From contig CALVAO010000004.1 in assembly GCA_944325515.1 (NCBI GenBank), forward strand, positions 1 to 64,000: a stretch of 64,000 nt of DNA, given 5' to 3'. The notes beneath the pieces were generated by a model that ran no database searches, was not told the origin of the DNA, and was given only the letters and a program-made list of their open reading frames with translations. Positions 1 to 64,000 of the stretch are shown here, in pieces. Position 1 is the stretch's first letter. Every line of letters begins with the position of its first letter. The stretch is from Candidatus Gastranaerophilales bacterium. GTDB lineage: Bacteria > Cyanobacteriota > Vampirovibrionia > Gastranaerophilales > Gastranaerophilaceae. Made by a program: the position numbers and the translations under genes.

Positions 1-91
1 ATCTCTGACATTATTTGGAAAGTTTTATTTGCTGATTAATTGTAAATTTTTCGTTACAATCAAGAGAAATATCTACTCAGCTTCCATTCTC

Positions 92-628
92 CTAATTTGA
101 GGGATAATTAACTTCTGTTGTATTAACCCTGTCGCAGCCATCAATTTGTGCGGGCAAATTCATTGTTTTGGGAAGGTCCGCGCTTTTTAGTAAGGCTTTA
201 AAAGTTTGTTCATTAAAAGTACCATCTGCGTTATAACTTAATGCTTTCTTGAGCCTTCTAATAGCACCGTTTTCACCAAGTATTCCGAAGTCTTCTACAA
301 GATTAGGATAGAATGTCTCTACAATGTCTTTCCATGTATCTCCGCCTTTTGGTTTATATGCTATTTCATCTTCTTTATCTTCTTTTACTACAGGCGAACA
401 ATCTTGCTGCACTCCTTCAGTCACTGGTGTTTCTGATTTTACAAATCCCATAATTTCTGCACAGTCCTCTTCAGAAAAATTTGCTTTTTCTTTTGCAAAC
501 ATCGAATCAAATATACTTTTTTCTGCTTCTGTATTTATGTAACCATCGGAATTCGTTTCACCTCCTGCAGCTTTTACCCGCGCTTCTACTCTGCTAATAA
601 ATTCCTTACCGATACCAAAATTTTCCAT
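92..628 (-). CDS. LysM-like small protein (178 aa)
   Basis: I do not recognise the family. The C-terminal half (about residues 95-150) contains a GDTWKDIVETFYPNL segment that resembles the start of a LysM peptidoglycan-binding repeat, so a cell-wall role is possible. The N-terminal 75 residues are acidic and contain an EF-hand-like DGYINTEAEK stretch, which is weak. There is no signal peptide or membrane segment. I chose the ATG at 628 because AAAGGAAC lies just upstream on the minus strand. An open frame continues to a TTG at 829, but that extension is Phe/Tyr-rich, lacks a ribosome site and looks non-coding. A dyad (676-693) lies about 50-65 bp upstream and an HLR1-like box (977-994) about 350 bp upstream. 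The product is soluble and hypothetical. Confidence 0.7.
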   Translation of the reverse strand: MENFGIGKEFISRVEARVKAAGGETNSDGYINTEAEKSIFDSMFAKEKANFSEEDCAEIMGFVKSETPVTEGVQQDCSPVVKEDKEDEIAYKPKGGDTWKDIVETFYPNLVEDFGILGENGAIRRLKKALSYNADGTFNEQTFKALLKSADLPKTMNLPAQIDGCDRVNTTEVNYPSN

Positions 629-675
629 GATCTTGTTCCTTTCTATTTTAATTAAGTTGTATATCTTGCACCATT

Positions 676-693
676 TTGCATAAAATGATGCAA
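676..693. promoter_or_regulatory. Operator-like dyad TTGCAT-n6-ATGCAA
   Basis: An 18-bp inverted repeat (TTGCAT, six bases, ATGCAA) lies upstream of the 178-aa gene. The same core, TGCATCATTTTATG, recurs in opposite orientation at 864-881. Paired dyads upstream of one gene suggest a repressor or activator site, but no regulator is known. Confidence 0.35.
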
Positions 694-863
694 GATTAGT
701 AAATAACAAAATAGGAGTGTAATACAACAATGAAGAGTACAGTACACAAAAAACCACCATAAGTTCTGAATAAAACGAATAACAAAAGAAGCTAAAGTTA
801 TTTTGTGCCAGCATGGCTAAATAGAACAATAATAAGCTCTTTTAAAAGCTGTAAAGCAGTAAT

Positions 864-881
864 ATGCATCATTTTATGTAT
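864..881. promoter_or_regulatory. Second copy of the TGCATCATTTTATG dyad
   Basis: ATGCAT-n6-ATGTAT shares a 14-base core with the dyad at 676-693, in inverted orientation. The spacer 629-1091 holds no convincing gene. It contains these two dyads, an HLR1-like box at 977-994 and the lysS terminator. Confidence 0.3.
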
Positions 882-976
882 TTTGGTGCATAAAAATTTT
901 TCTTATTTTCTTATTTCTTACTTACATTATTGTTTACGGCATTCTTGTTGAAAACTTTAGGATTTTTAAGAGAATT

Positions 977-994
977 GTTACAAATCTTTACAAC
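977..994 (-). promoter_or_regulatory. HLR1-like tandem box
   Basis: GTTACAAA-TC-TTTACAAC matches the remembered HLR1 consensus (G/T)TTACA(A/T)(A/T)-NN-(G/T)TTACA(A/T)(A/T) except at the last base. Read toward the minus-strand 178-aa gene it has the same orientation as the other boxes. It lies about 350 bp from the start codon, farther than the usual 73-86 bp, so the target is uncertain. Confidence 0.45.
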
Positions 995-1033
995 GTATAT
1001 TGGGCACATTCAAGAAGCAATCGCAACATTCAG

Positions 1034-1080
1034 AATAATAAATATGGGTTGGATTTTTCATCCAACCCATATTTATTATT
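1034..1080 (-). terminator. Rho-independent terminator of lysS
   Basis: A perfect 20-bp inverted repeat (1034-1053 with 1061-1080) with a 7-base loop lies 12 bp after the lysS stop. The minus strand then runs into an AT-rich tract. It probably ends the lysS transcript. Confidence 0.75.
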
Positions 1081-1091
1081 TATTTTCGATT

Positions 1092-2627
1092 TTAATTTTC
1101 AACTTTCTTCAATGTCGGGAATGCAATTACATCTCTTATTGTCGGAGAGTTCGTAAGCAGCATTACGAGCCTGTCGATTCCCATTCCCATACCGCCTGTC
1201 GGAGCCAGACCATATTCAAGAGCATTTATGTAATCTTCATCAATAGACATAGCTTCTTCATCTCCGTTTGCTTTCGCCAGAGCTTGAGCTTCAAAGCGAT
1301 AACGTTGGTCTATCGGATCTGTTAGTTCAGAAAACGCATTTGCTATTTCCCAGCCATTTACACGGGTTTCAAATCTCTCGGTTAAGCGGTCATTATCTCT
1401 ATGAACTTTTGCAAGCGGTGAGATTTCTCTCGGGTAATCAATAATATGAACCGGCTGGATTAGAGTAGGTTCAACAGTTGCTTCAAAAACTGCTTCCACA
1501 ATCTGCCCCCAGTTCATTTCTTCATCAACTTCTATATGCATTGCTTTTGCTCTATCATAAGCCTCTTTTGCCGTAAAGAACTCACCGAAATCAACGCCGG
1601 TCATTTCTTTAATAGAGCCGAGCATTGTTTTTCTATCCCACGGCGGGGTTAAATCAATTTCGTTTTCTCCGTACTGGATTTTAGTTGTACCCAAAACTTC
1701 CTGCGCAACATAAGCGACAAGATTTTCTGTCAAAGCCATCATTTCATTATAATCCACATAAGATTGGTATAATTCAATCATAGTAAATTCTGGGTTATGG
1801 CGAGTATCAATACCTTCATTTCTAAAGCATCTTGAGAGTTCAAAGATTTTTTCGCTTAAACCGCCAACCATAAGTCTTTTCAAGTGAAGTTCCGGCGCAA
1901 TTCTTAAAGTCAAATCCATATCAAGAGCATTGTGGTGAGTAATAAACGGTCTTGCGTTAGCACCGGAAGCTTGAGTATGCAGCATAGGAGTTTCAACTTC
2001 CAAAAAGCCTTGATTTGTAAGATATTCACGAACCTTTTGAATAATTAAACTTCTTTTTCTAAATGTATCTCTTGTTTTTTCGTTTACTATCAAATCCACA
2101 TATCTTTGTCTGTATTTGGTTTCTGTATCAGACATTGTGTGATAAGATTTTAACTGCTCTAATTTTTCTTCACTGATTTGTTTGTTAGGAAGCGGAAGCA
2201 ATGATTTAGAGAGCATTTTAAAAGTTTTTGCTTTTATTGAAAGCTCCCCTCTCGGTGTTCTTCGTATTGTTCCAGAAAAACCTAAAATATCCCCGATATC
2301 AACAAGTTTAAGTGTTTTAACCATTTCCGGATCCATATTATCTTTATGAGAAAAAATTTGGATTTTACCCGTTGCGTCCATAAGATCAATAAACATTCCT
2401 GAATTTCTTATTGCCATAACCCTGCCTGCTACGGAATAGAAATCTTCTGTTTCTTCTCCTGCCGGAAGGTCTTTGTACTTATCCTGCAAGAATTTTGCAT
2501 CAGCGTCCTTATCAAAGGAATAAGGATATGGATTAATCCCTTTATCCGCAAGCTCTGCAAGTTTTTGAATCCTTGTTTGTCTTATAGTTTCTTTAGCCGA
2601 AATAGGCTCTTTTGTTTGTTGTGTCAT
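1092..2627 (-). CDS. lysS: Lysine--tRNA ligase, class II
   Basis: Charges tRNA-Lys with lysine in the cytoplasm. The 511-residue length is normal for a bacterial class II enzyme. An N-terminal OB-fold anticodon-binding domain (about residues 63-160, VAGRVMAIRNSGMFIDL) is followed by the class II catalytic core. Motif 2 is visible as RCFRNEGIDTRHNPEF and motif 3 as GGMGMGIDRL close to the C terminus. The start ATG has GAGGA upstream. The gene stands alone on the minus strand, divergent from the small ORF at 2693, and is closed by a strong terminator at 1034-1080. Identification is by clear family motifs. Confidence 0.97.
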   Translation of the reverse strand: MTQQTKEPISAKETIRQTRIQKLAELADKGINPYPYSFDKDADAKFLQDKYKDLPAGEETEDFYSVAGRVMAIRNSGMFIDLMDATGKIQIFSHKDNMDPEMVKTLKLVDIGDILGFSGTIRRTPRGELSIKAKTFKMLSKSLLPLPNKQISEEKLEQLKSYHTMSDTETKYRQRYVDLIVNEKTRDTFRKRSLIIQKVREYLTNQGFLEVETPMLHTQASGANARPFITHHNALDMDLTLRIAPELHLKRLMVGGLSEKIFELSRCFRNEGIDTRHNPEFTMIELYQSYVDYNEMMALTENLVAYVAQEVLGTTKIQYGENEIDLTPPWDRKTMLGSIKEMTGVDFGEFFTAKEAYDRAKAMHIEVDEEMNWGQIVEAVFEATVEPTLIQPVHIIDYPREISPLAKVHRDNDRLTERFETRVNGWEIANAFSELTDPIDQRYRFEAQALAKANGDEEAMSIDEDYINALEYGLAPTGGMGMGIDRLVMLLTNSPTIRDVIAFPTLKKVEN

Positions 2628-2692
2628 ATTTAAGTCCTCATATTTATATATTCAATATTTTAACATAAATATATTTGTGCAAAAATATAACT

Positions 2693-3019
2693 ATGAAGAT
2701 TTTACCATTAGTTGTTAATACAAGTAAAAGCATAAAAGAAACTACGGTTAGAGTTTCAAAAGCCGGGAAAAACGGGTATGATATAGGCTTACGGACTTCT
2801 AAAATTTATAAAAAAGGTGATACCGCAACACTTTTAAATATAAGCCGGTGTGTTGGGCGAAAACTAAAACAAGAAACAACTATAGATGACCTGCCCATCG
2901 TAGCAGGAGCAATTGGAATGCTGATACCATTACCGCTGGCAAGCCCGGCACTTCTTGCACTTGGCAAGGTCGTTCAAGTCATTACTAAACGTATGAAAAA
3001 CTTTAGGCACACAAAATAA
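2693..3019 (+). CDS. Small hypothetical protein with one hydrophobic segment (108 aa)
   Basis: Family not recognised. The protein is basic, with a conserved-looking middle (residues about 30-55) and a hydrophobic, proline-containing segment near residues 70-98 that could be a single membrane helix or hairpin, then a basic tail. The ATG at 2693 is preferred over an upstream TTG at 2675. No ribosome site is visible at either, and a TATATT box lies about 18 bp upstream, so translation may start close to the 5' end of the mRNA. It is divergent from lysS with a shared 65-bp spacer. Coding status is moderately supported by length and codon use. Confidence 0.55.
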   Translation: MKILPLVVNTSKSIKETTVRVSKAGKNGYDIGLRTSKIYKKGDTATLLNISRCVGRKLKQETTIDDLPIVAGAIGMLIPLPLASPALLALGKVVQVITKRMKNFRHTK

Positions 3020-3072
3020 AAGGATTATGAATTCAAAATTTCTTCCGCACTTCATAAAGCTTAATAAAGTAA

Positions 3073-3101
3073 TTTACAAACAGGCTTATATTTGTTATAC
3101 T
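3073..3101 (+). promoter_or_regulatory. Promoter of rimP-nusA
   Basis: TTTACA (3073-3078) and TATACT (3096-3101) are separated by 17 bp, a near-consensus sigma-70 promoter. Predicted +1 is near 3108, about 80 bp before the rimP start and just ahead of a terminator-like hairpin. Confidence 0.7.
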
Positions 3102-3121
3102 CAAATAGTAAATAGTTTCTT

Positions 3122-3155
3122 AAAAAAAGAACGGTACAATTCCCGTTCTTTTTTT
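3122..3155 (+). terminator. Leader terminator or attenuator before rimP-nusA
   Basis: A-rich stem ending GAACGG (3122-3133) pairs with CCGTTC and a run of T (3143-3155), which is an intrinsic terminator. It lies about 14 nt downstream of the predicted start of the rimP transcript rather than directly after the previous gene, so it may attenuate rimP-nusA. It could also simply end the 2693 gene. Confidence 0.75.
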
Positions 3156-3188
3156 ATTCAAAGGGAGAGTACAGCCCGAAGGTGAAAT

Positions 3189-3671
3189 ATGAAACAGGAC
3201 ATTAACAGACATGAAATATTGGAAAAAATTACACCACTCATAGAAAATACAGCTATGAGGTATAATCTTATACCTATTGAGATTGAATTTATTAAAGAAA
3301 ATCACAAATGGTTTTTAAGAATATATTTATACTCATATGAAAAAGATATTACGCTTGATGACTGTGAAAAAGTTACCAGAAGTCTTAACGACTTCCTGGA
3401 TGAGTTAATACCTGTAAAATACTATCTGGAAGTATCTTCTCCGGGGTTGGAAAGAAAGTTTAAGTCTGATAAAGAGTTTATTATATTTAAAGGCAGACGA
3501 ATAAGTTTAAAATTAAAAACCCCTCTGGAAGGTGAAACAGAAAAAATCTTCAAAGGAGAAATATTGGATTGGAATGAAACAGACGGCTTAAAATTTTTAA
3601 GGTTTGAAGATGGAGAAGAATTAATAATACCTAAATCTAATATTCAATCCGCAAAATTATATATTGATTAA
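3189..3671 (+). CDS. rimP: Ribosome maturation factor RimP
   Basis: Assists maturation of the 30S ribosomal subunit in the cytoplasm. The 160-residue length is typical. The conserved YLEVSSPGLERKF signature of the N-terminal RimP domain lies at about residues 78-90, followed by the small C-terminal SH3-like beta domain. The start has GAAGGTG upstream at good spacing. It is the first gene of a two-gene operon with nusA, 26 bp downstream, the same order as in many bacteria. The operon has its own near-consensus promoter and a terminator-like hairpin in the leader. Confidence 0.95.
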   Translation: MKQDINRHEILEKITPLIENTAMRYNLIPIEIEFIKENHKWFLRIYLYSYEKDITLDDCEKVTRSLNDFLDELIPVKYYLEVSSPGLERKFKSDKEFIIFKGRRISLKLKTPLEGETEKIFKGEILDWNETDGLKFLRFEDGEELIIPKSNIQSAKLYID

Positions 3672-3697
3672 TTGCAGAAAATAGAAAGGAAAATATA

Positions 3698-4939
3698 ATG
3701 ATTAAAATTGGAACAGCATTATTTGAAGCTTGTGAAGAGCTGGAAAGAGAACGTGGTATTTCAAAAGAAGTATTAATTGCATCATTATGTGATGCGATGG
3801 TTGCTGCATATAAAAAACATATGCACGTAAAAGATGCCGCTAATATTGAAGCTATATTGGATGAACAAACCGGTGAAATTGGTGTATTCAGTACAAAAAC
3901 AGTTGTTGAAACAGTGGAAGATCCGGACACTCAAATATCTCTTGAAGATGCAAAAGAAATTGATGACGAAGTCGAAGTAGATGATGAAGTTAAAATTGAA
4001 GTCACTCCGGAACAATTTGGCAGAATTGCTGCACAATCTGCAAAACAAGTTATCACCCAGCGCATACGTGATGCGGAAAGAAATAATATTCTGAACGAAT
4101 TTCTTGAGAAAAAAGGAACATTAACAACAGGTATTATTCAGCGTGTAGAAAACAGAAATGTTATTGTAAATATTGGCAAAACTGATGCTATTATGCCGCA
4201 AAGAGAGCAAATACCAAGAGAATACTATAAACCTGGTAACAGAATAAGAGTATTTGTTTTAAACGTAAAAGAAACAAACAGACTTCCGCAGGTAATTGTT
4301 TCACATGCACATCCGGAAATAGTTAAAGAATTGTTTGAACTTGAAGTTCCGGAAATAGAAGACGGTATTGTAGAAATTAAATCTATTGCCAGAGAAGCTG
4401 GATTTAGAACAAAAATTGCAGTTTGGTCAAATGATCCGGAAGTTGATTCCGTTGGCGCCTGCATTGGTCCGAGAGGTTCAAGAATACAAACAATTGTTGG
4501 TGAATTGAAAAACGAAAAAATCGATATTGTAAGATGGTCACCGGATCCTGTTGAATACATAGTCAACGCAATATCTCCTGCCAGAGTCGTTTCTGTTGAT
4601 ATTATGACTGATGATGAAGAAACAAAAGATGCTTTAGTTGTTGTACCGGATGATCAGTTATCACTGGCTATCGGCAGAGAAGGACAAAATGTCAGACTTG
4701 CTCATAGATTAACCGGTTGGAAAATTGATATCAAGAGCGTTTCTCAAATGGAAGATGAAGAAGCTGCAAACAATTCAAATTATGAATATCACGAAGAACC
4801 GGATGAAACTGAAGAGGAAAGGGCTGTTGATTCAGACGAAATTCAAGAAGAAATTGAAGAAGAGATGAATCAGCAGGAACTTGATGAAGAAGATATTCAA
4901 GCTGAAGAAATTGAAGATGAAACTTCTGAAGAGGAATAA
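3698..4939 (+). CDS. nusA: Transcription termination/antitermination protein NusA
   Basis: Binds RNA polymerase and nascent RNA to control pausing, termination and antitermination. The N-terminal polymerase-binding domain (1-130) is followed by an S1 domain (about 135-200, GIIQRVENRNVIVNIGKTDA) and two KH domains with GACIGPRGSRI and LAIGREGQNVRL loops. The last 65 residues are a very acidic, low-complexity tail in place of the acidic repeats of enterobacterial NusA. Length is 413 aa. The ribosome site is AGAAAGGA. The usual downstream ylxR and infB genes are absent: a terminator at 4953 closes the operon, so here rimP-nusA is a stand-alone unit. Confidence 0.97.
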   Translation: MIKIGTALFEACEELERERGISKEVLIASLCDAMVAAYKKHMHVKDAANIEAILDEQTGEIGVFSTKTVVETVEDPDTQISLEDAKEIDDEVEVDDEVKIEVTPEQFGRIAAQSAKQVITQRIRDAERNNILNEFLEKKGTLTTGIIQRVENRNVIVNIGKTDAIMPQREQIPREYYKPGNRIRVFVLNVKETNRLPQVIVSHAHPEIVKELFELEVPEIEDGIVEIKSIAREAGFRTKIAVWSNDPEVDSVGACIGPRGSRIQTIVGELKNEKIDIVRWSPDPVEYIVNAISPARVVSVDIMTDDEETKDALVVVPDDQLSLAIGREGQNVRLAHRLTGWKIDIKSVSQMEDEEAANNSNYEYHEEPDETEEERAVDSDEIQEEIEEEMNQQELDEEDIQAEEIEDETSEEE

Positions 4940-4952
4940 TAAAGATAGTTAA

Positions 4953-4984
4953 AAAACCGGAGAAAAATTCTCCGGTTTTTTTAT
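4953..4984 (+). terminator. Terminator of rimP-nusA
   Basis: A stem built on ACCGGAGAA and TTCTCCGGT is followed by seven T residues, starting 14 bp after the nusA stop. It is a classical intrinsic terminator. Confidence 0.9.
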
Positions 4985-5101
4985 TATATTGAATTACCAT
5001 TTTGCCATCATTTTCTGAATCCATAAAGGTATATTTTATAAAATTTTTTTCAAAGTTTATTGTACAATTTTTTAAAGTTTGCTTAGGTATCCATTTTGCA
5101 G

Positions 5102-5167
5102 TTTTGCACCAATATTTTTCATAAACAAATACACACGGGCATTTTTTAATCCAATAATGGTGCAATT
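5102..5167. repeat. Short MITE-like repeat, copy 1
   Basis: A 66-bp element bounded by inverted TTGCACCA / TGGTGCAA ends. A second copy lies at 14609-14675, with an uninterrupted identical stretch of about 33 bases. It has no coding capacity. The spacer 4940-5876 contains no gene I can support and is made of several such repeat modules. Confidence 0.7.
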
Positions 5168-5209
5168 ACTACTAAGACGCCCTTGCCTGAGCCCGTTCAG
5201 ACAATTGTG

Positions 5210-5312
5210 TGTCATCTTGAAAGCGTAGAAAATCGGGGGTAAATGAGGGGTAAATGAGGGGTAAATGAATGAGAAGAGTAAGTAATATTTTCTTCCTTTT
5301 ACCCCCGATTTT
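5210..5312. repeat. Inverted repeat enclosing an 11-bp tandem repeat
   Basis: The opening module at 5210-5231 recurs with one base changed at 14412-14433. A perfect 15-bp inverted repeat follows (5229-5243 with 5298-5312, core TCGGGGGTAAA). Its interior begins with three tandem units of about 11 bp (GAGGGGTAAAT). It is non-coding and could fold into a long hairpin. Confidence 0.65.
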
Positions 5313-5324
5313 CAAGCTGTTCAA

Positions 5325-5442
5325 GATCTTATCGGATATAAGGCAGATTCTTCCAACCGGTATGATGCTGAAACGCGCCTTAGACTATTGTAACACCCTT
5401 TAAAAAATACCACTTTGTCGGCTTGTTCAGCATGACAGTTAA
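5325..5442 (+). repeat. Dispersed repeat, copy 1 (inverted copy at 18411-18529)
   Basis: This roughly 118-bp segment matches the reverse complement of 18411-18529 along most of its length. The best block is around GCTGAAACGCGCCTTAG, followed by TTGTAACACCC. Its last 22 bases also recur at 14747-14768. The family is dispersed and non-coding. Confidence 0.75.
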
Positions 5443-5541
5443 AAAAATAACTCTAATGTAACGCAATACATATTATGTTACATTAGGACTCTAATTTTAT
5501 GGCTAAAATTAGTATAATATCTGGCATTTTTACTTATTGTT

Positions 5542-5581
5542 GCTTTCTTTCTCTTTTTTCGCATTAAAAGAGAAAGAAAGC
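5542..5581. repeat. 16-bp perfect inverted repeat
   Basis: GCTTTCTTTCTCTTTT (5542-5557) pairs with its exact complement at 5566-5581 across an 8-base loop. Further hairpins follow at 5655-5668 (ACCGGC / GCCGGT). They are probably parts of the spacer's repeat cluster rather than a terminator, because no gene ends here. Confidence 0.6.
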
Positions 5582-5774
5582 GACAGAAAGAAAGAGAAAA
5601 GAAACGGCTGTTTTCAATGCCCTTAAGGGCATTGATTTAGCCCTCCAGTGCTTGACCGGCAAGCCGGTTTTCTTTCGCTCACTATCGATGCTCACGCATC
5701 ACGTCCACGGCGTACGCATTGTTAGTACATTGTACTTAGATTACATTAGACCGTAAAATTTTTCTTAAAGAGCA

Positions 5775-5800
5775 GCAGGGTAGACTAAAGTCTACCCTGC
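5775..5800. repeat. GGTAGACT palindrome, copy 1
   Basis: A perfect 12-bp inverted repeat (GCAGGGTAGACT, two bases, complement). The core GGTAGACT-nn-AGTCTACC recurs twice at 14444-14461 and 14471-14488. It may also serve as a terminator for the gene ending at 5877 on the minus strand, although a T-run is lacking. Confidence 0.65.
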
Positions 5801-5876
5801 AAGTTATTATGTTTTTCTACTTAAAACGGTTTCTGGATTACTATACAACCCTATAGAAAATACGGCTGATAGTGTC

Positions 5877-9496
<3,620 letters not shown>

Positions 9497-9498
9497 AT

Positions 9499-10035
9499 CT
9501 ATCCTACAAGATTATTAGCACCTGCATCTTCAACATTTACGCTAGAAGACACTCTTACATCAGAAATTGTTCCATTAAACTTATAATTTTCCCCTTCGAG
9601 AGTTACAGGAAGTCCCATTTTTATTTTATTACCGCCTACTACAGCGCCGTCTTTCGTAATCTTTGCCGTATCAGTAATCGTTACAATGGCATCATAAATA
9701 GCCGGCTGTGCAGGGTCATTTATCAAAATATACTGTTCTTTAGCTTTTTGAGATGCTATAGCAGTCTGCCTCGGCTGAGATGTTACTTTTAAAACATTCA
9801 ATTCAGTATATGGGACATTTCTAATAGTTATAAAAGTTTTACCATTTGACTTTATAGGGAATTCATCACCAGTTACAGTAACACCTCTTAAAAACACTTG
9901 AAAAGTTATGGCGGAAGTAGCTTCAATTTGCTTATCAGCAGTTTGTCTAAAATGTTTCATTGTCAAAACTCCGACAATAAGAGCTGCAACAACACCTAAA
10001 ACAATGATAATATCAACAATATTAAAATTTTTCAT
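9499..10035 (-). CDS. DUF4330-like membrane-anchored protein
   Basis: A 178-aa protein with one N-terminal membrane helix (about residues 8-26, VDIIIVLGVVAALIVGVL) and an extracytoplasmic beta-rich remainder. The layout and the N-terminal pattern resemble DUF4330, a family I remember as mainly cyanobacterial. The assignment is from memory and not tested. The ribosome site GGAGGAG is strong. It lies 17 bp after rfaE1 and 2 bp before the IctB-like gene, consistent with an accessory role in envelope glycan synthesis. No catalytic motif is visible. Confidence 0.7.
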   Translation of the reverse strand: MKNFNIVDIIIVLGVVAALIVGVLTMKHFRQTADKQIEATSAITFQVFLRGVTVTGDEFPIKSNGKTFITIRNVPYTELNVLKVTSQPRQTAIASQKAKEQYILINDPAQPAIYDAIVTITDTAKITKDGAVVGGNKIKMGLPVTLEGENYKFNGTISDVRVSSSVNVEDAGANNLVG

Positions 10036-10052
10036 TAAGAAATCTCCTCCAA

Positions 10053-11072
10053 TTACTCTTCTATTTCTATTTTGTTAGGAATTGAGTTTATAATCTCATC
10101 AATTGTTGTAGTGGCACATCCATATTGCTTAATAACGATACCTGCTGCTATATTGCCTATTATAGCTGCGTAGACAGGTTCTGCTCCAACAGCAAGAGCA
10201 AGCGTGTAAACCGCCGTAACAGTATCACCTGCACCTGTTACATCAAAAACTTCTGCTTTATTAAACACAGGGATGTGTGTATAATGATTGTTTTTTTCTA
10301 TTACAACCATTCCATCAGCACCGCATGTTATAAGCACAGCTTCGCAGCCAGTCTTTTCCAGTAAAAGATTACCCGCTTTTAAGAAATCTTCTTTATTCTT
10401 TAAATAGAAACCTGCATGTTTTTGTGTATCCGGCAGATTAGGAGTCATTGACGTAATACCTTTATACCTGCTAAGGTCTTTTTGCGCATCAACAATAACT
10501 TTTTTATTATATTTATGAGCAATATCCACAATGCTTCTTACAACCTTATCCGTCAATGTCCCGATATGATAATCTGATAAGATAACAGCATCGTGTTCGG
10601 GTATGAGCTTTTCTGCTTCAGCTATCAATTTAAGTTCTGTTTCTGCAGAAAGCGGAGCATTAGTTTGTCTGTCAATTCGCACAATCTGCTGCGTTATAGA
10701 ATGAGAACAAGAACCGGATATTCTGGTCTTTGTAATAGTTTTTCTTGTTTTATCTTTTATAAGCGAAGAGCAGTTTATACCGGCATCATTAAATGCATTA
10801 ATCAAATCATTTGCTTGATAATCATCACCTATCACACCAATTACACTAACTTTGCCGCCGTTTATTTCAGAAACGTTATGGGCAGCATTTGAAGCACCTC
10901 CGAGAATATATTTTGTATGCGTATGCTGTAATATAAGAACAGGCGCTTCTCTTGAAATACGTTCAGTATCTCCGTATACCATTTCATCCAGTGCAAGATC
11001 ACCGATGACAAGAATTTTTGCTTGATTCAAATTTTTAACAATACTTTTCAGTTTCTCTCTGTTTATATCCAT
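10053..11072 (-). CDS. rfaE1: PfkB-family sugar kinase, RfaE1/HldE kinase-domain type
   Basis: Predicted to phosphorylate D-glycero-D-manno-heptose 7-phosphate at C1 in the ADP-heptose pathway for lipopolysaccharide core. The 339-residue protein has the PfkB fold with an N-terminal ILVIGDLALDEMVYG strand, the GGASNAAHNV sugar-binding region and the C-terminal DVTGAGDTV motif that carries the catalytic Asp and anion hole. The cytidylyltransferase half of the bifunctional enzyme is absent, so a separate gene must provide it. I chose the ATG at 11072 over 11111 because the family starts there. It leads the five-gene minus-strand operon that includes ligA. Another PfkB sugar substrate cannot be excluded. 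Confidence 0.85.
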   Translation of the reverse strand: MDINREKLKSIVKNLNQAKILVIGDLALDEMVYGDTERISREAPVLILQHTHTKYILGGASNAAHNVSEINGGKVSVIGVIGDDYQANDLINAFNDAGINCSSLIKDKTRKTITKTRISGSCSHSITQQIVRIDRQTNAPLSAETELKLIAEAEKLIPEHDAVILSDYHIGTLTDKVVRSIVDIAHKYNKKVIVDAQKDLSRYKGITSMTPNLPDTQKHAGFYLKNKEDFLKAGNLLLEKTGCEAVLITCGADGMVVIEKNNHYTHIPVFNKAEVFDVTGAGDTVTAVYTLALAVGAEPVYAAIIGNIAAGIVIKQYGCATTTIDEIINSIPNKIEIEE

Positions 11073-11157
11073 ACTAATCTCACTTATGATTGCCTTATAG
11101 CAAAATATCATATATAATATATTTATATCATACTACAAAAATGAAAAGAGAGTTAGA

Positions 11158-12030
11158 ATGGTCGGAAAAAATGTCTTTAATGACAAAGACTCTATGGATA
11201 TAAGTGAACTAGCTTCTTTAAATGAGGACATTTCACCGGAATTAATTGAGCAGCTGCAGCAAAAACTTGCTCAAGATGCCCAAAATCTAAGCGGTGAAAA
11301 AAAATCAAAAGACAATATAAGTGCAAGTTTTGATGAAAACGATGACACAACTCTTTTTGAAGAACCGCAGGAAGCACAAGAAGCTCAAAAAATACAAGAG
11401 ACACCCGCTCAACAAGAGCAGGAAATCAAGAAAAAACCTATTAATTTAGAAGAAAACTTTGACGACAATTTTATAAAAAAATATAAAGCAAAGCTAAATA
11501 AGCAGCAAAACCTAACTAACGAACAAAAGGCACCAGAAGAAACTTCAATAAGCAGTGCAGCTTTTGCAGAAAATAATACAGAAAAAGAATCTGCTGCGGA
11601 TAATAATATAGAAACTAAATCTCAAGGCAATATCACTGAAAGAAAGCTAACTGCAGAACAAAAGAACTATAATGACAGCCTTGATTTTCTGGACGGTAAT
11701 GTTAAATATTCAAAATATGTCATTTATATTGACCCGCAAAATGTTGATTTTATAGAAAGTTTAACAGTAAAAGAACGTAAAAATTTAATCAACAGGATTT
11801 TACGTGAGCAGGACGATATTGCAATTACAAAACAGCGTTTTCGCATTATCCAAACAGTTATCAAACACGCTATTGTTGCAATATTAACAATTGCAATTTC
11901 AATACCGGTTATTTATATAACAATTAATACATCTCTGGAAGTAACAATAAATAACTACAGGCGTTCTCAATCTATTTTCCAGACACTGTACAAAGAAAAA
12001 GGCAAAATCACCCGTAATGTTAACCGTTAG
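11158..12030 (+). CDS. Acidic low-complexity protein with one membrane helix (290 aa)
   Basis: Family not recognised. Residues 1-170 are Glu/Gln/Ala/Asn-rich and probably disordered. Residues 175-235 form a compact charged region, and one membrane helix follows at about 238-262 with a short basic tail. There is no signal peptide, so the long N-terminal part should face the cytoplasm (tail-anchored type). The start has AAAAGAGAG upstream and an AT-rich promoter region divergent from rfaE1. Its stop codon overlaps that of the convergent gene at 12027. Confidence 0.75.
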   Translation: MVGKNVFNDKDSMDISELASLNEDISPELIEQLQQKLAQDAQNLSGEKKSKDNISASFDENDDTTLFEEPQEAQEAQKIQETPAQQEQEIKKKPINLEENFDDNFIKKYKAKLNKQQNLTNEQKAPEETSISSAAFAENNTEKESAADNNIETKSQGNITERKLTAEQKNYNDSLDFLDGNVKYSKYVIYIDPQNVDFIESLTVKERKNLINRILREQDDIAITKQRFRIIQTVIKHAIVAILTIAISIPVIYITINTSLEVTINNYRRSQSIFQTLYKEKGKITRNVNR

Positions 12031-12731
12031 TCATTGTCTGATTTGCCTAAAATCAAATCAGCAGCATTTTGACCCAATGTATAGCCGCCTATGGAAGCCA
12101 AAACAAAACCGATGCCTTTTAATGTTCCCGGAAGGAATCTAATTGATTTATTCAATACTTTTGTGGTAGAGCAATAATCTTTTAAAGCCTGTGCCTGCTT
12201 GTCTAAGAATGGATTTTTCTTATAATAACCTTCTCTTGCTATGGCGATTTTCTTTCCGGTTTCCGGATCTTTTGTTAACTTTGGCATTCCTATAAATCTT
12301 TTAGCGGCAGCCTCAGCTGTAAACATTGTCCCTAGAGCCAAACCTTCACTAACAGCAGCATCCAGTTTATCATCCGCACATGCAACTTTTACGGCACCCG
12401 TTGCTACTATCAGAGGATTTATATGGTCTGCTGTAAAATTTACAACCTTTCCGATACCATTAAGCATTTTATCACTCTTTGATAAAGCTTTTATTGATTC
12501 TTCTGCGCTTATAATTCCAGCTGCAAGAGCATTTTTCGACTCTTTAGCAATATTAGCAGCACCTTTTACTGCATTTGTAACCTGTCCTGCAGCAATATCA
12601 AAGTTCATAGCGCCAACAAACGGATTGTTTGAAGCCAATGCCTCAGCTCCGCGGTTTGCTCTTCTGGATGAGAATATACCGCTTGATGTAATTGATGGCA
12701 TAAATGCTGAAATTGCTAAACCTGATGTCAT
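12027..12731 (-). CDS. Lineage-specific Ala-rich protein (234 aa) behind an HLR1-type promoter
   Basis: Family not recognised. The 234-residue protein is rich in Ala, Gly, Ile and Lys, with amphipathic stretches (residues 45-120) and a hydrophobic C-terminal segment (about 200-225, GIGFVLASIGGYTLG) that could insert in a membrane. There is no signal peptide. The start ATG has GAAGG upstream. A composite HLR1-type promoter lies at 12770-12834, the clearest regulatory feature of the gene. The stop overlaps the stop of the convergent 290-aa gene by 4 bp. Expression is probably controlled by a response regulator of RpaB type. Confidence 0.75.
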   Translation of the reverse strand: MTSGLAISAFMPSITSSGIFSSRRANRGAEALASNNPFVGAMNFDIAAGQVTNAVKGAANIAKESKNALAAGIISAEESIKALSKSDKMLNGIGKVVNFTADHINPLIVATGAVKVACADDKLDAAVSEGLALGTMFTAEAAAKRFIGMPKLTKDPETGKKIAIAREGYYKKNPFLDKQAQALKDYCSTTKVLNKSIRFLPGTLKGIGFVLASIGGYTLGQNAADLILGKSDND

Positions 12732-12769
12732 TTACTGAACCTTCACTATACTATTAAACACACTGTATT

Positions 12770-12834
12770 TATATAAAGTATTTTGGTAAACAAAAATTGC
12801 ATAAAAAAAGTAAAATTTTACAAAAGTTTACAAT
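12770..12834 (-). promoter_or_regulatory. HLR1-type composite promoter
   Basis: TTTACAAA-AG-TTTACAAT (12817-12834) fits the HLR1 consensus at every defined position. Read toward the minus-strand gene, AAATACTTTATATA follows 33 bp later (12770-12783). The same pair with the same spacing occurs at 57718-57782 and, with 34 bp, at 38137-38202. The box is 86 bp from the ATG at 12731. Confidence 0.7.
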
Positions 12835-12866
12835 GCCAAAACGCCATCTGGCTTAGCCTTATAGCC

Positions 12867-14210
12867 CTATGCCTCTTCTGAAATTTCTTCTTCTTTTACA
12901 GGTTCTTTATAGATTTTCAGTTTAGTAATTCTAGCCCCGTCAATTTCCATTACAGTGAAGGTTAGCCCGTTAAAAGAAACTGAATCACCAACATTTGCAA
13001 TACGACCTAATAATTTAACAACTAAACCAGCAATTGTATCTACATCGTCTTCTTCAAATAATGATTCTCGTAAATCAAAGAACTTAACAAGTTCATCTAT
13101 TCTTAACATTGCATTAACAATATAAGTATTTTCAGCAACTTCTTTTATATCGGCTTCTGTATCTTCATCAAATTCATCCTGCACATCCCCGATAATTTCT
13201 TCTAACACATCTTCTAGCGTTATTAATCCGGAAGTACCGCCGAACTCATCGATAACCACAGCAATCTGACAATGCAGACGTTTAAATTCAATAATAAGAT
13301 TATCAAGAGTCATTGTTTCCGGAACCAGCATTAACGGTCTTATTAATTTCTCAATAGAGTATTTTTCTTTTGTCATAGTAAGAGAATACAAATCTTTTAC
13401 ATGAATAAAACCGAGAATTTTATCAATATTTTCTTCATAAACCGGATATCTTGTATACTGGTTTTTAAGAGCAACTTCGTTTAATTCTTCGTATGAAATA
13501 TCATTTGGAATACAAACCATGTCTGTTCTTGGTATCATAACCTGCTTTGCCATAAGATCGGAAAATTTAAACATATTATGAAGCATCTCAGCTTCTGTTT
13601 CATTTAATACCCCCTCGTTATAGCTTACATCCACAAGCATATCCAATTCTTCAGTTGAATGCACCAGTGAAGCATCTTCAGAATTAGCATGGCAGGCTGA
13701 GAGAATTTTATTACCGGAAACTTCAAGAAGCCATACAAATGGTTTAAATATTGTTATAAACATATCCATTGGTCTTGAAATCATAAGAGCAAGACTTTCC
13801 GGATGTCTTAATGCAATACATTTAGGCAGCTGCTCGCCTAAAAGAACATGGAAATAAGTCACAAGTACAAATGAAATCGGAACAGCAATCACATGAGCTG
13901 TCACCAGAGAATTTGATAACGGTAAAAGCCGTATGACCGGCTCAATCAATTGAACAATTGTTGCTTCTGCAACCCAACCTAAAGCAATACTTGCAATTGT
14001 TACACCGAGTTGAGCGGCAGCGAGCATTCTATTAACATCGTTTACAAGTTTTAGAGCTTTTTTAGCGTTAGAATTTCCCTCATTACACAACTGTTCCAAA
14101 CGAGTTTTTCTAACCTTTACGAGTGAAAACTCTGCTGCAACAAAAAAACCGTTAACAAATAGTAAAAATAATATAATAAAAATATTTATAAATATGTCAG
14201 TTAGGTTCAT
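12867..14210 (-). CDS. CNNM/CorC-family transporter-associated protein (HlyC/CorC)
   Basis: A 447-residue inner-membrane protein of the group implicated in divalent-cation (Mg2+/Co2+) homeostasis. The N-terminal DUF21/CNNM domain (residues 1-190) has about four hydrophobic helices. Two CBS domains follow (about 210-345, with MIPRTDMVCIPNDISYEEL and VVIDEFGGTSGLITLEDVLEE), and the C-terminal CorC_HlyC domain covers about 360-435. The old name haemolysin is misleading. It is monocistronic on the minus strand, with GAGAG before the start. Substrate specificity cannot be told from sequence. Confidence 0.93.
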   Translation of the reverse strand: MNLTDIFINIFIILFLLFVNGFFVAAEFSLVKVRKTRLEQLCNEGNSNAKKALKLVNDVNRMLAAAQLGVTIASIALGWVAEATIVQLIEPVIRLLPLSNSLVTAHVIAVPISFVLVTYFHVLLGEQLPKCIALRHPESLALMISRPMDMFITIFKPFVWLLEVSGNKILSACHANSEDASLVHSTEELDMLVDVSYNEGVLNETEAEMLHNMFKFSDLMAKQVMIPRTDMVCIPNDISYEELNEVALKNQYTRYPVYEENIDKILGFIHVKDLYSLTMTKEKYSIEKLIRPLMLVPETMTLDNLIIEFKRLHCQIAVVIDEFGGTSGLITLEDVLEEIIGDVQDEFDEDTEADIKEVAENTYIVNAMLRIDELVKFFDLRESLFEEDDVDTIAGLVVKLLGRIANVGDSVSFNGLTFTVMEIDGARITKLKIYKEPVKEEEISEEA

Positions 14211-14411
14211 TTACTCTCTAATTACCTTTAGAATTATACATTTAATTTTACAATACATAAGATTATTTTGCAATATTTTGCCCTGCATACTATAATATCA
14301 CAACTGTCTGACAAAAATAATCATATAAAAGCAAGACATCGCATATAAAAGAGATTTCTCTTGTAATAAAATTGACCGGACAATAAAATGAGAAGTCATC
14401 TTGTAAGTTTC

Positions 14412-14488
14412 TGTCATCTTAAAAGCGTAGAAAGTTTCAGTAGGGTAGACTTCAGTCTACCTTATTATTTGGTAGACTAAAGTCTACC
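14412..14488. repeat. Dispersed repeat modules with two GGTAGACT palindromes
   Basis: Positions 14412-14433 repeat the module at 5210-5231 with one base changed. Two GGTAGACT-nn-AGTCTACC palindromes follow at 14444-14461 and 14471-14488. A C-rich/G-rich hairpin lies at about 14530-14570. The spacer 14211-14834 contains no gene I can support, only such modules and the promoter of the DUF3326 gene. Confidence 0.7.
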
Positions 14489-14608
14489 TACCCGACTTGC
14501 GGTATCTAATCAAAATTACAAACATTATTAACCCCTCCCCCCAGCCCCCTCCCACAAGGGGTGGGGGAAGATGCTTGCTATAAGTGGGCTGAGTGTGTAG
14601 GGTGCAAA

Positions 14609-14675
14609 TTTTTGCACCAATATTTTTCATAAACAAATACACGCGGGTAATTTTTAAATCCAATAATTGTGCAAT
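14609..14675. repeat. Short MITE-like repeat, copy 2
   Basis: Second copy of the element at 5102-5167, same orientation, differing at a few positions in its 3' half. It starts with TTGCACCAATATTTTTC and ends near TTGTGCAA. Confidence 0.7.
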
Positions 14676-14746
14676 GAATTGCTCCCTACACCTTGAACTA
14701 CGCATCTATTCATAATCACATACTTCATCTCTTTTTTATCACTTGA

Positions 14747-14768
14747 CGGCTATTCAGCATGACAGTTA
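14747..14768 (+). repeat. Third partial copy of the dispersed repeat end
   Basis: CGGCTATTCAGCATGACAG and the next three bases match 5419-5440 except for one substitution and one missing base. This is the 3' end module of the family whose longer copies are at 5325-5442 and 18411-18529. Confidence 0.6.
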
Positions 14769-14797
14769 TTGTCTGGTTAATTTCCGACTTATAAATC

Positions 14798-14827
14798 TTG
14801 TTATTTACCTACCAGCTATGATATTAT
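14798..14827 (+). promoter_or_regulatory. Promoter giving a leaderless DUF3326 mRNA
   Basis: TTGTTA (14798-14803) and TATTAT (14822-14827) are 18 bp apart. The ATG at 14835 is 8 bp after the -10 box, at the predicted +1, and no ribosome site is present. Confidence 0.6.
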
Positions 14828-14834
14828 ATAGTCT

Positions 14835-15779
14835 ATGAAAACAGGAGCATTTATAGTCCCGACAGGTATTGGAGCATCGATTGGAGGATTTGCAGGAGAT
14901 GCAAGTTATTGGGCACGCAGATTTGCACAAAAAGCCCGATTAATAGTAAATCCAAACGTTGTTAATGCGGCGTGCTTCTCCGGAATTACGGAGAATATGC
15001 TGTATGTTGAAGGATATTCTTTAGATGAATTTTTTAAAGGTAAATTAAACCTAATACCTTCAAACAATAACAAAATTGGAGTGATTTTTGATAAATCAAT
15101 TCCGCAAAATGTTTTAAATGTTCATATTAATACAATAAATGCCGTAAAAACTGTTTATGGGATTGATATAGCAGGCATAGAAATTACAAAAGAGAATGTC
15201 GGAATTGAATTTTTTATAGACCATTCTGGAATTTCTACAGGTAATGTAAAAAATCTTTCTACAATTAAAGATGCCGGAGAAAAATTAATTGCAGACGGTG
15301 CTGAAGCGCTTGCTATTGTCTGCAGATTCCCCGAAGAGCAGGGTGAAGATTATGCTAACGGGCTGGGTGTTGACCCTGTAGGCGGAGTAGAAGCAATAAT
15401 TTCTCACTATATATCAAAAGAATTAGAGATTCCATGCGCACACGCTCCGGCATTTGATGATATTACGATTTCAACCAAAATCGTTGATAAACGCTGTGCT
15501 GCTGAATATATAACACCGACATTTTTGCCCTGCATATTGTTAGGACTAAATCAAGCACCTAAGTTTTCTAAAACAGAAGGGATAAATATCACGGATATAG
15601 ATTTTTTAATAGTTCCGTACAATGCAACAGGATGTGTACCGGTACTGGAAGCTGCAAAGAGGGAAATAAAAACATTCGCTGTTAAAGAAAATGAAACAAT
15701 TCTTAACGTAACACCAGTGAATTTTGCAAAAACATGTGTTATAATGGAAACGTACGATGAAATAATGGAGAGCTTTTAG
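14835..15779 (+). CDS. DUF3326 family protein
   Basis: A 314-residue soluble protein starting MKTGAFIVPTGIGASIGGFAGD, typical of DUF3326, which I remember as widespread in cyanobacteria and plastid-bearing eukaryotes and of unknown function. Gly-rich conserved segments occur near residues 10-22 and 178-190 (GLGVDPVGGVEAII), and acidic/His-rich ones near 200-215 (CAHAPAFDD). It has no signal peptide or membrane helix. The ATG lies on the predicted +1 of its promoter and lacks a ribosome site. The next gene begins 1 bp after the stop, so it heads an operon with a secreted repeat protein and a pilin. Family placement is from memory. Confidence 0.85.
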   Translation: MKTGAFIVPTGIGASIGGFAGDASYWARRFAQKARLIVNPNVVNAACFSGITENMLYVEGYSLDEFFKGKLNLIPSNNNKIGVIFDKSIPQNVLNVHINTINAVKTVYGIDIAGIEITKENVGIEFFIDHSGISTGNVKNLSTIKDAGEKLIADGAEALAIVCRFPEEQGEDYANGLGVDPVGGVEAIISHYISKELEIPCAHAPAFDDITISTKIVDKRCAAEYITPTFLPCILLGLNQAPKFSKTEGINITDIDFLIVPYNATGCVPVLEAAKREIKTFAVKENETILNVTPVNFAKTCVIMETYDEIMESF

Positions 15780-15780
15780 T

Positions 15781-16233
15781 ATGAAGAAAACAAGAAACAT
15801 TTACCCTAAGTTACTGTTGCCAGCAGTAATCATTTGTGCAGTATGTTTTTGCACAACCCCAGTCCAAGCTATATTGCAGAATCATACTGTTGATACAGTA
15901 TTAGACCATAGCACAGATAATACGTTATTGCATTATCAAAATAATGGTCTCGGTGGTGGAGGAGGCATCAGCAGTGATGGTTCAGCACCTGGTGATAAAA
16001 ATCAAAATCATTACGAACTAGAACTGCCTAATAAGCCGTTGGACCCTAATGGATGGATAGATACAGATACAGATACGGATACAGATACGGATACAGATAC
16101 GGACTCTAATAACGGCTCCAACCTCCCGAATGTTACGGGTGGTGACCCGACAGAACTTGAACCACCATCTGATAACGCCCCTGGATATAATATTCCGACC
16201 CAAAATGGTATAAACTATCGTATCAAACAATAA
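15781..16233 (+). CDS. Secreted Asp-Thr repeat protein (150 aa)
   Basis: Family not recognised. A Sec signal peptide is clear: basic MKKTRN, hydrophobic core about residues 11-26, likely cleavage after PVQA (about 30). The mature part is low-complexity: a Gly-rich patch (about 58-70), then a run of Asp-Thr dipeptides (about 93-107) encoded by alternating GATACA/GATACG hexamers at 16057-16103, then Pro/Asn-rich sequence. Acidic DT repeats could bind Ca2+ or act as a flexible linker. It starts 1 bp after the DUF3326 stop, with its ribosome site inside that gene, and precedes a pilin gene by 12 bp. The tandem hexamers may vary in number between strains. Confidence 0.8.
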   Translation: MKKTRNIYPKLLLPAVIICAVCFCTTPVQAILQNHTVDTVLDHSTDNTLLHYQNNGLGGGGGISSDGSAPGDKNQNHYELELPNKPLDPNGWIDTDTDTDTDTDTDTDSNNGSNLPNVTGGDPTELEPPSDNAPGYNIPTQNGINYRIKQ

Positions 16234-16245
16234 GGTATAAAGAAG

Positions 16246-16908
16246 ATGAAACAATTCCAATACGGTTTTACTATGGCAGAACTGCTTCTTAGTATCGCAA
16301 TTATAGGCGTTGTATCTGCTATGGGCATGACAATTGCAAAGCATAGTTCTGAAAAAGCATATAATCTGTTTTATTATAATGGTTATATCAATTTATACAA
16401 TGCTATTGCTGATGCAAGAGCAGAGTCTAAAGAATCCAAAACAGATATTATGCAGCATGTAAACGCTATATTAAACAGAGATCCTAATGCAGAAGAAATT
16501 AATACACAGGACACAAGATATTTCAGAATTGATATGACAGTGCCGCAGGCAAAAACAAGAACTAATAACGGTCAAGCAACTGTCGGGTTATTATACATTA
16601 ATGATGACACAAACGGCTTACTAGTACCACTTGTACCCGATAACGATAGTGTCCCGAATCTGCAGGACCGGAGGGATTTATTGCCAACATACATTGATAA
16701 CGGTGTTGTTGGACGTACCAAAAGAATTGGGAACGCCTATGAATACGTTGCACCCGCATATTATTCATACAGAGAAGCATATTGCAGATTATTCAGAAAT
16801 CAATCATTGACAGTTGATGGGATAACCGTTATTAGTTGCGTAGGTTTTCCGCTTGATAACAATGCTCGCGGATTCCTAAAAGTTGCGGATCCAAGAACTG
16901 CACGATAG
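16246..16908 (+). CDS. Type IV pilin-like (prepilin) protein
   Basis: The N terminus MKQFQYG|FTMAELLLSI is a class III (prepilin) signal: short basic leader, Gly at -1, Phe at +1, Glu at +5 and a hydrophobic helix to about residue 30. A prepilin peptidase would cut after Gly7. The remaining 190 residues form a globular extracytoplasmic domain without recognised family; it ends with Cys-containing segments near residues 180 and 199. It is the last gene of the DUF3326-secreted-pilin operon, with a terminator at 16929. It is probably a minor pilin or a pseudopilin of a secretion/competence system, but no assembly genes are in the window. Confidence 0.85.
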   Translation: MKQFQYGFTMAELLLSIAIIGVVSAMGMTIAKHSSEKAYNLFYYNGYINLYNAIADARAESKESKTDIMQHVNAILNRDPNAEEINTQDTRYFRIDMTVPQAKTRTNNGQATVGLLYINDDTNGLLVPLVPDNDSVPNLQDRRDLLPTYIDNGVVGRTKRIGNAYEYVAPAYYSYREAYCRLFRNQSLTVDGITVISCVGFPLDNNARGFLKVADPRTAR

Positions 16909-16928
16909 TAAAATAACAAACTAACAGA

Positions 16929-16966
16929 GTCCGGAAATGAAGATCACTTCCGGACCCTTTTAGTTT
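16929..16966 (+). terminator. Terminator after the pilin gene
   Basis: GTCCGGAA (16929-16936) pairs with TTCCGGAC (16948-16955), followed by a T-rich tract. It lies 21 bp after the pilin stop. Confidence 0.8.
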
Positions 16967-16985
16967 TCCTTTTATGCAACTTAGT

Positions 16986-18278
16986 TTATTTCAAATTTAC
17001 AGTATTATTTTTTGCTAAGAATTCTGTAACTTTTTCATTCAATGCCTGTTGTGATATTGCATTGAATACTCCAGGAGTTTGTGAAAGCTGTTTCACAAGA
17101 GTCGCCGGATCCATATGGTACATGCTGCCCAATTCTGCAAGCTTTGCATTAAAATCAGATTGAGAAACTGTTATCTTTTCTTCTTTTGCAATCTTATCAA
17201 TTACAAGAGAATTTTTAACTCTTACAGCTGCATCTTCCTTTAAATCAGCCATAATTTTGTCATACCCTTGAGCTTCTACCGCCTGTTCCCAAGTAAAACC
17301 TTGCATAGAAAGCTTTTGTTTGTATTCTTCCACAAGTTGATCCGCTTCTCTATCAATCATAGACTGCTGTATGTCAACTTTTGCCTCAGATACAACTTTT
17401 TCAAAAACTGCCTTTTCAGAATTTGTTCTATCAATATCGGCCTTTTGATTGTCTAAGTATTTTTGGATATCAGCCTTTAAATCATCTACTGTTTTAAAAG
17501 GACCAATTTTTTGTACAAATTCATCATTAAGTTCCGGTAATACCTTTGATTTGATTTCATTTATTTTACATTTGAACACAGCCGGCTGTCCTGCAAGTTT
17601 TTTCTCATGATATTCCTGCGGGAAAGTGACATTGATTTCAAATTCTTCTCCCAGAGCTCTGTCTGACAGCTGTTCAGCAAATCCTGGAATAAAACTTGAA
17701 TGAGCCAAATCTAACGTATAGTTTTTGGCATCTCCATGTTCAATCTTTTCACCGTTTACAAAACCTTCAAAATCAAAAACAACAGTATCATCAGCTTTTG
17801 TCTTTCTGTCAGTTACAACAACAGTTGCAGCGTGCTGCTGAAGCAGGCTGTCTATTGATTTTTGAAGTGCATCTTCCGGAGTCTTATAAGCTTCTACATC
17901 AATTGTTAAACCTTTGTACTCACCCAGAGTTACTTCCGGACGCAGTTCAAGTTTAGCTGTGATTTTTAAATCTTCACCGATTTTGTAATCATATGATTCT
18001 ACATACGGTTGAGCGACCACGTCAAACTCGTTTTCTCTAATTACTTGAGAAAATATCTTTGGAAGAGCATTTTCTAATGCTTCATGTTTAATCCTTTCTT
18101 CGCCGATATTTTGCTCAACAATATTCCTCGGAGCCTTACCTTTTCTAAAACCCGGAATATTTAAGTATTGTGAAATGTGTTTTGCTGCATTATTATAATA
18201 ATTTACAGCATCTTTTGCAGGTATTGTAATGTCTACTTTTACAATATTATCTGCTTGTTTTTCTACAGTTGTATTCAT
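16986..18278 (-). CDS. tig: Trigger factor, ribosome-associated chaperone
   Basis: Binds the ribosome exit tunnel and assists folding of nascent chains, with peptidyl-prolyl isomerase activity. The ribosome-binding signature GFRKGKAPRNIVE is near residue 43, and the FKBP-like domain lies at about 150-240 (DTVVFDFEGFVNGE, and IPGFAEQLSDRALGE). A helical C-terminal chaperone domain follows. I chose the ATG at 18278 (430 aa), with GAGGA upstream, rather than an upstream start at 18338 that adds a non-conserved extension. The usual partners clpP and clpX are not next to it. The gene stands alone on the minus strand. Confidence 0.96.
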   Translation of the reverse strand: MNTTVEKQADNIVKVDITIPAKDAVNYYNNAAKHISQYLNIPGFRKGKAPRNIVEQNIGEERIKHEALENALPKIFSQVIRENEFDVVAQPYVESYDYKIGEDLKITAKLELRPEVTLGEYKGLTIDVEAYKTPEDALQKSIDSLLQQHAATVVVTDRKTKADDTVVFDFEGFVNGEKIEHGDAKNYTLDLAHSSFIPGFAEQLSDRALGEEFEINVTFPQEYHEKKLAGQPAVFKCKINEIKSKVLPELNDEFVQKIGPFKTVDDLKADIQKYLDNQKADIDRTNSEKAVFEKVVSEAKVDIQQSMIDREADQLVEEYKQKLSMQGFTWEQAVEAQGYDKIMADLKEDAAVRVKNSLVIDKIAKEEKITVSQSDFNAKLAELGSMYHMDPATLVKQLSQTPGVFNAISQQALNEKVTEFLAKNNTVNLK

Positions 18279-18410
18279 GCTTTTATCCTCTTTTCTTTGG
18301 TTTATTATAAAACTACTACAAACAGAGGATATATGCAACTTTATATAAAACCCGATTAGTTCTTGTCACAAATCTCTGTATAACTATCGGGTAAAAAATG
18401 TGACATTAAT

Positions 18411-18529
18411 TTAACTGTCAAACTGAACAAGCCGGCGTGGAAGTTTTTATTTTACGGGTGTTACAACAATCTAAGGCGCGTTTCAGCATCTTACCAGCTG
18501 AAAAATTCTACTTCACATCCGGTAAGATC
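18411..18529 (-). repeat. Dispersed repeat, inverted copy of 5325-5442
   Basis: The reverse complement of this segment matches 5325-5442, with the best block around GCTGAAACGCGCCTTAG. The spacer 18279-18998 has no gene I can support. It holds this repeat plus two long perfect hairpins. Confidence 0.75.
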
Positions 18530-18667
18530 TCCTTCCCTGGATGGGGAAGGCTGGGATGGGGTGAATAGAACGACAACGCGCTTACTCTTGCAACAACTCC
18601 AATCAACGCATATTGAAATAAAATTAATCTTTCTATAGCATAAACTAATCCTAAGATATTACGAATA

Positions 18668-18698
18668 AGTTATAGTCAAGCAATGCTTGACTATAACT
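18668..18698. repeat. 15-bp perfect palindrome
   Basis: AGTTATAGTCAAGCA, one base, then its exact complement. It is part of the repeat-rich spacer between tig and the response regulator. It may be a cruciform or protein-binding site, or a terminator in either direction. Confidence 0.55.
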
Positions 18699-18788
18699 AA
18701 GTTTTTCCAAATATATTTGATAATAAATTGTTCTTTATTTTATTAAAATATTTTTTAAATTAAACTAATTTATACCGCCGAGTATCAC

Positions 18789-18832
18789 CCCTGCACACTC
18801 CTTCCCCCTGGATGGGGAAGGAGTGTGCAGGG
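18789..18832. repeat. 19-bp perfect inverted repeat
   Basis: CCCTGCACACTCCTTCCCC (18789-18807) pairs with 18814-18832 across a 6-base loop. Related GGATGGGGAAGG sequence occurs at 18540-18550. It is a GC-rich island in AT-rich DNA, typical of dispersed palindromic repeats. Confidence 0.65.
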
Positions 18833-18998
18833 TGCAAAACCTAGGGTATCGGTTACAGCTGCACCTTACATTGATTTTTACCGAGCAGTTCTGCCCTGCG
18901 GGAGAGCTGCAGCCGTATTTGAGACTACGACGAAAACTACGGATGCAGTGAGGGGGCAGCAAGAATCCTATTTTATTCTTTCTGCCCCGACATATAAT

Positions 18999-19685
18999 TT
19001 ATACCAAACCTTCTTTTACGGCTTTTACTGCAGCCTGTACTCTATCATTAACGCACATCTTCTGCAAAATTGAACAGACATGAGCTTTTGCAGTATGAAC
19101 ACTAACTATCAATTCTTTGGCAATTTCAGTGTTGCTTTTTCCGTCTACCAAATGCTTAAGAACTTCAAATTCTCTTTCTGTAAGAGGAACACGACCTTCT
19201 TCAGAAGATTTATCTTTCAATATGCCTATTGTTTCCTGCTTTGGAAAAGAATCCAGAACTTTTCTTGCAATTACAGGATCCAGCCAGCAGACACCATTTT
19301 TTACGTCACGTATAACATCTGCAAGCTTTGAAGGGTCAATATCTTTTAAACAGTAAGCCATTGCTCCGGAGGATAACGCTGCTATTACTTCCTCTTCCCT
19401 GTCATGAGAAGTCAAAGCGATTACTTTAATATCTTTATTCATCTCTTTAACTTTAACTGTAGCCTCTATACCATTCATGCCGGCAAGACCTAAGTCCATA
19501 AGTACAATATCAGGTGTGTGCTGTTCTATTAATTTTAATCCGTCGATAGCGTTATCACTCTCTGCTACAACATTTATATCCTCATTTGAGTTCAATGCAC
19601 ATCTTAAGCCTACACGCGTTAGTTTAAAATCTTCTATTATAATTACGCTAATAGTCTTTTTTTCTGTACTTACTGCTGTTGTCAT
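18999..19685 (-). CDS. NarL/FixJ-family response regulator
   Basis: A 228-residue two-component regulator. The receiver domain (about residues 11-130) has the acidic pair near residues 18-19, the phosphorylation Asp at about 64 (VLMDLGLAGMNG) and the conserved Thr and Lys further on. A LuxR-type helix-turn-helix follows (about 163-225, LTEREFEVLKHLVDGKSNTE). The start has TAGGAGGAT upstream. No histidine kinase is adjacent, so its signal is unknown. Its DNA-binding domain closely resembles the stand-alone one at 50665-50886, which suggests a shared ancestry or target site. It is not of the OmpR type, so it is not the RpaB homologue predicted to bind the HLR1 boxes. Confidence 0.93.
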   Translation of the reverse strand: MTTAVSTEKKTISVIIIEDFKLTRVGLRCALNSNEDINVVAESDNAIDGLKLIEQHTPDIVLMDLGLAGMNGIEATVKVKEMNKDIKVIALTSHDREEEVIAALSSGAMAYCLKDIDPSKLADVIRDVKNGVCWLDPVIARKVLDSFPKQETIGILKDKSSEEGRVPLTEREFEVLKHLVDGKSNTEIAKELIVSVHTAKAHVCSILQKMCVNDRVQAAVKAVKEGLV

Positions 19686-19757
19686 GTTCTAATCCTCCTA
19701 ATGTTTTCACCCCTCTATTAAATAATAGTCACAATTCTTAGTACATTACCCAATTTA

Positions 19758-21023
19758 CTAATATTTGACTATAAAATCTATGATATTTCTAATAGAGTAG
19801 TTGTCTTCAGCAATAAGAAATCTTTTGTTGGTCTTTTCTTTTACGTATTCCAGACTTTGTCCGTCTAAAAATAAGTTTGTGTATGGTTTTAGCATTATAG
19901 AAGGTATCGCAATATAATCTGCATCAACATCTTTGACTGTATTAATTAAATCTTCCGAAGTAATAAGTCCGGCTACAGTAATATTTGCCCCCCAGTATGT
20001 CGACACAACAGGTTTTGCAACACAGGTCAAATTATCAATTTTATTTAATTTATTACTTATATACTTAAACGCTGCTTCTGCGGCAACAGAGCAGGCAAAA
20101 CATATTGCAAGCTTTTTACTGATTTTTGACGGGAGCTTAATACTGTCAAAATCATCTATAAGCATTCTTAAAGAACCAACACCGTCATCCAGCTGTGAAA
20201 AGCTGCCATAATAGGATTTTTTTGGAATATTTTCTCCAGCCAGAAGGAAAAATTCATCTGAACAGCACACTTTTTTATATTTTGAGGCTATTCTTATGGT
20301 TTCAATAGCTGTATTTTTATCTACTGTTTGCAGCTCCTCCTCTCTAAACTGGGTCACTCCTACAGGAACTATTGCCACAGAAAGTAGAGATTTCCCTAAA
20401 GAGCTTAAATCTTTCAAAGTACGTTCTAATTCTTCTCCATCATTTAGTCCGGGACATAAAACTATCTGAGCATGAAACGGAATATCCTGTTTTTTAAACC
20501 ATTTCAAATTATCCATAATCTTCCCTGCATTAGGATTCCTAAGCATTTTTATTCTTAATTCCGGATTTGTAGTGTGCACGGAAATATAAAACGGTCCGAG
20601 ATGCAGTTTTGCAATTCTCCTTTTATCTTCTTCTGTCAAATTTGTTGTTGTTATGTATGTACCTTGAAGATATGATAGACGGTAATCATCATCTTTTATA
20701 TATAAAGACTTTCTTAATCCTTTTGGCTGCTGAGCTACAAAGCAAAAGATACAATTATTTAAACAGTGTTTTATTTTATCAAAAACTGCACTCTCAAAGA
20801 TTATACCTAATTCTTCTTCATAATCTTTTTCAAGTTCAATTTCTTCTATCTCGCCGCTTTTCTTTTGTATTTCCAGTGTCATTTGCTCTGACTTGCAGAA
20901 AAAATTATAATCTATCATATCCTTGAGCTTGACACCGTCAATAGACAGTAGCACATCGCCTTCGCCTATTTCCAATTCTTCGGCTATCGAACCTTTTTCT
21001 ACACCGCTAATCAGCGCAGACAT
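19758..21023 (-). CDS. DUF512 family protein with PDZ-like N terminus and radical-SAM-like core
   Basis: A 421-residue soluble protein. Residues 1-65 form a PDZ-like domain (ISGVEKGSIAEELEIGEGD). The CLNNCIFCFVAQ cluster resembles the CxxxCxxC motif of radical SAM enzymes, followed by a TIM-barrel-like middle (about 95-270) and the DUF512 domain (about 280-385). The reaction is unknown. I recall the family as conserved across cyanobacteria and Firmicutes. I chose the ATG at 21023, with GGAAGGA upstream, rather than 21065. It overlaps the PadR gene by 17 bp, so regulator and enzyme are co-transcribed. The call is firm for family and uncertain for function. Confidence 0.88.
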   Translation of the reverse strand: MSALISGVEKGSIAEELEIGEGDVLLSIDGVKLKDMIDYNFFCKSEQMTLEIQKKSGEIEEIELEKDYEEELGIIFESAVFDKIKHCLNNCIFCFVAQQPKGLRKSLYIKDDDYRLSYLQGTYITTTNLTEEDKRRIAKLHLGPFYISVHTTNPELRIKMLRNPNAGKIMDNLKWFKKQDIPFHAQIVLCPGLNDGEELERTLKDLSSLGKSLLSVAIVPVGVTQFREEELQTVDKNTAIETIRIASKYKKVCCSDEFFLLAGENIPKKSYYGSFSQLDDGVGSLRMLIDDFDSIKLPSKISKKLAICFACSVAAEAAFKYISNKLNKIDNLTCVAKPVVSTYWGANITVAGLITSEDLINTVKDVDADYIAIPSIMLKPYTNLFLDGQSLEYVKEKTNKRFLIAEDNYSIRNIIDFIVKY

Positions 21024-21519
21024 GTCTAAATCCTTCCAATAGAGAAATAAAGTTTTTATACTCACAAATCATATTATTAAAAACCAACTCTTGATAGTAA
21101 GATAAATTTTGATTTTCCTGTTTATTCTTAGCTTCCATTAACAGCATCTCCGCTTTTGGCTTAAGTAAATTAAATAACCTTTGCTGTTCCTGTCCTGTTA
21201 ATATATCTGCACATGCAAGCTTAATTCTTGATGCTGTCATAAATTGAATCGGGTTATCAAGCGGCTGAGATAGAATAAGATTTTTTAATTCTGCCTCGCC
21301 CTCCTTAGTTATGGAATAATATGTAGATGGTCTCCCGCCGGATGACATTGTTTTTTGAACTCGCACAAAGCCGCTTTTCTCCAAACGATTCAGAGCCGGC
21401 TTAATTGTTCCGTAGCTGGGTGTCGTAAATACAGAAAATAACAGCTTAATTTCTTTTGAAATTCCGTACATTGTCAGCGTTTTTCTGCTTAGTTCAAACA
21501 AAATCAACAGTTCTATCAT
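21007..21519 (-). CDS. PadR-family transcriptional regulator
   Basis: A 170-residue regulator. The N-terminal winged helix-turn-helix (about 1-80) shows the PadR pattern TPSYGTIKPALNRLEKSGFV and the wing SGGRPSTYYSITKEGEAEL. The C-terminal half is helical and should mediate dimerisation, as in the Vir/PadR subgroup. It lies directly upstream of, and overlaps, the DUF512 gene, so it may control its own operon. The inducer is unknown. Confidence 0.9.
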   Translation of the reverse strand: MIELLILFELSRKTLTMYGISKEIKLLFSVFTTPSYGTIKPALNRLEKSGFVRVQKTMSSGGRPSTYYSITKEGEAELKNLILSQPLDNPIQFMTASRIKLACADILTGQEQQRLFNLLKPKAEMLLMEAKNKQENQNLSYYQELVFNNMICEYKNFISLLEGFRHVCAD

Positions 21520-21621
21520 ATAGGAATTATAGCATAATTTAAAATTATTTAAAATTTCTTAATAATTCCGCAATTATTAGCTGTAATTTTACTTATTACA
21601 TATAAAAACGGAGGCATAAAG

Positions 21622-22029
21622 ATGAGTATAAGCATTATTGCTGCAGCGGGATGTCAAGTACAGCCAGAAATGAGTACGGCAGCTTCGCAAAAGAATAGAC
21701 AAGAATCAGTTTTTGCGTCCAAAAGTTCTTCCCAACAGGATGAAGTAGTCAAAAATAATGATTACAAAAAAAATCTGGAGCAGGCGAAAAAGGAAAAGCG
21801 ACTCTTTTATACCAAAGAAGAGAAATTTTTCTTCGGACTTATCACAAGAGAGGCTGAATATACTTATATTGCAAAAAGAAATGAAACAATTGCTGATATT
21901 AGAAAGAAATTTAATTTAAAAGATGGTGCTCTTCTTAAATGTAATTCCTGGATAGTTGATGCCAATGCACCTCTTCAAGAAGGAAAGAAAATATTTTTTT
22001 ATGAGAAAGATATCAAAAAAAATAAATAG
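21622..22029 (+). CDS. LysM-like small protein (135 aa)
   Basis: Family not recognised with certainty. After a Ser/Gln/Lys-rich first 60 residues, the C-terminal part (about 83-128) reads YIAKRNETIADIRKKFNL and ends LQEGKKIFFY, the spacing and pattern of a single LysM repeat that would bind peptidoglycan. Residues 1-12 include a Cys at 11 (IIAAAGC) but no convincing lipoprotein signal. The start has CGGAGG upstream. It converges on the GGDEF gene with 1 bp between the stops. Confidence 0.7.
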   Translation: MSISIIAAAGCQVQPEMSTAASQKNRQESVFASKSSSQQDEVVKNNDYKKNLEQAKKEKRLFYTKEEKFFFGLITREAEYTYIAKRNETIADIRKKFNLKDGALLKCNSWIVDANAPLQEGKKIFFYEKDIKKNK

Positions 22030-22030
22030 T

Positions 22031-23923
22031 CTAAATTAAATCCCCTTTTACTATAGCAATAAATTCGCGTGCGAGTTTTTCACTCCATTTTTGATTTATC
22101 TCCTGCTCTATTAAATCCAGAGCTTCATCTTTTGACATTGCTTCCCTGTAAGGTCTATTTTCCAACAAAGCAAAGTAAGAATCAATTATTAAGATAATTT
22201 GAGATTCAATAGGTATATCAGTTCCTGCTATCTGTTCCGGATATCCTTTTCCGTCCCAGTTTTCATGATGTTTTTCAATTATTGGAATTATATCAACGAT
22301 ATTAGCAATCGGTTTTAGTATCTCGCGGGCTGCTATGAGCGGATGGCGCTTAATATTATTTTTATCTTCTTCGGTCAGAGGTTCCTTTTTGCGTAAAAGT
22401 TCTTTTGGAAGCATTGTATTGCCTATATCATATAGCATAACAGCTATTTTTAGTCTGTCTATAGCTTCTTTTGACATATCAAATCTTTTCCCGAGCAAAG
22501 CTGCAATCTGCACTTTTTGTTTTACTCCGCCTGCAGGATGCTCCGGATTATATGTAGTAACAAGAGTATCCGCTACTTGATAAAGTTTTTCATTATTTAT
22601 ATTCATCTCTTGAAGCTTTTGGGTAAGCATATTTGAAGTATTTTCATCAAGAGGTATTCTGTGTTTTGAAAGAATATCAATAAAAGTATTTATGGCAACA
22701 TCCTGCCAGGAAGTTTCATATGCCGGTTTCGCAATTGTTACGCGGTTTCTTCCATTGCGCTTGGACTCATACATCGCCTGGTCTGCAAGCTCAAGCAGCT
22801 CATCTATATCATCAGAGTGCTCAAGATAAGTTGCGACTCCCAGGCTGGCTGTAATATGTCCTATTTTTTCCAAATTTACTGCCTCAATAGCCTTTCTGAT
22901 ACGTTCTGCTGCAATACAGCCGCCAGCAGAATCTACACCTGGAAGAATTAAATTAAATTCTTCCCCGCCCATACGGGCTGCTATATCAATAGAACGGGCA
23001 TTGCTTTTTAATACTTCCGCAATAGCCTTTATTGCCATATCTCCATAATTGTGCCCGTATTTATCATTAATTTGTTTTAAATGGTCTAAATCAAGCCCAA
23101 CTACTGTAAATTTTTGATTCTGCCTTTCAGCACGAACAGCCTCTTTTTTTATAAATTCTTCAAAATAACGTCTGTTAAACAGTCCTGTCATGCCATCTGT
23201 TATTGCCTGTTCTTTAACAGCCTGGAATAAATCCGCTATTGTTATTGCCAGCTCTATCTGTTTAGCAAATAAACTTAAAAAATTTAACTCACTATCACTA
23301 ACAGTTTCTCTGGATGAAAAAACTATCAATGAACCAAAATGTGTTTGCTTTGATGACAATGGCACTAAAATATAAGAACGCATCTTAGAGTCTTTTAAAA
23401 ATGCTGTAAGATTTTCTTTGTCAATCTCTGGAATAAAACCACATATCAATTTTTCTATATTAGCCGATTGATATATTTGATTATTTTTAACAGCATTCCT
23501 TAACTCATCAAAATCCGGAAACAGCATATGATATTCTGTCACATCACATTTAAAATAATTATAAAATTTTACTCCCAGATCATCTCTTGAAGAAGCAACT
23601 ATTTGCAAATATTGACCATTATTATCACTTTTTTGCTTTACTATAAAACTGTATAAATATCCAAGCTCACCCTGCAGGCTGTTTACTATAGCATTCAAAA
23701 CGCTTGATAAAGGTTTGGAAGAATTCATCATGTCCCAAATATGCTGTAAAGTCAGCATTTGTTTATTTGCACGATCCAGTTCATTAGTTCTTTGTTTAAT
23801 TTCCGCTTCTAATTTAGCGTTTCTTTCATAAACTTCAAGTAATGACTGTCTTCCTGAATATACAGAAGATTCAACTTGGTCCAATTTATTCTTAAAATTC
23901 TTAATACTATCGAAAAAACCCAC
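22031..23923 (-). CDS. GAF-GGDEF diguanylate cyclase with degenerate HD-GYP domain
   Basis: Predicted to make cyclic di-GMP. A coiled coil (about 10-65) precedes a GAF-like sensor region (about 70-230). The GGDEF domain (about 240-395) has an intact GGEEF active site at 319-323 and a product-inhibition RSID site at 310-313, so it should be active and feedback regulated. An HD-GYP domain follows (about 405-625) with HHENWDGKGYP at 552-562, but the HD motif itself is YDIGN (498-502) instead of HDIGK. One metal-binding His is thus replaced by Tyr and the Lys by Asn, so phosphodiesterase activity is doubtful. The start is GTG with AAGG upstream. There is no membrane segment. Confidence 0.9.
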   Translation of the reverse strand: MGFFDSIKNFKNKLDQVESSVYSGRQSLLEVYERNAKLEAEIKQRTNELDRANKQMLTLQHIWDMMNSSKPLSSVLNAIVNSLQGELGYLYSFIVKQKSDNNGQYLQIVASSRDDLGVKFYNYFKCDVTEYHMLFPDFDELRNAVKNNQIYQSANIEKLICGFIPEIDKENLTAFLKDSKMRSYILVPLSSKQTHFGSLIVFSSRETVSDSELNFLSLFAKQIELAITIADLFQAVKEQAITDGMTGLFNRRYFEEFIKKEAVRAERQNQKFTVVGLDLDHLKQINDKYGHNYGDMAIKAIAEVLKSNARSIDIAARMGGEEFNLILPGVDSAGGCIAAERIRKAIEAVNLEKIGHITASLGVATYLEHSDDIDELLELADQAMYESKRNGRNRVTIAKPAYETSWQDVAINTFIDILSKHRIPLDENTSNMLTQKLQEMNINNEKLYQVADTLVTTYNPEHPAGGVKQKVQIAALLGKRFDMSKEAIDRLKIAVMLYDIGNTMLPKELLRKKEPLTEEDKNNIKRHPLIAAREILKPIANIVDIIPIIEKHHENWDGKGYPEQIAGTDIPIESQIILIIDSYFALLENRPYREAMSKDEALDLIEQEINQKWSEKLAREFIAIVKGDLI

Positions 23924-23990
23924 AAGTACAACCTTTTAATTATTACCTATACAGTATAACATATTTTTCTAAAAAAATTAATAAATAAAA

Positions 23991-24064
23991 CCTCCTTGGC
24001 GGGAATTGAACCCACGACCTTAGGCTTCGGAGACCTACGCTCTATCCAACTGAGCTACAAGGAG
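23991..24064 (-). tRNA. tRNA-Arg (anticodon CCG)
   Basis: A cloverleaf folds on the minus strand: 7-bp acceptor CTCCTTG/CAAGGAG, D arm with GCTC/GAGC, anticodon stem TAGGT/GCCTA with loop CTCCGAA (anticodon CCG, codon CGG), T arm GTGGG-TTCAATT-CCCGC, and discriminator G. CCA is not encoded. Length is 74 nt. Confidence 0.96.
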
Positions 24065-24141
24065 GTATATTAAAAGTTTATCACAAAATTTAGCAAAAAA
24101 ATTTTTTAGCTGATTTATAATATTAAATGAAAGGAGTTTAT

Positions 24142-24369
24142 ATGAGAATTCAAGCAAATTACAGTTATTCGACGCATCCTATTATTAACACTTTTAAAAA
24201 TATTAATAAAACAGAAGAAGAAATTAAACAAGAAGAACAAAAAATAGACAACGAAGAACGTGAAATAAAACGTCAAATTGACCAGCTGAACAGAGAACAG
24301 TACAAGCTTGATCAAGAGCAAAAAAAGCTTAATCGAGAAAAGAACGAAATTGACAAATTAACAAAATAA
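24142..24369 (+). CDS. Short highly charged helical protein (75 aa)
   Basis: Family not recognised. After about 22 residues the protein is one uninterrupted run of Glu, Lys, Gln, Arg and Asp with heptad-like spacing (about 25-75), predicted to form a coiled coil or single alpha helix. I chose the ATG at 24142 because GAAAGGAG lies 6-7 bp upstream; the in-frame ATG at 24127 contains that ribosome site and would be a poor start. The stop codon directly abuts the stop of the convergent nadC gene. Confidence 0.65.
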   Translation: MRIQANYSYSTHPIINTFKNINKTEEEIKQEEQKIDNEEREIKRQIDQLNREQYKLDQEQKKLNREKNEIDKLTK

Positions 24370-25200
24370 TTACATATCCAGACCTAAATCAAGCGTAGGC
24401 GCTTTTGCTACTATAGCACTTGAGGATATAATGTCTACACCACAAGAAGCAATATCCGCAACCGTTGAGAGAGTCACATTGCCGCTTGCTTCTACTATTG
24501 CACTGCCATTTACCAATTTTACACATTCTTTCATTTCATCCAGCGTCATATTATCAAGCATAATAATATCCACACCGCAATTTAAAGCTTCTCTGACCTG
24601 TTCTATTGTATCACACTCTACTTCTATCTTATGGGCATGAGAAAGTTCCTTCTTTAACGTTTCTACAGCCTTCGTTAAAGAACCCGCGAATTTAATATGA
24701 TTATCTTTTATCATTGCACAGTCTGCAAGATTAAAACGATGCAGCGAGCCGCCTCCGACCTTCACTGAATATTTTTCAAACTCTCTAAAACATGGAGTTG
24801 TTTTGCGGGTATCAACTATTTTTGCATCATAATTACCGATTGCACGCATATATTTATTAGTTTCAGTAGCAATGCCGCTCATCCTTTGTACATAATTTAA
24901 TGCTGTACGTTCTCCCATCAATATATAACGCGCAGGTCCAGAAATATCTGCAATCTTATCACCTTTATGAATTATATCACCATCGTGAACATAAAACTTT
25001 ACACTGATTTTAGGAGATAAAATTTTAAATACCATTTTAAAAACACTTTCACCGCAAAAAATCCCTTCTGCTCTAGTATTTAATTCACAGGACAAAACAT
25101 CATCTTCTGATGTCAAATAATCTGTTGTTATATCCCCAAAACCAATATCTTCTTTTAATGCATTTCTTACATGCTCTTCTATAAAAAAATCATACAACAT
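24370..25200 (-). CDS. nadC: Nicotinate-nucleotide pyrophosphorylase (quinolinate phosphoribosyltransferase)
   Basis: Converts quinolinate and PRPP to nicotinate mononucleotide in de novo NAD synthesis. The 276-residue length is typical. Family signatures are visible: VDTRKTTP, KVGGGSLHRFNL and AMIKDNHI in the middle, then DIIMLDNMTLDEM and the VEASGNV stretch near the C terminus that shapes the phosphoribosyl site. It overlaps nadB by 11 bp and so is co-transcribed with the preceding enzyme of the pathway. nadA, the quinolinate synthase gene, is not in the window. Confidence 0.96.
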   Translation of the reverse strand: MLYDFFIEEHVRNALKEDIGFGDITTDYLTSEDDVLSCELNTRAEGIFCGESVFKMVFKILSPKISVKFYVHDGDIIHKGDKIADISGPARYILMGERTALNYVQRMSGIATETNKYMRAIGNYDAKIVDTRKTTPCFREFEKYSVKVGGGSLHRFNLADCAMIKDNHIKFAGSLTKAVETLKKELSHAHKIEVECDTIEQVREALNCGVDIIMLDNMTLDEMKECVKLVNGSAIVEASGNVTLSTVADIASCGVDIISSSAIVAKAPTLDLGLDM

Positions 25201-26812
25201 TACTAAGTAATCTCTCCTCCTGCTTTATAATACTTGAATGAACTGCTTCCGTGTTTGTCACGCTATAATCTGAACGACAGTGTGCACCTCTGGACTCTTT
25301 TCTCAATATAGCTGCTCTTACAATTAAACTTGAAATTGTCAGCATATTACGGTATTCATATTCATCTTTATTAAGACATTTCTTATCTCTTTTGAACTCA
25401 TGTTTAAGCTTGTTGATTTCAACCTCAGCTCTTTTTAAATCAATTTCATTTCGTACAATACCAGCACAATCCCACATAATATCTTTTAAATGCTGCTTCA
25501 AATTATCTGTATCATAGTCTTCCTCGCTTATAGGATTTGAATAAACATTGATTGTATTTTTTATAGACTCATCAATTTTATGCGGTGTAGTAAGATTTGC
25601 AAAAGAAAGATAGTCTGCCAGTTCATATGCACAAACAACGCATTCCAGAAGAGAATTGCTTGCCAGCCGGTTAGCACCATGCAAGCCTGTGGAAGCACAT
25701 TCGCCTATTGCATATAAACCTTTGATATTTGTACAGCCTTCAACCGTAGCTTTTATACCGCCCATTGTATAATGTGCAGCGGGTGCAACCGGAATTGGAT
25801 TGTGAGAAATATCAATACCATTTTCTTTACACTTTCTAGAAATTGTAGGGAAACGTTCAAATAATTTCATTCCGTCAATCATTGAAGCATTTAAAAAGAC
25901 ATTAGAAGCATGCTCTTTATTCATTTCACTATAAATCGCACGAGTAACAATATCTCTCGGAGCCAGTTCACGCTTATCAGAATAACGATACATAAATTCT
26001 GCACCATTATTATTAATAAGCTTTGCACCTTCTCCTCTAACAGCTTCTGATATCAAAAATCTATTTTTATTTTTAGGACTTAAAGCCAGGGCAGTAGGAT
26101 GAAATTGTATAAACTCCATATCTTGAAGCTCTGCACCTGCATTATATGCCAGAGCCAACCCGTCCCCTGTAGCACCTTCCGGATTTGTTGTAAATTTATA
26201 TAATTGCCCGCAGCCTCCAGTTGCTAATATTAATGCAGAAGTATAAACAATTTCATGTTCACCAGTTAATTCATTATATAAAATGACACCTTTACACTCT
26301 TTTTCAGCATTAACCAAAAGTTCAACCGCCATTGCCTGTTCTGCTATATTAATATTTTCATCATTCATTACAGCCCGGCACAAAGCGTCTGTTATTCCTT
26401 TTCCTGTAGCATCGCCGCCGGAATGCAGAATTCTTTTGATACTGTGTGCTGCTTCTAATGTAAAATTTAAATTTCCCTTTGAATCCCTATCAAAATTAAC
26501 ACCGCAGTCAATTAAATCATTTATAACTTCATCAGATGCGCGCGAAATATATTCGGCAGTTCTTCTCTCCGATAACCCTGCACCGGCTTTAAGAGTATCT
26601 ATAACATGAGCTTCTACATTATCTGCGTGATTTTGATGAACAACACCTACTATGCCACCTTGAGCGTAACGTGAATTACTTTCACCTAACAATGATTTGG
26701 TAATTATTAGCAATCCTTCGGGTAAATTAATCTGCTGAGAGATTTTTAATGCTGCATACAATCCAGCAGCACCGCTTCCTACTACAACCACAGAATATTC
26801 GGAATATTTCAT
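25190..26812 (-). CDS. nadB: L-aspartate oxidase
   Basis: An FAD enzyme that oxidises L-aspartate to iminoaspartate, the first step of NAD synthesis. The N-terminal dinucleotide-binding motif VVVVGSGAAGLYAAL is at about residues 9-23. The succinate dehydrogenase/fumarate reductase-type flavoprotein core has SRYAQGGI, FIQFHPTAL and RELAPRDIVTRAI, and the helical C-terminal domain is intact. Length is 540 aa. I chose the ATG at 26812, with GAGGTG upstream, instead of a TTG four codons earlier. nadC follows with an 11-bp overlap. Confidence 0.96.
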   Translation of the reverse strand: MKYSEYSVVVVGSGAAGLYAALKISQQINLPEGLLIITKSLLGESNSRYAQGGIVGVVHQNHADNVEAHVIDTLKAGAGLSERRTAEYISRASDEVINDLIDCGVNFDRDSKGNLNFTLEAAHSIKRILHSGGDATGKGITDALCRAVMNDENINIAEQAMAVELLVNAEKECKGVILYNELTGEHEIVYTSALILATGGCGQLYKFTTNPEGATGDGLALAYNAGAELQDMEFIQFHPTALALSPKNKNRFLISEAVRGEGAKLINNNGAEFMYRYSDKRELAPRDIVTRAIYSEMNKEHASNVFLNASMIDGMKLFERFPTISRKCKENGIDISHNPIPVAPAAHYTMGGIKATVEGCTNIKGLYAIGECASTGLHGANRLASNSLLECVVCAYELADYLSFANLTTPHKIDESIKNTINVYSNPISEEDYDTDNLKQHLKDIMWDCAGIVRNEIDLKRAEVEINKLKHEFKRDKKCLNKDEYEYRNMLTISSLIVRAAILRKESRGAHCRSDYSVTNTEAVHSSIIKQEERLLSNVV

Positions 26813-26890
26813 CTTACACCTCAAGCCGGTCTTATACTAATATTATTTTAGTACAAACATTAAGGAAAAACATAAAATTAATATAAAGAT

Positions 26891-27670
26891 TTATAACTTT
26901 TTAATTGAAAGCGTCAGTATTTTCGGATGAAGTGTTTCTTCAATAATTGACTCTTCTAAGTCTATAGTCGGAGAATACTCTTTTGCCTTAGCAATATCTT
27001 TATTATATCCGTCCAAATCTCCTAATTGTTTTTTTACATTTGCTCTGTCAACATAAGCTCTTGCAAGATTCGGTTTTCTATCAATTGCTAAATTCCAAAC
27101 ATTTAATGCTACGTCCGGTCTGTTTATTGATGTATATAATTCCGATAAGCAAGCATAACCCGCATATGCAGTGTTATCTACATTAAGAATTGCATTACAA
27201 TAAGACATCGCAGCCCTATAATTTCCAAACTCCTTAAACAGCATTGCTAATTTTAAATAATCCGTAAAATCAATCTTACCAGAATTTATATAATCATTCA
27301 GAGCTCCTTTATAATCACCAGCCATAAGCCTAATTTCAGCTCTATCTTTATACAAAGACTTTAACTCGTTATCTGACACAAATGTAGGAATTGTCGAAAT
27401 AGCTTTATCCATTTCTCTTAATGCACTTTTTTTATTTTTATACATTTTTGCCAGATATACAGCATTGTTCCTATGAAAAATATACTCTGTAGTATCAATA
27501 TTATTTGTTAATTTTGCAATAAAAAATCTTGTATTATTTCCCCAAAAACATATTTGTAAGAACTTATTTCCTGGAGGTGTGCACAACCAGGCAACAAAAA
27601 GAAAACCTGCAATTATCCATGCCAAAAATTGTAAATCATTTTTTCTTTGAGGTTTCATATTATTAATCAT
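26891..27670 (-). CDS. Membrane-anchored TPR protein (259 aa)
   Basis: One N-terminal membrane helix (about residues 14-30, LAWIIAGFLFVAWL) and then tetratricopeptide repeats to the C terminus. Recognisable units lie around 112-130 (DRAEIRLMAGDYKGALNDY), 145-165, 180-200 and 205-230. Such proteins scaffold complexes. No partner is indicated, and the family is too general to give a function. The start has AAGGAAGAG upstream. It lies between the metallopeptidase gene and nadB on the minus strand. Confidence 0.8.
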   Translation of the reverse strand: MINNMKPQRKNDLQFLAWIIAGFLFVAWLCTPPGNKFLQICFWGNNTRFFIAKLTNNIDTTEYIFHRNNAVYLAKMYKNKKSALREMDKAISTIPTFVSDNELKSLYKDRAEIRLMAGDYKGALNDYINSGKIDFTDYLKLAMLFKEFGNYRAAMSYCNAILNVDNTAYAGYACLSELYTSINRPDVALNVWNLAIDRKPNLARAYVDRANVKKQLGDLDGYNKDIAKAKEYSPTIDLEESIIEETLHPKILTLSIKKL

Positions 27671-27729
27671 ATATTCATCTCTCTTCCTTGTATATATTAT
27701 ATATAATAATATAAAAAAAATAAAGCTAA

Positions 27730-28521
27730 TTATACAATAATTTTACAAAACTCCGTTAATGCAGGAATTTTATTCGTCTTCAGTGCTTCAGATATGTCAC
27801 GGCAGGCTGCTGGTGCAAGCTCTTCAGCTTTTTGCGGATGCAGTAAATAAAATTCAAAAAACCTTGCGAATAATTCTGAACTATTATTATAATATTTGTT
27901 AAGTTTTGCAATTTTATTATTTATACGTGATACAGCTCTTCTTTTTGAACAGAGCATAATATACGCTTTTTGCTCTTCTGATAAAAAAGAAAAATCTTTA
28001 CCCATATCTTCCAGAGAATAGATACGATTAAAAACTTTTATTTTATCAAATTTTAATAAATAATTAACAGGATAGCTTAATTGTTTTTCTATTTTCATAT
28101 ATCTGCTTGACGTCTTAAAATCCGGATATTTTTTCTTTATTGAAGACGACAATAATTTGATTTCATTATTTAACAAATTCTTTTGCGTAAAGAACACTTC
28201 AGCAGCTTCTTTTGGAATTTGAGCAACTGTAATATTTCTTAATTCTTCCAAAATTTCTTCCGATGTATTTTCAAAGACAAAATCCAGAGATTTTAAAGAT
28301 TTGTCATAACAATAATGGACATAATGAGCAAACTCATGTATTAGAACCGAAACTATTTCATCCTCGGTCAAATTTTTTGAAACATCTATACGGTAGTTAT
28401 TTTTACGTCCTAAAAAAACACCACGATTACCTCTGGCTTTAGTTTTGCCAATATTTACAGTTATACCGGCAGATTCCAGATAAGATTTTATTTCTAAGAT
28501 TCTGTTTCTTTTACAAGCCAT
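27730..28521 (-). CDS. HExxH zinc metallopeptidase-like protein (263 aa)
   Basis: Residues 61-66 form the gluzincin motif HEFAH, followed by YVHY, the two zinc-binding His and the catalytic Glu. A later helix, NSSELFARFFEFYL (about 213-226), offers a Glu that could be the third ligand. There is no signal peptide, so the protein is cytoplasmic. The N-terminal 55 residues, ahead of the motif, resemble the small domains before HExxH in IrrE/ImmA-type proteases, but I cannot assign the family. It overlaps cutA by 28 bp on the same strand, suggesting translational coupling. Substrate is unknown. Confidence 0.8.
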   Translation of the reverse strand: MACKRNRILEIKSYLESAGITVNIGKTKARGNRGVFLGRKNNYRIDVSKNLTEDEIVSVLIHEFAHYVHYCYDKSLKSLDFVFENTSEEILEELRNITVAQIPKEAAEVFFTQKNLLNNEIKLLSSSIKKKYPDFKTSSRYMKIEKQLSYPVNYLLKFDKIKVFNRIYSLEDMGKDFSFLSEEQKAYIMLCSKRRAVSRINNKIAKLNKYYNNSSELFARFFEFYLLHPQKAEELAPAACRDISEALKTNKIPALTEFCKIIV

Positions 28522-28811
28522 TTCAAATAATCTTCACTACAATCTACAATTGGCAGGGCAATAATTTCCGGCACTGTATATGAATGTAAATCCTCAATTA
28601 CAAGCTTTATCTTGGCATAATTCGCACGTCTTGTTTTTATCATCATCAGAATTTCTTTTTCTTCACAGATTTCACCATCCCAAGAAAAAACTGAATGAAC
28701 CTTATCAATCATACTTACGCAGGCAGCAAGTTTATGTTTCATAAGAATTCTCGTAATATCTTTTGCTATTTTCTTATCCGGTACCGTACAATAAATTACT
28801 ACTATATCCAT
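28494..28811 (-). CDS. cutA: CutA1 divalent-cation tolerance protein
   Basis: A small trimeric protein (105 aa), historically linked to copper tolerance; its molecular role is still unclear. Sequence features fit CutA1: an N-terminal IVVIYCTVPDKKIAKDI strand-helix, HKLAACVSMI, the SVFSWDGEI segment, MMIKTRRANY and the C-terminal HSYTVPEIIALPI. A good AAAGGAG ribosome site precedes the start. It lies 10 bp after the glcD-like gene and overlaps the metallopeptidase gene. Confidence 0.94.
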   Translation of the reverse strand: MDIVVIYCTVPDKKIAKDITRILMKHKLAACVSMIDKVHSVFSWDGEICEEKEILMMIKTRRANYAKIKLVIEDLHSYTVPEIIALPIVDCSEDYLKWLVKETES

Positions 28812-28821
28812 ATTTTCTCCT

Positions 28822-30210
28822 TTATAACTTAAAAATTTTATCTGGATTTAAAATATTATTTGGATCAAACATCTTCTTTATCTCTTTCATATATTCAAGA
28901 GCTTTAATATCAATAGTACTTTCTATATAAGAAATCTTTTCCAAACCTACACCATGTTCTGCGGAAATAGTTCCCCCTAATGATACAGCAAGTTGATACA
29001 TTTCAGATTTTGCTCTTATATACTTTTTAAACTCTTCATCATTATCTAGATTTAAAGCTACCTGCGGATGAATATTTCCATCACCTACATGCCCTACTAT
29101 ACAAACTGTAAGCCCGTATTTATCACAGATTTCACGGCAGCCCATCACCATTTTAGCCAGTGCAGCCCTCGGAACGATAATATCATCAGTAACAACATCC
29201 GGCGCAAGTTTTGCAGTTGCCGCAAAACTTGCCCTTCTTGCAGTCCATATTGCTTCTTTATCATTATCGGTTGACGCTACACTTAAATCAGATGCACCCG
29301 CTCTTAAAAAAGCCTGCTGCATACAATTTATTTGACTTTCCATCGATGACTCCAGACCATCCAATTCTGCGATTAAAACAGCTTCCTTTTCTGTATTTAA
29401 CCCGCAGGGTTTAAACTTTTCAACAGTAGTAATAGCGTTTTTATCCATAAATTCTAATGCAGAAGGAAATATTCTATCCTTTATTACATTATTAACACCT
29501 TTTATAGCATCCTCAATACAATCAAAATAAGCCATTACAACTCTTGAAGCCTCTGGTTTGGGTATAAGTTTAAGTTCAGCTTCAACCACAACTGCCAAAG
29601 TACCTTCACTGCCAATAATCAGTTGATTTAAATGATACCCTACTGCATCCTTTATAGTTCCTGCGCCTAATTTCATGACAGAACCGTCTGCAAGAACAAC
29701 CGTAAGATTTAAAATATAATCTTTTGTTGTTCCATATTTAAAAGCTAACGCTCCTCCGGATGATTGAGCAATACTTCCGCCTATTGTAGAAACACTGTAA
29801 TTTGATGGATCCGGCGGATAAAATAAGCCTTCTCCGTCAGCCATTTTTTTTATATCACCAAGAACAACTCCAGGTTGAACACGCATTGTCATATTTTCCG
29901 GATTAAAATCCAGAATTTTATTCATTTTAGAAAAATTTAAAACGATTCCGCCTTTAGGGCAAACACAAGCCCCAACCATATTTGTACCAGCACCGCGAGA
30001 AATTACCGGTATTTTTCTGGAATTTGCAAATTTCAAAACTTTTTGCACATCTTCTATACTTTCTACAAAAACAACAGCCTCTGGGACTTTCCCGTAAGTC
30101 TTTGAATTTGTCGAATCCTGCGCATAACAATATCGTTCCTCAATTTCTGAAAGAACATTTTGCTTTTTTACAAGAGATTTAAGACTATTTATATTACTTT
30201 TCAACAACAT
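28822..30210 (-). CDS. FAD-linked oxidase, GlcD (glycolate/D-lactate dehydrogenase) family
   Basis: A 462-residue flavoenzyme that oxidises a 2-hydroxyacid such as glycolate or D-lactate. The FAD-binding type 4 domain has PVISRGAGTNMVGACVCPKG (about 65-85) and the DPSNYSVSTIGGSIAQSSGG stretch (about 133-152). The C-terminal FAD-oxidase domain has HVGDGNIHP and the signature GGTISAEHGVGLEK near residue 420. The exact substrate cannot be read from sequence, and the GlcE/GlcF or Fe-S partner is not adjacent. The start overlaps the 3' end of the giant coiled-coil gene by 17 bp, so the two are probably co-transcribed. Confidence 0.92.
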   Translation of the reverse strand: MLLKSNINSLKSLVKKQNVLSEIEERYCYAQDSTNSKTYGKVPEAVVFVESIEDVQKVLKFANSRKIPVISRGAGTNMVGACVCPKGGIVLNFSKMNKILDFNPENMTMRVQPGVVLGDIKKMADGEGLFYPPDPSNYSVSTIGGSIAQSSGGALAFKYGTTKDYILNLTVVLADGSVMKLGAGTIKDAVGYHLNQLIIGSEGTLAVVVEAELKLIPKPEASRVVMAYFDCIEDAIKGVNNVIKDRIFPSALEFMDKNAITTVEKFKPCGLNTEKEAVLIAELDGLESSMESQINCMQQAFLRAGASDLSVASTDNDKEAIWTARRASFAATAKLAPDVVTDDIIVPRAALAKMVMGCREICDKYGLTVCIVGHVGDGNIHPQVALNLDNDEEFKKYIRAKSEMYQLAVSLGGTISAEHGVGLEKISYIESTIDIKALEYMKEIKKMFDPNNILNPDKIFKL

Positions 30211-33200
30211 GAGATGCTATTTTTTCAATACTTTTATTTAATTTTGCAATCTGCCTGTCCATTCCACCGACTTTTTTAGTAAGCTGTTGTGTATCTTTAG
30301 GATTTATTAATGCCATTGCCTCTTCCAGTTTGGATTCCAGCATATCAATTTTTGACTGTTGAGATGTCATTTTATCATCCATTGCTACCAAGAAACGATT
30401 TAAAGTTTCCTCAAGCGGCGTCATATCAATCTTATTATTCTTATTGCTTATAGTTGTTTCTACTATAACCCTGTCTAATTTGGCTTCCAGAGAAGAAATC
30501 CTCTTTGCTTGTTTTTCAAATACATTACTTAATGCTTCTATTAATTCTGCACTATCTGTATTATCCTCAGCTTCAGCTTTCAAGTCCTCCAGCATTACTT
30601 TTATCTGCCCGATATCATCAAGAGTTTCCACTTTATCAGAAATTGCTGTAATTTGTGCCCCAGCATTATCAACCCACTCAGCTAAGTACTCAAAGACTTG
30701 ATTAAAAACTTGATTGGTTTTTGCACCGTTCTGAATCATTGTATTTATTGCGCCCAATTTATTATCAATACGGTCGATACCTGCTTCATGCGCAAAATTA
30801 CGGGTTCTTTCGTCCAAATCATTTATTACAAGTTTGAAATCCTGCAGATTTTCTTGTAATGTTTTATACGATTCATCTGATGCTAGTATAAGCTTGTTGG
30901 TTCTTGTACTTATACTTACAATATCTTCCGATAACGAGCTGAAATCACGTTTAAACTCTTCAAGCTCAAATTTTGGCATTTCTGCTTTAATTGATTCAAC
31001 AAGTTTGTAAATTTCATTCGTTGAGGATATAAGCTCTTCAAACTCTTTAGATTTATTATCCTCTTTCATGTCATTAAGAACCAGCCTTAGATTTGCGATG
31101 TCAGACTCTAAATCCTGCAGACTGTAGATATAGTTTATATCACCATTTGAAGATATAATGGAATTTATTTTATTATTTAGATTACTTATATCGTCTTTTA
31201 ATAAATCAATTTTGTTATCAACAACAACAATGTTATCTTTAACATTTTCGACCGTATCTACTGTTGTCACTATATGGCTCAAAATTGTTATCAATTCTGA
31301 ATGTTTTTCTTGAATAAAGTCTAAAATTTCTTCCTGTTCAGCTACAAATGAAATCTGATTAAACACATTTATAAACTGCGTAATTATATCAGATTTTAAA
31401 GAATTTAATTCTTTTTCCAGAAGAACATCTTTTGAATTAAGATTATCAGTTAAATTTTGCACGGATTGTTGAATACCGTATTTTACAAGAGCATTCATTT
31501 CTGTAAGTTCCGGCAGATTATTGCAACATAGTTCACTTATATCTTCCAGATAACCAAGCTGACGGCTGACAAGATTTTCTATACCGGAGATTTGATTATT
31601 TAATGAAGCCTGGAATGCTTCATCAAACGATTTGTTTAAAATCTGTGCCTTAAGATCTGCAAAACTTAACCCCAGTTCGCTAATAGAATTATTAATACTC
31701 TCTACCAAAGAAGAAATTCCAGAATGAATTTCATTTTTTGATTCAGTAAATTTCGCAACTAAATCTTGAACATAAACTTGAATTGATTCAAAAGAATTAT
31801 TATAACGAGATGAAATCAGCTTTACTTCTTCATATTTATCAACAACTGTATCAATAAATTTCTTATCAAACAATGCGAGTTTGTCTTCAAACTTTTTAGA
31901 CACATTATTTTCTATGAAATCCTGTATCTGCTTGTTAAGTTTTTCAGACATAGATGTTATAAGAATTTCATTTGCTGTTTTAAAATCTGATAAAGCAGAG
32001 GCAAAAACATTTGCTTCCAGAAGTTTATTAATATTTCCTAAAACATCTTCAACAGAGCGTTCCAAATCGCTTCTCAAGTTATCTAATTTATGATTTACTA
32101 TTGAAGAGTCTGTTTTTACATCAAGATATGATTTTAAATCATTAATATAATTATAAATATAGTCTTCTATAGAACTTTCTATATGTACAGACAAATTAGA
32201 CAGCTCGTCTTTTAAGCCATCTCTTAACAGATTGAACTGTTCAAGCAAATCTTTTACTATAATATCTGTTTCTTTTTCAATATTATTTGTAACTTCGTCA
32301 AATTCTTTTTTTACAAGCTCTATGATAATATCCTTGCATGCTGTAGAATTTTGTTTGCTGACATCTAATTGAGCCAGTATCTTATTTGCAAAAGCTTCCA
32401 TTGTCTGCAATTCACCGGCAGATATATCAGCATTAGAGGCTAAAATTGAATTTACTTTTTCCTCTATAGACTGTTCAACATCTTCCATCAAAACCTTACT
32501 GTTATTAATAAGGACTTCCGATATTGCAGAAACTTCCGACTTTGTAACATTCTTAGCTTCTTCTATCAAGATATTAAAAGTCTTACTTAGCTCTTTTAAT
32601 TGAGCCTGGAAAACATTCATCCTTGAAACTTCATCTTTATCCATTCTTTCGTTCAAAACTTCAAACAAAGTCTTAAACTCCAGAAGATTTGTATTTAAAT
32701 CATCCGAGAAACGGGCACCTGTATTTGCAAGCTGTGTTACAAAATTTAAAGAATGTTCCTCAAAAAGTGCCTGCACTTTATCATACAATGATGCTGTTTC
32801 AGACAGAATACTACTATTTATATAATCTTTAGCCTCACTCAGTTGTGATTTTGCATATTCCTGCAGCTGCTTAAGCTCTTCCAGAATACTTTTTGCCTGC
32901 TCTAAAGTATTATTTTGCTGTGTATATGACGTATTTTCAAGCAATTCATCTATTTCTTTAAATTTAGCATCAAGCAATGCCGTAACGTCATGAATATCTG
33001 CTGAAACAGATGTTTTTATATCACCTTTAATATCTGCAGATGCAACTATAAGGGAAGAAGCAACCTCATCACCTTTTGCAGTTAAATCATTCAGCAGATT
33101 CTCTAGCCGGTTCAACACCATTACGGTATTTTCCGAAATAGAAGATACTACACCGGATTTCATATTATCAAAATCAGTTTTTATACCACTGACTTTAGTT

Positions 33201-36200
33201 TTAACATCATTATTCAATTCAGTTACAATAGCTGAAACATTTTGCATCTTTGAAGAAATTTCATCAAACTTGCTGCTTACTTCTTGAGCTTGAATATCAA
33301 GTCCGGAATCAACAAATTTTGCCATATCATCCAGCTGGGCTTTTACATTAGCAATCAAATCCTGGTTAGATTTTTCAAGGTTTTTGGAAAAATCCGCCAA
33401 TTTTGACTTTAAACTGTCATAATCAGCAGAAGTAACTTCTATATTTTCATCCAAAATTGATTTCAAGTTTGCTGCAATTTCTTGCAACTGAGCGGTAAAA
33501 GCTTGATTTTGCTTATCAAGAGTTGAATTCAAAACAGAATTTAATTCTAGTACCTTATTTTTTATAAACTGTCCCTGTTTTTCCGATTTTTCAGCTACAT
33601 CATCAAATAAAGCCTCTACTTGCCCCTTATATTTTTCCAGAGCAACAGTAACAGATTCACCGACTTTTCCGGATATTACTGTTAAACCTGCATTTAATCT
33701 TTCACCTATTTCAGCATTGCCATTTTTAAAGAATTCTGCAATATTTCCGGTAAGTATTTCAAAACTATGTTCCAAAATAGAAAGCTGATGCGTAAAATCT
33801 TCATCTATTGCTGTATCAACTTCATTTACACGCCCGGTTAACTTCTCGATTTCATTTGTTAAAACATCAATATTTGCTCGTATATTAACAGCTGTTTTAT
33901 CATTTAAACTGTTCATTAAAGCCTTTAACGATACGAAATTATCAAGAAGCTGCGCCATTGCAGAGGTTAATGAATTGGTGGCAGATGCCGACAGCGAGTT
34001 TATTGATGAATCAAGCTTATCAAGCCCTTCTGTAACACCGTTAATTTTTAACTCAAGCCCTTGAGAAAAATCTTTATTTGAATTTTCCATACTTAAAGAA
34101 ATATCTGTTAGTTTTGCAGTGCAATCTTCAAAATTAACATTTAATTCTTTCAACTTTTCAGAAATTTCAGATTTTAATTCATTATTCAAATCAATGGTAT
34201 TCTGAAGATTTTTAGAAAAGAGATTTTCTGAAGAAAATTTTAATTCACTGATTTTATCAGCATTTTCACATGTAAATTCCTGTCTAAAATCATCTATTTT
34301 AGCCAATAGCGAGTTTTTCAACGCAATAAGCTTATTATCAAATTCTGTCTGCAATTTATCAGCAGAAGCGGTCATATTGTCTATACTGGTATTCAATGAT
34401 GTATTATTAAGTGTTAATACATTATTAAGCTCATCAAATTTGTCTTGAACCTCCAGAAGCTTGTTGTATGAATACTTAATTTGTTCTTTTAATTCTTCAT
34501 TACTTTTTTCAATACTAAGATTAATACCTGCAATTTGTTCACTGCTGTCATTCTGAAGTTTTATAAGACTGTTTTCCACCTGTGTTCTTATAACTTCAAC
34601 AATATCCCTTACATTCTCTACATAATTTAAATTATTTTCCTTGACAGCTTCTGTAATATTAGCAAGCTTAACATCTATGCCGTCAAGATTAATATTTTGC
34701 TTTTCGCTAACATAAGAAAGCACGTCAACTATAGAAGAGGAGATATTTTCAAGTACCGGTTTAATATTATTTAATGCCTGCAGTTGAGCCTGTTTAAGTT
34801 CATCTTCAACATTATCAAGACGGCTTATCAGCAACTCATATTTTCCAAATAAATCATTTGAAAATTTATCGGATAAATCATTCGTTGAAGCTTCAATAGC
34901 AGAAGAGATTTCTCCTTTTGCGGCATACAAATCAACTTTTAAATCTTTTACTACATTAACAAAATCCAGAGCGAGCATTTCTTGAACAGAACTTTTTAAA
35001 TCAGAAAACTCACGCTTTGAATTATTAATTTCTATTACTGATGCATCCAGTTTATAATCTATAACACCTGTTAAATTTTTAATATTATTTATCTGGTCAA
35101 AAAGCTGAGCAGACGTATTTGAAACGGTATCCTCCTGTTTATCAAGAGAAGTTTTAAGGCTGTTTTCAAAAATTGCAAGTCTATCTGTTATATTAGAAAA
35201 AATCGCATTATTAGCAGAAACAATATTTTCATCTATTTGAGAAATTACTGTTCTTAGATTTTCTACATTATCTACAACTTCATTAAAATTTTTCTCACAT
35301 AAACCAGTCAGAGCAAGTTGAGATTCTTTTAGTCTTGCATTAAGTATATCCGTACTTGATGAAATATCATTAAGAGTTCGTGTTATATTGACATCTATTA
35401 GCTGCGACAGTTTCCCTGCAGCTGCATCTACAGCATCTTTTACTCCTTGTTCCGACTTATTTATACCGGTGACAACATTCTGGAAATTAATATTTATATC
35501 CAGAGATTTTATATTATTATTAATTTTTTGAATCTCATCAGAAGCATTTACAAAAGCATTTTGAAGATTCAATGAACCGGAAGATATATCTTTCAAAACA
35601 TCTTCAAGTGAAGTTTTAAAATCTTCAAAACTCTTATTTGCAGAAATTTCATTAAGAGAATTTTCAAGTCCTATTAATCTGTCTAAAATCAATTGCGTAT
35701 TTTCTTGATTATTGTCAGCTAAAAGCGATTTTAAACCGGCAATAATATTTACAGATGCGTCAATCTTTTCAGCCAGATTGTCTATTTTATAATACTTATC
35801 AGCCAGCCCATCAATTGCTGTTGTTAACTCATGATTCTTTGCAGTTAAATCACTCAGCCATTTTTTTGTACTGCCGATGTCTTCTTGTGTTGCAAGAACT
35901 TTTATAGAGTCTTCTATCTGCAGATTTTTTTTGTCTATCATCTGCAGTGCTGACAGAATTGTATTTGAAGAGTTGACCACATCTGTAAGCTGAGTATCGA
36001 AAGACTTTATAGCTTCAGACTGATCTATTTCCGAAATTTTATTTATTAAAGCTTTAAAATTTTCATTTAGACTTAAAACTATAGAATCAAAGCCATTGCT
36101 CAGATGCTCAATATCTGTTTTCAACAATGATATACTTTTTAGAATATCTTTCTTTTGAGAATCATCGGAACGCATTGCATCTAAGCGTAATGTAATATCT

Positions 36201-36586
36201 GTTAAAGCCTCTTTTTGAGATACGACTTCTCTTGAAAACACTGACAAATTCGTTGCAACAATATCAAAAAGTTCTTTAGCTTCACTGGATTTCATGGCAT
36301 CAGAACTGTTTTTCAGCAAATTAGAAAACAACGATTCTATTGCACCGAATTTTGAAATTAAAACATTATGTCTTTCATCAAGGTTTTGTTTTAATTCCGA
36401 CAGAAATATCTTTATAAGATCAATATCTTCTTCCGTATTTAATTTTTCAAGTTTAGAATTTATCCCCGCCAGAAGTTTATCGACATCGGATGTATTCAAT
36501 ATACCTTGTGCACGTATTGAATTCAACAAAGTTTTTATAGTATCAAAATTTTCGGTAATCTCTGAAAAATTATTTATTTCTGCCAT
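30194..36586 (-). CDS. Giant coiled-coil protein (2130 aa)
   Basis: Family not recognised. The whole protein is predicted helical, acidic and rich in Leu, Asn, Ser, Asp, Glu and Lys, with continuous heptad-like patterns and only a handful of Cys. I see no signal peptide, membrane helix, ATPase or receptor signaling motif. Recurrent phrases of the type LKDISSSL or LDKLDSSI every 40-60 residues suggest internal duplication. It would form a rod of some 300 nm if fully coiled coil. Possible roles are a cytoskeletal filament, a spacer in a cell-surface or division structure, or a chromosome-associated rod. The stop overlaps the start of the glcD-like gene. One of the largest genes expected in such a genome. 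Confidence 0.85.
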   Translation of the reverse strand: MAEINNFSEITENFDTIKTLLNSIRAQGILNTSDVDKLLAGINSKLEKLNTEEDIDLIKIFLSELKQNLDERHNVLISKFGAIESLFSNLLKNSSDAMKSSEAKELFDIVATNLSVFSREVVSQKEALTDITLRLDAMRSDDSQKKDILKSISLLKTDIEHLSNGFDSIVLSLNENFKALINKISEIDQSEAIKSFDTQLTDVVNSSNTILSALQMIDKKNLQIEDSIKVLATQEDIGSTKKWLSDLTAKNHELTTAIDGLADKYYKIDNLAEKIDASVNIIAGLKSLLADNNQENTQLILDRLIGLENSLNEISANKSFEDFKTSLEDVLKDISSGSLNLQNAFVNASDEIQKINNNIKSLDININFQNVVTGINKSEQGVKDAVDAAAGKLSQLIDVNITRTLNDISSSTDILNARLKESQLALTGLCEKNFNEVVDNVENLRTVISQIDENIVSANNAIFSNITDRLAIFENSLKTSLDKQEDTVSNTSAQLFDQINNIKNLTGVIDYKLDASVIEINNSKREFSDLKSSVQEMLALDFVNVVKDLKVDLYAAKGEISSAIEASTNDLSDKFSNDLFGKYELLISRLDNVEDELKQAQLQALNNIKPVLENISSSIVDVLSYVSEKQNINLDGIDVKLANITEAVKENNLNYVENVRDIVEVIRTQVENSLIKLQNDSSEQIAGINLSIEKSNEELKEQIKYSYNKLLEVQDKFDELNNVLTLNNTSLNTSIDNMTASADKLQTEFDNKLIALKNSLLAKIDDFRQEFTCENADKISELKFSSENLFSKNLQNTIDLNNELKSEISEKLKELNVNFEDCTAKLTDISLSMENSNKDFSQGLELKINGVTEGLDKLDSSINSLSASATNSLTSAMAQLLDNFVSLKALMNSLNDKTAVNIRANIDVLTNEIEKLTGRVNEVDTAIDEDFTHQLSILEHSFEILTGNIAEFFKNGNAEIGERLNAGLTVISGKVGESVTVALEKYKGQVEALFDDVAEKSEKQGQFIKNKVLELNSVLNSTLDKQNQAFTAQLQEIAANLKSILDENIEVTSADYDSLKSKLADFSKNLEKSNQDLIANVKAQLDDMAKFVDSGLDIQAQEVSSKFDEISSKMQNVSAIVTELNNDVKTKVSGIKTDFDNMKSGVVSSISENTVMVLNRLENLLNDLTAKGDEVASSLIVASADIKGDIKTSVSADIHDVTALLDAKFKEIDELLENTSYTQQNNTLEQAKSILEELKQLQEYAKSQLSEAKDYINSSILSETASLYDKVQALFEEHSLNFVTQLANTGARFSDDLNTNLLEFKTLFEVLNERMDKDEVSRMNVFQAQLKELSKTFNILIEEAKNVTKSEVSAISEVLINNSKVLMEDVEQSIEEKVNSILASNADISAGELQTMEAFANKILAQLDVSKQNSTACKDIIIELVKKEFDEVTNNIEKETDIIVKDLLEQFNLLRDGLKDELSNLSVHIESSIEDYIYNYINDLKSYLDVKTDSSIVNHKLDNLRSDLERSVEDVLGNINKLLEANVFASALSDFKTANEILITSMSEKLNKQIQDFIENNVSKKFEDKLALFDKKFIDTVVDKYEEVKLISSRYNNSFESIQVYVQDLVAKFTESKNEIHSGISSLVESINNSISELGLSFADLKAQILNKSFDEAFQASLNNQISGIENLVSRQLGYLEDISELCCNNLPELTEMNALVKYGIQQSVQNLTDNLNSKDVLLEKELNSLKSDIITQFINVFNQISFVAEQEEILDFIQEKHSELITILSHIVTTVDTVENVKDNIVVVDNKIDLLKDDISNLNNKINSIISSNGDINYIYSLQDLESDIANLRLVLNDMKEDNKSKEFEELISSTNEIYKLVESIKAEMPKFELEEFKRDFSSLSEDIVSISTRTNKLILASDESYKTLQENLQDFKLVINDLDERTRNFAHEAGIDRIDNKLGAINTMIQNGAKTNQVFNQVFEYLAEWVDNAGAQITAISDKVETLDDIGQIKVMLEDLKAEAEDNTDSAELIEALSNVFEKQAKRISSLEAKLDRVIVETTISNKNNKIDMTPLEETLNRFLVAMDDKMTSQQSKIDMLESKLEEAMALINPKDTQQLTKKVGGMDRQIAKLNKSIEKIASHVVEK

Positions 36587-36644
36587 ATACTTACTCTATC
36601 CCACATTCTACATTCACCACTTATTATATACTAATATAAAAATA

Positions 36645-36673
36645 GTGACAAATACCAATTTTTTTTCTAAGAT
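36645..36673 (+). promoter_or_regulatory. Promoter giving a leaderless spmA mRNA
   Basis: GTGACA (36645-36650) and TAAGAT (36668-36673) are 17 bp apart. The spmA ATG at 36680 is 7 bp after the -10 box and has no ribosome site. Confidence 0.6.
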
Positions 36674-36679
36674 TAACAT

Positions 36680-37264
36680 ATGAATTATATATTTTTTTTA
36701 CTAATCAGCTTATCTATAGCTGCAGGGATAATAAATAATAAACTGGATGATGTTGTAAACGCCATGCTTTCCGGAGCTGATACTGCCGTAAAAATATCTT
36801 TTTCATTAATTGGTATCATGGCTTTTTGGCTCGGTATAATGAGAATAGCAGAAAAATCCGGACTTATACAAATAATATCAAAGCTTCTTAACCCGATTGC
36901 CAAACTCTTATTTAAAGATATAAAAAAAGACTCGCCTGTAACAGGAGATATCGCAATGAGTCTTAGCGCAAATGCTTTAGGACTCACTAACGCTGCAACA
37001 CCTATCGGTCTAAAAGTAATGAAAGAATTACAGGAAGAAAATAAAGACAAAGAAAAGGCTACCGATGCCATGTGTATGTTTCTGGGGATGAACACAGCCG
37101 GATTTCAGATTATACCGGCAACAGTTATTGCTGTTCTTGCAGGAGCAGGAGCTAAAAATCCGACAGAAATAATTCTTCCAACACTGATTGTAACAACCCT
37201 GTCCTTTTTGACAGCTATAGTATCTGCACTTATTTTAAAACATTTATGGAGGAAGTATGATTAA
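36680..37264 (+). CDS. spmA: Spore maturation protein A-like / nucleoside recognition (Gate) domain protein
   Basis: A 194-residue membrane protein with about five helices. The central TGDIAMSLSANALGLTNAATP segment is the Gate-domain signature shared by SpmA, SpmB and nucleoside transporters. In Bacillus the pair affects spore core dehydration, but homologues occur in many non-sporulating bacteria, where the substrate is unknown. It overlaps spmB by 8 bp, the usual arrangement. The start codon coincides with the predicted transcription start, so the mRNA appears leaderless. Confidence 0.9.
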   Translation: MNYIFFLLISLSIAAGIINNKLDDVVNAMLSGADTAVKISFSLIGIMAFWLGIMRIAEKSGLIQIISKLLNPIAKLLFKDIKKDSPVTGDIAMSLSANALGLTNAATPIGLKVMKELQEENKDKEKATDAMCMFLGMNTAGFQIIPATVIAVLAGAGAKNPTEIILPTLIVTTLSFLTAIVSALILKHLWRKYD

Positions 37265-37781
37265 TAAAATATCTCTTTTAATCCTTCCTATCCTTATTTT
37301 ATTAATACTTACAGCTGGTTTAATAAAAAAAGTTCCTGTATATGAAGAATTTATAGAAGGTGCAAAAGACGGCTTTAAAGTTTCGGTTTCAATCATACCA
37401 TATCTAGTAGCTATTATTGTAGCAGTTTCCATGTTTAGAGCTTCTGGAATACTAGATTATTTATCAAAAATTGGTTCGAGTTTAATTCCTCCGGACATAA
37501 TACCTATAATATTCACACGCTCTTTATCCGGAGCCGCAACACTTGGAATTTTTGCAGACATTGCTGATAAATTAGGACCGGACTCTTATGTAACAAAACT
37601 TGCTGCAATTATGGTTGGCAGTTCTGAAACAACTTTTTATGTTCTTGCTGTATATTTTGGCTCAATAGGTATAAAAAAATTCAGATATGCAATTTTAACA
37701 GGCTTGATTGCAGATTTTACAGGGATTGTACTAGCAATTTGGGTTGCAAGGATGTTTTTTCTTGCCAGCAGCGGGTTGTAG
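37257..37781 (+). CDS. spmB: Spore maturation protein B-like / nucleoside recognition (Gate) domain protein
   Basis: A 174-residue membrane protein with about five helices. Conserved family segments are GAKDGFKVSVSIIPYLVAI (about 39-57), RSLSGAATLGIFAD (about 96-109) and MVGSSETTFYVLAVYFG (about 126-142). Partner of SpmA. No sporulation genes are nearby, so a spore role is not implied. The 3' end overlaps the convergent zinc-ribbon gene by 65 bp. Confidence 0.9.
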   Translation: MINKISLLILPILILLILTAGLIKKVPVYEEFIEGAKDGFKVSVSIIPYLVAIIVAVSMFRASGILDYLSKIGSSLIPPDIIPIIFTRSLSGAATLGIFADIADKLGPDSYVTKLAAIMVGSSETTFYVLAVYFGSIGIKKFRYAILTGLIADFTGIVLAIWVARMFFLASSGL

Positions 37782-38085
37782 TACAAAAGTTTTCTTCTTC
37801 TATAATCTGCTTAACAAGCACTGCAAAATTTATATCTATAAAATTAATTTTTTCTATTTGCTCTATAACAAAATCCTCACTTCCACAATTAGAACAATAG
37901 TGGAGCTGAGGGACTATTTTCCCGTTTTTTATAACTGCTCTTAACTTTACTCCGCAGCAGGCACATCTAGTTATATACCACTCATTCTTTATTAGTTTCC
38001 CGCAATCCGGACAGTAAGCTTTTTCACTCTCTGGAGAGACATGTTCATGAGTACATTTCTTTATAAAAAAGTTTATCAATGACAT
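37717..38085 (-). CDS. Zinc-ribbon protein (122 aa)
   Basis: Family not recognised. Three CxxC-type pairs (YCPDCGK, RCACCGV, YCSNCGS, between residues about 24 and 70) form zinc ribbons, as in small RNA-, DNA- or protein-binding adaptors. The remaining C-terminal half is helical. I chose the ATG at 38085, with GAAAGG upstream, over one 16 codons earlier. Its 3' end overlaps the end of spmB on the other strand by 65 bp. The HLR1-like box at 38137 lies upstream but faces the other way. Confidence 0.65.
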   Translation of the reverse strand: MSLINFFIKKCTHEHVSPESEKAYCPDCGKLIKNEWYITRCACCGVKLRAVIKNGKIVPQLHYCSNCGSEDFVIEQIEKINFIDINFAVLVKQIIEEENFCTTTRCWQEKTSLQPKLLVQSL

Positions 38086-38136
38086 TTCTTGACCTTTCTG
38101 GGGATTATTTAATAAATTTTTAAAACAAATCAACTT

Positions 38137-38202
38137 TTTGTAAAGATTTGTTACGAAACAATCTTTTTATATCAATTATTCAAAATACAAATACTTAATA
38201 TA
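38137..38202 (+). promoter_or_regulatory. HLR1-type composite promoter upstream of a small RNA
   Basis: Read on the minus strand, 38137-38154 is GTAACAAA-TC-TTTACAAA, one mismatch from HLR1. On the plus strand AAATACTTAATATA follows 34 bp later (38189-38202), the same composite as at 12770-12834 and 57718-57782. The next feature downstream is a terminator only about 90 bp away. Confidence 0.6.
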
Positions 38203-38204
38203 TA

Positions 38205-38292
38205 TGTAAGGATATTAAAAACTAATATACACATATAACATACTACACTTCACACATTAAAGTTTTTAGAGTCGATAAGACTCTTTTTTTTT
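38205..38292 (+). ncRNA. Candidate small RNA under HLR1-type control
   Basis: An HLR1-type promoter is followed within about 90 bp by an intrinsic terminator, with no ATG or plausible ORF between them. The predicted RNA is about 80-90 nt: an AU-rich, largely unpaired 5' part with ACACTTCACAC at 38245-38255, then the AGAGTC/GACTCT terminator hairpin. That unpaired motif is 9 of 11 identical to the one I recall for the cyanobacterial RNA Yfr1, which may be chance. The spacer 38086-38389 holds this unit plus the promoter of the 620-aa gene. It could instead be an attenuated leader. Confidence 0.45.
38268..38292 (+). terminator. Terminator with AGAGTC stem
   Basis: AGAGTC (38268-38273) pairs with GACTCT (38279-38284), then a run of T. 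No protein gene on the plus strand ends nearby: spmB stops 490 bp earlier. A near-identical hairpin lies at 56292-56316. Confidence 0.8.
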
Positions 38293-38350
38293 AAGAAATG
38301 TAACAAAATTAGAATAATTTAATTAAATAGAGCAAAAAATCAAATGCTAA

Positions 38351-38380
38351 TTACTTTATTTAATTATAAAATAAGATAAT
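38351..38380 (+). promoter_or_regulatory. Promoter of the 620-aa gene, near-leaderless
   Basis: TTACTT (38351-38356) and GATAAT (38375-38380) are 18 bp apart. The GTG start at 38390 is about 3 nt beyond the predicted +1. Confidence 0.45.
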
Positions 38381-38389
38381 ATAGGATTA

Positions 38390-40252
38390 GTGTGCTTGAA
38401 AATTCAGAATACAACAACACAAGATTATTCGCAGCATTTGCAGAATAAAACCTCTTTCAGAGCCGGTGCATGGGCTTTAAATATGAGCGGTTCTACTATG
38501 CAATGGATAGAAAACGGCGGTTTTTTGACCTCTTTCCTTATACAGGACGGACTAGGCATGACCTTGCCGCGAACTATAGCAGGATTCCTTAGAGATAAAG
38601 AAGTCACAGGACATTATAATTTTCAAGAAGGTAAAGAAGTTTTCGGGCGCGAGGGGTTAACAGGACCTTGCATGATGGCTGTAGCACCGTTAGGTTTGCT
38701 GATTGCTTCTAAATTCGGGCATTCTACGAGCATTAATACACAGCTAATCAAAACTTTTGGAAATAATTTAAAAGAGTTTTTAGGTAACCCTAAATTTGAA
38801 AAGACTCTTTTAGCCGACAGCGAAAAATTTAAGCATGAATTTTATAGAACCAATATTAAAAATATGCTGGAACAAACCGTTGGTAAAGAAAATTTATCAA
38901 ATGAATCAGTAGACTATATAATGAAACAGCTTTCGCATCATGAGAATATTCCTGCCGATGCAAAGCTTGAATGGTTCCGCGGGAAATCTAAATACAGAAA
39001 ACAATGTATTAACAATATAGTAGAACATATTAACAATATAAAATATAAAACAAACACAGATTTAGACATGCTTCAAAAAGTCAAATTCGGCAAAGATGCA
39101 AAAACATTTGCAACTAAAGACTTAATTGACGGCATGATTAAATATACACACGATGCCGTAACTGCAAATAAACATTTAAATAAATTAAATACAGTAATGG
39201 CTGACAGCATAAAACATAAATCTCTTGCCAAAAGAATGATAACAAATTTTTCACTTATGGCAGCTACATTAGGAGTATTGTCTATACTTCCTAAAATCTA
39301 TGCTAAAAGTGATATAGCTCCAGGTGCTCGTAAGCATAACGGGCAGATTAACACTCCATCACCGTCTTTTAAAGGGAAATCACATACAGGTTTACTTGAA
39401 AAACTCGGACAAAAAATTGATAAAATTAAAAACGGATTCGTTTCTTCTGAACTTGAGTACAATGGTCACAACTTTACAAATACTCTCATGGCTGGATTGT
39501 CTATATTCGGTCTTTTAACTCCTAGAGGATTAAGAGCGTACAACCGTGCTCAAAAAGACGAAAATGGCAAAAAAGACTATACTGAATTATACGAAATATT
39601 TATAAGGGATTTAACATCAAGCCTTGCTGTAGTTTTCGCAGTTCCAATGCTTACACGGGCTGCTGTTACGGCGGCAGAAAAAAGAAGCGGCTTTGTTTTG
39701 ATGCAAAAGGATAGAAACAAAAATACAGCCAAAACATTGCTTGATTTACTAAATCCATACAGTAAAAGTCATGTCTTAACTAATGCCGAAATCAATGCTC
39801 TCTATGATAAAATTGACACAAAATCCAAAATGCTTAACTTTTGTAAGTATGTTGACAAAAATGGCGGCGATTTAGAAAAAATACTTTCTAAATCAAGTAA
39901 TCTTTCAATACTTGAAAATGAAAACTTAAAAGTCAGTTCACTAAAAAGCTTAAAGAAATCCGATAAAAATAAAAAAATTATTGAATTCTTTGAAAAGTTC
40001 AACAAACAGAATGCTGATGAAATAATTAAAAACGTAATGAAGAATATTGGCAAGGGTAAAAACAGCAAAATTACTGCATTTGCGAGAGGTTTAAACTCTG
40101 TGCCGGGAGTTTTGACAACATTCTTTATTTCACCATATATTTTAGGCTGGTTTATTCCCAGACTTACTTATAAAAACACCCGACGCATCCACGAGAAACA
40201 GGACCGTGAAAAAGCGAATATGAATGCTAATAATTTAAAGACTAAAGCCTAG
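38390..40252 (+). CDS. Large lineage-specific membrane protein (620 aa)
   Basis: Family not recognised. Hydrophobic segments lie at about residues 94-108, 283-302, 361-380, 410-430 and near 575-590, separated by long Lys-rich soluble parts. Short SFRAG (about 23-27) and PSFKG (about 322-326) motifs resemble those I associate with hypothetical proteins of gut Melainabacteria. There is no signal peptide. The start is a GTG (38390) or the TTG at 38396; neither has a ribosome site and the promoter lies just upstream, so the start is uncertain. The TAG stop overlaps the stop of the convergent transglycosylase gene within CTAG. Confidence 0.75.
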
Positions 40253-40911
40253 AGATAACTTGCCAGAATAGATTTAACATAATTTTGTGTTTCTTTATAA
40301 GGCGGCACACCGTCATACTTATCAACAGCACCAGGTCCTGCATTATATGCAGCAAGTGCAAGTATAATATTACCATTATACCTATTTAGCATTGATTTTA
40401 GATATTTAATACCACCCTCTACGTTTTGAGCAGGATCCATTGGATTCGTAACGCCAAGTCCCTTAGCTGTTGCCGGCATAAGCTGCATAAGTCCCATTGC
40501 ACCAACCCTCGACTTAGCATTAGGATTAAACCCTGATTCTTGTTTTATTAAAGCATTGACTAATTTTTCATCTACACCATGCTTTTTAGATATTTGCGAT
40601 ACAAGATTTTTTATCTGCTCTTTTGTTGTAATTTTTTCCGGCAATACATTTGCAGAGCCTTTATAGATATCAGCATTAACCCTTGCCGCAGGGGTTAATA
40701 AATCACCGAACTTAACATTTGCGGTTTTCTTCAAGACACTATCAAAAGATTGAATCTTATTATTAACATCCGGCACTTGTGCTTGAGTATTTTCTACAGG
40801 CGCCCACTGAGAATTCAATGTATTAATATAATTATTCATTTGCACAGCTCTCTGCATAGCACTCGATTTGCCCGATGACGATAATAAATTTTGAATCATT
40901 GATGAAAACAT
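40249..40911 (-). CDS. Lytic transglycosylase, SLT domain
   Basis: Cleaves peptidoglycan glycan strands with 1,6-anhydro product. The C-terminal SLT domain (about 98-220) has the catalytic Glu125 in IKQESGFNP, then [19 protein letters not shown] and [12 protein letters not shown], all family hallmarks. The 97 N-terminal residues carry no signal peptide and look like an adaptor; such cytoplasm-start enzymes often travel through a dedicated secretion or flagellar-type system, none of which is in the window. The ribosome site is GAAAGGA. A weak HLR1-like sequence lies at about 40941-40958. Confidence 0.92.
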
Positions 40912-41087
40912 AAATAAACAATCCTTTCAGTAAAATTTACGTAACAAATCTTAAAAATCTTTAACTATTTATTCAAATATCCACTATATGGTTTAATAAA
41001 ATCCATAAAATAGTCAATCGGCATGATATTATATAGATTTTTTTTTTATAATATGGTATTATTGAGCATAGTATGGGAGAGTGTTAG

Positions 41088-42884
41088 GTGAATACTGATA
41101 ATTTTTTAATAGAAGAGAGAGATTTAGAGCTTGCACAACACATCTGCAGGCTGATTAGTACCGAGCAAATAAGAAATAGAGCAGTTGCAAATGCAGTTGC
41201 TGCCGGCATTGCTGAAAAATTCTTTGACAAAGAGGTGTATAAAGTTGACAGCATTTCCGGACTGCACAATATAGGGATTGTTCTTGAAGACATTGATATA
41301 AGCGACATCTACATTAATAACTCTTACATAGATGTTAGGATATATTTTAGTGAAGATTCTTTAACTATACCGAAGGCACATTTTGATAACGGGCTTACAC
41401 CTAATGCATACATGTTTATCAAAGCAAATACCGAACTCACAGGTGCTACAGTTACCGGTTTTATACTGCCGGAAAATGTAGATAAAACTAATACTGATGG
41501 AGATTATTATATTGTAAATGAAAACTCTCTGGTATCTTTTTATGATATAGAATCAAGCCTTGTATATAAAGAAGACAGCTTCGCGGTTGAAGATACAGAA
41601 ATTTTCTCATATCTAGAAGGGAAAACTGCTGATAAAAACGAATTTTATAAAAAGCTAATAGCTTCGGAAAGTGCCCGTATAAAACTGGCAAAAGCTGCTA
41701 ATGCTCAATATATATTTAATTTCGTTTCCATTCCGGAAGACGTCATCGTTCCGGATAACAGTTTGGAAGGCAATCTTGATATAACATCGAATTTCGAAAT
41801 TATTGAAAATGAAGATAGTATTGAGCTTAATTCTGACGAAGATTTTGCGGATTTACTTGAAAACGGAGAAATTGCGGATTATGAACCGATTGAAAATCCG
41901 GCTAGTCAAAATTTTGATAATAACGAACAAAAGATTGATGCAGAAAATATAGAATCTTCTGCAGAAATTGATGATACAGAAGACTCTCTTGATACCTCTT
42001 TTGATGAGTACAAAACTGTTACATCACCTAGCATTGACACTATTGAGAATGATACTTATGAAGAATTACTAAATGAAGAAAACGTTAAAGAAAATCAAGA
42101 TGGCGATGAAATCAATACTCCGGCAGAAATAGAAAGTTCCTCTAAAAATCAGCCAGAGACAGAAGAGTCAATTAATACATTATTTGAAGATGATTCTTCA
42201 GCAGAAGAAAACGGGGATGAAGAATTCTACATACCGCCTAAAAAGCAAAATTCTTCATTAAAAATTCTTTTATTGATTGCTTTAGTTGCTGTAATCGGCG
42301 GAGCTGGATATTTTGGCTACACTAAGTTTACAGCATCATCTGAAGAAGAAACACAATCTAACTTAATAACAGATGCTGTTCAAGAGGATAAAGCAAGTGA
42401 GCCCAAACCCCTTCAACCAAAACCTCAAGATGCAATGCCGATTGAAACAGTAGAAACTTCTATGCCGAAAAATACTGGTAATGAAGCAGTTTCAGAATCA
42501 ATTCCCGCTATAGAACAAAATTTAGATGCTTCCATACTTGTATCTAATTTAAAAGTAAATTGGGAAGTACCTTCCGGTTATGCTTCTAATACATCAGCGA
42601 AAAGGTATCTGGTAAAACTGGGGAAAATTATTCAACTAAATCTAAAAACGGAGCTTCTTCTTTTAAACAAACCTCCGATAACAAATAAAATAGCTGTTGA
42701 AATCAAGTATAACGCTAATAATAAGAAATTTGAAGCTTCCGGTATTACAATTTCAAGCGGTGAAAAATCCGTTGATGATTTAATATTGCAAACAGTTAAT
42801 AAAGCACTTTCTATGAATTTGAATATGAATACAAATTCTTTTAGCAAGCTGCAAGGCAATCCTGTATTAGTAATTCATTTATAA
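41088..42884 (+). CDS. DUF1822-like protein with membrane helix and TonB-C-like domain (598 aa)
   Basis: Three parts are visible. Residues 1-235 resemble cyanobacterial DUF1822 (NRAVANAVAAGIAEKFF, then a beta-rich stretch ending TGATVTGFILP); this is a remembered similarity. Residues 236-395 are acidic and probably disordered. A membrane helix (about 396-414, ILLLIALVAVIGGAGYF) is followed by a Pro/Glu linker and a C-terminal domain (about 485-598) whose NWEVPSGY and GKIIQLNLK patterns recall the TonB C-terminal fold. The protein would span the inner membrane. The start is GTG with GGGAG upstream. It heads a three-gene operon with the repeat protein and the STAND NTPase, spaced 11 and 13 bp. 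Confidence 0.75.
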   Translation: MNTDNFLIEERDLELAQHICRLISTEQIRNRAVANAVAAGIAEKFFDKEVYKVDSISGLHNIGIVLEDIDISDIYINNSYIDVRIYFSEDSLTIPKAHFDNGLTPNAYMFIKANTELTGATVTGFILPENVDKTNTDGDYYIVNENSLVSFYDIESSLVYKEDSFAVEDTEIFSYLEGKTADKNEFYKKLIASESARIKLAKAANAQYIFNFVSIPEDVIVPDNSLEGNLDITSNFEIIENEDSIELNSDEDFADLLENGEIADYEPIENPASQNFDNNEQKIDAENIESSAEIDDTEDSLDTSFDEYKTVTSPSIDTIENDTYEELLNEENVKENQDGDEINTPAEIESSSKNQPETEESINTLFEDDSSAEENGDEEFYIPPKKQNSSLKILLLIALVAVIGGAGYFGYTKFTASSEEETQSNLITDAVQEDKASEPKPLQPKPQDAMPIETVETSMPKNTGNEAVSESIPAIEQNLDASILVSNLKVNWEVPSGYASNTSAKRYLVKLGKIIQLNLKTELLLLNKPPITNKIAVEIKYNANNKKFEASGITISSGEKSVDDLILQTVNKALSMNLNMNTNSFSKLQGNPVLVIHL

Positions 42885-42895
42885 GAGAGAGTCAT

Positions 42896-44644
42896 ATGGA
42901 AAAAACTAACAAATATTATAGTATTATAGAAAACATTGTAAAGCATCACAGTAAATTCCCCGGCAATGAAGCTCTGCTAGATGCTATTATTGATGATGTT
43001 TATGCACATTCTGAAGTCATTATTAACTCGATAAATAACGAAAATGTCATAAATGCATATCTAGAAAAAGTTGTGTCTACATCAATGATTACTGTACCTA
43101 AAAAAAATAATATAAAACCAGCTCGTAAGACTTCGGAATTTGATATTACGGCAATTAAGCAGGTAGATTATACACCGGCAGATAAAACTCTTGTAGACAG
43201 AATGATAAACTCTAATACAGTTGACTCAAGTGTTTCTACCATCCAAGCAGCTTCTCAAAAAGATTTCAATGAAATTAGTGAAAATAATACACAAGCTGTA
43301 ATGCCTAAAGAAGAACAAAATTCCATAGCTGATGTTTTTGATATTGAAGATATCACACTGGAAGAAGAACCGTCACAAGATGAAGTGCAAAATCTTACTA
43401 CTGATAACGACACGCTTGATATAGAAGATATGCCTTTAGAAGAAGACACGGTTGTAATACAGGATGAAGAACAAAATCTTACTACTGATGACGACACGCT
43501 CAACATAGAAGATATACCTTTTGAAGAAGACACGGTTGTAATACAGAATGAAGAACAAAATCTTACTGCTGATAACGACACCCTTGACATAGAAGATACA
43601 CCTCTGGAAGAAGACACGGTAGCAATACAGGACGAAGTCCAAAATTTTACTACTAATGACGATACGCTTGATATAGAAAATATTACTCTGGAAGAAGACG
43701 CGGTTGTAACACAGGATGAAGAACAAAATCTTACTACTGATAACGACACGTTTGATATAGAAAATATTACTCTGGAAGAAGACGCGGTTGTAACACAGGA
43801 TGAAGAACAAAATCTTACTACTGATAACGACACGTTTGATATAGAAAATATTACTCTGGAAGAAGACGCGGTTGTAACACAGGATGAAGAACAAAATCTT
43901 ACTACTGATGATGACACGCTTAACATAGAAGATATACCTCTGGAAGAAGACGCGGCTGTAATACAGGATGAAGAACAAAATCTTACTACTGATGATGACA
44001 CGCTTGATATAGAAAATATCTCTCTGGAAGAAGAACCTGTTAATATAGAAGAAAATCAAGACCTTATTGCAGAAGACGAGAAAACAGATTTACAAGATAT
44101 TTCTCAAGAAGAAGCATCTTTTGAAATACAAGAAGACGTCCAGCCTCTTCAAGAAGTTTCTCTGCAAGAAGGTGATGGCTTAGATATTTCTGAAGATTTG
44201 GCGTTAGATGACAGTTTAGATTCAGAGGATTTACTAGAGAATGTGCTAGAAGAGGATAGCATTTCCATTGAGTTAGAACCAGCTTCTGAAGAACTTATAT
44301 TAGAAGATAATACTGAAGATTTTCAGAACAATTTAGATATTGATGAATCAAATATCGTTGATTTAGATATTGATACATCCGAAAAACAGACAGCTGAAAT
44401 TTCCGGCAAAAGTGATTTTTCTATGTTTCACTACCAGCCGGATACAAATACCGACGATATTGATGCAGATGAAATTATAAAAGAAATACTTGATTTAAAT
44501 CAAAAAAGACCCAACTTAAATATAATTAATGTATATAATTTAAAGTATAAAAATAAGCTTCCTGTATCAGATATTGCAACACAACTGGACATGAGTAACG
44601 ACAATGTCGTTGAGGCTTTAAATGAAATTATTTCAATAGTATAA
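42896..44644 (+). CDS. Acidic protein with eight 28-residue repeats and C-terminal helix-turn-helix-like end (582 aa)
   Basis: Family not recognised. Residues 1-85 are a helical N-terminal region. Residues 162-385 consist of eight tandem 28-residue units of the form DEEQNLTTDDDTLDIEDIPLEED, extremely acidic and probably extended. A further acidic stretch follows to about 520. The last 60 residues read KYKNKLPVSDIATQLDMSNDNVVEALNEI, a helix-turn-helix-like pattern similar to sigma-factor region 4 or a response-regulator HTH. No membrane segment or signal peptide is seen. The ribosome site is GAGAGAG. It is the middle gene of the operon. It may be a cytoplasmic adaptor or regulator whose repeat number can vary. 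Confidence 0.8.
   Translation: MEKTNKYYSIIENIVKHHSKFPGNEALLDAIIDDVYAHSEVIINSINNENVINAYLEKVVSTSMITVPKKNNIKPARKTSEFDITAIKQVDYTPADKTLVDRMINSNTVDSSVSTIQAASQKDFNEISENNTQAVMPKEEQNSIADVFDIEDITLEEEPSQDEVQNLTTDNDTLDIEDMPLEEDTVVIQDEEQNLTTDDDTLNIEDIPFEEDTVVIQNEEQNLTADNDTLDIEDTPLEEDTVAIQDEVQNFTTNDDTLDIENITLEEDAVVTQDEEQNLTTDNDTFDIENITLEEDAVVTQDEEQNLTTDNDTFDIENITLEEDAVVTQDEEQNLTTDDDTLNIEDIPLEEDAAVIQDEEQNLTTDDDTLDIENISLEEEPVNIEENQDLIAEDEKTDLQDISQEEASFEIQEDVQPLQEVSLQEGDGLDISEDLALDDSLDSEDLLENVLEEDSISIELEPASEELILEDNTEDFQNNLDIDESNIVDLDIDTSEKQTAEISGKSDFSMFHYQPDTNTDDIDADEIIKEILDLNQKRPNLNIINVYNLKYKNKLPVSDIATQLDMSNDNVVEALNEIISIV
43379..44050 (+). repeat. 84-bp tandem repeats, eight units, in-frame
   Basis: Eight units of exactly 84 bp encode the 28-residue repeats. 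Units five and six (43715-43798 and 43799-43882) are identical at the nucleotide level, which shows recent expansion or gene conversion. Other units differ by a few bases. Confidence 0.93.
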
Positions 44645-44657
44645 GGACTGTTATTTT

Positions 44658-47603
44658 ATGCTGTGTCCCAAATGTAAAAAAGAGATTGAAGACAATTCTT
44701 TAAAATGCAAATATTGTAATACAAAAGTTGCATCAATCTGTAAGGAATGCGGGGCTATCAACTCAATAACATCGACGGAATGCAGTGTATGCCACAAAGC
44801 ATTATTAAAAATATGTTCGGAATGCGGCGCAGCAAACCTGCCGGATGCAAAAAAATGTAGAAAATGCGGTTACGAATTTATTAAATCTAAATCTATTCAT
44901 AAGCCGGAATATTCAGCGGATTTAAGCTCTCAGCAAAAAGTTAAAGCCAAACTGCTGGACGCTATTAAAGACGCAGATTCAACGATTATAACCTTAACAG
45001 GAGAAAGCGGTATTGGCAAAAATCTGGTTCTCAGATATACTATAAATGAATTAAAAAACGCTAAAATAATTTGGCTCTGGGGGACCTGTACCCAGGTTAC
45101 ACAGCTATCGCCTTTTGGATACTTTCAAGATTTATTATTGACATTCTTTAATGTAAATAATTTTTGTCCGGATACACTTCAGCTCAAAAAAAATTCAATA
45201 CGCTTTTTCAGACAAGATTTCCCGCTTCTGTCTAATCAAGAAATACTTGATTTATTGAACTTTTTATACCCGGAAAATCTTGATAAATACGAAAATATCT
45301 ATTTTAATAAAGCAAAAATGTTTCAGATAATGAAAAAAGTCTTTATTACAATTATCGAAAAAATTAAGGCTGTATTTGTTATTGATAATTTTGAACTAAT
45401 TGACGGAATGTCTTTTGACTTTCTAAAAGAACTCTTAAATGATGATTATATACTGGAAAGATGCAAATTTATTCTTTTATCAAGAACAATAAAACCTGGT
45501 ATGGGCTTCATCACATCTCCCAAATTAAATGAAGACAACTATCAAGACTTAACAATTGCACCTTTTACCAGCACACAGATTGAAGTTCTGGTATCCCAAT
45601 ATCAAGGTGTTAATTTAGGGACTGATTTTATAAATCTGGCATCAAAAATCTCTGCCGGCAACCCTTCCATTGTAGAACAAATGGTCTTCTTATATAAAGA
45701 CATCAAAAGAAATGGACTGAAATTCGTAAATTATGCATCACTTGAAAGCATTATAGATGCAAGACTCGGTATATTAAAACAGGAAGATATAAATGCATAC
45801 AGAATACTGGGTGCAATGTCGGTTTTGGGGTCAAAGTTTTATCCGGCGATGCTGGAACATTTTGATAATAATTCGCCTCAAGAGTTTGAGAGAATAATAG
45901 AATACCTAACACAAAACGGATACATAGTACAGCTTAACAGCTTATCTTTTGAGTTTAAGAGTTTTAATATATGGAAAGCTATTGAATCTATATTCAAAAA
46001 TGATGAATGCTTTGAAGAAATTCTCAATATTTTATATGAAATATTAAGCACATACAAGCAATCATCACTCGCCTTGCTCGGGTATGTTGTTCAAAAACTT
46101 GCAAAAGAAGAAGAATCTTTTAATGTCTGGACAATATTAATGAAACAGGCTTCATACATCGGTGATATAGGCTTATACATTATTGCTCAAAAACAAGCAT
46201 TAAAGCTTATTGAGAAAAAAACAGATACTTTTTCTCTCAAAATCAAAAAAAACATATACACACGTGTAGGTAAACTGTTAGAGCCTATAAATCATGAAAG
46301 TGCCTTTGAATATCTACAGCAGGCAATAATGATGCTGGAGGATAATGAAGAATATGAACACATTGAACTACTGGGCTATCTGGCATCAGCATCAATGAAA
46401 AGCGGCAACTACTGGGGAGCAATAGAATGCTGCGACAATATCTTAAATAAATTACCGGAAGAAATGGAGCTTGAAAGAACACTGGTCAAATCAAGAGAAG
46501 TAAAACCACTTGTCAAGCTCGGGAATTATGGGCAAGTTATAAACCTTATAGACACGGAAGTCATGCCGTCTATTGAAAAATATTTATCAAAAGGCAAAAA
46601 TACACCTGTAATTTCCATTAAAGATTTATATCAAAACTGGATTGAAATTTATTTTGATTTCGCAGAAGCTTTGACTTTTCAAGGCGACTGCCGCATGTTT
46701 GATATTATAAAACTGATATTTGATATTATAGAAAAAAATCATATCTCAGACCCGATAACACAATGCAAGGTTCATCTTGCTCTGGCGCTTGCCAATACAA
46801 TAAAAGGAGATATTAAAACATCTTCACAAATTCTCGATGATATTCTAAAAGAATACACTCTCGATACAATGAATTCTTTTATAGTTTCAAGGTGGAATTT
46901 TATAGATATATTAAATAAATTTATAGAAAAAGACTATGATAGCCTGTATAATGAACTCTTCAATGTTGTTGCATATGCAAACAATGTTAATGACAGCTTT
47001 ACCAAGAACATACTTAAAACTCTGCTTGCAAGAATGCTGAAGGACAAAAATGAAACTAAAAAGGCTCTGGAAATATTGGAAGAACAAGTCGCATATTTTG
47101 CCAAAGAAAAAGTCGCAACAGGAGTTTTGCTTTCATGGTATCTTATTGCAGAAACAAAACTTGTAACAAGCGGAACTCAATTTGCACTGGATATTGCTAC
47201 TAAAGCACTGGACATCGCACAGGGTCCCAATATTAACAATTATTATTTTATAGCTTTATTTAACCGGCTTATTGGCGAAATTTATATGGCAAAACAAGAT
47301 TTTGACTCCGCGAAAGTTTACATAGAAAAATCAATCTTTATCGCAAAACAATTTAAGCTGGAAGAAATTCTTGTAAAAAATTACATTTTATATGCAAAAT
47401 ATTATCAAGAGCTTGCACTTCCCAAATCTACTCTGAGAGCTAATTACATAAAACAAGCTCTAAAAATGTTTCAACTGGCAAAAAATATCACTATTGTTAC
47501 AGAACATGTGTACTTACAAAAAGTTATCAAAGATGAACTGTCAATTCTAACATCATTCTGTAAACTTAACGGTATTATTTTAAAAAAAGGCAACGCTAAG
47601 TAG
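44658..47603 (+). CDS. Zinc-ribbon STAND-type NTPase with TPR-like C-terminal region (981 aa)
   Basis: Residues 1-75 hold three zinc ribbons (Cys pairs at 3/6 and 17/20, 28/31 and 42/45, 53/56 and 67/70). An AAA/STAND ATPase domain follows (about 90-370) with a P-loop GESGIGKN at 115-122 and a Walker B-like AVFVIDNFELID. The usual Ser/Thr after the P-loop Lys is Asn. The rest (about 430-970) is helical with TPR-like pairs, the sensor half of STAND signal transducers. No effector domain is fused, so the partner is likely one of the two upstream operon proteins. The ribosome site is AAGGA. The stop overlaps the convergent gene at 47596. Confidence 0.85.
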   Translation: MLCPKCKKEIEDNSLKCKYCNTKVASICKECGAINSITSTECSVCHKALLKICSECGAANLPDAKKCRKCGYEFIKSKSIHKPEYSADLSSQQKVKAKLLDAIKDADSTIITLTGESGIGKNLVLRYTINELKNAKIIWLWGTCTQVTQLSPFGYFQDLLLTFFNVNNFCPDTLQLKKNSIRFFRQDFPLLSNQEILDLLNFLYPENLDKYENIYFNKAKMFQIMKKVFITIIEKIKAVFVIDNFELIDGMSFDFLKELLNDDYILERCKFILLSRTIKPGMGFITSPKLNEDNYQDLTIAPFTSTQIEVLVSQYQGVNLGTDFINLASKISAGNPSIVEQMVFLYKDIKRNGLKFVNYASLESIIDARLGILKQEDINAYRILGAMSVLGSKFYPAMLEHFDNNSPQEFERIIEYLTQNGYIVQLNSLSFEFKSFNIWKAIESIFKNDECFEEILNILYEILSTYKQSSLALLGYVVQKLAKEEESFNVWTILMKQASYIGDIGLYIIAQKQALKLIEKKTDTFSLKIKKNIYTRVGKLLEPINHESAFEYLQQAIMMLEDNEEYEHIELLGYLASASMKSGNYWGAIECCDNILNKLPEEMELERTLVKSREVKPLVKLGNYGQVINLIDTEVMPSIEKYLSKGKNTPVISIKDLYQNWIEIYFDFAEALTFQGDCRMFDIIKLIFDIIEKNHISDPITQCKVHLALALANTIKGDIKTSSQILDDILKEYTLDTMNSFIVSRWNFIDILNKFIEKDYDSLYNELFNVVAYANNVNDSFTKNILKTLLARMLKDKNETKKALEILEEQVAYFAKEKVATGVLLSWYLIAETKLVTSGTQFALDIATKALDIAQGPNINNYYFIALFNRLIGEIYMAKQDFDSAKVYIEKSIFIAKQFKLEEILVKNYILYAKYYQELALPKSTLRANYIKQALKMFQLAKNITIVTEHVYLQKVIKDELSILTSFCKLNGIILKKGNAK

Positions 47604-48177
47604 TATAATCATCCGGATTGCCTAAATAGTCCGGAATAACTCCGGTTCCTTCTGTTTCTTGGGGCAATGCTTCGTATTCTTTTATAGATTCTCTATACGC
47701 CAGAGCTCTTTTATTCAGCTCATCCATCGCCATTGGTCCCGTCAAAACTTCAAGAACTTCGCCGTCTTTATCATAAACTTTTAATCTGGGGATTTCGACT
47801 CCTGATGGTGTTTTAAAGCCCATCAAGGATATTTTGCCATATTCGCCGAATCCATCCTTAATTTCATAGTAAATATCTTTTAAATTCTCATTATCAAGAC
47901 AGGATAAAGCGACATTATTGCTGGTTTCACGCTGAACCCAATCTTGAACGGTCTGTGTTTCTTCCATCAACTCTAGCAGCTGTTCCTTTGAAGCTCTAAT
48001 TCTTCTAAATAAAGGATCACCGCCACGCCCTATCGCAGTAGGACCACTTTCTCTTGGAGCATGAACTCTATAATTTGCTTCATCGATAATTTTGCCTTCC
48101 TGTTTTGAAGATTGATTATCCTGTTGATTAACATTTGGTATATTGTTTTTTTCTACTCTGAAATTTTCATCTGCCAT
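47596..48177 (-). CDS. Lineage-specific soluble protein (193 aa) behind an HLR1 box
   Basis: Family not recognised. The N-terminal 60 residues are Asn/Gln/Lys-rich, a helical piece follows (about 60-85, RRIRASKEQLLELMEE), and residues 95-160 look like a small alpha/beta domain (KISLMGFKTPSGVEIPRLKVY). There is no signal peptide or membrane segment. The start could be the ATG at 48177 or one nine codons upstream at 48204; AGGAG lies 13 bp before 48177 and inside the longer version. A perfect HLR1 box is centred about 80 bp upstream. The stop overlaps the end of the STAND NTPase gene. Confidence 0.72.
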   Translation of the reverse strand: MADENFRVEKNNIPNVNQQDNQSSKQEGKIIDEANYRVHAPRESGPTAIGRGGDPLFRRIRASKEQLLELMEETQTVQDWVQRETSNNVALSCLDNENLKDIYYEIKDGFGEYGKISLMGFKTPSGVEIPRLKVYDKDGEVLEVLTGPMAMDELNKRALAYRESIKEYEALPQETEGTGVIPDYLGNPDDYTT

Positions 48178-48249
48178 ATTAAAACATTTACTCCTTATAC
48201 TCATATTTACGGTACATATTTCTAAAACTTTAGAAGTTTTTGAAATATT

Positions 48250-48267
48250 GTTACAAAAATTTACAAA
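48250..48267 (-). promoter_or_regulatory. HLR1 box, perfect match
   Basis: GTTACAAA-AA-TTTACAAA fits the HLR1 consensus at every position. It lies 73 bp upstream of the ATG at 48177, in the same orientation relative to its gene as the boxes at 12817 and 57718. A TATGTA -10-like box follows about 31 bp downstream. Confidence 0.65.
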
Positions 48268-48319
48268 GTTTTAAATTTTTTACGAAATTTTTATATCAAA
48301 TTACTTTTTCAAAAAAATA

Positions 48320-48348
48320 TTTACAAAACTTTACCTAAAGGGTATTAT
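48320..48348 (+). promoter_or_regulatory. Promoter giving a leaderless rnpA mRNA
   Basis: TTTACA (48320-48325) and TATTAT (48343-48348) are 17 bp apart; the rnpA ATG is at the predicted +1 (48355). The -35 box is also the first half of an imperfect HLR1 (TTTACAAA-AC-TTTACCTA, 48320-48337), so a regulator bound there would block this promoter. Confidence 0.65.
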
Positions 48349-48354
48349 TTTATT

Positions 48355-48699
48355 ATGTTACCAAAACAATACAGACTAAAAAAAAGAAGTGCATTCACTG
48401 CTACATATAAAACGGGTAGAAGTTTACATAGAGCAGGAATTACAGTTTACTGCGGACGTTCCAAACTTGACACCAGCCCTATGAAAATAGGATTTGTAGT
48501 AAGTAAGAAAATACATAAAAGAGCCGTTAAAAGAAATCGTATAAAAAGATTAATGAGAGAAAGCTTTAGATTGATACTTAAAAACCAGAAAATTGAACAG
48601 AAATATATATCACTAATCTTTGTAGCTTCATCAAAATTACTTGATAAAAATTTTAGTGAAATAAATAATGCAATGCAAGAATTAATCAAACTATTATGA
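48355..48699 (+). CDS. rnpA: Ribonuclease P protein component
   Basis: Protein subunit that helps the RNase P RNA cut the 5' leader from pre-tRNA. The 114-residue basic protein has the signature KIHKRAVKRNRIKRLMRESF (about 50-69) and the upstream KIGFVVSKK strand. Normally rnpA follows rpmH and precedes yidC. Here rpmH is absent and the next gene, overlapping by ATGA, is an unrelated hypothetical, so the origin-proximal cluster has been broken up. There is no ribosome site; the ATG lies on the predicted transcription start. Confidence 0.95.
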   Translation: MLPKQYRLKKRSAFTATYKTGRSLHRAGITVYCGRSKLDTSPMKIGFVVSKKIHKRAVKRNRIKRLMRESFRLILKNQKIEQKYISLIFVASSKLLDKNFSEINNAMQELIKLL

Positions 48700-49253
48700 T
48701 AGACGGAATTATAACACCAGCTTTAAGAGATATTGATTATCTGGCGCCATCTGCGCCTTATCCTGCAACACCTTCCGGTTTAACAGTCCATCAAAGCACA
48801 ATTTACAGATATGCAGTTCCCACTGATGAACAGCCTGTGTTAACAATAGTTGATTATATTCCGGATTTTAACGGAAACTTTATCAAGCCGGGACATTATA
48901 CCCTTGCGCTATCAAATGACAGAGAATTTCTATATTTAATTGAATCACGCGAACTTATAGCTGTTATACCGGTATTCAAAATTGCAGAAAACAAAAGAGA
49001 ATTAAAAAAATACTACAAATCTAAAAAAGAATTGACTAAAGATGAAAAGCAAGATTTAAGACGAAAAAAACGTAAGGATAAATTCCAGGCAATAATTAAT
49101 GCAAAATACGCAAAAACAGGAGCCACTCCTCCCCGTGAATATGAACACATGGAAGCCTCTATTGTATACATAAAAGAAGGCGGATACTATTTAATAATGT
49201 ATGAAAAAGGCTTCATTAGAGCGTGGGGAGCTATTAAAATGCAAAATGAATAA
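48696..49253 (+). CDS. Hypothetical protein (185 aa) coupled to rnpA
   Basis: Family not recognised. It overlaps the rnpA stop by ATGA, so translation is coupled. Residues 1-95 look beta-rich (TPSGLTVHQSTIYRY, KPGHYTLALSNDREFLYLIES). Residues 100-140 form a highly basic helix (KKYYKSKKELTKDEKQDL), and a short beta end follows. There is no signal peptide or clear membrane helix, although the stretch AVIPVFKIAE is mildly hydrophobic. The basic middle could bind RNA. That idea rests only on composition and on the rnpA linkage. Confidence 0.75.
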   Translation: MIDGIITPALRDIDYLAPSAPYPATPSGLTVHQSTIYRYAVPTDEQPVLTIVDYIPDFNGNFIKPGHYTLALSNDREFLYLIESRELIAVIPVFKIAENKRELKKYYKSKKELTKDEKQDLRRKKRKDKFQAIINAKYAKTGATPPREYEHMEASIVYIKEGGYYLIMYEKGFIRAWGAIKMQNE

Positions 49254-49263
49254 TAAAATATAC

Positions 49264-49292
49264 TTGTCTAATTTCTAAATTTTATATATAAT
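49264..49292 (+). promoter_or_regulatory. Promoter giving a leaderless MCE mRNA
   Basis: TTGTCT (49264-49269) and a perfect TATAAT (49287-49292) are 17 bp apart. The ATG at 49299 is exactly at the predicted +1, with no ribosome site. Confidence 0.7.
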
Positions 49293-49298
49293 AAATAT

Positions 49299-49952
49299 AT
49301 GATGGCGGGGATAAGTAAAGAACGTAATACTTTTTATATAACACATAGTGGTGAATTGCTTTTATGGCTTATTTTTATACTAATAATAATATCTATATCT
49401 ACTTTCACTTTAGCCGCCAGAGAAAAAAACGATAATAGTTTTGACATATTTATGCAAGATGTAGATGGTTTAATAGTGGGTTCTCCGGTCAGAATGATGG
49501 GGATTGAAGTTGGTCATGTTACTAAAATAAAACCGACTAATTCAGAAGTTTATGTTCGATTTATCATTACTGATGATACCGTTACAATACCACAGGGTAC
49601 AAAAGCTACAGTAGAATTTAGCGGAATGGCAGGCTCAAAATCTCTAGAACTATATTTGCCGGATAAAAATACCTATATTGATGCTAATGTTCCAATTTTG
49701 ACTGTCAATCCTCCCAAACGTCTGCACGATGCGCTGGGGCTGCTTAATGACATGTTTGAGAAACTTGGCTCCATTATATACACATCTTCGGCTTTTAGTA
49801 ATAATTTAAAGAAAATAAATATTCAGCCTTCAAATCGTGATGAAAGCATTCCAGAATTTTTAAACTATGCTGATAATCTTGTAGAAGACGCCACAAGGAA
49901 GGCAGAAAAATTTGGAAATGATATAAACAAAGGAAACAAATATGGAAAATAA
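49299..49952 (+). CDS. MlaD/MCE-domain protein
   Basis: A 217-residue inner-membrane-anchored periplasmic protein of the MCE family, which delivers lipids between membranes with an ABC transporter. One membrane helix (about 20-40), then the single MCE domain (about 47-125) with VDGLIVGSPVRMMGIEVGHV and the IPQGTKATVEFSGMAGSKSLEL end. A helical tail follows. The permease and ATPase partners (MlaE, MlaF) are not in the window. The ATG lies on the predicted +1. It overlaps upp by 11 bp. Presence of an Mla-type system supports a diderm envelope. Confidence 0.9.
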   Translation: MMAGISKERNTFYITHSGELLLWLIFILIIISISTFTLAAREKNDNSFDIFMQDVDGLIVGSPVRMMGIEVGHVTKIKPTNSEVYVRFIITDDTVTIPQGTKATVEFSGMAGSKSLELYLPDKNTYIDANVPILTVNPPKRLHDALGLLNDMFEKLGSIIYTSSAFSNNLKKINIQPSNRDESIPEFLNYADNLVEDATRKAEKFGNDINKGNKYGK

Positions 49953-50592
49953 TAACTTAAAAATAATATCCAATCCGATTGTTAATCAGAGTTTATGTAC
50001 TATTAGGAACAAAAATACTGATACACAGGGCGTAAGACTTGCTGCTCGTAAACTTACAAGAATTTTATTATACGAAGCAACAAAAAATCTTCCTCAAACA
50101 AGTGTAGAAATAGAAACACCACTTGAAAAATATACAACACAAACAATAAATCCGGATATCACTATTATAATATCGCCTATATTACGCGCCGGACTTATTT
50201 TTACGGATGAAGCAGTTGATATTCTTCCACAGGCTACAATAAGGCATATTGGAATGTATCGCGATGAAAAAACATTAAAACCTGTATGGTATTATAATAA
50301 AGTTCCCATGCCGGTTGATAAACCGGAAAGCTACTATGTTTATATAACAGATCCAATGCTTGCAACAGGGAACTCTCTGGTTGAAGCGATAAGACTTTAT
50401 ACAGAGAAAGGCATTCCGGAATCTAACATATGCTGTGTATGTATGATTTCTGCCAAAGAAGGTATCGAAAGAGTTTTCAAAGAATTTCCTGCAATAACGC
50501 TAATTGTTGCGGCAGTAGACTCTCATTTAAATGAGCGCGGTTACATTGTTCCAGGTATGGGAGATGCAGGAGATAGAATTTTCAATACATAA
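49942..50592 (+). CDS. upp: Uracil phosphoribosyltransferase
   Basis: Salvages uracil to UMP using PRPP. The 216-residue length is normal. Family features are PILRAGLIFTDEAVDILP (about 79-96), HIGMYRDEKTLKPVWYY (about 103-119), the PRPP-binding loop ITDPMLATGNSLVEAI (about 136-151) and the C-terminal uracil-recognition GYIVPGMGDAGDRIF. It overlaps the MCE gene by 11 bp, a functionally odd but clearly coupled arrangement. Confidence 0.96.
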   Translation: MENNNLKIISNPIVNQSLCTIRNKNTDTQGVRLAARKLTRILLYEATKNLPQTSVEIETPLEKYTTQTINPDITIIISPILRAGLIFTDEAVDILPQATIRHIGMYRDEKTLKPVWYYNKVPMPVDKPESYYVYITDPMLATGNSLVEAIRLYTEKGIPESNICCVCMISAKEGIERVFKEFPAITLIVAAVDSHLNERGYIVPGMGDAGDRIFNT

Positions 50593-50626
50593 AAATTTTG
50601 TAAATTTTTAGAAATTGGAAAATATA

Positions 50627-50655
50627 TTGAAGCATTTTAGTTGAATTAGTATTAT
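50627..50655 (+). promoter_or_regulatory. Promoter of the lone LuxR gene, near-leaderless
   Basis: TTGAAG (50627-50632) and TATTAT (50650-50655) are 17 bp apart; a second overlapping TATTAT occupies 50653-50658. The ATG at 50665 is within 0-3 nt of the predicted +1 and lacks a ribosome site. Confidence 0.55.
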
Positions 50656-50664
50656 TATAGAAAT

Positions 50665-50886
50665 ATGAACGAAACAACAAAAACATTAACAACAAGAGAG
50701 ATGGATATTCTACTTTTAATCATTAAGGGTTATAGTAACGAAGAAATAGCCAAAACACTTGTTATTTCAATTCATACTGTTAAAGCACACATTGAAAGTA
50801 TTTATAGAAAATTCAATGTCCATAACAAAGTTCAAGCGGCTATATACTCGGTTTACTATAAAATTGTAGATATTAATAAAATCTAA
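50665..50886 (+). CDS. Stand-alone LuxR-type helix-turn-helix protein (73 aa)
   Basis: The protein is only a GerE/LuxR DNA-binding domain: TLTTREMDILLLIIKGYSN, EEIAKTLVISIHTVKAHI and KFNVHNKVQAAI match the full family core, with no receiver or ligand domain. In architecture it is like Bacillus GerE. The nearest relative in this window is the DNA-binding half of the response regulator at 18999-19685, so it may share or compete for that regulator's sites. It has its own promoter and a near-leaderless start. The stop overlaps the stop of the convergent LOG gene. Confidence 0.88.
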   Translation: MNETTKTLTTREMDILLLIIKGYSNEEIAKTLVISIHTVKAHIESIYRKFNVHNKVQAAIYSVYYKIVDINKI

Positions 50887-51461
50887 AATTTACTTGCAAT
50901 AAATATATCAGCAGGATTATAGCTCTGTAAATACCTAACAGCATCGTTAGGAGAGCTGGCAATATAATACAAACTGCGTACATCACTTTTTGCAAAATTA
51001 TTACTAATAATAGATTCAAAAAAATCTACCAGACCATTATAAAAACCATTTGTATTTAGCAATATAATAGGTTTCTTGTTATATCCTAATTGCTTTTGAA
51101 CTATCATTTCAGATATTTCTTCAAGCGTACCAAACCCGCCCGCTAAAGCAATAACAGCATCCGAAACTTCATCCATTTTTGCCTTTCGCTCTCTCATCCC
51201 TTCTGTAATAATAAATTCATCACAATCCTGTGGATTTCCGACTCCCATTGCATATAGTCTTTCCGGCATAACGCCTATTATCCGCCCGCCATTCTGCTTA
51301 ACAGCACCAGCACAGGCATACATTAATCCAAGACGGCTTCCGCCATATACAATGCTCATGCCGGCATTCCCCAGCAATTCTCCCAGCAATTGAGCTTCTA
51401 CATAAAAATTTTCGTCTAAATTATTTGAAGAGGAAGCAAAAACACAAACATTCTTTATCAA
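50883..51461 (-). CDS. LOG family protein (nucleoside 5'-monophosphate phosphoribohydrolase)
   Basis: A 192-residue Rossmann-fold protein of the TIGR00730/LOG family, often called cytokinin riboside 5'-monophosphate phosphoribohydrolase; bacterial members remove the base from AMP-type nucleotides. Family motifs are VYGGSRLGLMYACAGAV (about 40-56) and AGGFGTLEEISEMI (about 107-120), the latter carrying the catalytic Glu pair. It overlaps the pilin gene by ATGA and is the last gene of the rny-led operon. Confidence 0.92.
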   Translation of the reverse strand: MIKNVCVFASSSNNLDENFYVEAQLLGELLGNAGMSIVYGGSRLGLMYACAGAVKQNGGRIIGVMPERLYAMGVGNPQDCDEFIITEGMRERKAKMDEVSDAVIALAGGFGTLEEISEMIVQKQLGYNKKPIILLNTNGFYNGLVDFFESIISNNFAKSDVRSLYYIASSPNDAVRYLQSYNPADIFIASKF

Positions 51462-52036
51462 TTAAAACTTCCTCCTATTAAGTAATAATTAGAACAGCAT
51501 AGCCCCGTACCATCTTTAGAACATTCTTGTTTTTGAATATTAACAGACTCGCTCTTACAGAACGGCTCAAACCTGTCAGAATAAATATTAAAGCCAAACA
51601 CATCTTTCCCCCATACATTAGGGCGTGATTTGCCATTTACATCATATAATAAAACCCCTCGTAGATCTCCCTGCGGCATTTCAAATAACTTGTATGACAA
51701 TACAGCATTTGAATTAGTGGCATAATAATCTGAAAATCTATATGTAGAACTTGGGAAGGTACCATTAAGAAAAGTAATTTTATATGGTTTTACAGCAGAC
51801 TTTAATTCGCTGGATAAAGCAGAATTAATAGCATTCTCAAAGCTAAAGTCCTCGTTTTCTTTTTGTGTATTTATGGTATAAAAAATATTTGCAAAATCTG
51901 TCTGAACATTCCGCCACAAAGATGTATTTTTAGCCTGCATAGTATCATCAATAGAAAGAGGTGCGACTAAAAAAGCAACTATTAAGAATATAACAAATAA
52001 AATAGAAACTTCTACTATTGTAAAACCTTTCTTCAT
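51458..52036 (-). CDS. Pilin-like protein (192 aa)
   Basis: The N terminus MKKG|FTIVEVSILFVIFLIVAF is a prepilin signal: Gly4 at -1, Phe at +1, Glu at +5 and a hydrophobic helix. The remainder is an extracytoplasmic domain without a recognised family. Four Cys lie near the end (FCKSE, ECSKD, and LCCSN about 182-186), which may form disulfides. It has an AAAGGGG ribosome site and sits between the PHP and LOG genes in the rny operon, an unusual context for a pilin. Confidence 0.85.
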   Translation of the reverse strand: MKKGFTIVEVSILFVIFLIVAFLVAPLSIDDTMQAKNTSLWRNVQTDFANIFYTINTQKENEDFSFENAINSALSSELKSAVKPYKITFLNGTFPSSTYRFSDYYATNSNAVLSYKLFEMPQGDLRGVLLYDVNGKSRPNVWGKDVFGFNIYSDRFEPFCKSESVNIQKQECSKDGTGLCCSNYYLIGGSFN

Positions 52037-52053
52037 ACAACCCCTTTCATAAT

Positions 52054-52908
52054 CTACCCTCTGGCAAGGTCTAAGTGTTTCTTTTCATTAATCAGCGAAT
52101 CATAAATCCATTCCGGCACAAAATTTTTGCCGAGAATAATTTGTCCGTTCATAATATTTGGAGCATGAAAATCAGACCCGCCGGTAACGATTAATCCGAA
52201 ATTTTCAGCCATGGTCGAAAAATATTCAACTATAGCCGGCGAGTGTTTTCTATGATAAGCCTCTATACCTCTCAAACCACAGTTCATAAGTTCTTTTATA
52301 AGTTTTTCTGCTATGTCTATGTCGTACGGATGCGCAATAACAGGAATCCCACCGGAATCATATATTACCTCTACTGCATCAAACGGTGTAACAGTTTTTC
52401 TCTCTACATACACAGGCGAAGCTCTGTGAATATATTTACTATAAGCTTCCATTACATTGCTTGTTCCGCCCGCATTAGTTATAGCTTTCGCAATATGAGG
52501 TCTCCCTATACTTCCACCCTCAGCTACCATATTCTTTACATCTTCAAATGCAATTTTTATCCCTTCTTTTTTTGCCAGAAGATGTAGAATCTCTTTAGTT
52601 TGCTTTATACGAGCCTGCTGTTGAATTTTTAACAAATTTTTAAAATCATTTCTTGTAACATCCGGAAAATAACCTAGTATATGTACTTCATATTCTTTAT
52701 ACAAAGTATTAACTTCAATTCCCGGAATAATTTTAAAGTTTACTTCTTTATTCTTAAGATATTCAACTGCGACATCATAAGCAAGCACATTATCGTGATC
52801 TGTAAGTGCAATCACTTCCAGTCCCGCTTCTAATGCCAAATCAACAATTTTTTCTGGAGAAAAAACTCCGTCAGAGTAGTAAGTGTGAATATGAAAATCA
52901 CCTTTCAT
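52054..52908 (-). CDS. PHP-domain metal-dependent phosphoesterase
   Basis: A 284-residue cytoplasmic protein with the PHP fold: FHIHTYYSDG (metal-binding His6 and His8), ALTDHDN (about 36-42), GIEVNT, and later IAHPYDID and GGSDFHAPN near residue 245, each giving metal ligands. The closest characterised group includes YciV/RnaAM-type enzymes that hydrolyse nucleoside 3',5'-bisphosphates or short RNA 5' ends. That would fit its place directly after rny and ymdB in an operon with RNA-turnover genes. The GGAGG ribosome site is strong. Confidence 0.9.
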   Translation of the reverse strand: MKGDFHIHTYYSDGVFSPEKIVDLALEAGLEVIALTDHDNVLAYDVAVEYLKNKEVNFKIIPGIEVNTLYKEYEVHILGYFPDVTRNDFKNLLKIQQQARIKQTKEILHLLAKKEGIKIAFEDVKNMVAEGGSIGRPHIAKAITNAGGTSNVMEAYSKYIHRASPVYVERKTVTPFDAVEVIYDSGGIPVIAHPYDIDIAEKLIKELMNCGLRGIEAYHRKHSPAIVEYFSTMAENFGLIVTGGSDFHAPNIMNGQIILGKNFVPEWIYDSLINEKKHLDLARG

Positions 52909-52923
52909 ACCACTCCTCCTCTC

Positions 52924-53805
52924 CTAGCCGTCATCTTCAATGTTGACCCCACTTTCCTTATTACTATTATCTATAATCACATTAATTCTTTTTATAAGTG
53001 TTGCAGCTTTGTTATTGATAAGCAGTTCAACACCGTTAATCTGCGCCAAATTATCTTGAGCTATTTCATATCTTTCCGGAATACTGGAAGATAATCTCTT
53101 AAAAGAAGTTAAAAACTCCATACCTATAACACTATCTTCCGTGCCGCAAAAACCGGCATCAGTAATATAAGCCATACCATTATAAATTTTTTCATCTGCA
53201 GTCTGAACATGAGTATGGGTACCTAAAAAAGCCTTTATTAGGGCGTTCTTATCATTATTGAATTCTTTTGCAAGATATTTAGAAAAACAGATCTTTTCTG
53301 CAGTAGCTTCAGCATGAAAATCAATAATTAAGCTACCTATACCGTTTTCTTCCAAAGCTTTTATTTCTTCTGTAACTACCTGCCATGGTGAATCTATCGG
53401 CGGCATAAAAACTCTTCCTAATACATTCATAACAGCTATTTTCTGACCCTTTATATCAAAGACCCTGCACCCGCAGCCCTTTGTTCCTTTAGGATAATTT
53501 ATCGGACGCAGCAGCTGTTCTGCAGTATCAATATATTCAAAAACATCTTTCTTATCCCAAATATGATTTCCGGACGTAAAACAATCAATTCCGTACGATT
53601 TTAATTCCTCATAATTTTTTTTAGTTAAACCAAATCCGTGAGAAGCATTTTCTATATTTGCAATAACAAAATCTGGTTTTTCATTCAGCGATGCAAGATA
53701 ATTTTTTACCGCCAATCTCCCTGACCTGCCGGTTATATCTCCAAAAAATATTATTTTTATAATATCAGAATTACCACTCATAATTTCCATATAAAGGAGG
53801 AACAA
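52924..53805 (-). CDS. YmdB-type metallophosphoesterase (TIGR00282)
   Basis: A 293-residue binuclear metal phosphodiesterase. Bacillus YmdB cleaves cyclic nucleotides and its gene is next to rny, exactly as here. Motifs are FFGDITGRSGR (about 19-29), ANIENASHG, TSGNHIWDK and GTHTHVQTAD (about 215-224). The start is probably the TTG at 53805, with AAAGGAGGG a few bases upstream; ATGs at 53790 and 53781 have no such site. This TTG lies in the loop of a hairpin whose first arm is that ribosome site (53793-53818), suggesting translational control. The next gene, PHP, follows after 15 bp. Confidence 0.92.
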   Translation of the reverse strand: MFLLYMEIMSGNSDIIKIIFFGDITGRSGRLAVKNYLASLNEKPDFVIANIENASHGFGLTKKNYEELKSYGIDCFTSGNHIWDKKDVFEYIDTAEQLLRPINYPKGTKGCGCRVFDIKGQKIAVMNVLGRVFMPPIDSPWQVVTEEIKALEENGIGSLIIDFHAEATAEKICFSKYLAKEFNNDKNALIKAFLGTHTHVQTADEKIYNGMAYITDAGFCGTEDSVIGMEFLTSFKRLSSSIPERYEIAQDNLAQINGVELLINNKAATLIKRINVIIDNSNKESGVNIEDDG

Positions 53806-53818
53806 GAGTCCCTCCTTT
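53793..53818 (-). promoter_or_regulatory. Hairpin sequestering the ribosome site of the ymdB-like gene
   Basis: On the minus strand AAAGGAGG (53811-53818) pairs with CCTCCTTT (53793-53800) across a 10-base loop that contains the TTG start codon. The 5' arm is the ribosome binding site. There is no following T-run, so it is not a normal terminator for rny. Confidence 0.6.
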
Positions 53819-53829
53819 TACCTACAATT

Positions 53830-55350
53830 TTATTTTGCAATCTCTGTAGTTCTAAATTCTCTAACTACAGTTACCTTAATCTGCCCTGGATAATCCAGTT
53901 CATCCTCTATTCTCTTTGCAATATCACGTGCAAGTTTTTGAGATGCTAAATCATCAAACATTTCAGACTGAACAATCACTCTGACCTCTCTGCCTGCCTG
54001 TACCGCAAAAGATTGCTTAATACCTTCATATCCGTTTACAATTTCCTCTATTTTTTGCAAACGTTTAATATAAATTTCCAAGGTATCGCGTCTTGCTCCC
54101 GGACGCCCTGCAGATATAGCATCTGCCAGTTTCACAAGAACAGCTTCAATTGTGTTTGCCGTAACATCATCATGGTGTGCTTCAATAGCATGAATAACTT
54201 CCGGCTTCTCCCCGTATCTTAAAGCAAGTTCAACACCAAGCTGAATATGAGTTCCTTCTTGCGTTTGATCCACTGCCTTACCTATATCATGAAGAAGCCC
54301 TGCTCTTTTAGCTACATAAACATTAGCTCCCAACTCCGCTGCAAGCATTCCTGCAATATGCCCTACTTCAAGAGAATGTTTTAAGACATTTTGACCGTAG
54401 CTGGTTCTGTAGTATAAACGCCCGAGGGTTTTAATAAGTTCTTTATTCAGTCCCATTATCCCCATTTCAAGAGCCGCATTTTCGCCCTCTTTCAAAATTT
54501 TCTTTTCAACTTCTTCTCTTGATTTTTCTACGGTTTCTTCTATTCTTACAGGGTGGATACGTCCGTCTTGAATTAGTTTTTCCAGAGCTATTTTTGCGAT
54601 TTCTCTTCTTACCGGATCAAAAGCTGACAAAACTACAGCTTCAGGAGTATCATCAATAATCAAATCTACTCCTGTAAGTGTCTCAAGGGTTCTGATATTA
54701 CGTCCCTCACGTCCTATAATACGTCCTTTCATTTCATCATTCGGCAATGATACAACAGAAACAGTCGATTCAACAACCTGTTCCATCATACAGCGCTGCA
54801 TTGTTGTTGTTAAAATCTCTTTTGATTTTTCCAGAGCATCTTCTCTTATTTTAGCTTCATTTTCCCTAATTAACTGCATCTGTTCTTGAGCTAAATCACT
54901 TTTTAACTGTTCAAGAAGCATTCTCTTAGCATCTTCAGCAGACATACCTGCTATTCTTTCTAATTCTACAGTCTGCTTTTGTACTATTTCTGCCAAAAAA
55001 TCTTCTTTTTCTATTAATTGATCTTTTAGTCTGTCTAATTCCAGCTCTTTATCAGAGATTTCCTGCATTTTATCTTCTATTTGATCTTCTCTTTTAGATA
55101 ATTTAGATTCAATTACCGCAAATTCACGTCTGCGTTCTCTTTCATCTTCATTAAGCTGTTCTCTTTCATTTTGCAAAGCTTCTTTTGCTTTTATCAAAGC
55201 TTCTTTGTGCATAATAGCTTCTTTTTCCTGCAAATCTTTTTTAGACTGCTCAGTTTGAAGCAACAGATTTTTATACTTAATTCTCTGTACGGTAATAACA
55301 GCAATTAGTATAACCATTACTACAATTGCAGTGGTTAATAATGCGTTCAT
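53830..55350 (-). CDS. rny: Ribonuclease Y
   Basis: Membrane-anchored endoribonuclease that starts mRNA decay. The 506-residue protein has the full layout: N-terminal membrane helix (about 4-22), a long coiled coil (about 25-190), a KH domain with [15 protein letters not shown] (about 208-222) and an HD domain with [12 protein letters not shown] (about 345-356) and HAIEAHHDD. It has a recognisable promoter with a 77-nt leader and heads the five-gene minus-strand operon rny, ymdB-like, PHP, pilin, LOG. Confidence 0.97.
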
Positions 55351-55433
55351 TTAGCACCTTTTCCTTTTCTATTTTTTATATATACACGATAACGGGTACA
55401 TATAACCTACCCGGAAATCATTAAATATTTTTA

Positions 55434-55462
55434 ATAATCTACTTTATCGCATATATTTTCAA
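55434..55462 (-). promoter_or_regulatory. Promoter of the rny operon
   Basis: On the minus strand TTGAAA (55457-55462) and GATTAT (55434-55439) are 17 bp apart. The leader of about 77 nt contains a small CGGGTA/TACCCG hairpin at 55393-55413. Confidence 0.55.
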
Positions 55463-55521
55463 AAATTTTTATACTACTACTGTCAATATCATATCATATA
55501 AAGATTAATTTGTACATAATA

Positions 55522-55553
55522 AAAATACAGGAGGGATAAACCTCCTGTATTTT
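55522..55553 (-). terminator. Terminator of the 171-aa gene
   Basis: A perfect 13-bp stem (55522-55534 with 55541-55553) with a 6-base loop starts right after the stop codon on the minus strand. It ends in T on both strands, so it could work in both directions. Confidence 0.85.
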
Positions 55554-56069
55554 CTAACCAATATACTTTAAATATCTTTTAGCAATGTTGCTTATACCTT
55601 CTGTAGATTTCACAAAACTTTTGCTCAAATCTATTTCCGGCAAGCCCAGACTATTTAAAACACCTTTTAAACAGAGTTTTGCTTTTGATAAAGCATCACC
55701 GGTTTCATTCAACGGCAGTCCTTCGATAATTGTAAAAGCCTTTCCTTTCAAGCTTTCTGCGGGAATAATTTCGCCTATTTCAGAAACTCTTCTTGGAATT
55801 TGATAAAAATCCATGGATTTAACTTTTCCGTTATCTACGTAAGTCTTATATTTTGATATAGTATTATTAAAATAATCTTTTGAATAATAAATCTTCGTAC
55901 TGTTATCACTGTAGACACCGCGTATTTCCGGTTCAACAGGCTTTGTACCTACAGTATTCTGCAGTTTTTCGAATTGACACCCACGTCGGTTTACACGCCA
56001 CAAAGTACTGCATTCACCATAACTATCAGCAAGACTTAATGAAGGCTCGCCAAAATAATAATCTGTCAT
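55554..56069 (-). CDS. Lineage-specific soluble protein (171 aa) behind an HLR1-like box
   Basis: Family not recognised. The protein is soluble and has no signal peptide. Two Cys lie in the first 31 residues (GECSTLWRVNRRGCQF). A beta-rich middle (about 50-110, KIYYSKDYFNNTISKYKTYV) is followed by a helical C-terminal end. The start has AGAAAGG upstream. An HLR1-like box lies 80 bp before the ATG and the gene has its own strong terminator, so it is a single-gene transcript. The distance and orientation of the box match other members of the proposed regulon. Confidence 0.72.
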   Translation of the reverse strand: MTDYYFGEPSLSLADSYGECSTLWRVNRRGCQFEKLQNTVGTKPVEPEIRGVYSDNSTKIYYSKDYFNNTISKYKTYVDNGKVKSMDFYQIPRRVSEIGEIIPAESLKGKAFTIIEGLPLNETGDALSKAKLCLKGVLNSLGLPEIDLSKSFVKSTEGISNIAKRYLKYIG

Positions 56070-56148
56070 ATATTTGCCTTTCTAAATCTAATACACACAA
56101 ATATTAGAAAACACAGAAAACAAAAAATTGCTATTTCAAAGAATAGCT

Positions 56149-56166
56149 TTAACAAAAATTTACAAA
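56149..56166 (-). promoter_or_regulatory. HLR1-like box, one mismatch
   Basis: TTAACAAA-AA-TTTACAAA differs from HLR1 at one base in the first half. It lies 80 bp upstream of the minus-strand ATG at 56069. A TAATAT -10-like box follows about 43 bp downstream. Confidence 0.5.
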
Positions 56167-56291
56167 AATCTCATAACAATTCCCCATTAAGTCATAAAAA
56201 AACTGCCGCGGATGGTAATGGAAAAACAATCATAAATAACGTTTAATAAATATATTAAATCTTTTTCATACTTCCAGCTATTCTTAATTCC

Positions 56292-56316
56292 AAGAGCCGA
56301 TTAGGCTCTTTTTTTT
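56292..56316 (+). terminator. Orphan terminator, possible end of a small RNA
   Basis: AAGAGCC pairs with GGCTCTT, then T-run. It is a close relative of the hairpin at 38268-38292 (GAGYCGATWAGRCTC in both). No plus-strand gene ends within 5 kb upstream, so it may end a small RNA encoded in 56170-56316. The rest of the spacer 56070-56483 shows no other gene. Confidence 0.7.
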
Positions 56317-56483
56317 AATTATTATAGTTGCTCAAAAATAAATCGTATGCATTCACTTCAACGATATTCTACACAAATATCTATACTCTGTTTATCAAAT
56401 CGAACAAAAGTATTAGCCAGAATGTACAATTTATAAAAAGAAAGATGGGTAATAATAAAAGAGGAAAAGAAAGGAGATATATT

Positions 56484-56720
56484 ATGAAATATCTTAGATA
56501 CACAGCGTATGCACTTGTACTAATCGGGGCTCTTAACTGGGGGCTTGTAGGTCTATTTGGATTTGACCTTGTTGCAGCCATATTTGGTGATATGAGCATT
56601 TTATCGCGTATTATATACTCACTTGTCGGTATTAGTGCTATTGTAACCGCATTAATGGTTCATCACTGTGAACCTGTAGAACAAGCTGAAGGTTGTGAAT
56701 ACGGCAGCTGTAAATTCTAA
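56484..56720 (+). CDS. DUF378 (YuzA-like) membrane protein (78 aa)
   Basis: A small inner-membrane protein with two helices (about 5-25 and 38-60). The LIGALNWGLVGLFGFDLVAAIFG and RIIYSLVGISAIVTAL patterns, given here only as landmarks, are typical of DUF378, whose function is unknown. The C-terminal tail holds three or four Cys and a His pair (HHCEP, GCEYGSC), which might bind metal. I chose the ATG at 56484 because AAAGGAG precedes it. A longer frame from 56328 is not supported. Confidence 0.88.
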   Translation: MKYLRYTAYALVLIGALNWGLVGLFGFDLVAAIFGDMSILSRIIYSLVGISAIVTALMVHHCEPVEQAEGCEYGSCKF

Positions 56721-56761
56721 ACCAAAGTATAACAAATCTTAAAATAAATAATATTTTCTCA

Positions 56762-56798
56762 AAAGACCTTGGAATAATCTGAGGTCTTTAAATTTTAA
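56762..56798 (+). terminator. Probable terminator of the DUF378 gene
   Basis: AAAGACCT (56762-56769) pairs with AGGTCTTT (56782-56789), followed by a short AT-rich tract. It starts 42 bp after the DUF378 stop. Confidence 0.55.
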
Positions 56799-56831
56799 GT
56801 TATCTTTATTTTATTGTATTAATTAATGTTT

Positions 56832-56850
56832 GTTACAGAAAATTTACAAT
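56832..56850 (+). promoter_or_regulatory. Imperfect HLR1-like box
   Basis: GTTACAGA and TTTACAAT are separated by three bases instead of two, in the opposite orientation to its gene compared with the other boxes. It lies about 100 bp before the ATG at 56946. A TATAAT box at about 56908 is closer to the gene. Confidence 0.3.
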
Positions 56851-56945
56851 TAATACAGATATTAAGATTATGTAAGGAAATCCTATTTTAAGAAAAATTT
56901 CGACTATAATAATAATGCAAAGAGAAATTAAAAGGAGAAAAAGAT

Positions 56946-57227
56946 ATGCAATCAGTAGAAGAAATTCTTGGCAAGTTAGAAACAGCAGATAATACAACAA
57001 AGAATAAAATTGAAAATATTTTAGTCGATCAAGGTAAAGCTGTAGTTCCGGAGCTTGTTAACCAGCTGCAGGTTGTAAGAGGTATTAAGCGCGGTGTTGT
57101 TGCAATGACTCTTATTAGAATAGGTGAAGCTTCTGTTGAATACTTAAAAAAAGCTGCTAACAATAATAAAGATTTTGAATGGGTAGCTAAATATCTTATC
57201 TCTGAAATTAAAGGCGTTGCTGCATAG
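56946..57227 (+). CDS. HEAT-like helical protein (93 aa)
   Basis: The 93 residues fall into helical pairs of HEAT type: [41 protein letters not shown] and [15 protein letters not shown]-like units. The pattern is that of two or three HEAT/PBS-lyase-like repeats, a protein-interaction scaffold. In cyanobacteria such repeats include phycobilisome lyases, but nothing here supports a chromophore role. The ribosome site AAAAGGAG is strong. rnhA starts 2 bp after the stop, so they form an operon. Confidence 0.75.
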
Positions 57228-57229
57228 TT

Positions 57230-57724
57230 GTGAATATTAATTCAGAAGAAAATAATAAAGTTCTAATATACACAGATGGGGCGTGCAGTGGTAATCCCGG
57301 CGCAGGGGGATATGGAACAATACTTGTTCATGTTGATAAAAACGGTACAAAACATGAAAAAGAATTGTCTGATGGTTTTAGCAATGTTACAAATAACCAG
57401 ATGGAACTTTTAGCAGTTATTATTGGTTTAGAAGCTCTTAAAAAACCTTGTGCTGTTACCTTGTATTCTGATAGTAAATACGTGGTTGATGCTTTCAACA
57501 ATCATTGGATAGAGAACTGGATACAAAAAGGGTGGAAAACAGCTGCTAAATCACCTGTTAAGAATGTTGAATTATGGCAAAGACTGCTTAAAGCTAAAGA
57601 ACCACACAATGTAGAATTTGTATGGGTTAAAGGTCATGCTGGACATGAATATAATGAAAGATGCGACACCCTGGCAGTTAACGCTTATAAAACAGGTAAT
57701 TTAAAAATCCTCAAAGAAATGTAA
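57230..57724 (+). CDS. rnhA: Ribonuclease HI
   Basis: Degrades the RNA strand of RNA-DNA hybrids. All catalytic acids are present: Asp in [11 protein letters not shown] (about 16), Glu in [10 protein letters not shown] (about 55), Asp in [11 protein letters not shown] (about 78) and Asp in NERCDTLA (about 147). The basic handle region [16 protein letters not shown] is also present, as in the Escherichia enzyme. Length is 164 aa. The start is GTG, 2 bp after the HEAT-like gene, with GGCG as a weak ribosome site; coupling is likely. An HLR1 box overlaps its stop codon. Confidence 0.96.
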
Positions 57725-57782
57725 AGTTTTGTAACAATAAATACTCTTTGTGAAATCATATTATATTTAAATACTTTATATA
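57718..57782 (+). promoter_or_regulatory. HLR1-type composite promoter, perfect box
   Basis: On the minus strand 57718-57735 reads GTTACAAA-AC-TTTACATT, a full match to HLR1. AAATACTTTATATA follows on the plus strand 33 bp later (57769-57782), then the ATG at 57814. The box overlaps the rnhA stop codon. Same composite as at 12770-12834. Confidence 0.7.
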
Positions 57783-57813
57783 TATGTAAGATTTAAAATG
57801 ATGGTGAACAAAG

Positions 57814-58245
57814 ATGGCAATCGCAAATTTACACGAAACATTATTAAGCTACAAGTTAAGAAGAAACGAGTTAAACCTTGAAATAACTCAGCTTCAGAAC
57901 CAAAAAACTCTTGCTACTTATTCGCAGGCAGATGCGCAATCTTTGAAAAACGCTCAAACAAGAGAAGTTAAAGATTATTTTAAAGTTTTATATGAAGGCG
58001 ATGAAGAATTACAAGAAGAATATCGTGATTATACAGAAATCCCGGATTTTGAAGATGAAATTGATAAATTAACAGCACAGTTTCAAGACCAATTTAATGA
58101 ATTAACAGCCTGGGAAACAGCTATTGATTCACAGCTAACAACTGATAGTGCAGAATTAACAGAAGTTAATGCATATTTGGAATCGATGAAGTCTATGCTT
58201 TCTACAAATATCCAGGAAGATTTCAATTACGGATTAAACAGCTAA
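57814..58245 (+). CDS. Lineage-specific coiled-coil protein (143 aa) under HLR1-type promoter
   Basis: Family not recognised. Acidic and helical throughout, with coiled-coil stretches at about 15-60 (RRNELNLEITQLQNQK) and 85-140. There is no signal peptide or membrane helix. I associate short proteins of this type (MAIANLHETLLSYKLRRNEL) with gut Melainabacteria, where they resemble filament or secreted coiled-coil subunits, but this is memory only. GGTG precedes the ATG. The composite HLR1-type promoter lies 79 bp upstream. The stop abuts the convergent antiporter gene. Confidence 0.75.
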   Translation: MAIANLHETLLSYKLRRNELNLEITQLQNQKTLATYSQADAQSLKNAQTREVKDYFKVLYEGDEELQEEYRDYTEIPDFEDEIDKLTAQFQDQFNELTAWETAIDSQLTTDSAELTEVNAYLESMKSMLSTNIQEDFNYGLNS

Positions 58246-59568
58246 TTAAGCAAATAACCATATTCCAAGTAATGCGAACAGTATTAGAGCTAAATTATAG
58301 TGCCAGAATGTCGGAATGCAGGTATCAAATATATGATTATGCTGCCCATCAGCATTTAATCCTGCCGTAGGACCAAGTGTTGTATCTGATGCAGGGGAGC
58401 CCGCATCACCAAGTGCAGCTGCAGCAGCCAGCAAAATTATCATCTGGCTTGTATTAAATCCAAGATGGAGGCAAACCGGTATAAATAACACTGCAAGTAT
58501 AGGTATGGTTCCGAAAGAAGTTCCTATACCAATAGTTATAAATAATCCTATTATAAGTATTATAAGTGATGATAACAAAACACTTTCCGGCATAAAATCT
58601 AATATAGCATGCACCAGATGTTCAATTGCACCGGATTCTTGAAGCACAGATGCAAATCCTGCGGCAACAAGCATTACAAATGCAACATAGCCCATCAAAT
58701 AAATGCCTTCATTCATCATATGATCCATCTTATCTTGAGGAATTACACCAAACGAAAACATTATTCCTAGCCCTACAAGTGCGCCCAGAGGCAGTGATTG
58801 TGTTAAAAGCTGAACAATAAAAGTTGCTGCGGCAGCAGCAATAACCCACCAGTGTTTTGTTAAAAATACCGGCTCAGAACTTGTTTGCAAACCAATAACG
58901 GGTTTATCTTCATAAACTCTGGGTTTTCTATATGAAATAAAAACTGCAATTAGCAATCCTACAACCATACCAATACCTAAAATAAAAGTTGATTTCCAGA
59001 TATCCGCCCTAATAACCTGCACACCGTTTAATGCCATATTATCTGCAATAAGATTTTGGAATATCAAACCAAAACCTGCTGGTATTGCTATATAAGGCAT
59101 CTTTAAACCAAAGGCAAGCACACAGGCTACAGCTCTTCTATCAAGTTTCATTTTATTCATAATCCCGATTAGCGGAGGAATGACAATTGGAATAAAGGCA
59201 ATGTGTATAGGCACAATATTTTGTGATGCCATAGCAATAACCGTAAGCAATCCCAGCAGTACGAATTTTCTTCCAGCAACTATCTTAGAAATTTTTGAAG
59301 AAATAACATCTGTAAAACCGGAATGCGCCATAGTTGCAGCAAATGCCCCCAGAAGAATATAACTCAATGCCGTTTCTGAATTTCCACCCATACCGGATAT
59401 AAAAACGTGCATAACATCTTTTATATTTATTCCTGCAAGCAGTCCTGCTGTAATTGTCGAAATAATAATCGCAAGCAGAACATTAACTTTTTTAATACAC
59501 AAAATGCACAAGAGAATGACTGATATAAATGCCGGATTTAGGCACAGATTCTTGCAAATTTCCATCAT
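58246..59568 (-). CDS. Na+/H+ antiporter family membrane protein (YuiF-like)
   Basis: A 440-residue inner-membrane protein with about eleven helices. The C-terminal ALGDAGSPASDTTLGPTAG segment and the central IPILAVLFIPVCLHLGF region are typical of the Na_H_antiport_2/NhaC-like families. It probably exchanges Na+ for H+, or an amino acid for Na+ as some relatives do. The exact substrate cannot be determined. Met1 and Met2 are both possible starts. It follows the 100-aa gene by 2 bp on the minus strand. Confidence 0.87.
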   Translation of the reverse strand: MMEICKNLCLNPAFISVILLCILCIKKVNVLLAIIISTITAGLLAGINIKDVMHVFISGMGGNSETALSYILLGAFAATMAHSGFTDVISSKISKIVAGRKFVLLGLLTVIAMASQNIVPIHIAFIPIVIPPLIGIMNKMKLDRRAVACVLAFGLKMPYIAIPAGFGLIFQNLIADNMALNGVQVIRADIWKSTFILGIGMVVGLLIAVFISYRKPRVYEDKPVIGLQTSSEPVFLTKHWWVIAAAAATFIVQLLTQSLPLGALVGLGIMFSFGVIPQDKMDHMMNEGIYLMGYVAFVMLVAAGFASVLQESGAIEHLVHAILDFMPESVLLSSLIILIIGLFITIGIGTSFGTIPILAVLFIPVCLHLGFNTSQMIILLAAAAALGDAGSPASDTTLGPTAGLNADGQHNHIFDTCIPTFWHYNLALILFALLGIWLFA

Positions 59569-59570
59569 TA

Positions 59571-59873
59571 TTATTTAGCTTCTTCCTCTTTAAGCAGGTT
59601 TATCAAATCAAGCGCAACCTCTTTTTGTATATCTACGGGTAATGATTTCAAATATTCAAAAGATTCTGCAATTTTTTGATCTGTATCATACCAGCGTCTT
59701 AGAACATAAGTAAAAGCATCGGTCAGAATATTATCTGCCAAATCTATACCGTTGCTCTTTGATTTGTTCACGATTAAATCTGCGCACTTATACTGAGTCA
59801 TTATATTTGCATTACGCATTAGACTTACCGCTAAACTTACTGTAGGATCTACATCATACCAACGCTTATACAT
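59571..59873 (-). CDS. Small helical protein with duplicated RWYD motif (100 aa)
   Basis: Family not recognised. Two halves each begin with the same motif: YKRWYDVDPTVSLAVSLM (residues 2-19) and LRRWYDTDQKIAESFEYL (about 58-75), indicating an internal duplication. Each half is predicted to be all helical, about 45-50 residues. It has no signal peptide or membrane segment. AAAAGG precedes the ATG. It ends 2 bp before the antiporter start, so it is co-transcribed and might be a soluble accessory factor, but nothing confirms this. Confidence 0.78.
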   Translation of the reverse strand: MYKRWYDVDPTVSLAVSLMRNANIMTQYKCADLIVNKSKSNGIDLADNILTDAFTYVLRRWYDTDQKIAESFEYLKSLPVDIQKEVALDLINLLKEEEAK

Positions 59874-59919
59874 TCCAATACCTTTTTATACCTATATATA
59901 TAATAGTATATTTTTTCAA

Positions 59920-60207
59920 TTATTTTGTCAATTGAGAAATAATAAAATTCTTTTTATCTTCTGTTAAATTTGAAAATAAAATAGTTTTCTCTTTAGAAGT
60001 TTCACCTTTTATTATTTTAATCTCTGATTTGGGCACTTTTAACAATTTTGATAAAAACTCAACTAAAGCTTTATTGGCTTTATTCTCTATAGGCTGCGCA
60101 GTTAGTTTAACTTTTATAAGCTCATCTTCTATAAGTACATCATTTTTAGAAGAATTAGGCAATACTTTGAATTTAATAACTAAACCGCTATCCACAGATT
60201 TTATCAT
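59920..60207 (-). CDS. DUF167 family protein (YggU-like)
   Basis: A 95-residue small alpha/beta protein of the DUF167/YggU family. It shows the family pattern VKLTAQPIENKANKALVEFL and KSEIKIIKGETSKEKTI. The function is unknown, although relatives often lie beside RNA or membrane-protein genes. It overlaps the DNA methyltransferase gene by ATGA, so it is translationally coupled to it. Confidence 0.9.
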   Translation of the reverse strand: MIKSVDSGLVIKFKVLPNSSKNDVLIEDELIKVKLTAQPIENKANKALVEFLSKLLKVPKSEIKIIKGETSKEKTILFSNLTEDKKNFIISQLTK

Positions 60208-61079
60208 ACTTTTTGAAATACCATTACATATTCGTGTTTAAAAATATAGAACCCGCCTGCTAAAGCTCTATAACGCCAAAGGTTGGCAGTTTTACCCTTT
60301 GCACGCTCATTACCCTGCATATCTTTTATAATTATAGCTTTTGTAATAAATCCCAGTTTATTCATTCTTGCCATACATTCAAAACCAAGAGGTATATGCT
60401 GGGAGTTTGCATACTTATCACCTATAATCAAACAGGCAAAACGTCCTTTTTCAAGCAAATCATAACCATTTTTTGCAACTTTTTCAAAAAGATTATAAAA
60501 TTCTTCAGTAGTTGCGCAATTAGACAAATCTTCTTTTTTATCAGAAAATTTAATAATATCATCATAAGGCGGATGAAGCATTAAAAGCTGAGCCTGCTTT
60601 CTACCCATAATATCCAGCCTTGCTTGAATTTTATCTTTTGCAATAGAGCTTGCTGAATCAGCACAAATAATATTAACATCCGTGACAAGCTGTTTTGGAG
60701 AGAATTTTTCAGAAACTTTTTCCGCTAAATCTTCTTTCAGCTCTACACCAATACATCTGCGATTCATATTAATAGCTTCTATACCGGATGTCCCTGAGCC
60801 GAAAAATAAATCAAGCACAATATCGTTCTTTTTGGTATATCTTTCGTATATTTGTTGAGCTATTTGCGGAATATAATTACCGTGATACTCATTGGAATGC
60901 CCCCCGTCTTTTAACCTTGATGGAAATTCCCAGAGAGTATCAGTTTTAATATGCTCATACTCACGCCATTTTTTAAGATTAATATCACTATAAGCAGTCG
61001 TTTTAATCTCGTTATTGTCAACAACTTTCAAAGCTGCTTTTTTAGTAATTTTCTTTTCTTTTAAATTCGATTTAACCAT
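60204..61079 (-). CDS. Site-specific DNA methyltransferase (N6-adenine/N4-cytosine type)
   Basis: A 291-residue AdoMet-dependent amino-methyltransferase. The motif order is X-I-IV: the HGNYIPQIA segment, then AdoMet-binding LDLFFGSGTSGIEA (about 90-103), then the catalytic tetrapeptide HPPY (about 168-171), where most enzymes have DPPY, NPPY or SPPY. No restriction endonuclease or specificity gene is adjacent, so it is a solitary methylase with a possible regulatory or anti-restriction role. I chose the ATG at 61079, with GAGG 6 bp upstream, over 61091. It overlaps the DUF167 gene. Confidence 0.88.
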   Translation of the reverse strand: MVKSNLKEKKITKKAALKVVDNNEIKTTAYSDINLKKWREYEHIKTDTLWEFPSRLKDGGHSNEYHGNYIPQIAQQIYERYTKKNDIVLDLFFGSGTSGIEAINMNRRCIGVELKEDLAEKVSEKFSPKQLVTDVNIICADSASSIAKDKIQARLDIMGRKQAQLLMLHPPYDDIIKFSDKKEDLSNCATTEEFYNLFEKVAKNGYDLLEKGRFACLIIGDKYANSQHIPLGFECMARMNKLGFITKAIIIKDMQGNERAKGKTANLWRYRALAGGFYIFKHEYVMVFQKV

Positions 61080-61152
61080 ATCCTCCCTCATTCACATATT
61101 AAGTTTAAGCTATTAATTAAATTTTGTAATCAAATAAATAGAGGATATATAA

Positions 61153-61191
61153 AGCAAAACCGGATATTTTGCTAAATATTCCGGTTCTGCT
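61153..61191 (-). terminator. Terminator of the Cys-rich secreted protein gene
   Basis: A stem around AGCAAAACCGGA and TCCGGTTCTGCT with a nearly paired AT interior lies about 20 bp after the stop on the minus strand. It ends TTTGCTTTAT in that direction. Confidence 0.7.
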
Positions 61192-61211
61192 GATAAAATA
61201 ACTATTAAAGC

Positions 61212-61556
61212 TTACTTTGTCATTTGCTGCAATCTGTCGCAAGCATCGCATGGCTGCTTAGGCTGAGTTTTGCATGGGTCACACTGAACCGGTTTTTTAG
61301 CGCAAGGATCACATGGATCAGATTTTTTTGCACATGGATCGCATGGTGCAGCAGCACCAGTCGGGCATGGCTGAGAAATCTTTTCACAAGGGTCACACTT
61401 TTTCTGGCAAGAACAATCCGGCTTTTTCTTTTCACATTTTGGACAGTGTCCCCAGTAAGCAGGATTTAAACTTGACCAGTCAAAAGCATTTGCAGTCTGA
61501 GCTCCGATAATAGATGCAATACCTAATACTGTTAATACAGATAATGTTTTTTTCAT
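61212..61556 (-). CDS. Secreted Cys-rich CDPC-repeat protein (114 aa)
   Basis: Sec signal peptide (residues 1-24, MKKTLSVLTVLGIAS, cleavage after TANA). The mature 90 residues carry 15 Cys, mostly as CDPC pairs, plus Lys/Pro-rich linkers such as CAKKSDPCDPC. The repeats are short and near-tandem. There are no homologues I can name. It could be a metal-binding or disulfide-crosslinked surface protein. It has a good ribosome site, AAAAAGGAG, its own terminator and flanking spacers, so it is a monocistronic unit. A possible promoter TTTACA-18-TACAGT lies upstream. Confidence 0.85.
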   Translation of the reverse strand: MKKTLSVLTVLGIASIIGAQTANAFDWSSLNPAYWGHCPKCEKKKPDCSCQKKCDPCEKISQPCPTGAAAPCDPCAKKSDPCDPCAKKPVQCDPCKTQPKQPCDACDRLQQMTK

Positions 61557-61669
61557 CTCTTACTCCTTTTTCTACAATATCGAACTGTATTTTTAATACA
61601 TGCTAATTGTAAAAAATAAGAAGTTAATTACCATAAGCCAGAAGGGGAAAAATTCAGTTAGTCACACGT

Positions 61670-62710
<1,041 letters not shown>

Positions 62711-62886
62711 TTATAAATTTATTATACACCTTAGAAAAATTTTATTATACTCAATAGAAATATAAGCCGAAAAGCAGGAACTGCAAGAAAATCTTCCCCT
62801 GTAATAAATTTAATATTTCTGAATTATGCACTACAATAACAGAGTTCAAGACTCATTGCGATTAACCCTTTTTCTCTTAAAATAAA

Positions 62887-64000
62887 TTATTCTTCAACAG
62901 GAGATTCTATAATGGTTGTTTGTTCTCCTACAGCCATTTCTGCAGTTGTACAAGCCTCTGCTGAAGGAATTTCTTCTTCATCTTTGTCTGTATTTACAAT
63001 TTTATTAACAGAAACCACTGTATCATTATCTACAAGGTTTTGCGCTCTTACGCCCGTAGCCGGTCTGCCCTGGCATGATATATCACCGGCTTTTATTCTT
63101 GTAACTATACCGTTTGCAGTAACAAGCATAATTTCATCATTTGCATCAACAATTGTTAATGCAACTAATCTTGACATATTAGATTTAAATTTAGTTGCAA
63201 TTAATCCTATTCCGCCTCTGTTTTGTGTTCTGAATTCAGACAACTTAGTACGTTTGCCAAATCCGTCGGACGTAACCACCAGTAAATCTGCATCATAATT
63301 TCTCGGTACAATATCGCATCCTATTATTGTGTCTGCAGCACGAAGTTTCATTGAAGTAACTCCTCTGGCGCTTCTACCTAACGGACGTAAATCTTCTATC
63401 GGGAATCTTATTGCCATACCGCAAGAAGTTCCGATTATTATTTCATCATTAGATTTTGCGAGTTTAACCCAGTTTAATTTGTCGCCTTCCTCTAAGGAAA
63501 TTGCAATTATACCGCTTCTTCTGATATTTACAAAGTTATCAAGCTCTATTCTCTTTATAAATCCTTTTTGTGTAAGCATAATCAAATTTAAATCATGAGA
63601 GAAACTACTTACAGGAACAACTGCTGTAATTGTTTCACCCTGCTCAATAGGAAGTACGTTTACAATCGGCAGACCTTTAGACTGTCTTCCGCCTTCCGGA
63701 AAATCATATACATTTAAACTGTAGACAATACCCTTAGAGGAGAAGAATAAAACTTTATCATGCATCATTGCCGTAAAGAAATGTTGAATATCATCATCAT
63801 CTTTAGTTTTCATGCCGGCTTTACCTCTGGTTGCACGATTTTGTCTTTCGAAAGTATCAAGTGAAATTCTCTTTAAATACCCTTGATGAGTGATAAATAC
63901 CGCCATTGGAGTATTTGGAGTCAAATCCTCTATAGTAACTTCACCTTGTTCCGGAACTATTTGAGTTTTTCTATCATCGCCGTATTTTTCTTTGTCTTCA
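62887..64000 (-). CDS. gyrA: DNA gyrase subunit A, C-terminal part (cut by the window edge)
   Basis: Only the C-terminal DNA-wrapping beta-pinwheel is in the window. The frame is open from position 64000 with YGDDRKTQIVPEQGEV, the conserved GyrA linker. Blades follow with HDKVLFFSSKGIVY, IRFPIEDLRPLGRSARGV and GFGKRTKLSEFRTQNRGGIG. The position of the GyrA box in the first blade reads QNRATRGK instead of QRRGGKG, as I recall for cyanobacteria; a QNRGGIG is present in a later blade. The last 40 residues are acidic. The 370 visible residues end at a stop at 62887. ParC is an alternative. Confidence 0.92.
   Translation of the reverse strand, partial: EDKEKYGDDRKTQIVPEQGEVTIEDLTPNTPMAVFITHQGYLKRISLDTFERQNRATRGKAGMKTKDDDDIQHFFTAMMHDKVLFFSSKGIVYSLNVYDFPEGGRQSKGLPIVNVLPIEQGETITAVVPVSSFSHDLNLIMLTQKGFIKRIELDNFVNIRRSGIIAISLEEGDKLNWVKLAKSNDEIIIGTSCGMAIRFPIEDLRPLGRSARGVTSMKLRAADTIIGCDIVPRNYDADLLVVTSDGFGKRTKLSEFRTQNRGGIGLIATKFKSNMSRLVALTIVDANDEIMLVTANGIVTRIKAGDISCQGRPATGVRAQNLVDNDTVVSVNKIVNTDKDEEEIPSAEACTTAEMAVGEQTTIIESPVEE

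Follow-up and report, generated by a model that had tools for sequence, protein, structure and literature searches.

A candidate RpaB-controlled small RNA gene conserved across a family of non-photosynthetic Gastranaerophilales

The locus and its promoter

In the window, by which we mean the whole stretch of 64,000 nucleotides analysed here, a zinc-ribbon-like ORF and a 620-aa ORF diverge from an intergenic region with the following features.

38086-38389: intergenic region between the divergent zinc-ribbon-like ORF and the 620-aa ORF
ATG near 38085 (minus strand): zinc-ribbon-like ORF, divergent
38137-38154 (plus strand): HLR1/RpaB-type direct repeat TTTGTAAA-GA-TTTGTTAC, that is TTTGTAAAGATTTGTTAC, matching WWTGTAAMNNWWTGTWAM exactly
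38172-38205 (plus strand): core promoter block TCAATT ... AAATACTTAATATATAT, conserved across 30 genus genomes and part of the HLR1-box module
38189-38202: shared block AAATACTTAATATA, within the promoter block
38208-38292 (plus strand): predicted small RNA of about 80-85 nt, its 5' end placed from the promoter and its 3' end at the U tract
38208-38216 (plus strand): AAGGATATT element at the predicted 5' end, recognised by its conservation in the genus
38242-38255 (plus strand): single-stranded core ACUACACUUCACAC, a putative seed, recognised by its invariance and predicted unpairing
38245-38255: ACACTTCACAC, resembling the Yfr1 motif, with 9 of 11 positions as published
38268-38292 (plus strand): Rho-independent terminator AGAGUC-GAUAA-GACUCU-U tract, from hairpin prediction and pairing across genera
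From 38390 (plus strand): 620-aa ORF, starting 98 nt past the terminator

The initial annotation had described an HLR1-like box, a shared block and an intrinsic terminator with no ORF in between, and all of these elements were found where it had placed them; ORFs of 60 aa or longer are absent between 38134 and 38389. The terminator (AGAGTC-gataa-GACTCT and a T tract) forms a 6-bp hairpin, for which 0.4 occurrences were expected, and the predicted RNA (38206-38294) folds with a z-score of -1.9. The stretch around ACUACACUUCACAC is G-poor on the plus strand and the first 13 nt of this core are predicted to be unpaired with a probability of 0.95. Viewed in a single genome these features are weak, and it is their conservation that turns them into strong ones.

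The published HLR1 consensus is KTTACAWW-N2-KTTACAWW (PMC13421787), and the pattern WWTGTAAMNNWWTGTWAM corresponds to its reverse complement with one extra degeneracy in the second half-site. HLR1-type boxes with at most one mismatch occur nine times in the window against 1.2 expected, a number that no shuffle reached, and the shared block AAATACTTAATATA is present there in 13 copies at up to two mismatches (4.6 expected). The combined module, in which a box is followed after about 35 nt by AAATACTT, occurs six times in the window's own genome and is absent from the reversed control; its other copies in this genome precede protein genes. For distinct homologs of the locus, the best box matches at least 17 of 18 positions in 99 of 133 cases, as against 0.6% of shuffles, and TCAATT/CAATT and ACTT..TATATAT are nearly invariant among 30 genus genomes. 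The locus carries an HLR1 direct repeat with a 10-bp period near a promoter, the arrangement expected of a member of the RpaB/HLR1 regulon.

RpaB is a light and redox regulator of photosynthesis which has been retained in gut cyanobacteria that lack photosynthesis. The window's genome encodes an OmpR-family regulator (G000:C10:5091-5825) whose score against NF045944, the RpaB equivalog, is 355.8 bits (cut-off 330), and the identification rests on this NCBIfam model. The presence of this regulator and the conservation of the box in homologs support the earlier assignment of an HLR1-type promoter, and the small RNA gene is very probably RpaB-controlled. Relative to the start inferred near 38208-38212, the box lies at about -72 to -55. 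Cyanobacterial HLR1 elements located at -66 to -45 are activating (PMC13421787) and, because the box lies close to that position, RpaB is likelier to act on this promoter as an activator.

The precedent cited in the initial annotation, control of the small RNA PsrR1 of Synechocystis by RpaB, is confirmed (PMC13421787). Both are small RNA genes with an RpaB/HLR1-type promoter and PsrR1 acts in trans, as this RNA would; however, the sequences differ and PsrR1 serves photosynthesis genes, which are missing in the Gastranaerophilales lineage. In about 60% of the window's genome, 20 genes carry RpaB-type promoters, which suggests the presence of an RpaB regulon, and the promoter module of box, spacing of about 35 nt and AAATACTT provides an outline of its candidate members. 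Among these the small RNA represents a concrete, conserved and single-copy putative output of RpaB in non-photosynthetic gut cyanobacteria.

Further HLR1-type boxes in the window include those at 12817-12834 (minus strand), with a shared block at 12770-12783 (minus strand), and at 57718-57735 (plus strand), with a block at 57769-57782 (plus strand), as well as boxes at 48250-48267 and 56149-56166, both on the minus strand. Two of these boxes have AAATACTT about 35 nt further on, and the boxes precede protein genes that yielded no Pfam match.

Conservation, genomic context and RNA structure

When the intergenic region was compared with 97 relatives by blastn, most same-genus genomes were matched, and the genus matches stop at query positions 206-207, equivalent to 38291-38292 in the window and to the last T of the terminator; nothing aligns past the T tract in same-genus sequences. 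Among 30 same-genus genomes the core ACUACACUUCACAC...AGAGUC-GACUCU-U8 is nearly invariant. The element ACUACACUUCACAC itself is invariant in 30 of 30 sequences collected by blastn and is also kept in the other genera found with a covariance model, and neither ACUACACUUCACACAU nor the terminator stem varies among the 30 oriented same-genus sequences. These sequences do differ in the length and sequence of the linker that joins promoter and motif, and AAGGATATT is kept in most of them, with one clade carrying AAGATATT/AAGGTATT. The genus core lacks a start codon and the length changes of the linker are not multiples of three, and therefore a small ORF was rejected as an explanation for the conserved RNA.

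The genes to the right of the 30 loci fall into about 20 unrelated groups, some of them on the opposite strand, and a frequent left neighbour is a Gate-domain gene pair together with the zinc-ribbon ORF. This bears on an alternative already raised in the initial annotation, that transcription starting at the HLR1 promoter yields an attenuated leader whose terminator governs read-through into the 620-aa gene. The 620-aa gene does share the strand of the RNA and begins only 98 nt beyond it, and at 8 of the 30 loci a homolog of this gene comes next, but at the remaining loci an unrelated gene or one on the opposite strand lies there, the similarity breaks off at the U tract before the 620-aa gene is reached, and no conserved alternative anti-terminator pairing was seen. 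The variability of the genes that follow already largely refutes the attenuator, which we consider most improbable. Because the downstream gene differs between genomes, and with the terminator forming the boundary of conservation, the locus is better read as a stand-alone small RNA gene, in agreement with the original proposal of a transcript of about 80-90 nt.

A covariance model built on the core recognised it in every same-genus genome but G025 (48 of 49, E-values below 1e-9) and gave weaker but clear matches elsewhere in the family, in the genera g44, g50 and g57; marginal scores in g39 and g58 were confirmed on inspection. In 16 genera (g1, g31, g33-g35, g37-g42, g44, g50, g57, g58 and g63) the full layout of promoter, motif and terminator could be read, and it was found nowhere outside one Gastranaerophilales family. 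Searches that demanded the exact motif, and in which its invariance is therefore given by construction, located a single copy of the 13-mer ACTACACTTCACA in each of about 130 family genomes and almost none in the reversed control or in other families (two outside matches, in genomes of 7-8 Mb), and, in a scan of 84,980 species genomes, produced 103 stretches, of which the named ones belong to Gastranaerophilales or Melainabacteria MAGs and the others to gut MAGs, some evidently mis-named. The unbiased evidence for conservation is provided by the blastn search, the comparison of 30 sequences and the covariance-model search. Matches to the 13-mer in g43, g47 and g52 were dismissed as chance occurrences, the layout being missing there, and a search of phages and viral contigs yielded no match to the RNA. 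On the sequence evidence this is very probably a real, previously undescribed and family-wide small RNA gene, present in at least 16 genera.

A few loci show additional features. One of them (L006) has, on the minus strand and some 135 nt downstream from the first, a second copy of the core that is degenerate, and another (L065, genome G360) has two core copies of which the second is nearly intact. In one g50 genome a Guanidine-I riboswitch (L072:888-983, minus strand) adjoins the RNA locus.

The homologs occur in two structural types. The short type, present in the window's genus and in g44, consists of a AAGGATATT-like 5' end, an unpaired CA-rich stretch and the terminator. The long type of most other genera, about 124 nt in length, begins with AACACGAGGA, which is followed by a 9-10 bp hairpin with a GAGGA loop, CACACACUACACUUCACAC, a second hairpin starting with GAGGAAU, and the terminator. 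The 13-mer is predicted to be unpaired in both types, with mean probabilities of 0.86 and 0.84 compared with 0.95 in the window. The terminator is paired in 15 of 15 cross-genus sequences (100% of cells), with one covarying pair (U-A/C-G). The window also shows a weak 5' hairpin, which lacks conservation within the genus.

The ACGAGGA repeats of the long type prompted us to consider a CsrA sponge, resembling CsrB and RsmZ, that would act through GGA motifs. Homologs from other genera carry three (AC)GAGGA motifs, one of them in a hairpin loop, and this repetition of GAGGA in loops or single strands recalls the known sponges; CsrA is encoded in the genome and genus of the window, as it is in genera carrying the short type. 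However, no CsrA match was found in the inspected genomes, mostly 99% complete, of the multi-GAGGA genera g31, g33, g34, g35, g37, g38, g39 and g40, and the window's genus, which has CsrA, shows at most one GGA in the RNA, lost in one clade. Since the multi-GAGGA genera are without CsrA, a sponge is refuted for the long type, and the distribution of CsrA leaves this explanation with scarcely any probability. CsrA is patchy in the family and absent from many genera; in the window's genome csrA lies near 25545 of G000:C18 (L413), just downstream of a gene with a FliW-looking C-terminus.

Relationship to Yfr1

Yfr1 is characterised by the motif ACUCCUCACAC, two stem-loops, a length of 54-69 nt and, in most genomes, guaB upstream and/or trxA downstream (PMC2190773), and mutation of the motif centre abolishes or strongly weakens its pairing (PMC6778093, PMC6974561). 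The initial annotation had pointed to a match of 9 in 11 positions with this motif, and the count is correct against the published sequence. The two RNAs are also alike in being short, in carrying an unpaired CA-rich conserved motif followed by a terminator hairpin, and in occurring as one copy per genome with very wide conservation; moreover, a 5' hairpin is present in other genera. Nevertheless, kinship with Yfr1 did not stand up to closer comparison. The Yfr1 covariance model RF01116, the check proposed at the outset, gave no match on 38086-38389 at E-values up to 10 and none above the cut-off across 194 Vampirovibrionia genomes, yet it detected a picocyanobacterial locus (L273) used as positive control at 69.2 bits. 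The RNA was likewise unmatched in Rfam at both gathering and relaxed thresholds. In the window ACACUUCACAC stands in place of ACUCCUCACAC, and all homologs that were read have an altered version (CUUCACA) of the ultraconserved UCCU centre, on which the pairing of Yfr1 depends. Two stem-loops separated by 16-20 unpaired nt are lacking, the terminator hairpin being the only one conserved in the genus. If it starts where the promoter predicts, the RNA would measure about 80-85 nt, against 54-69 nt for Yfr1. Neither guaB upstream nor trxA downstream adjoins the locus in the window, and the downstream genes of relatives are variable.

Identity with Yfr1 is rejected on the covariance model, the motif, the 5' hairpin and the neighbours, and the resemblance would be functional at most. 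On these grounds it appears very unlikely that the RNA is a diverged ortholog of Yfr1 going back to an ancestor shared by the photosynthetic and non-photosynthetic Cyanobacteriota. In such a scenario one ancestral small RNA, older than oxygenic photosynthesis, would have given rise to both RNAs; in the gut lineage its seed would have drifted from UCCUCAC to CUUCAC while the promoter came under RpaB control. We regard this as equally improbable.

Putative mode of action

We consider it probable that 38137-38292 is the gene for a small RNA whose family is new and specific to this lineage of non-photosynthetic Gastranaerophilales, controlled by RpaB and acting through a trans-pairing element. RpaB would bind the HLR1-type repeat, which precedes the inferred start by about 55-72 nt, and thereby control an untranslated RNA of about 80-85 nt ending at the terminator. 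The RNA would present the unpaired ACUACACUUCACA, kept free beside the terminator hairpin, and would most likely pair in trans with a few RNAs. On the best reading, its action would run through the single-stranded CACUUCACA element. As far as the searched literature shows, this would be the first small RNA family proposed for Gastranaerophilales.

Searches for targets produced no general signal. With 1111 translation-start regions, covering 60% of the window's genome, the core was predicted to pair more weakly than shuffled seeds, and for conserved targets in two genomes (392 ortholog pairs) 21 were observed against 38 +/- 19, with no excess. Enrichment of genes with RpaB-type promoters among the targets was not significant, and no exact 12-nt complement of the core recurs in the genus besides the gene itself. 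Single target candidates, for example a leader in L082, are anecdotes.

As these pairing tests found no targets, the ACUACACUUCACA element might instead bind a protein partner, through which the RNA would act without base pairing. The extreme conservation of the element, for which a complementary target set went undetected, favours this possibility, but no candidate protein has emerged and pairing with a few specific RNAs would look alike. We judge a protein partner rather unlikely, ranking second to a few specific RNA partners, which appear to be the most likely mode.

Other terminator-ended or repeat-containing elements were encountered in the course of the analysis. Genus g49 (L294-L315) carries a different terminator-ended RNA, often in two copies per genome, with the sequence TATATTCATACTTACCTTACTTACTACCTTTACTAACACACGAGGAAATTG..., which has the ACACGAGG element and the promoter style in common with the RNA described here. 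In three same-genus genomes (L316, L317 and L318, minus strand) repeated ACACGAGGA and a terminator come after a small gene whose product is predicted to be ribbon-helix-helix-like. In the window, a 582-aa ORF at 42896-44644 encodes a unit of about 26 residues (DEEQNLTTD-DTLDIENI...) that is repeated several times in tandem.
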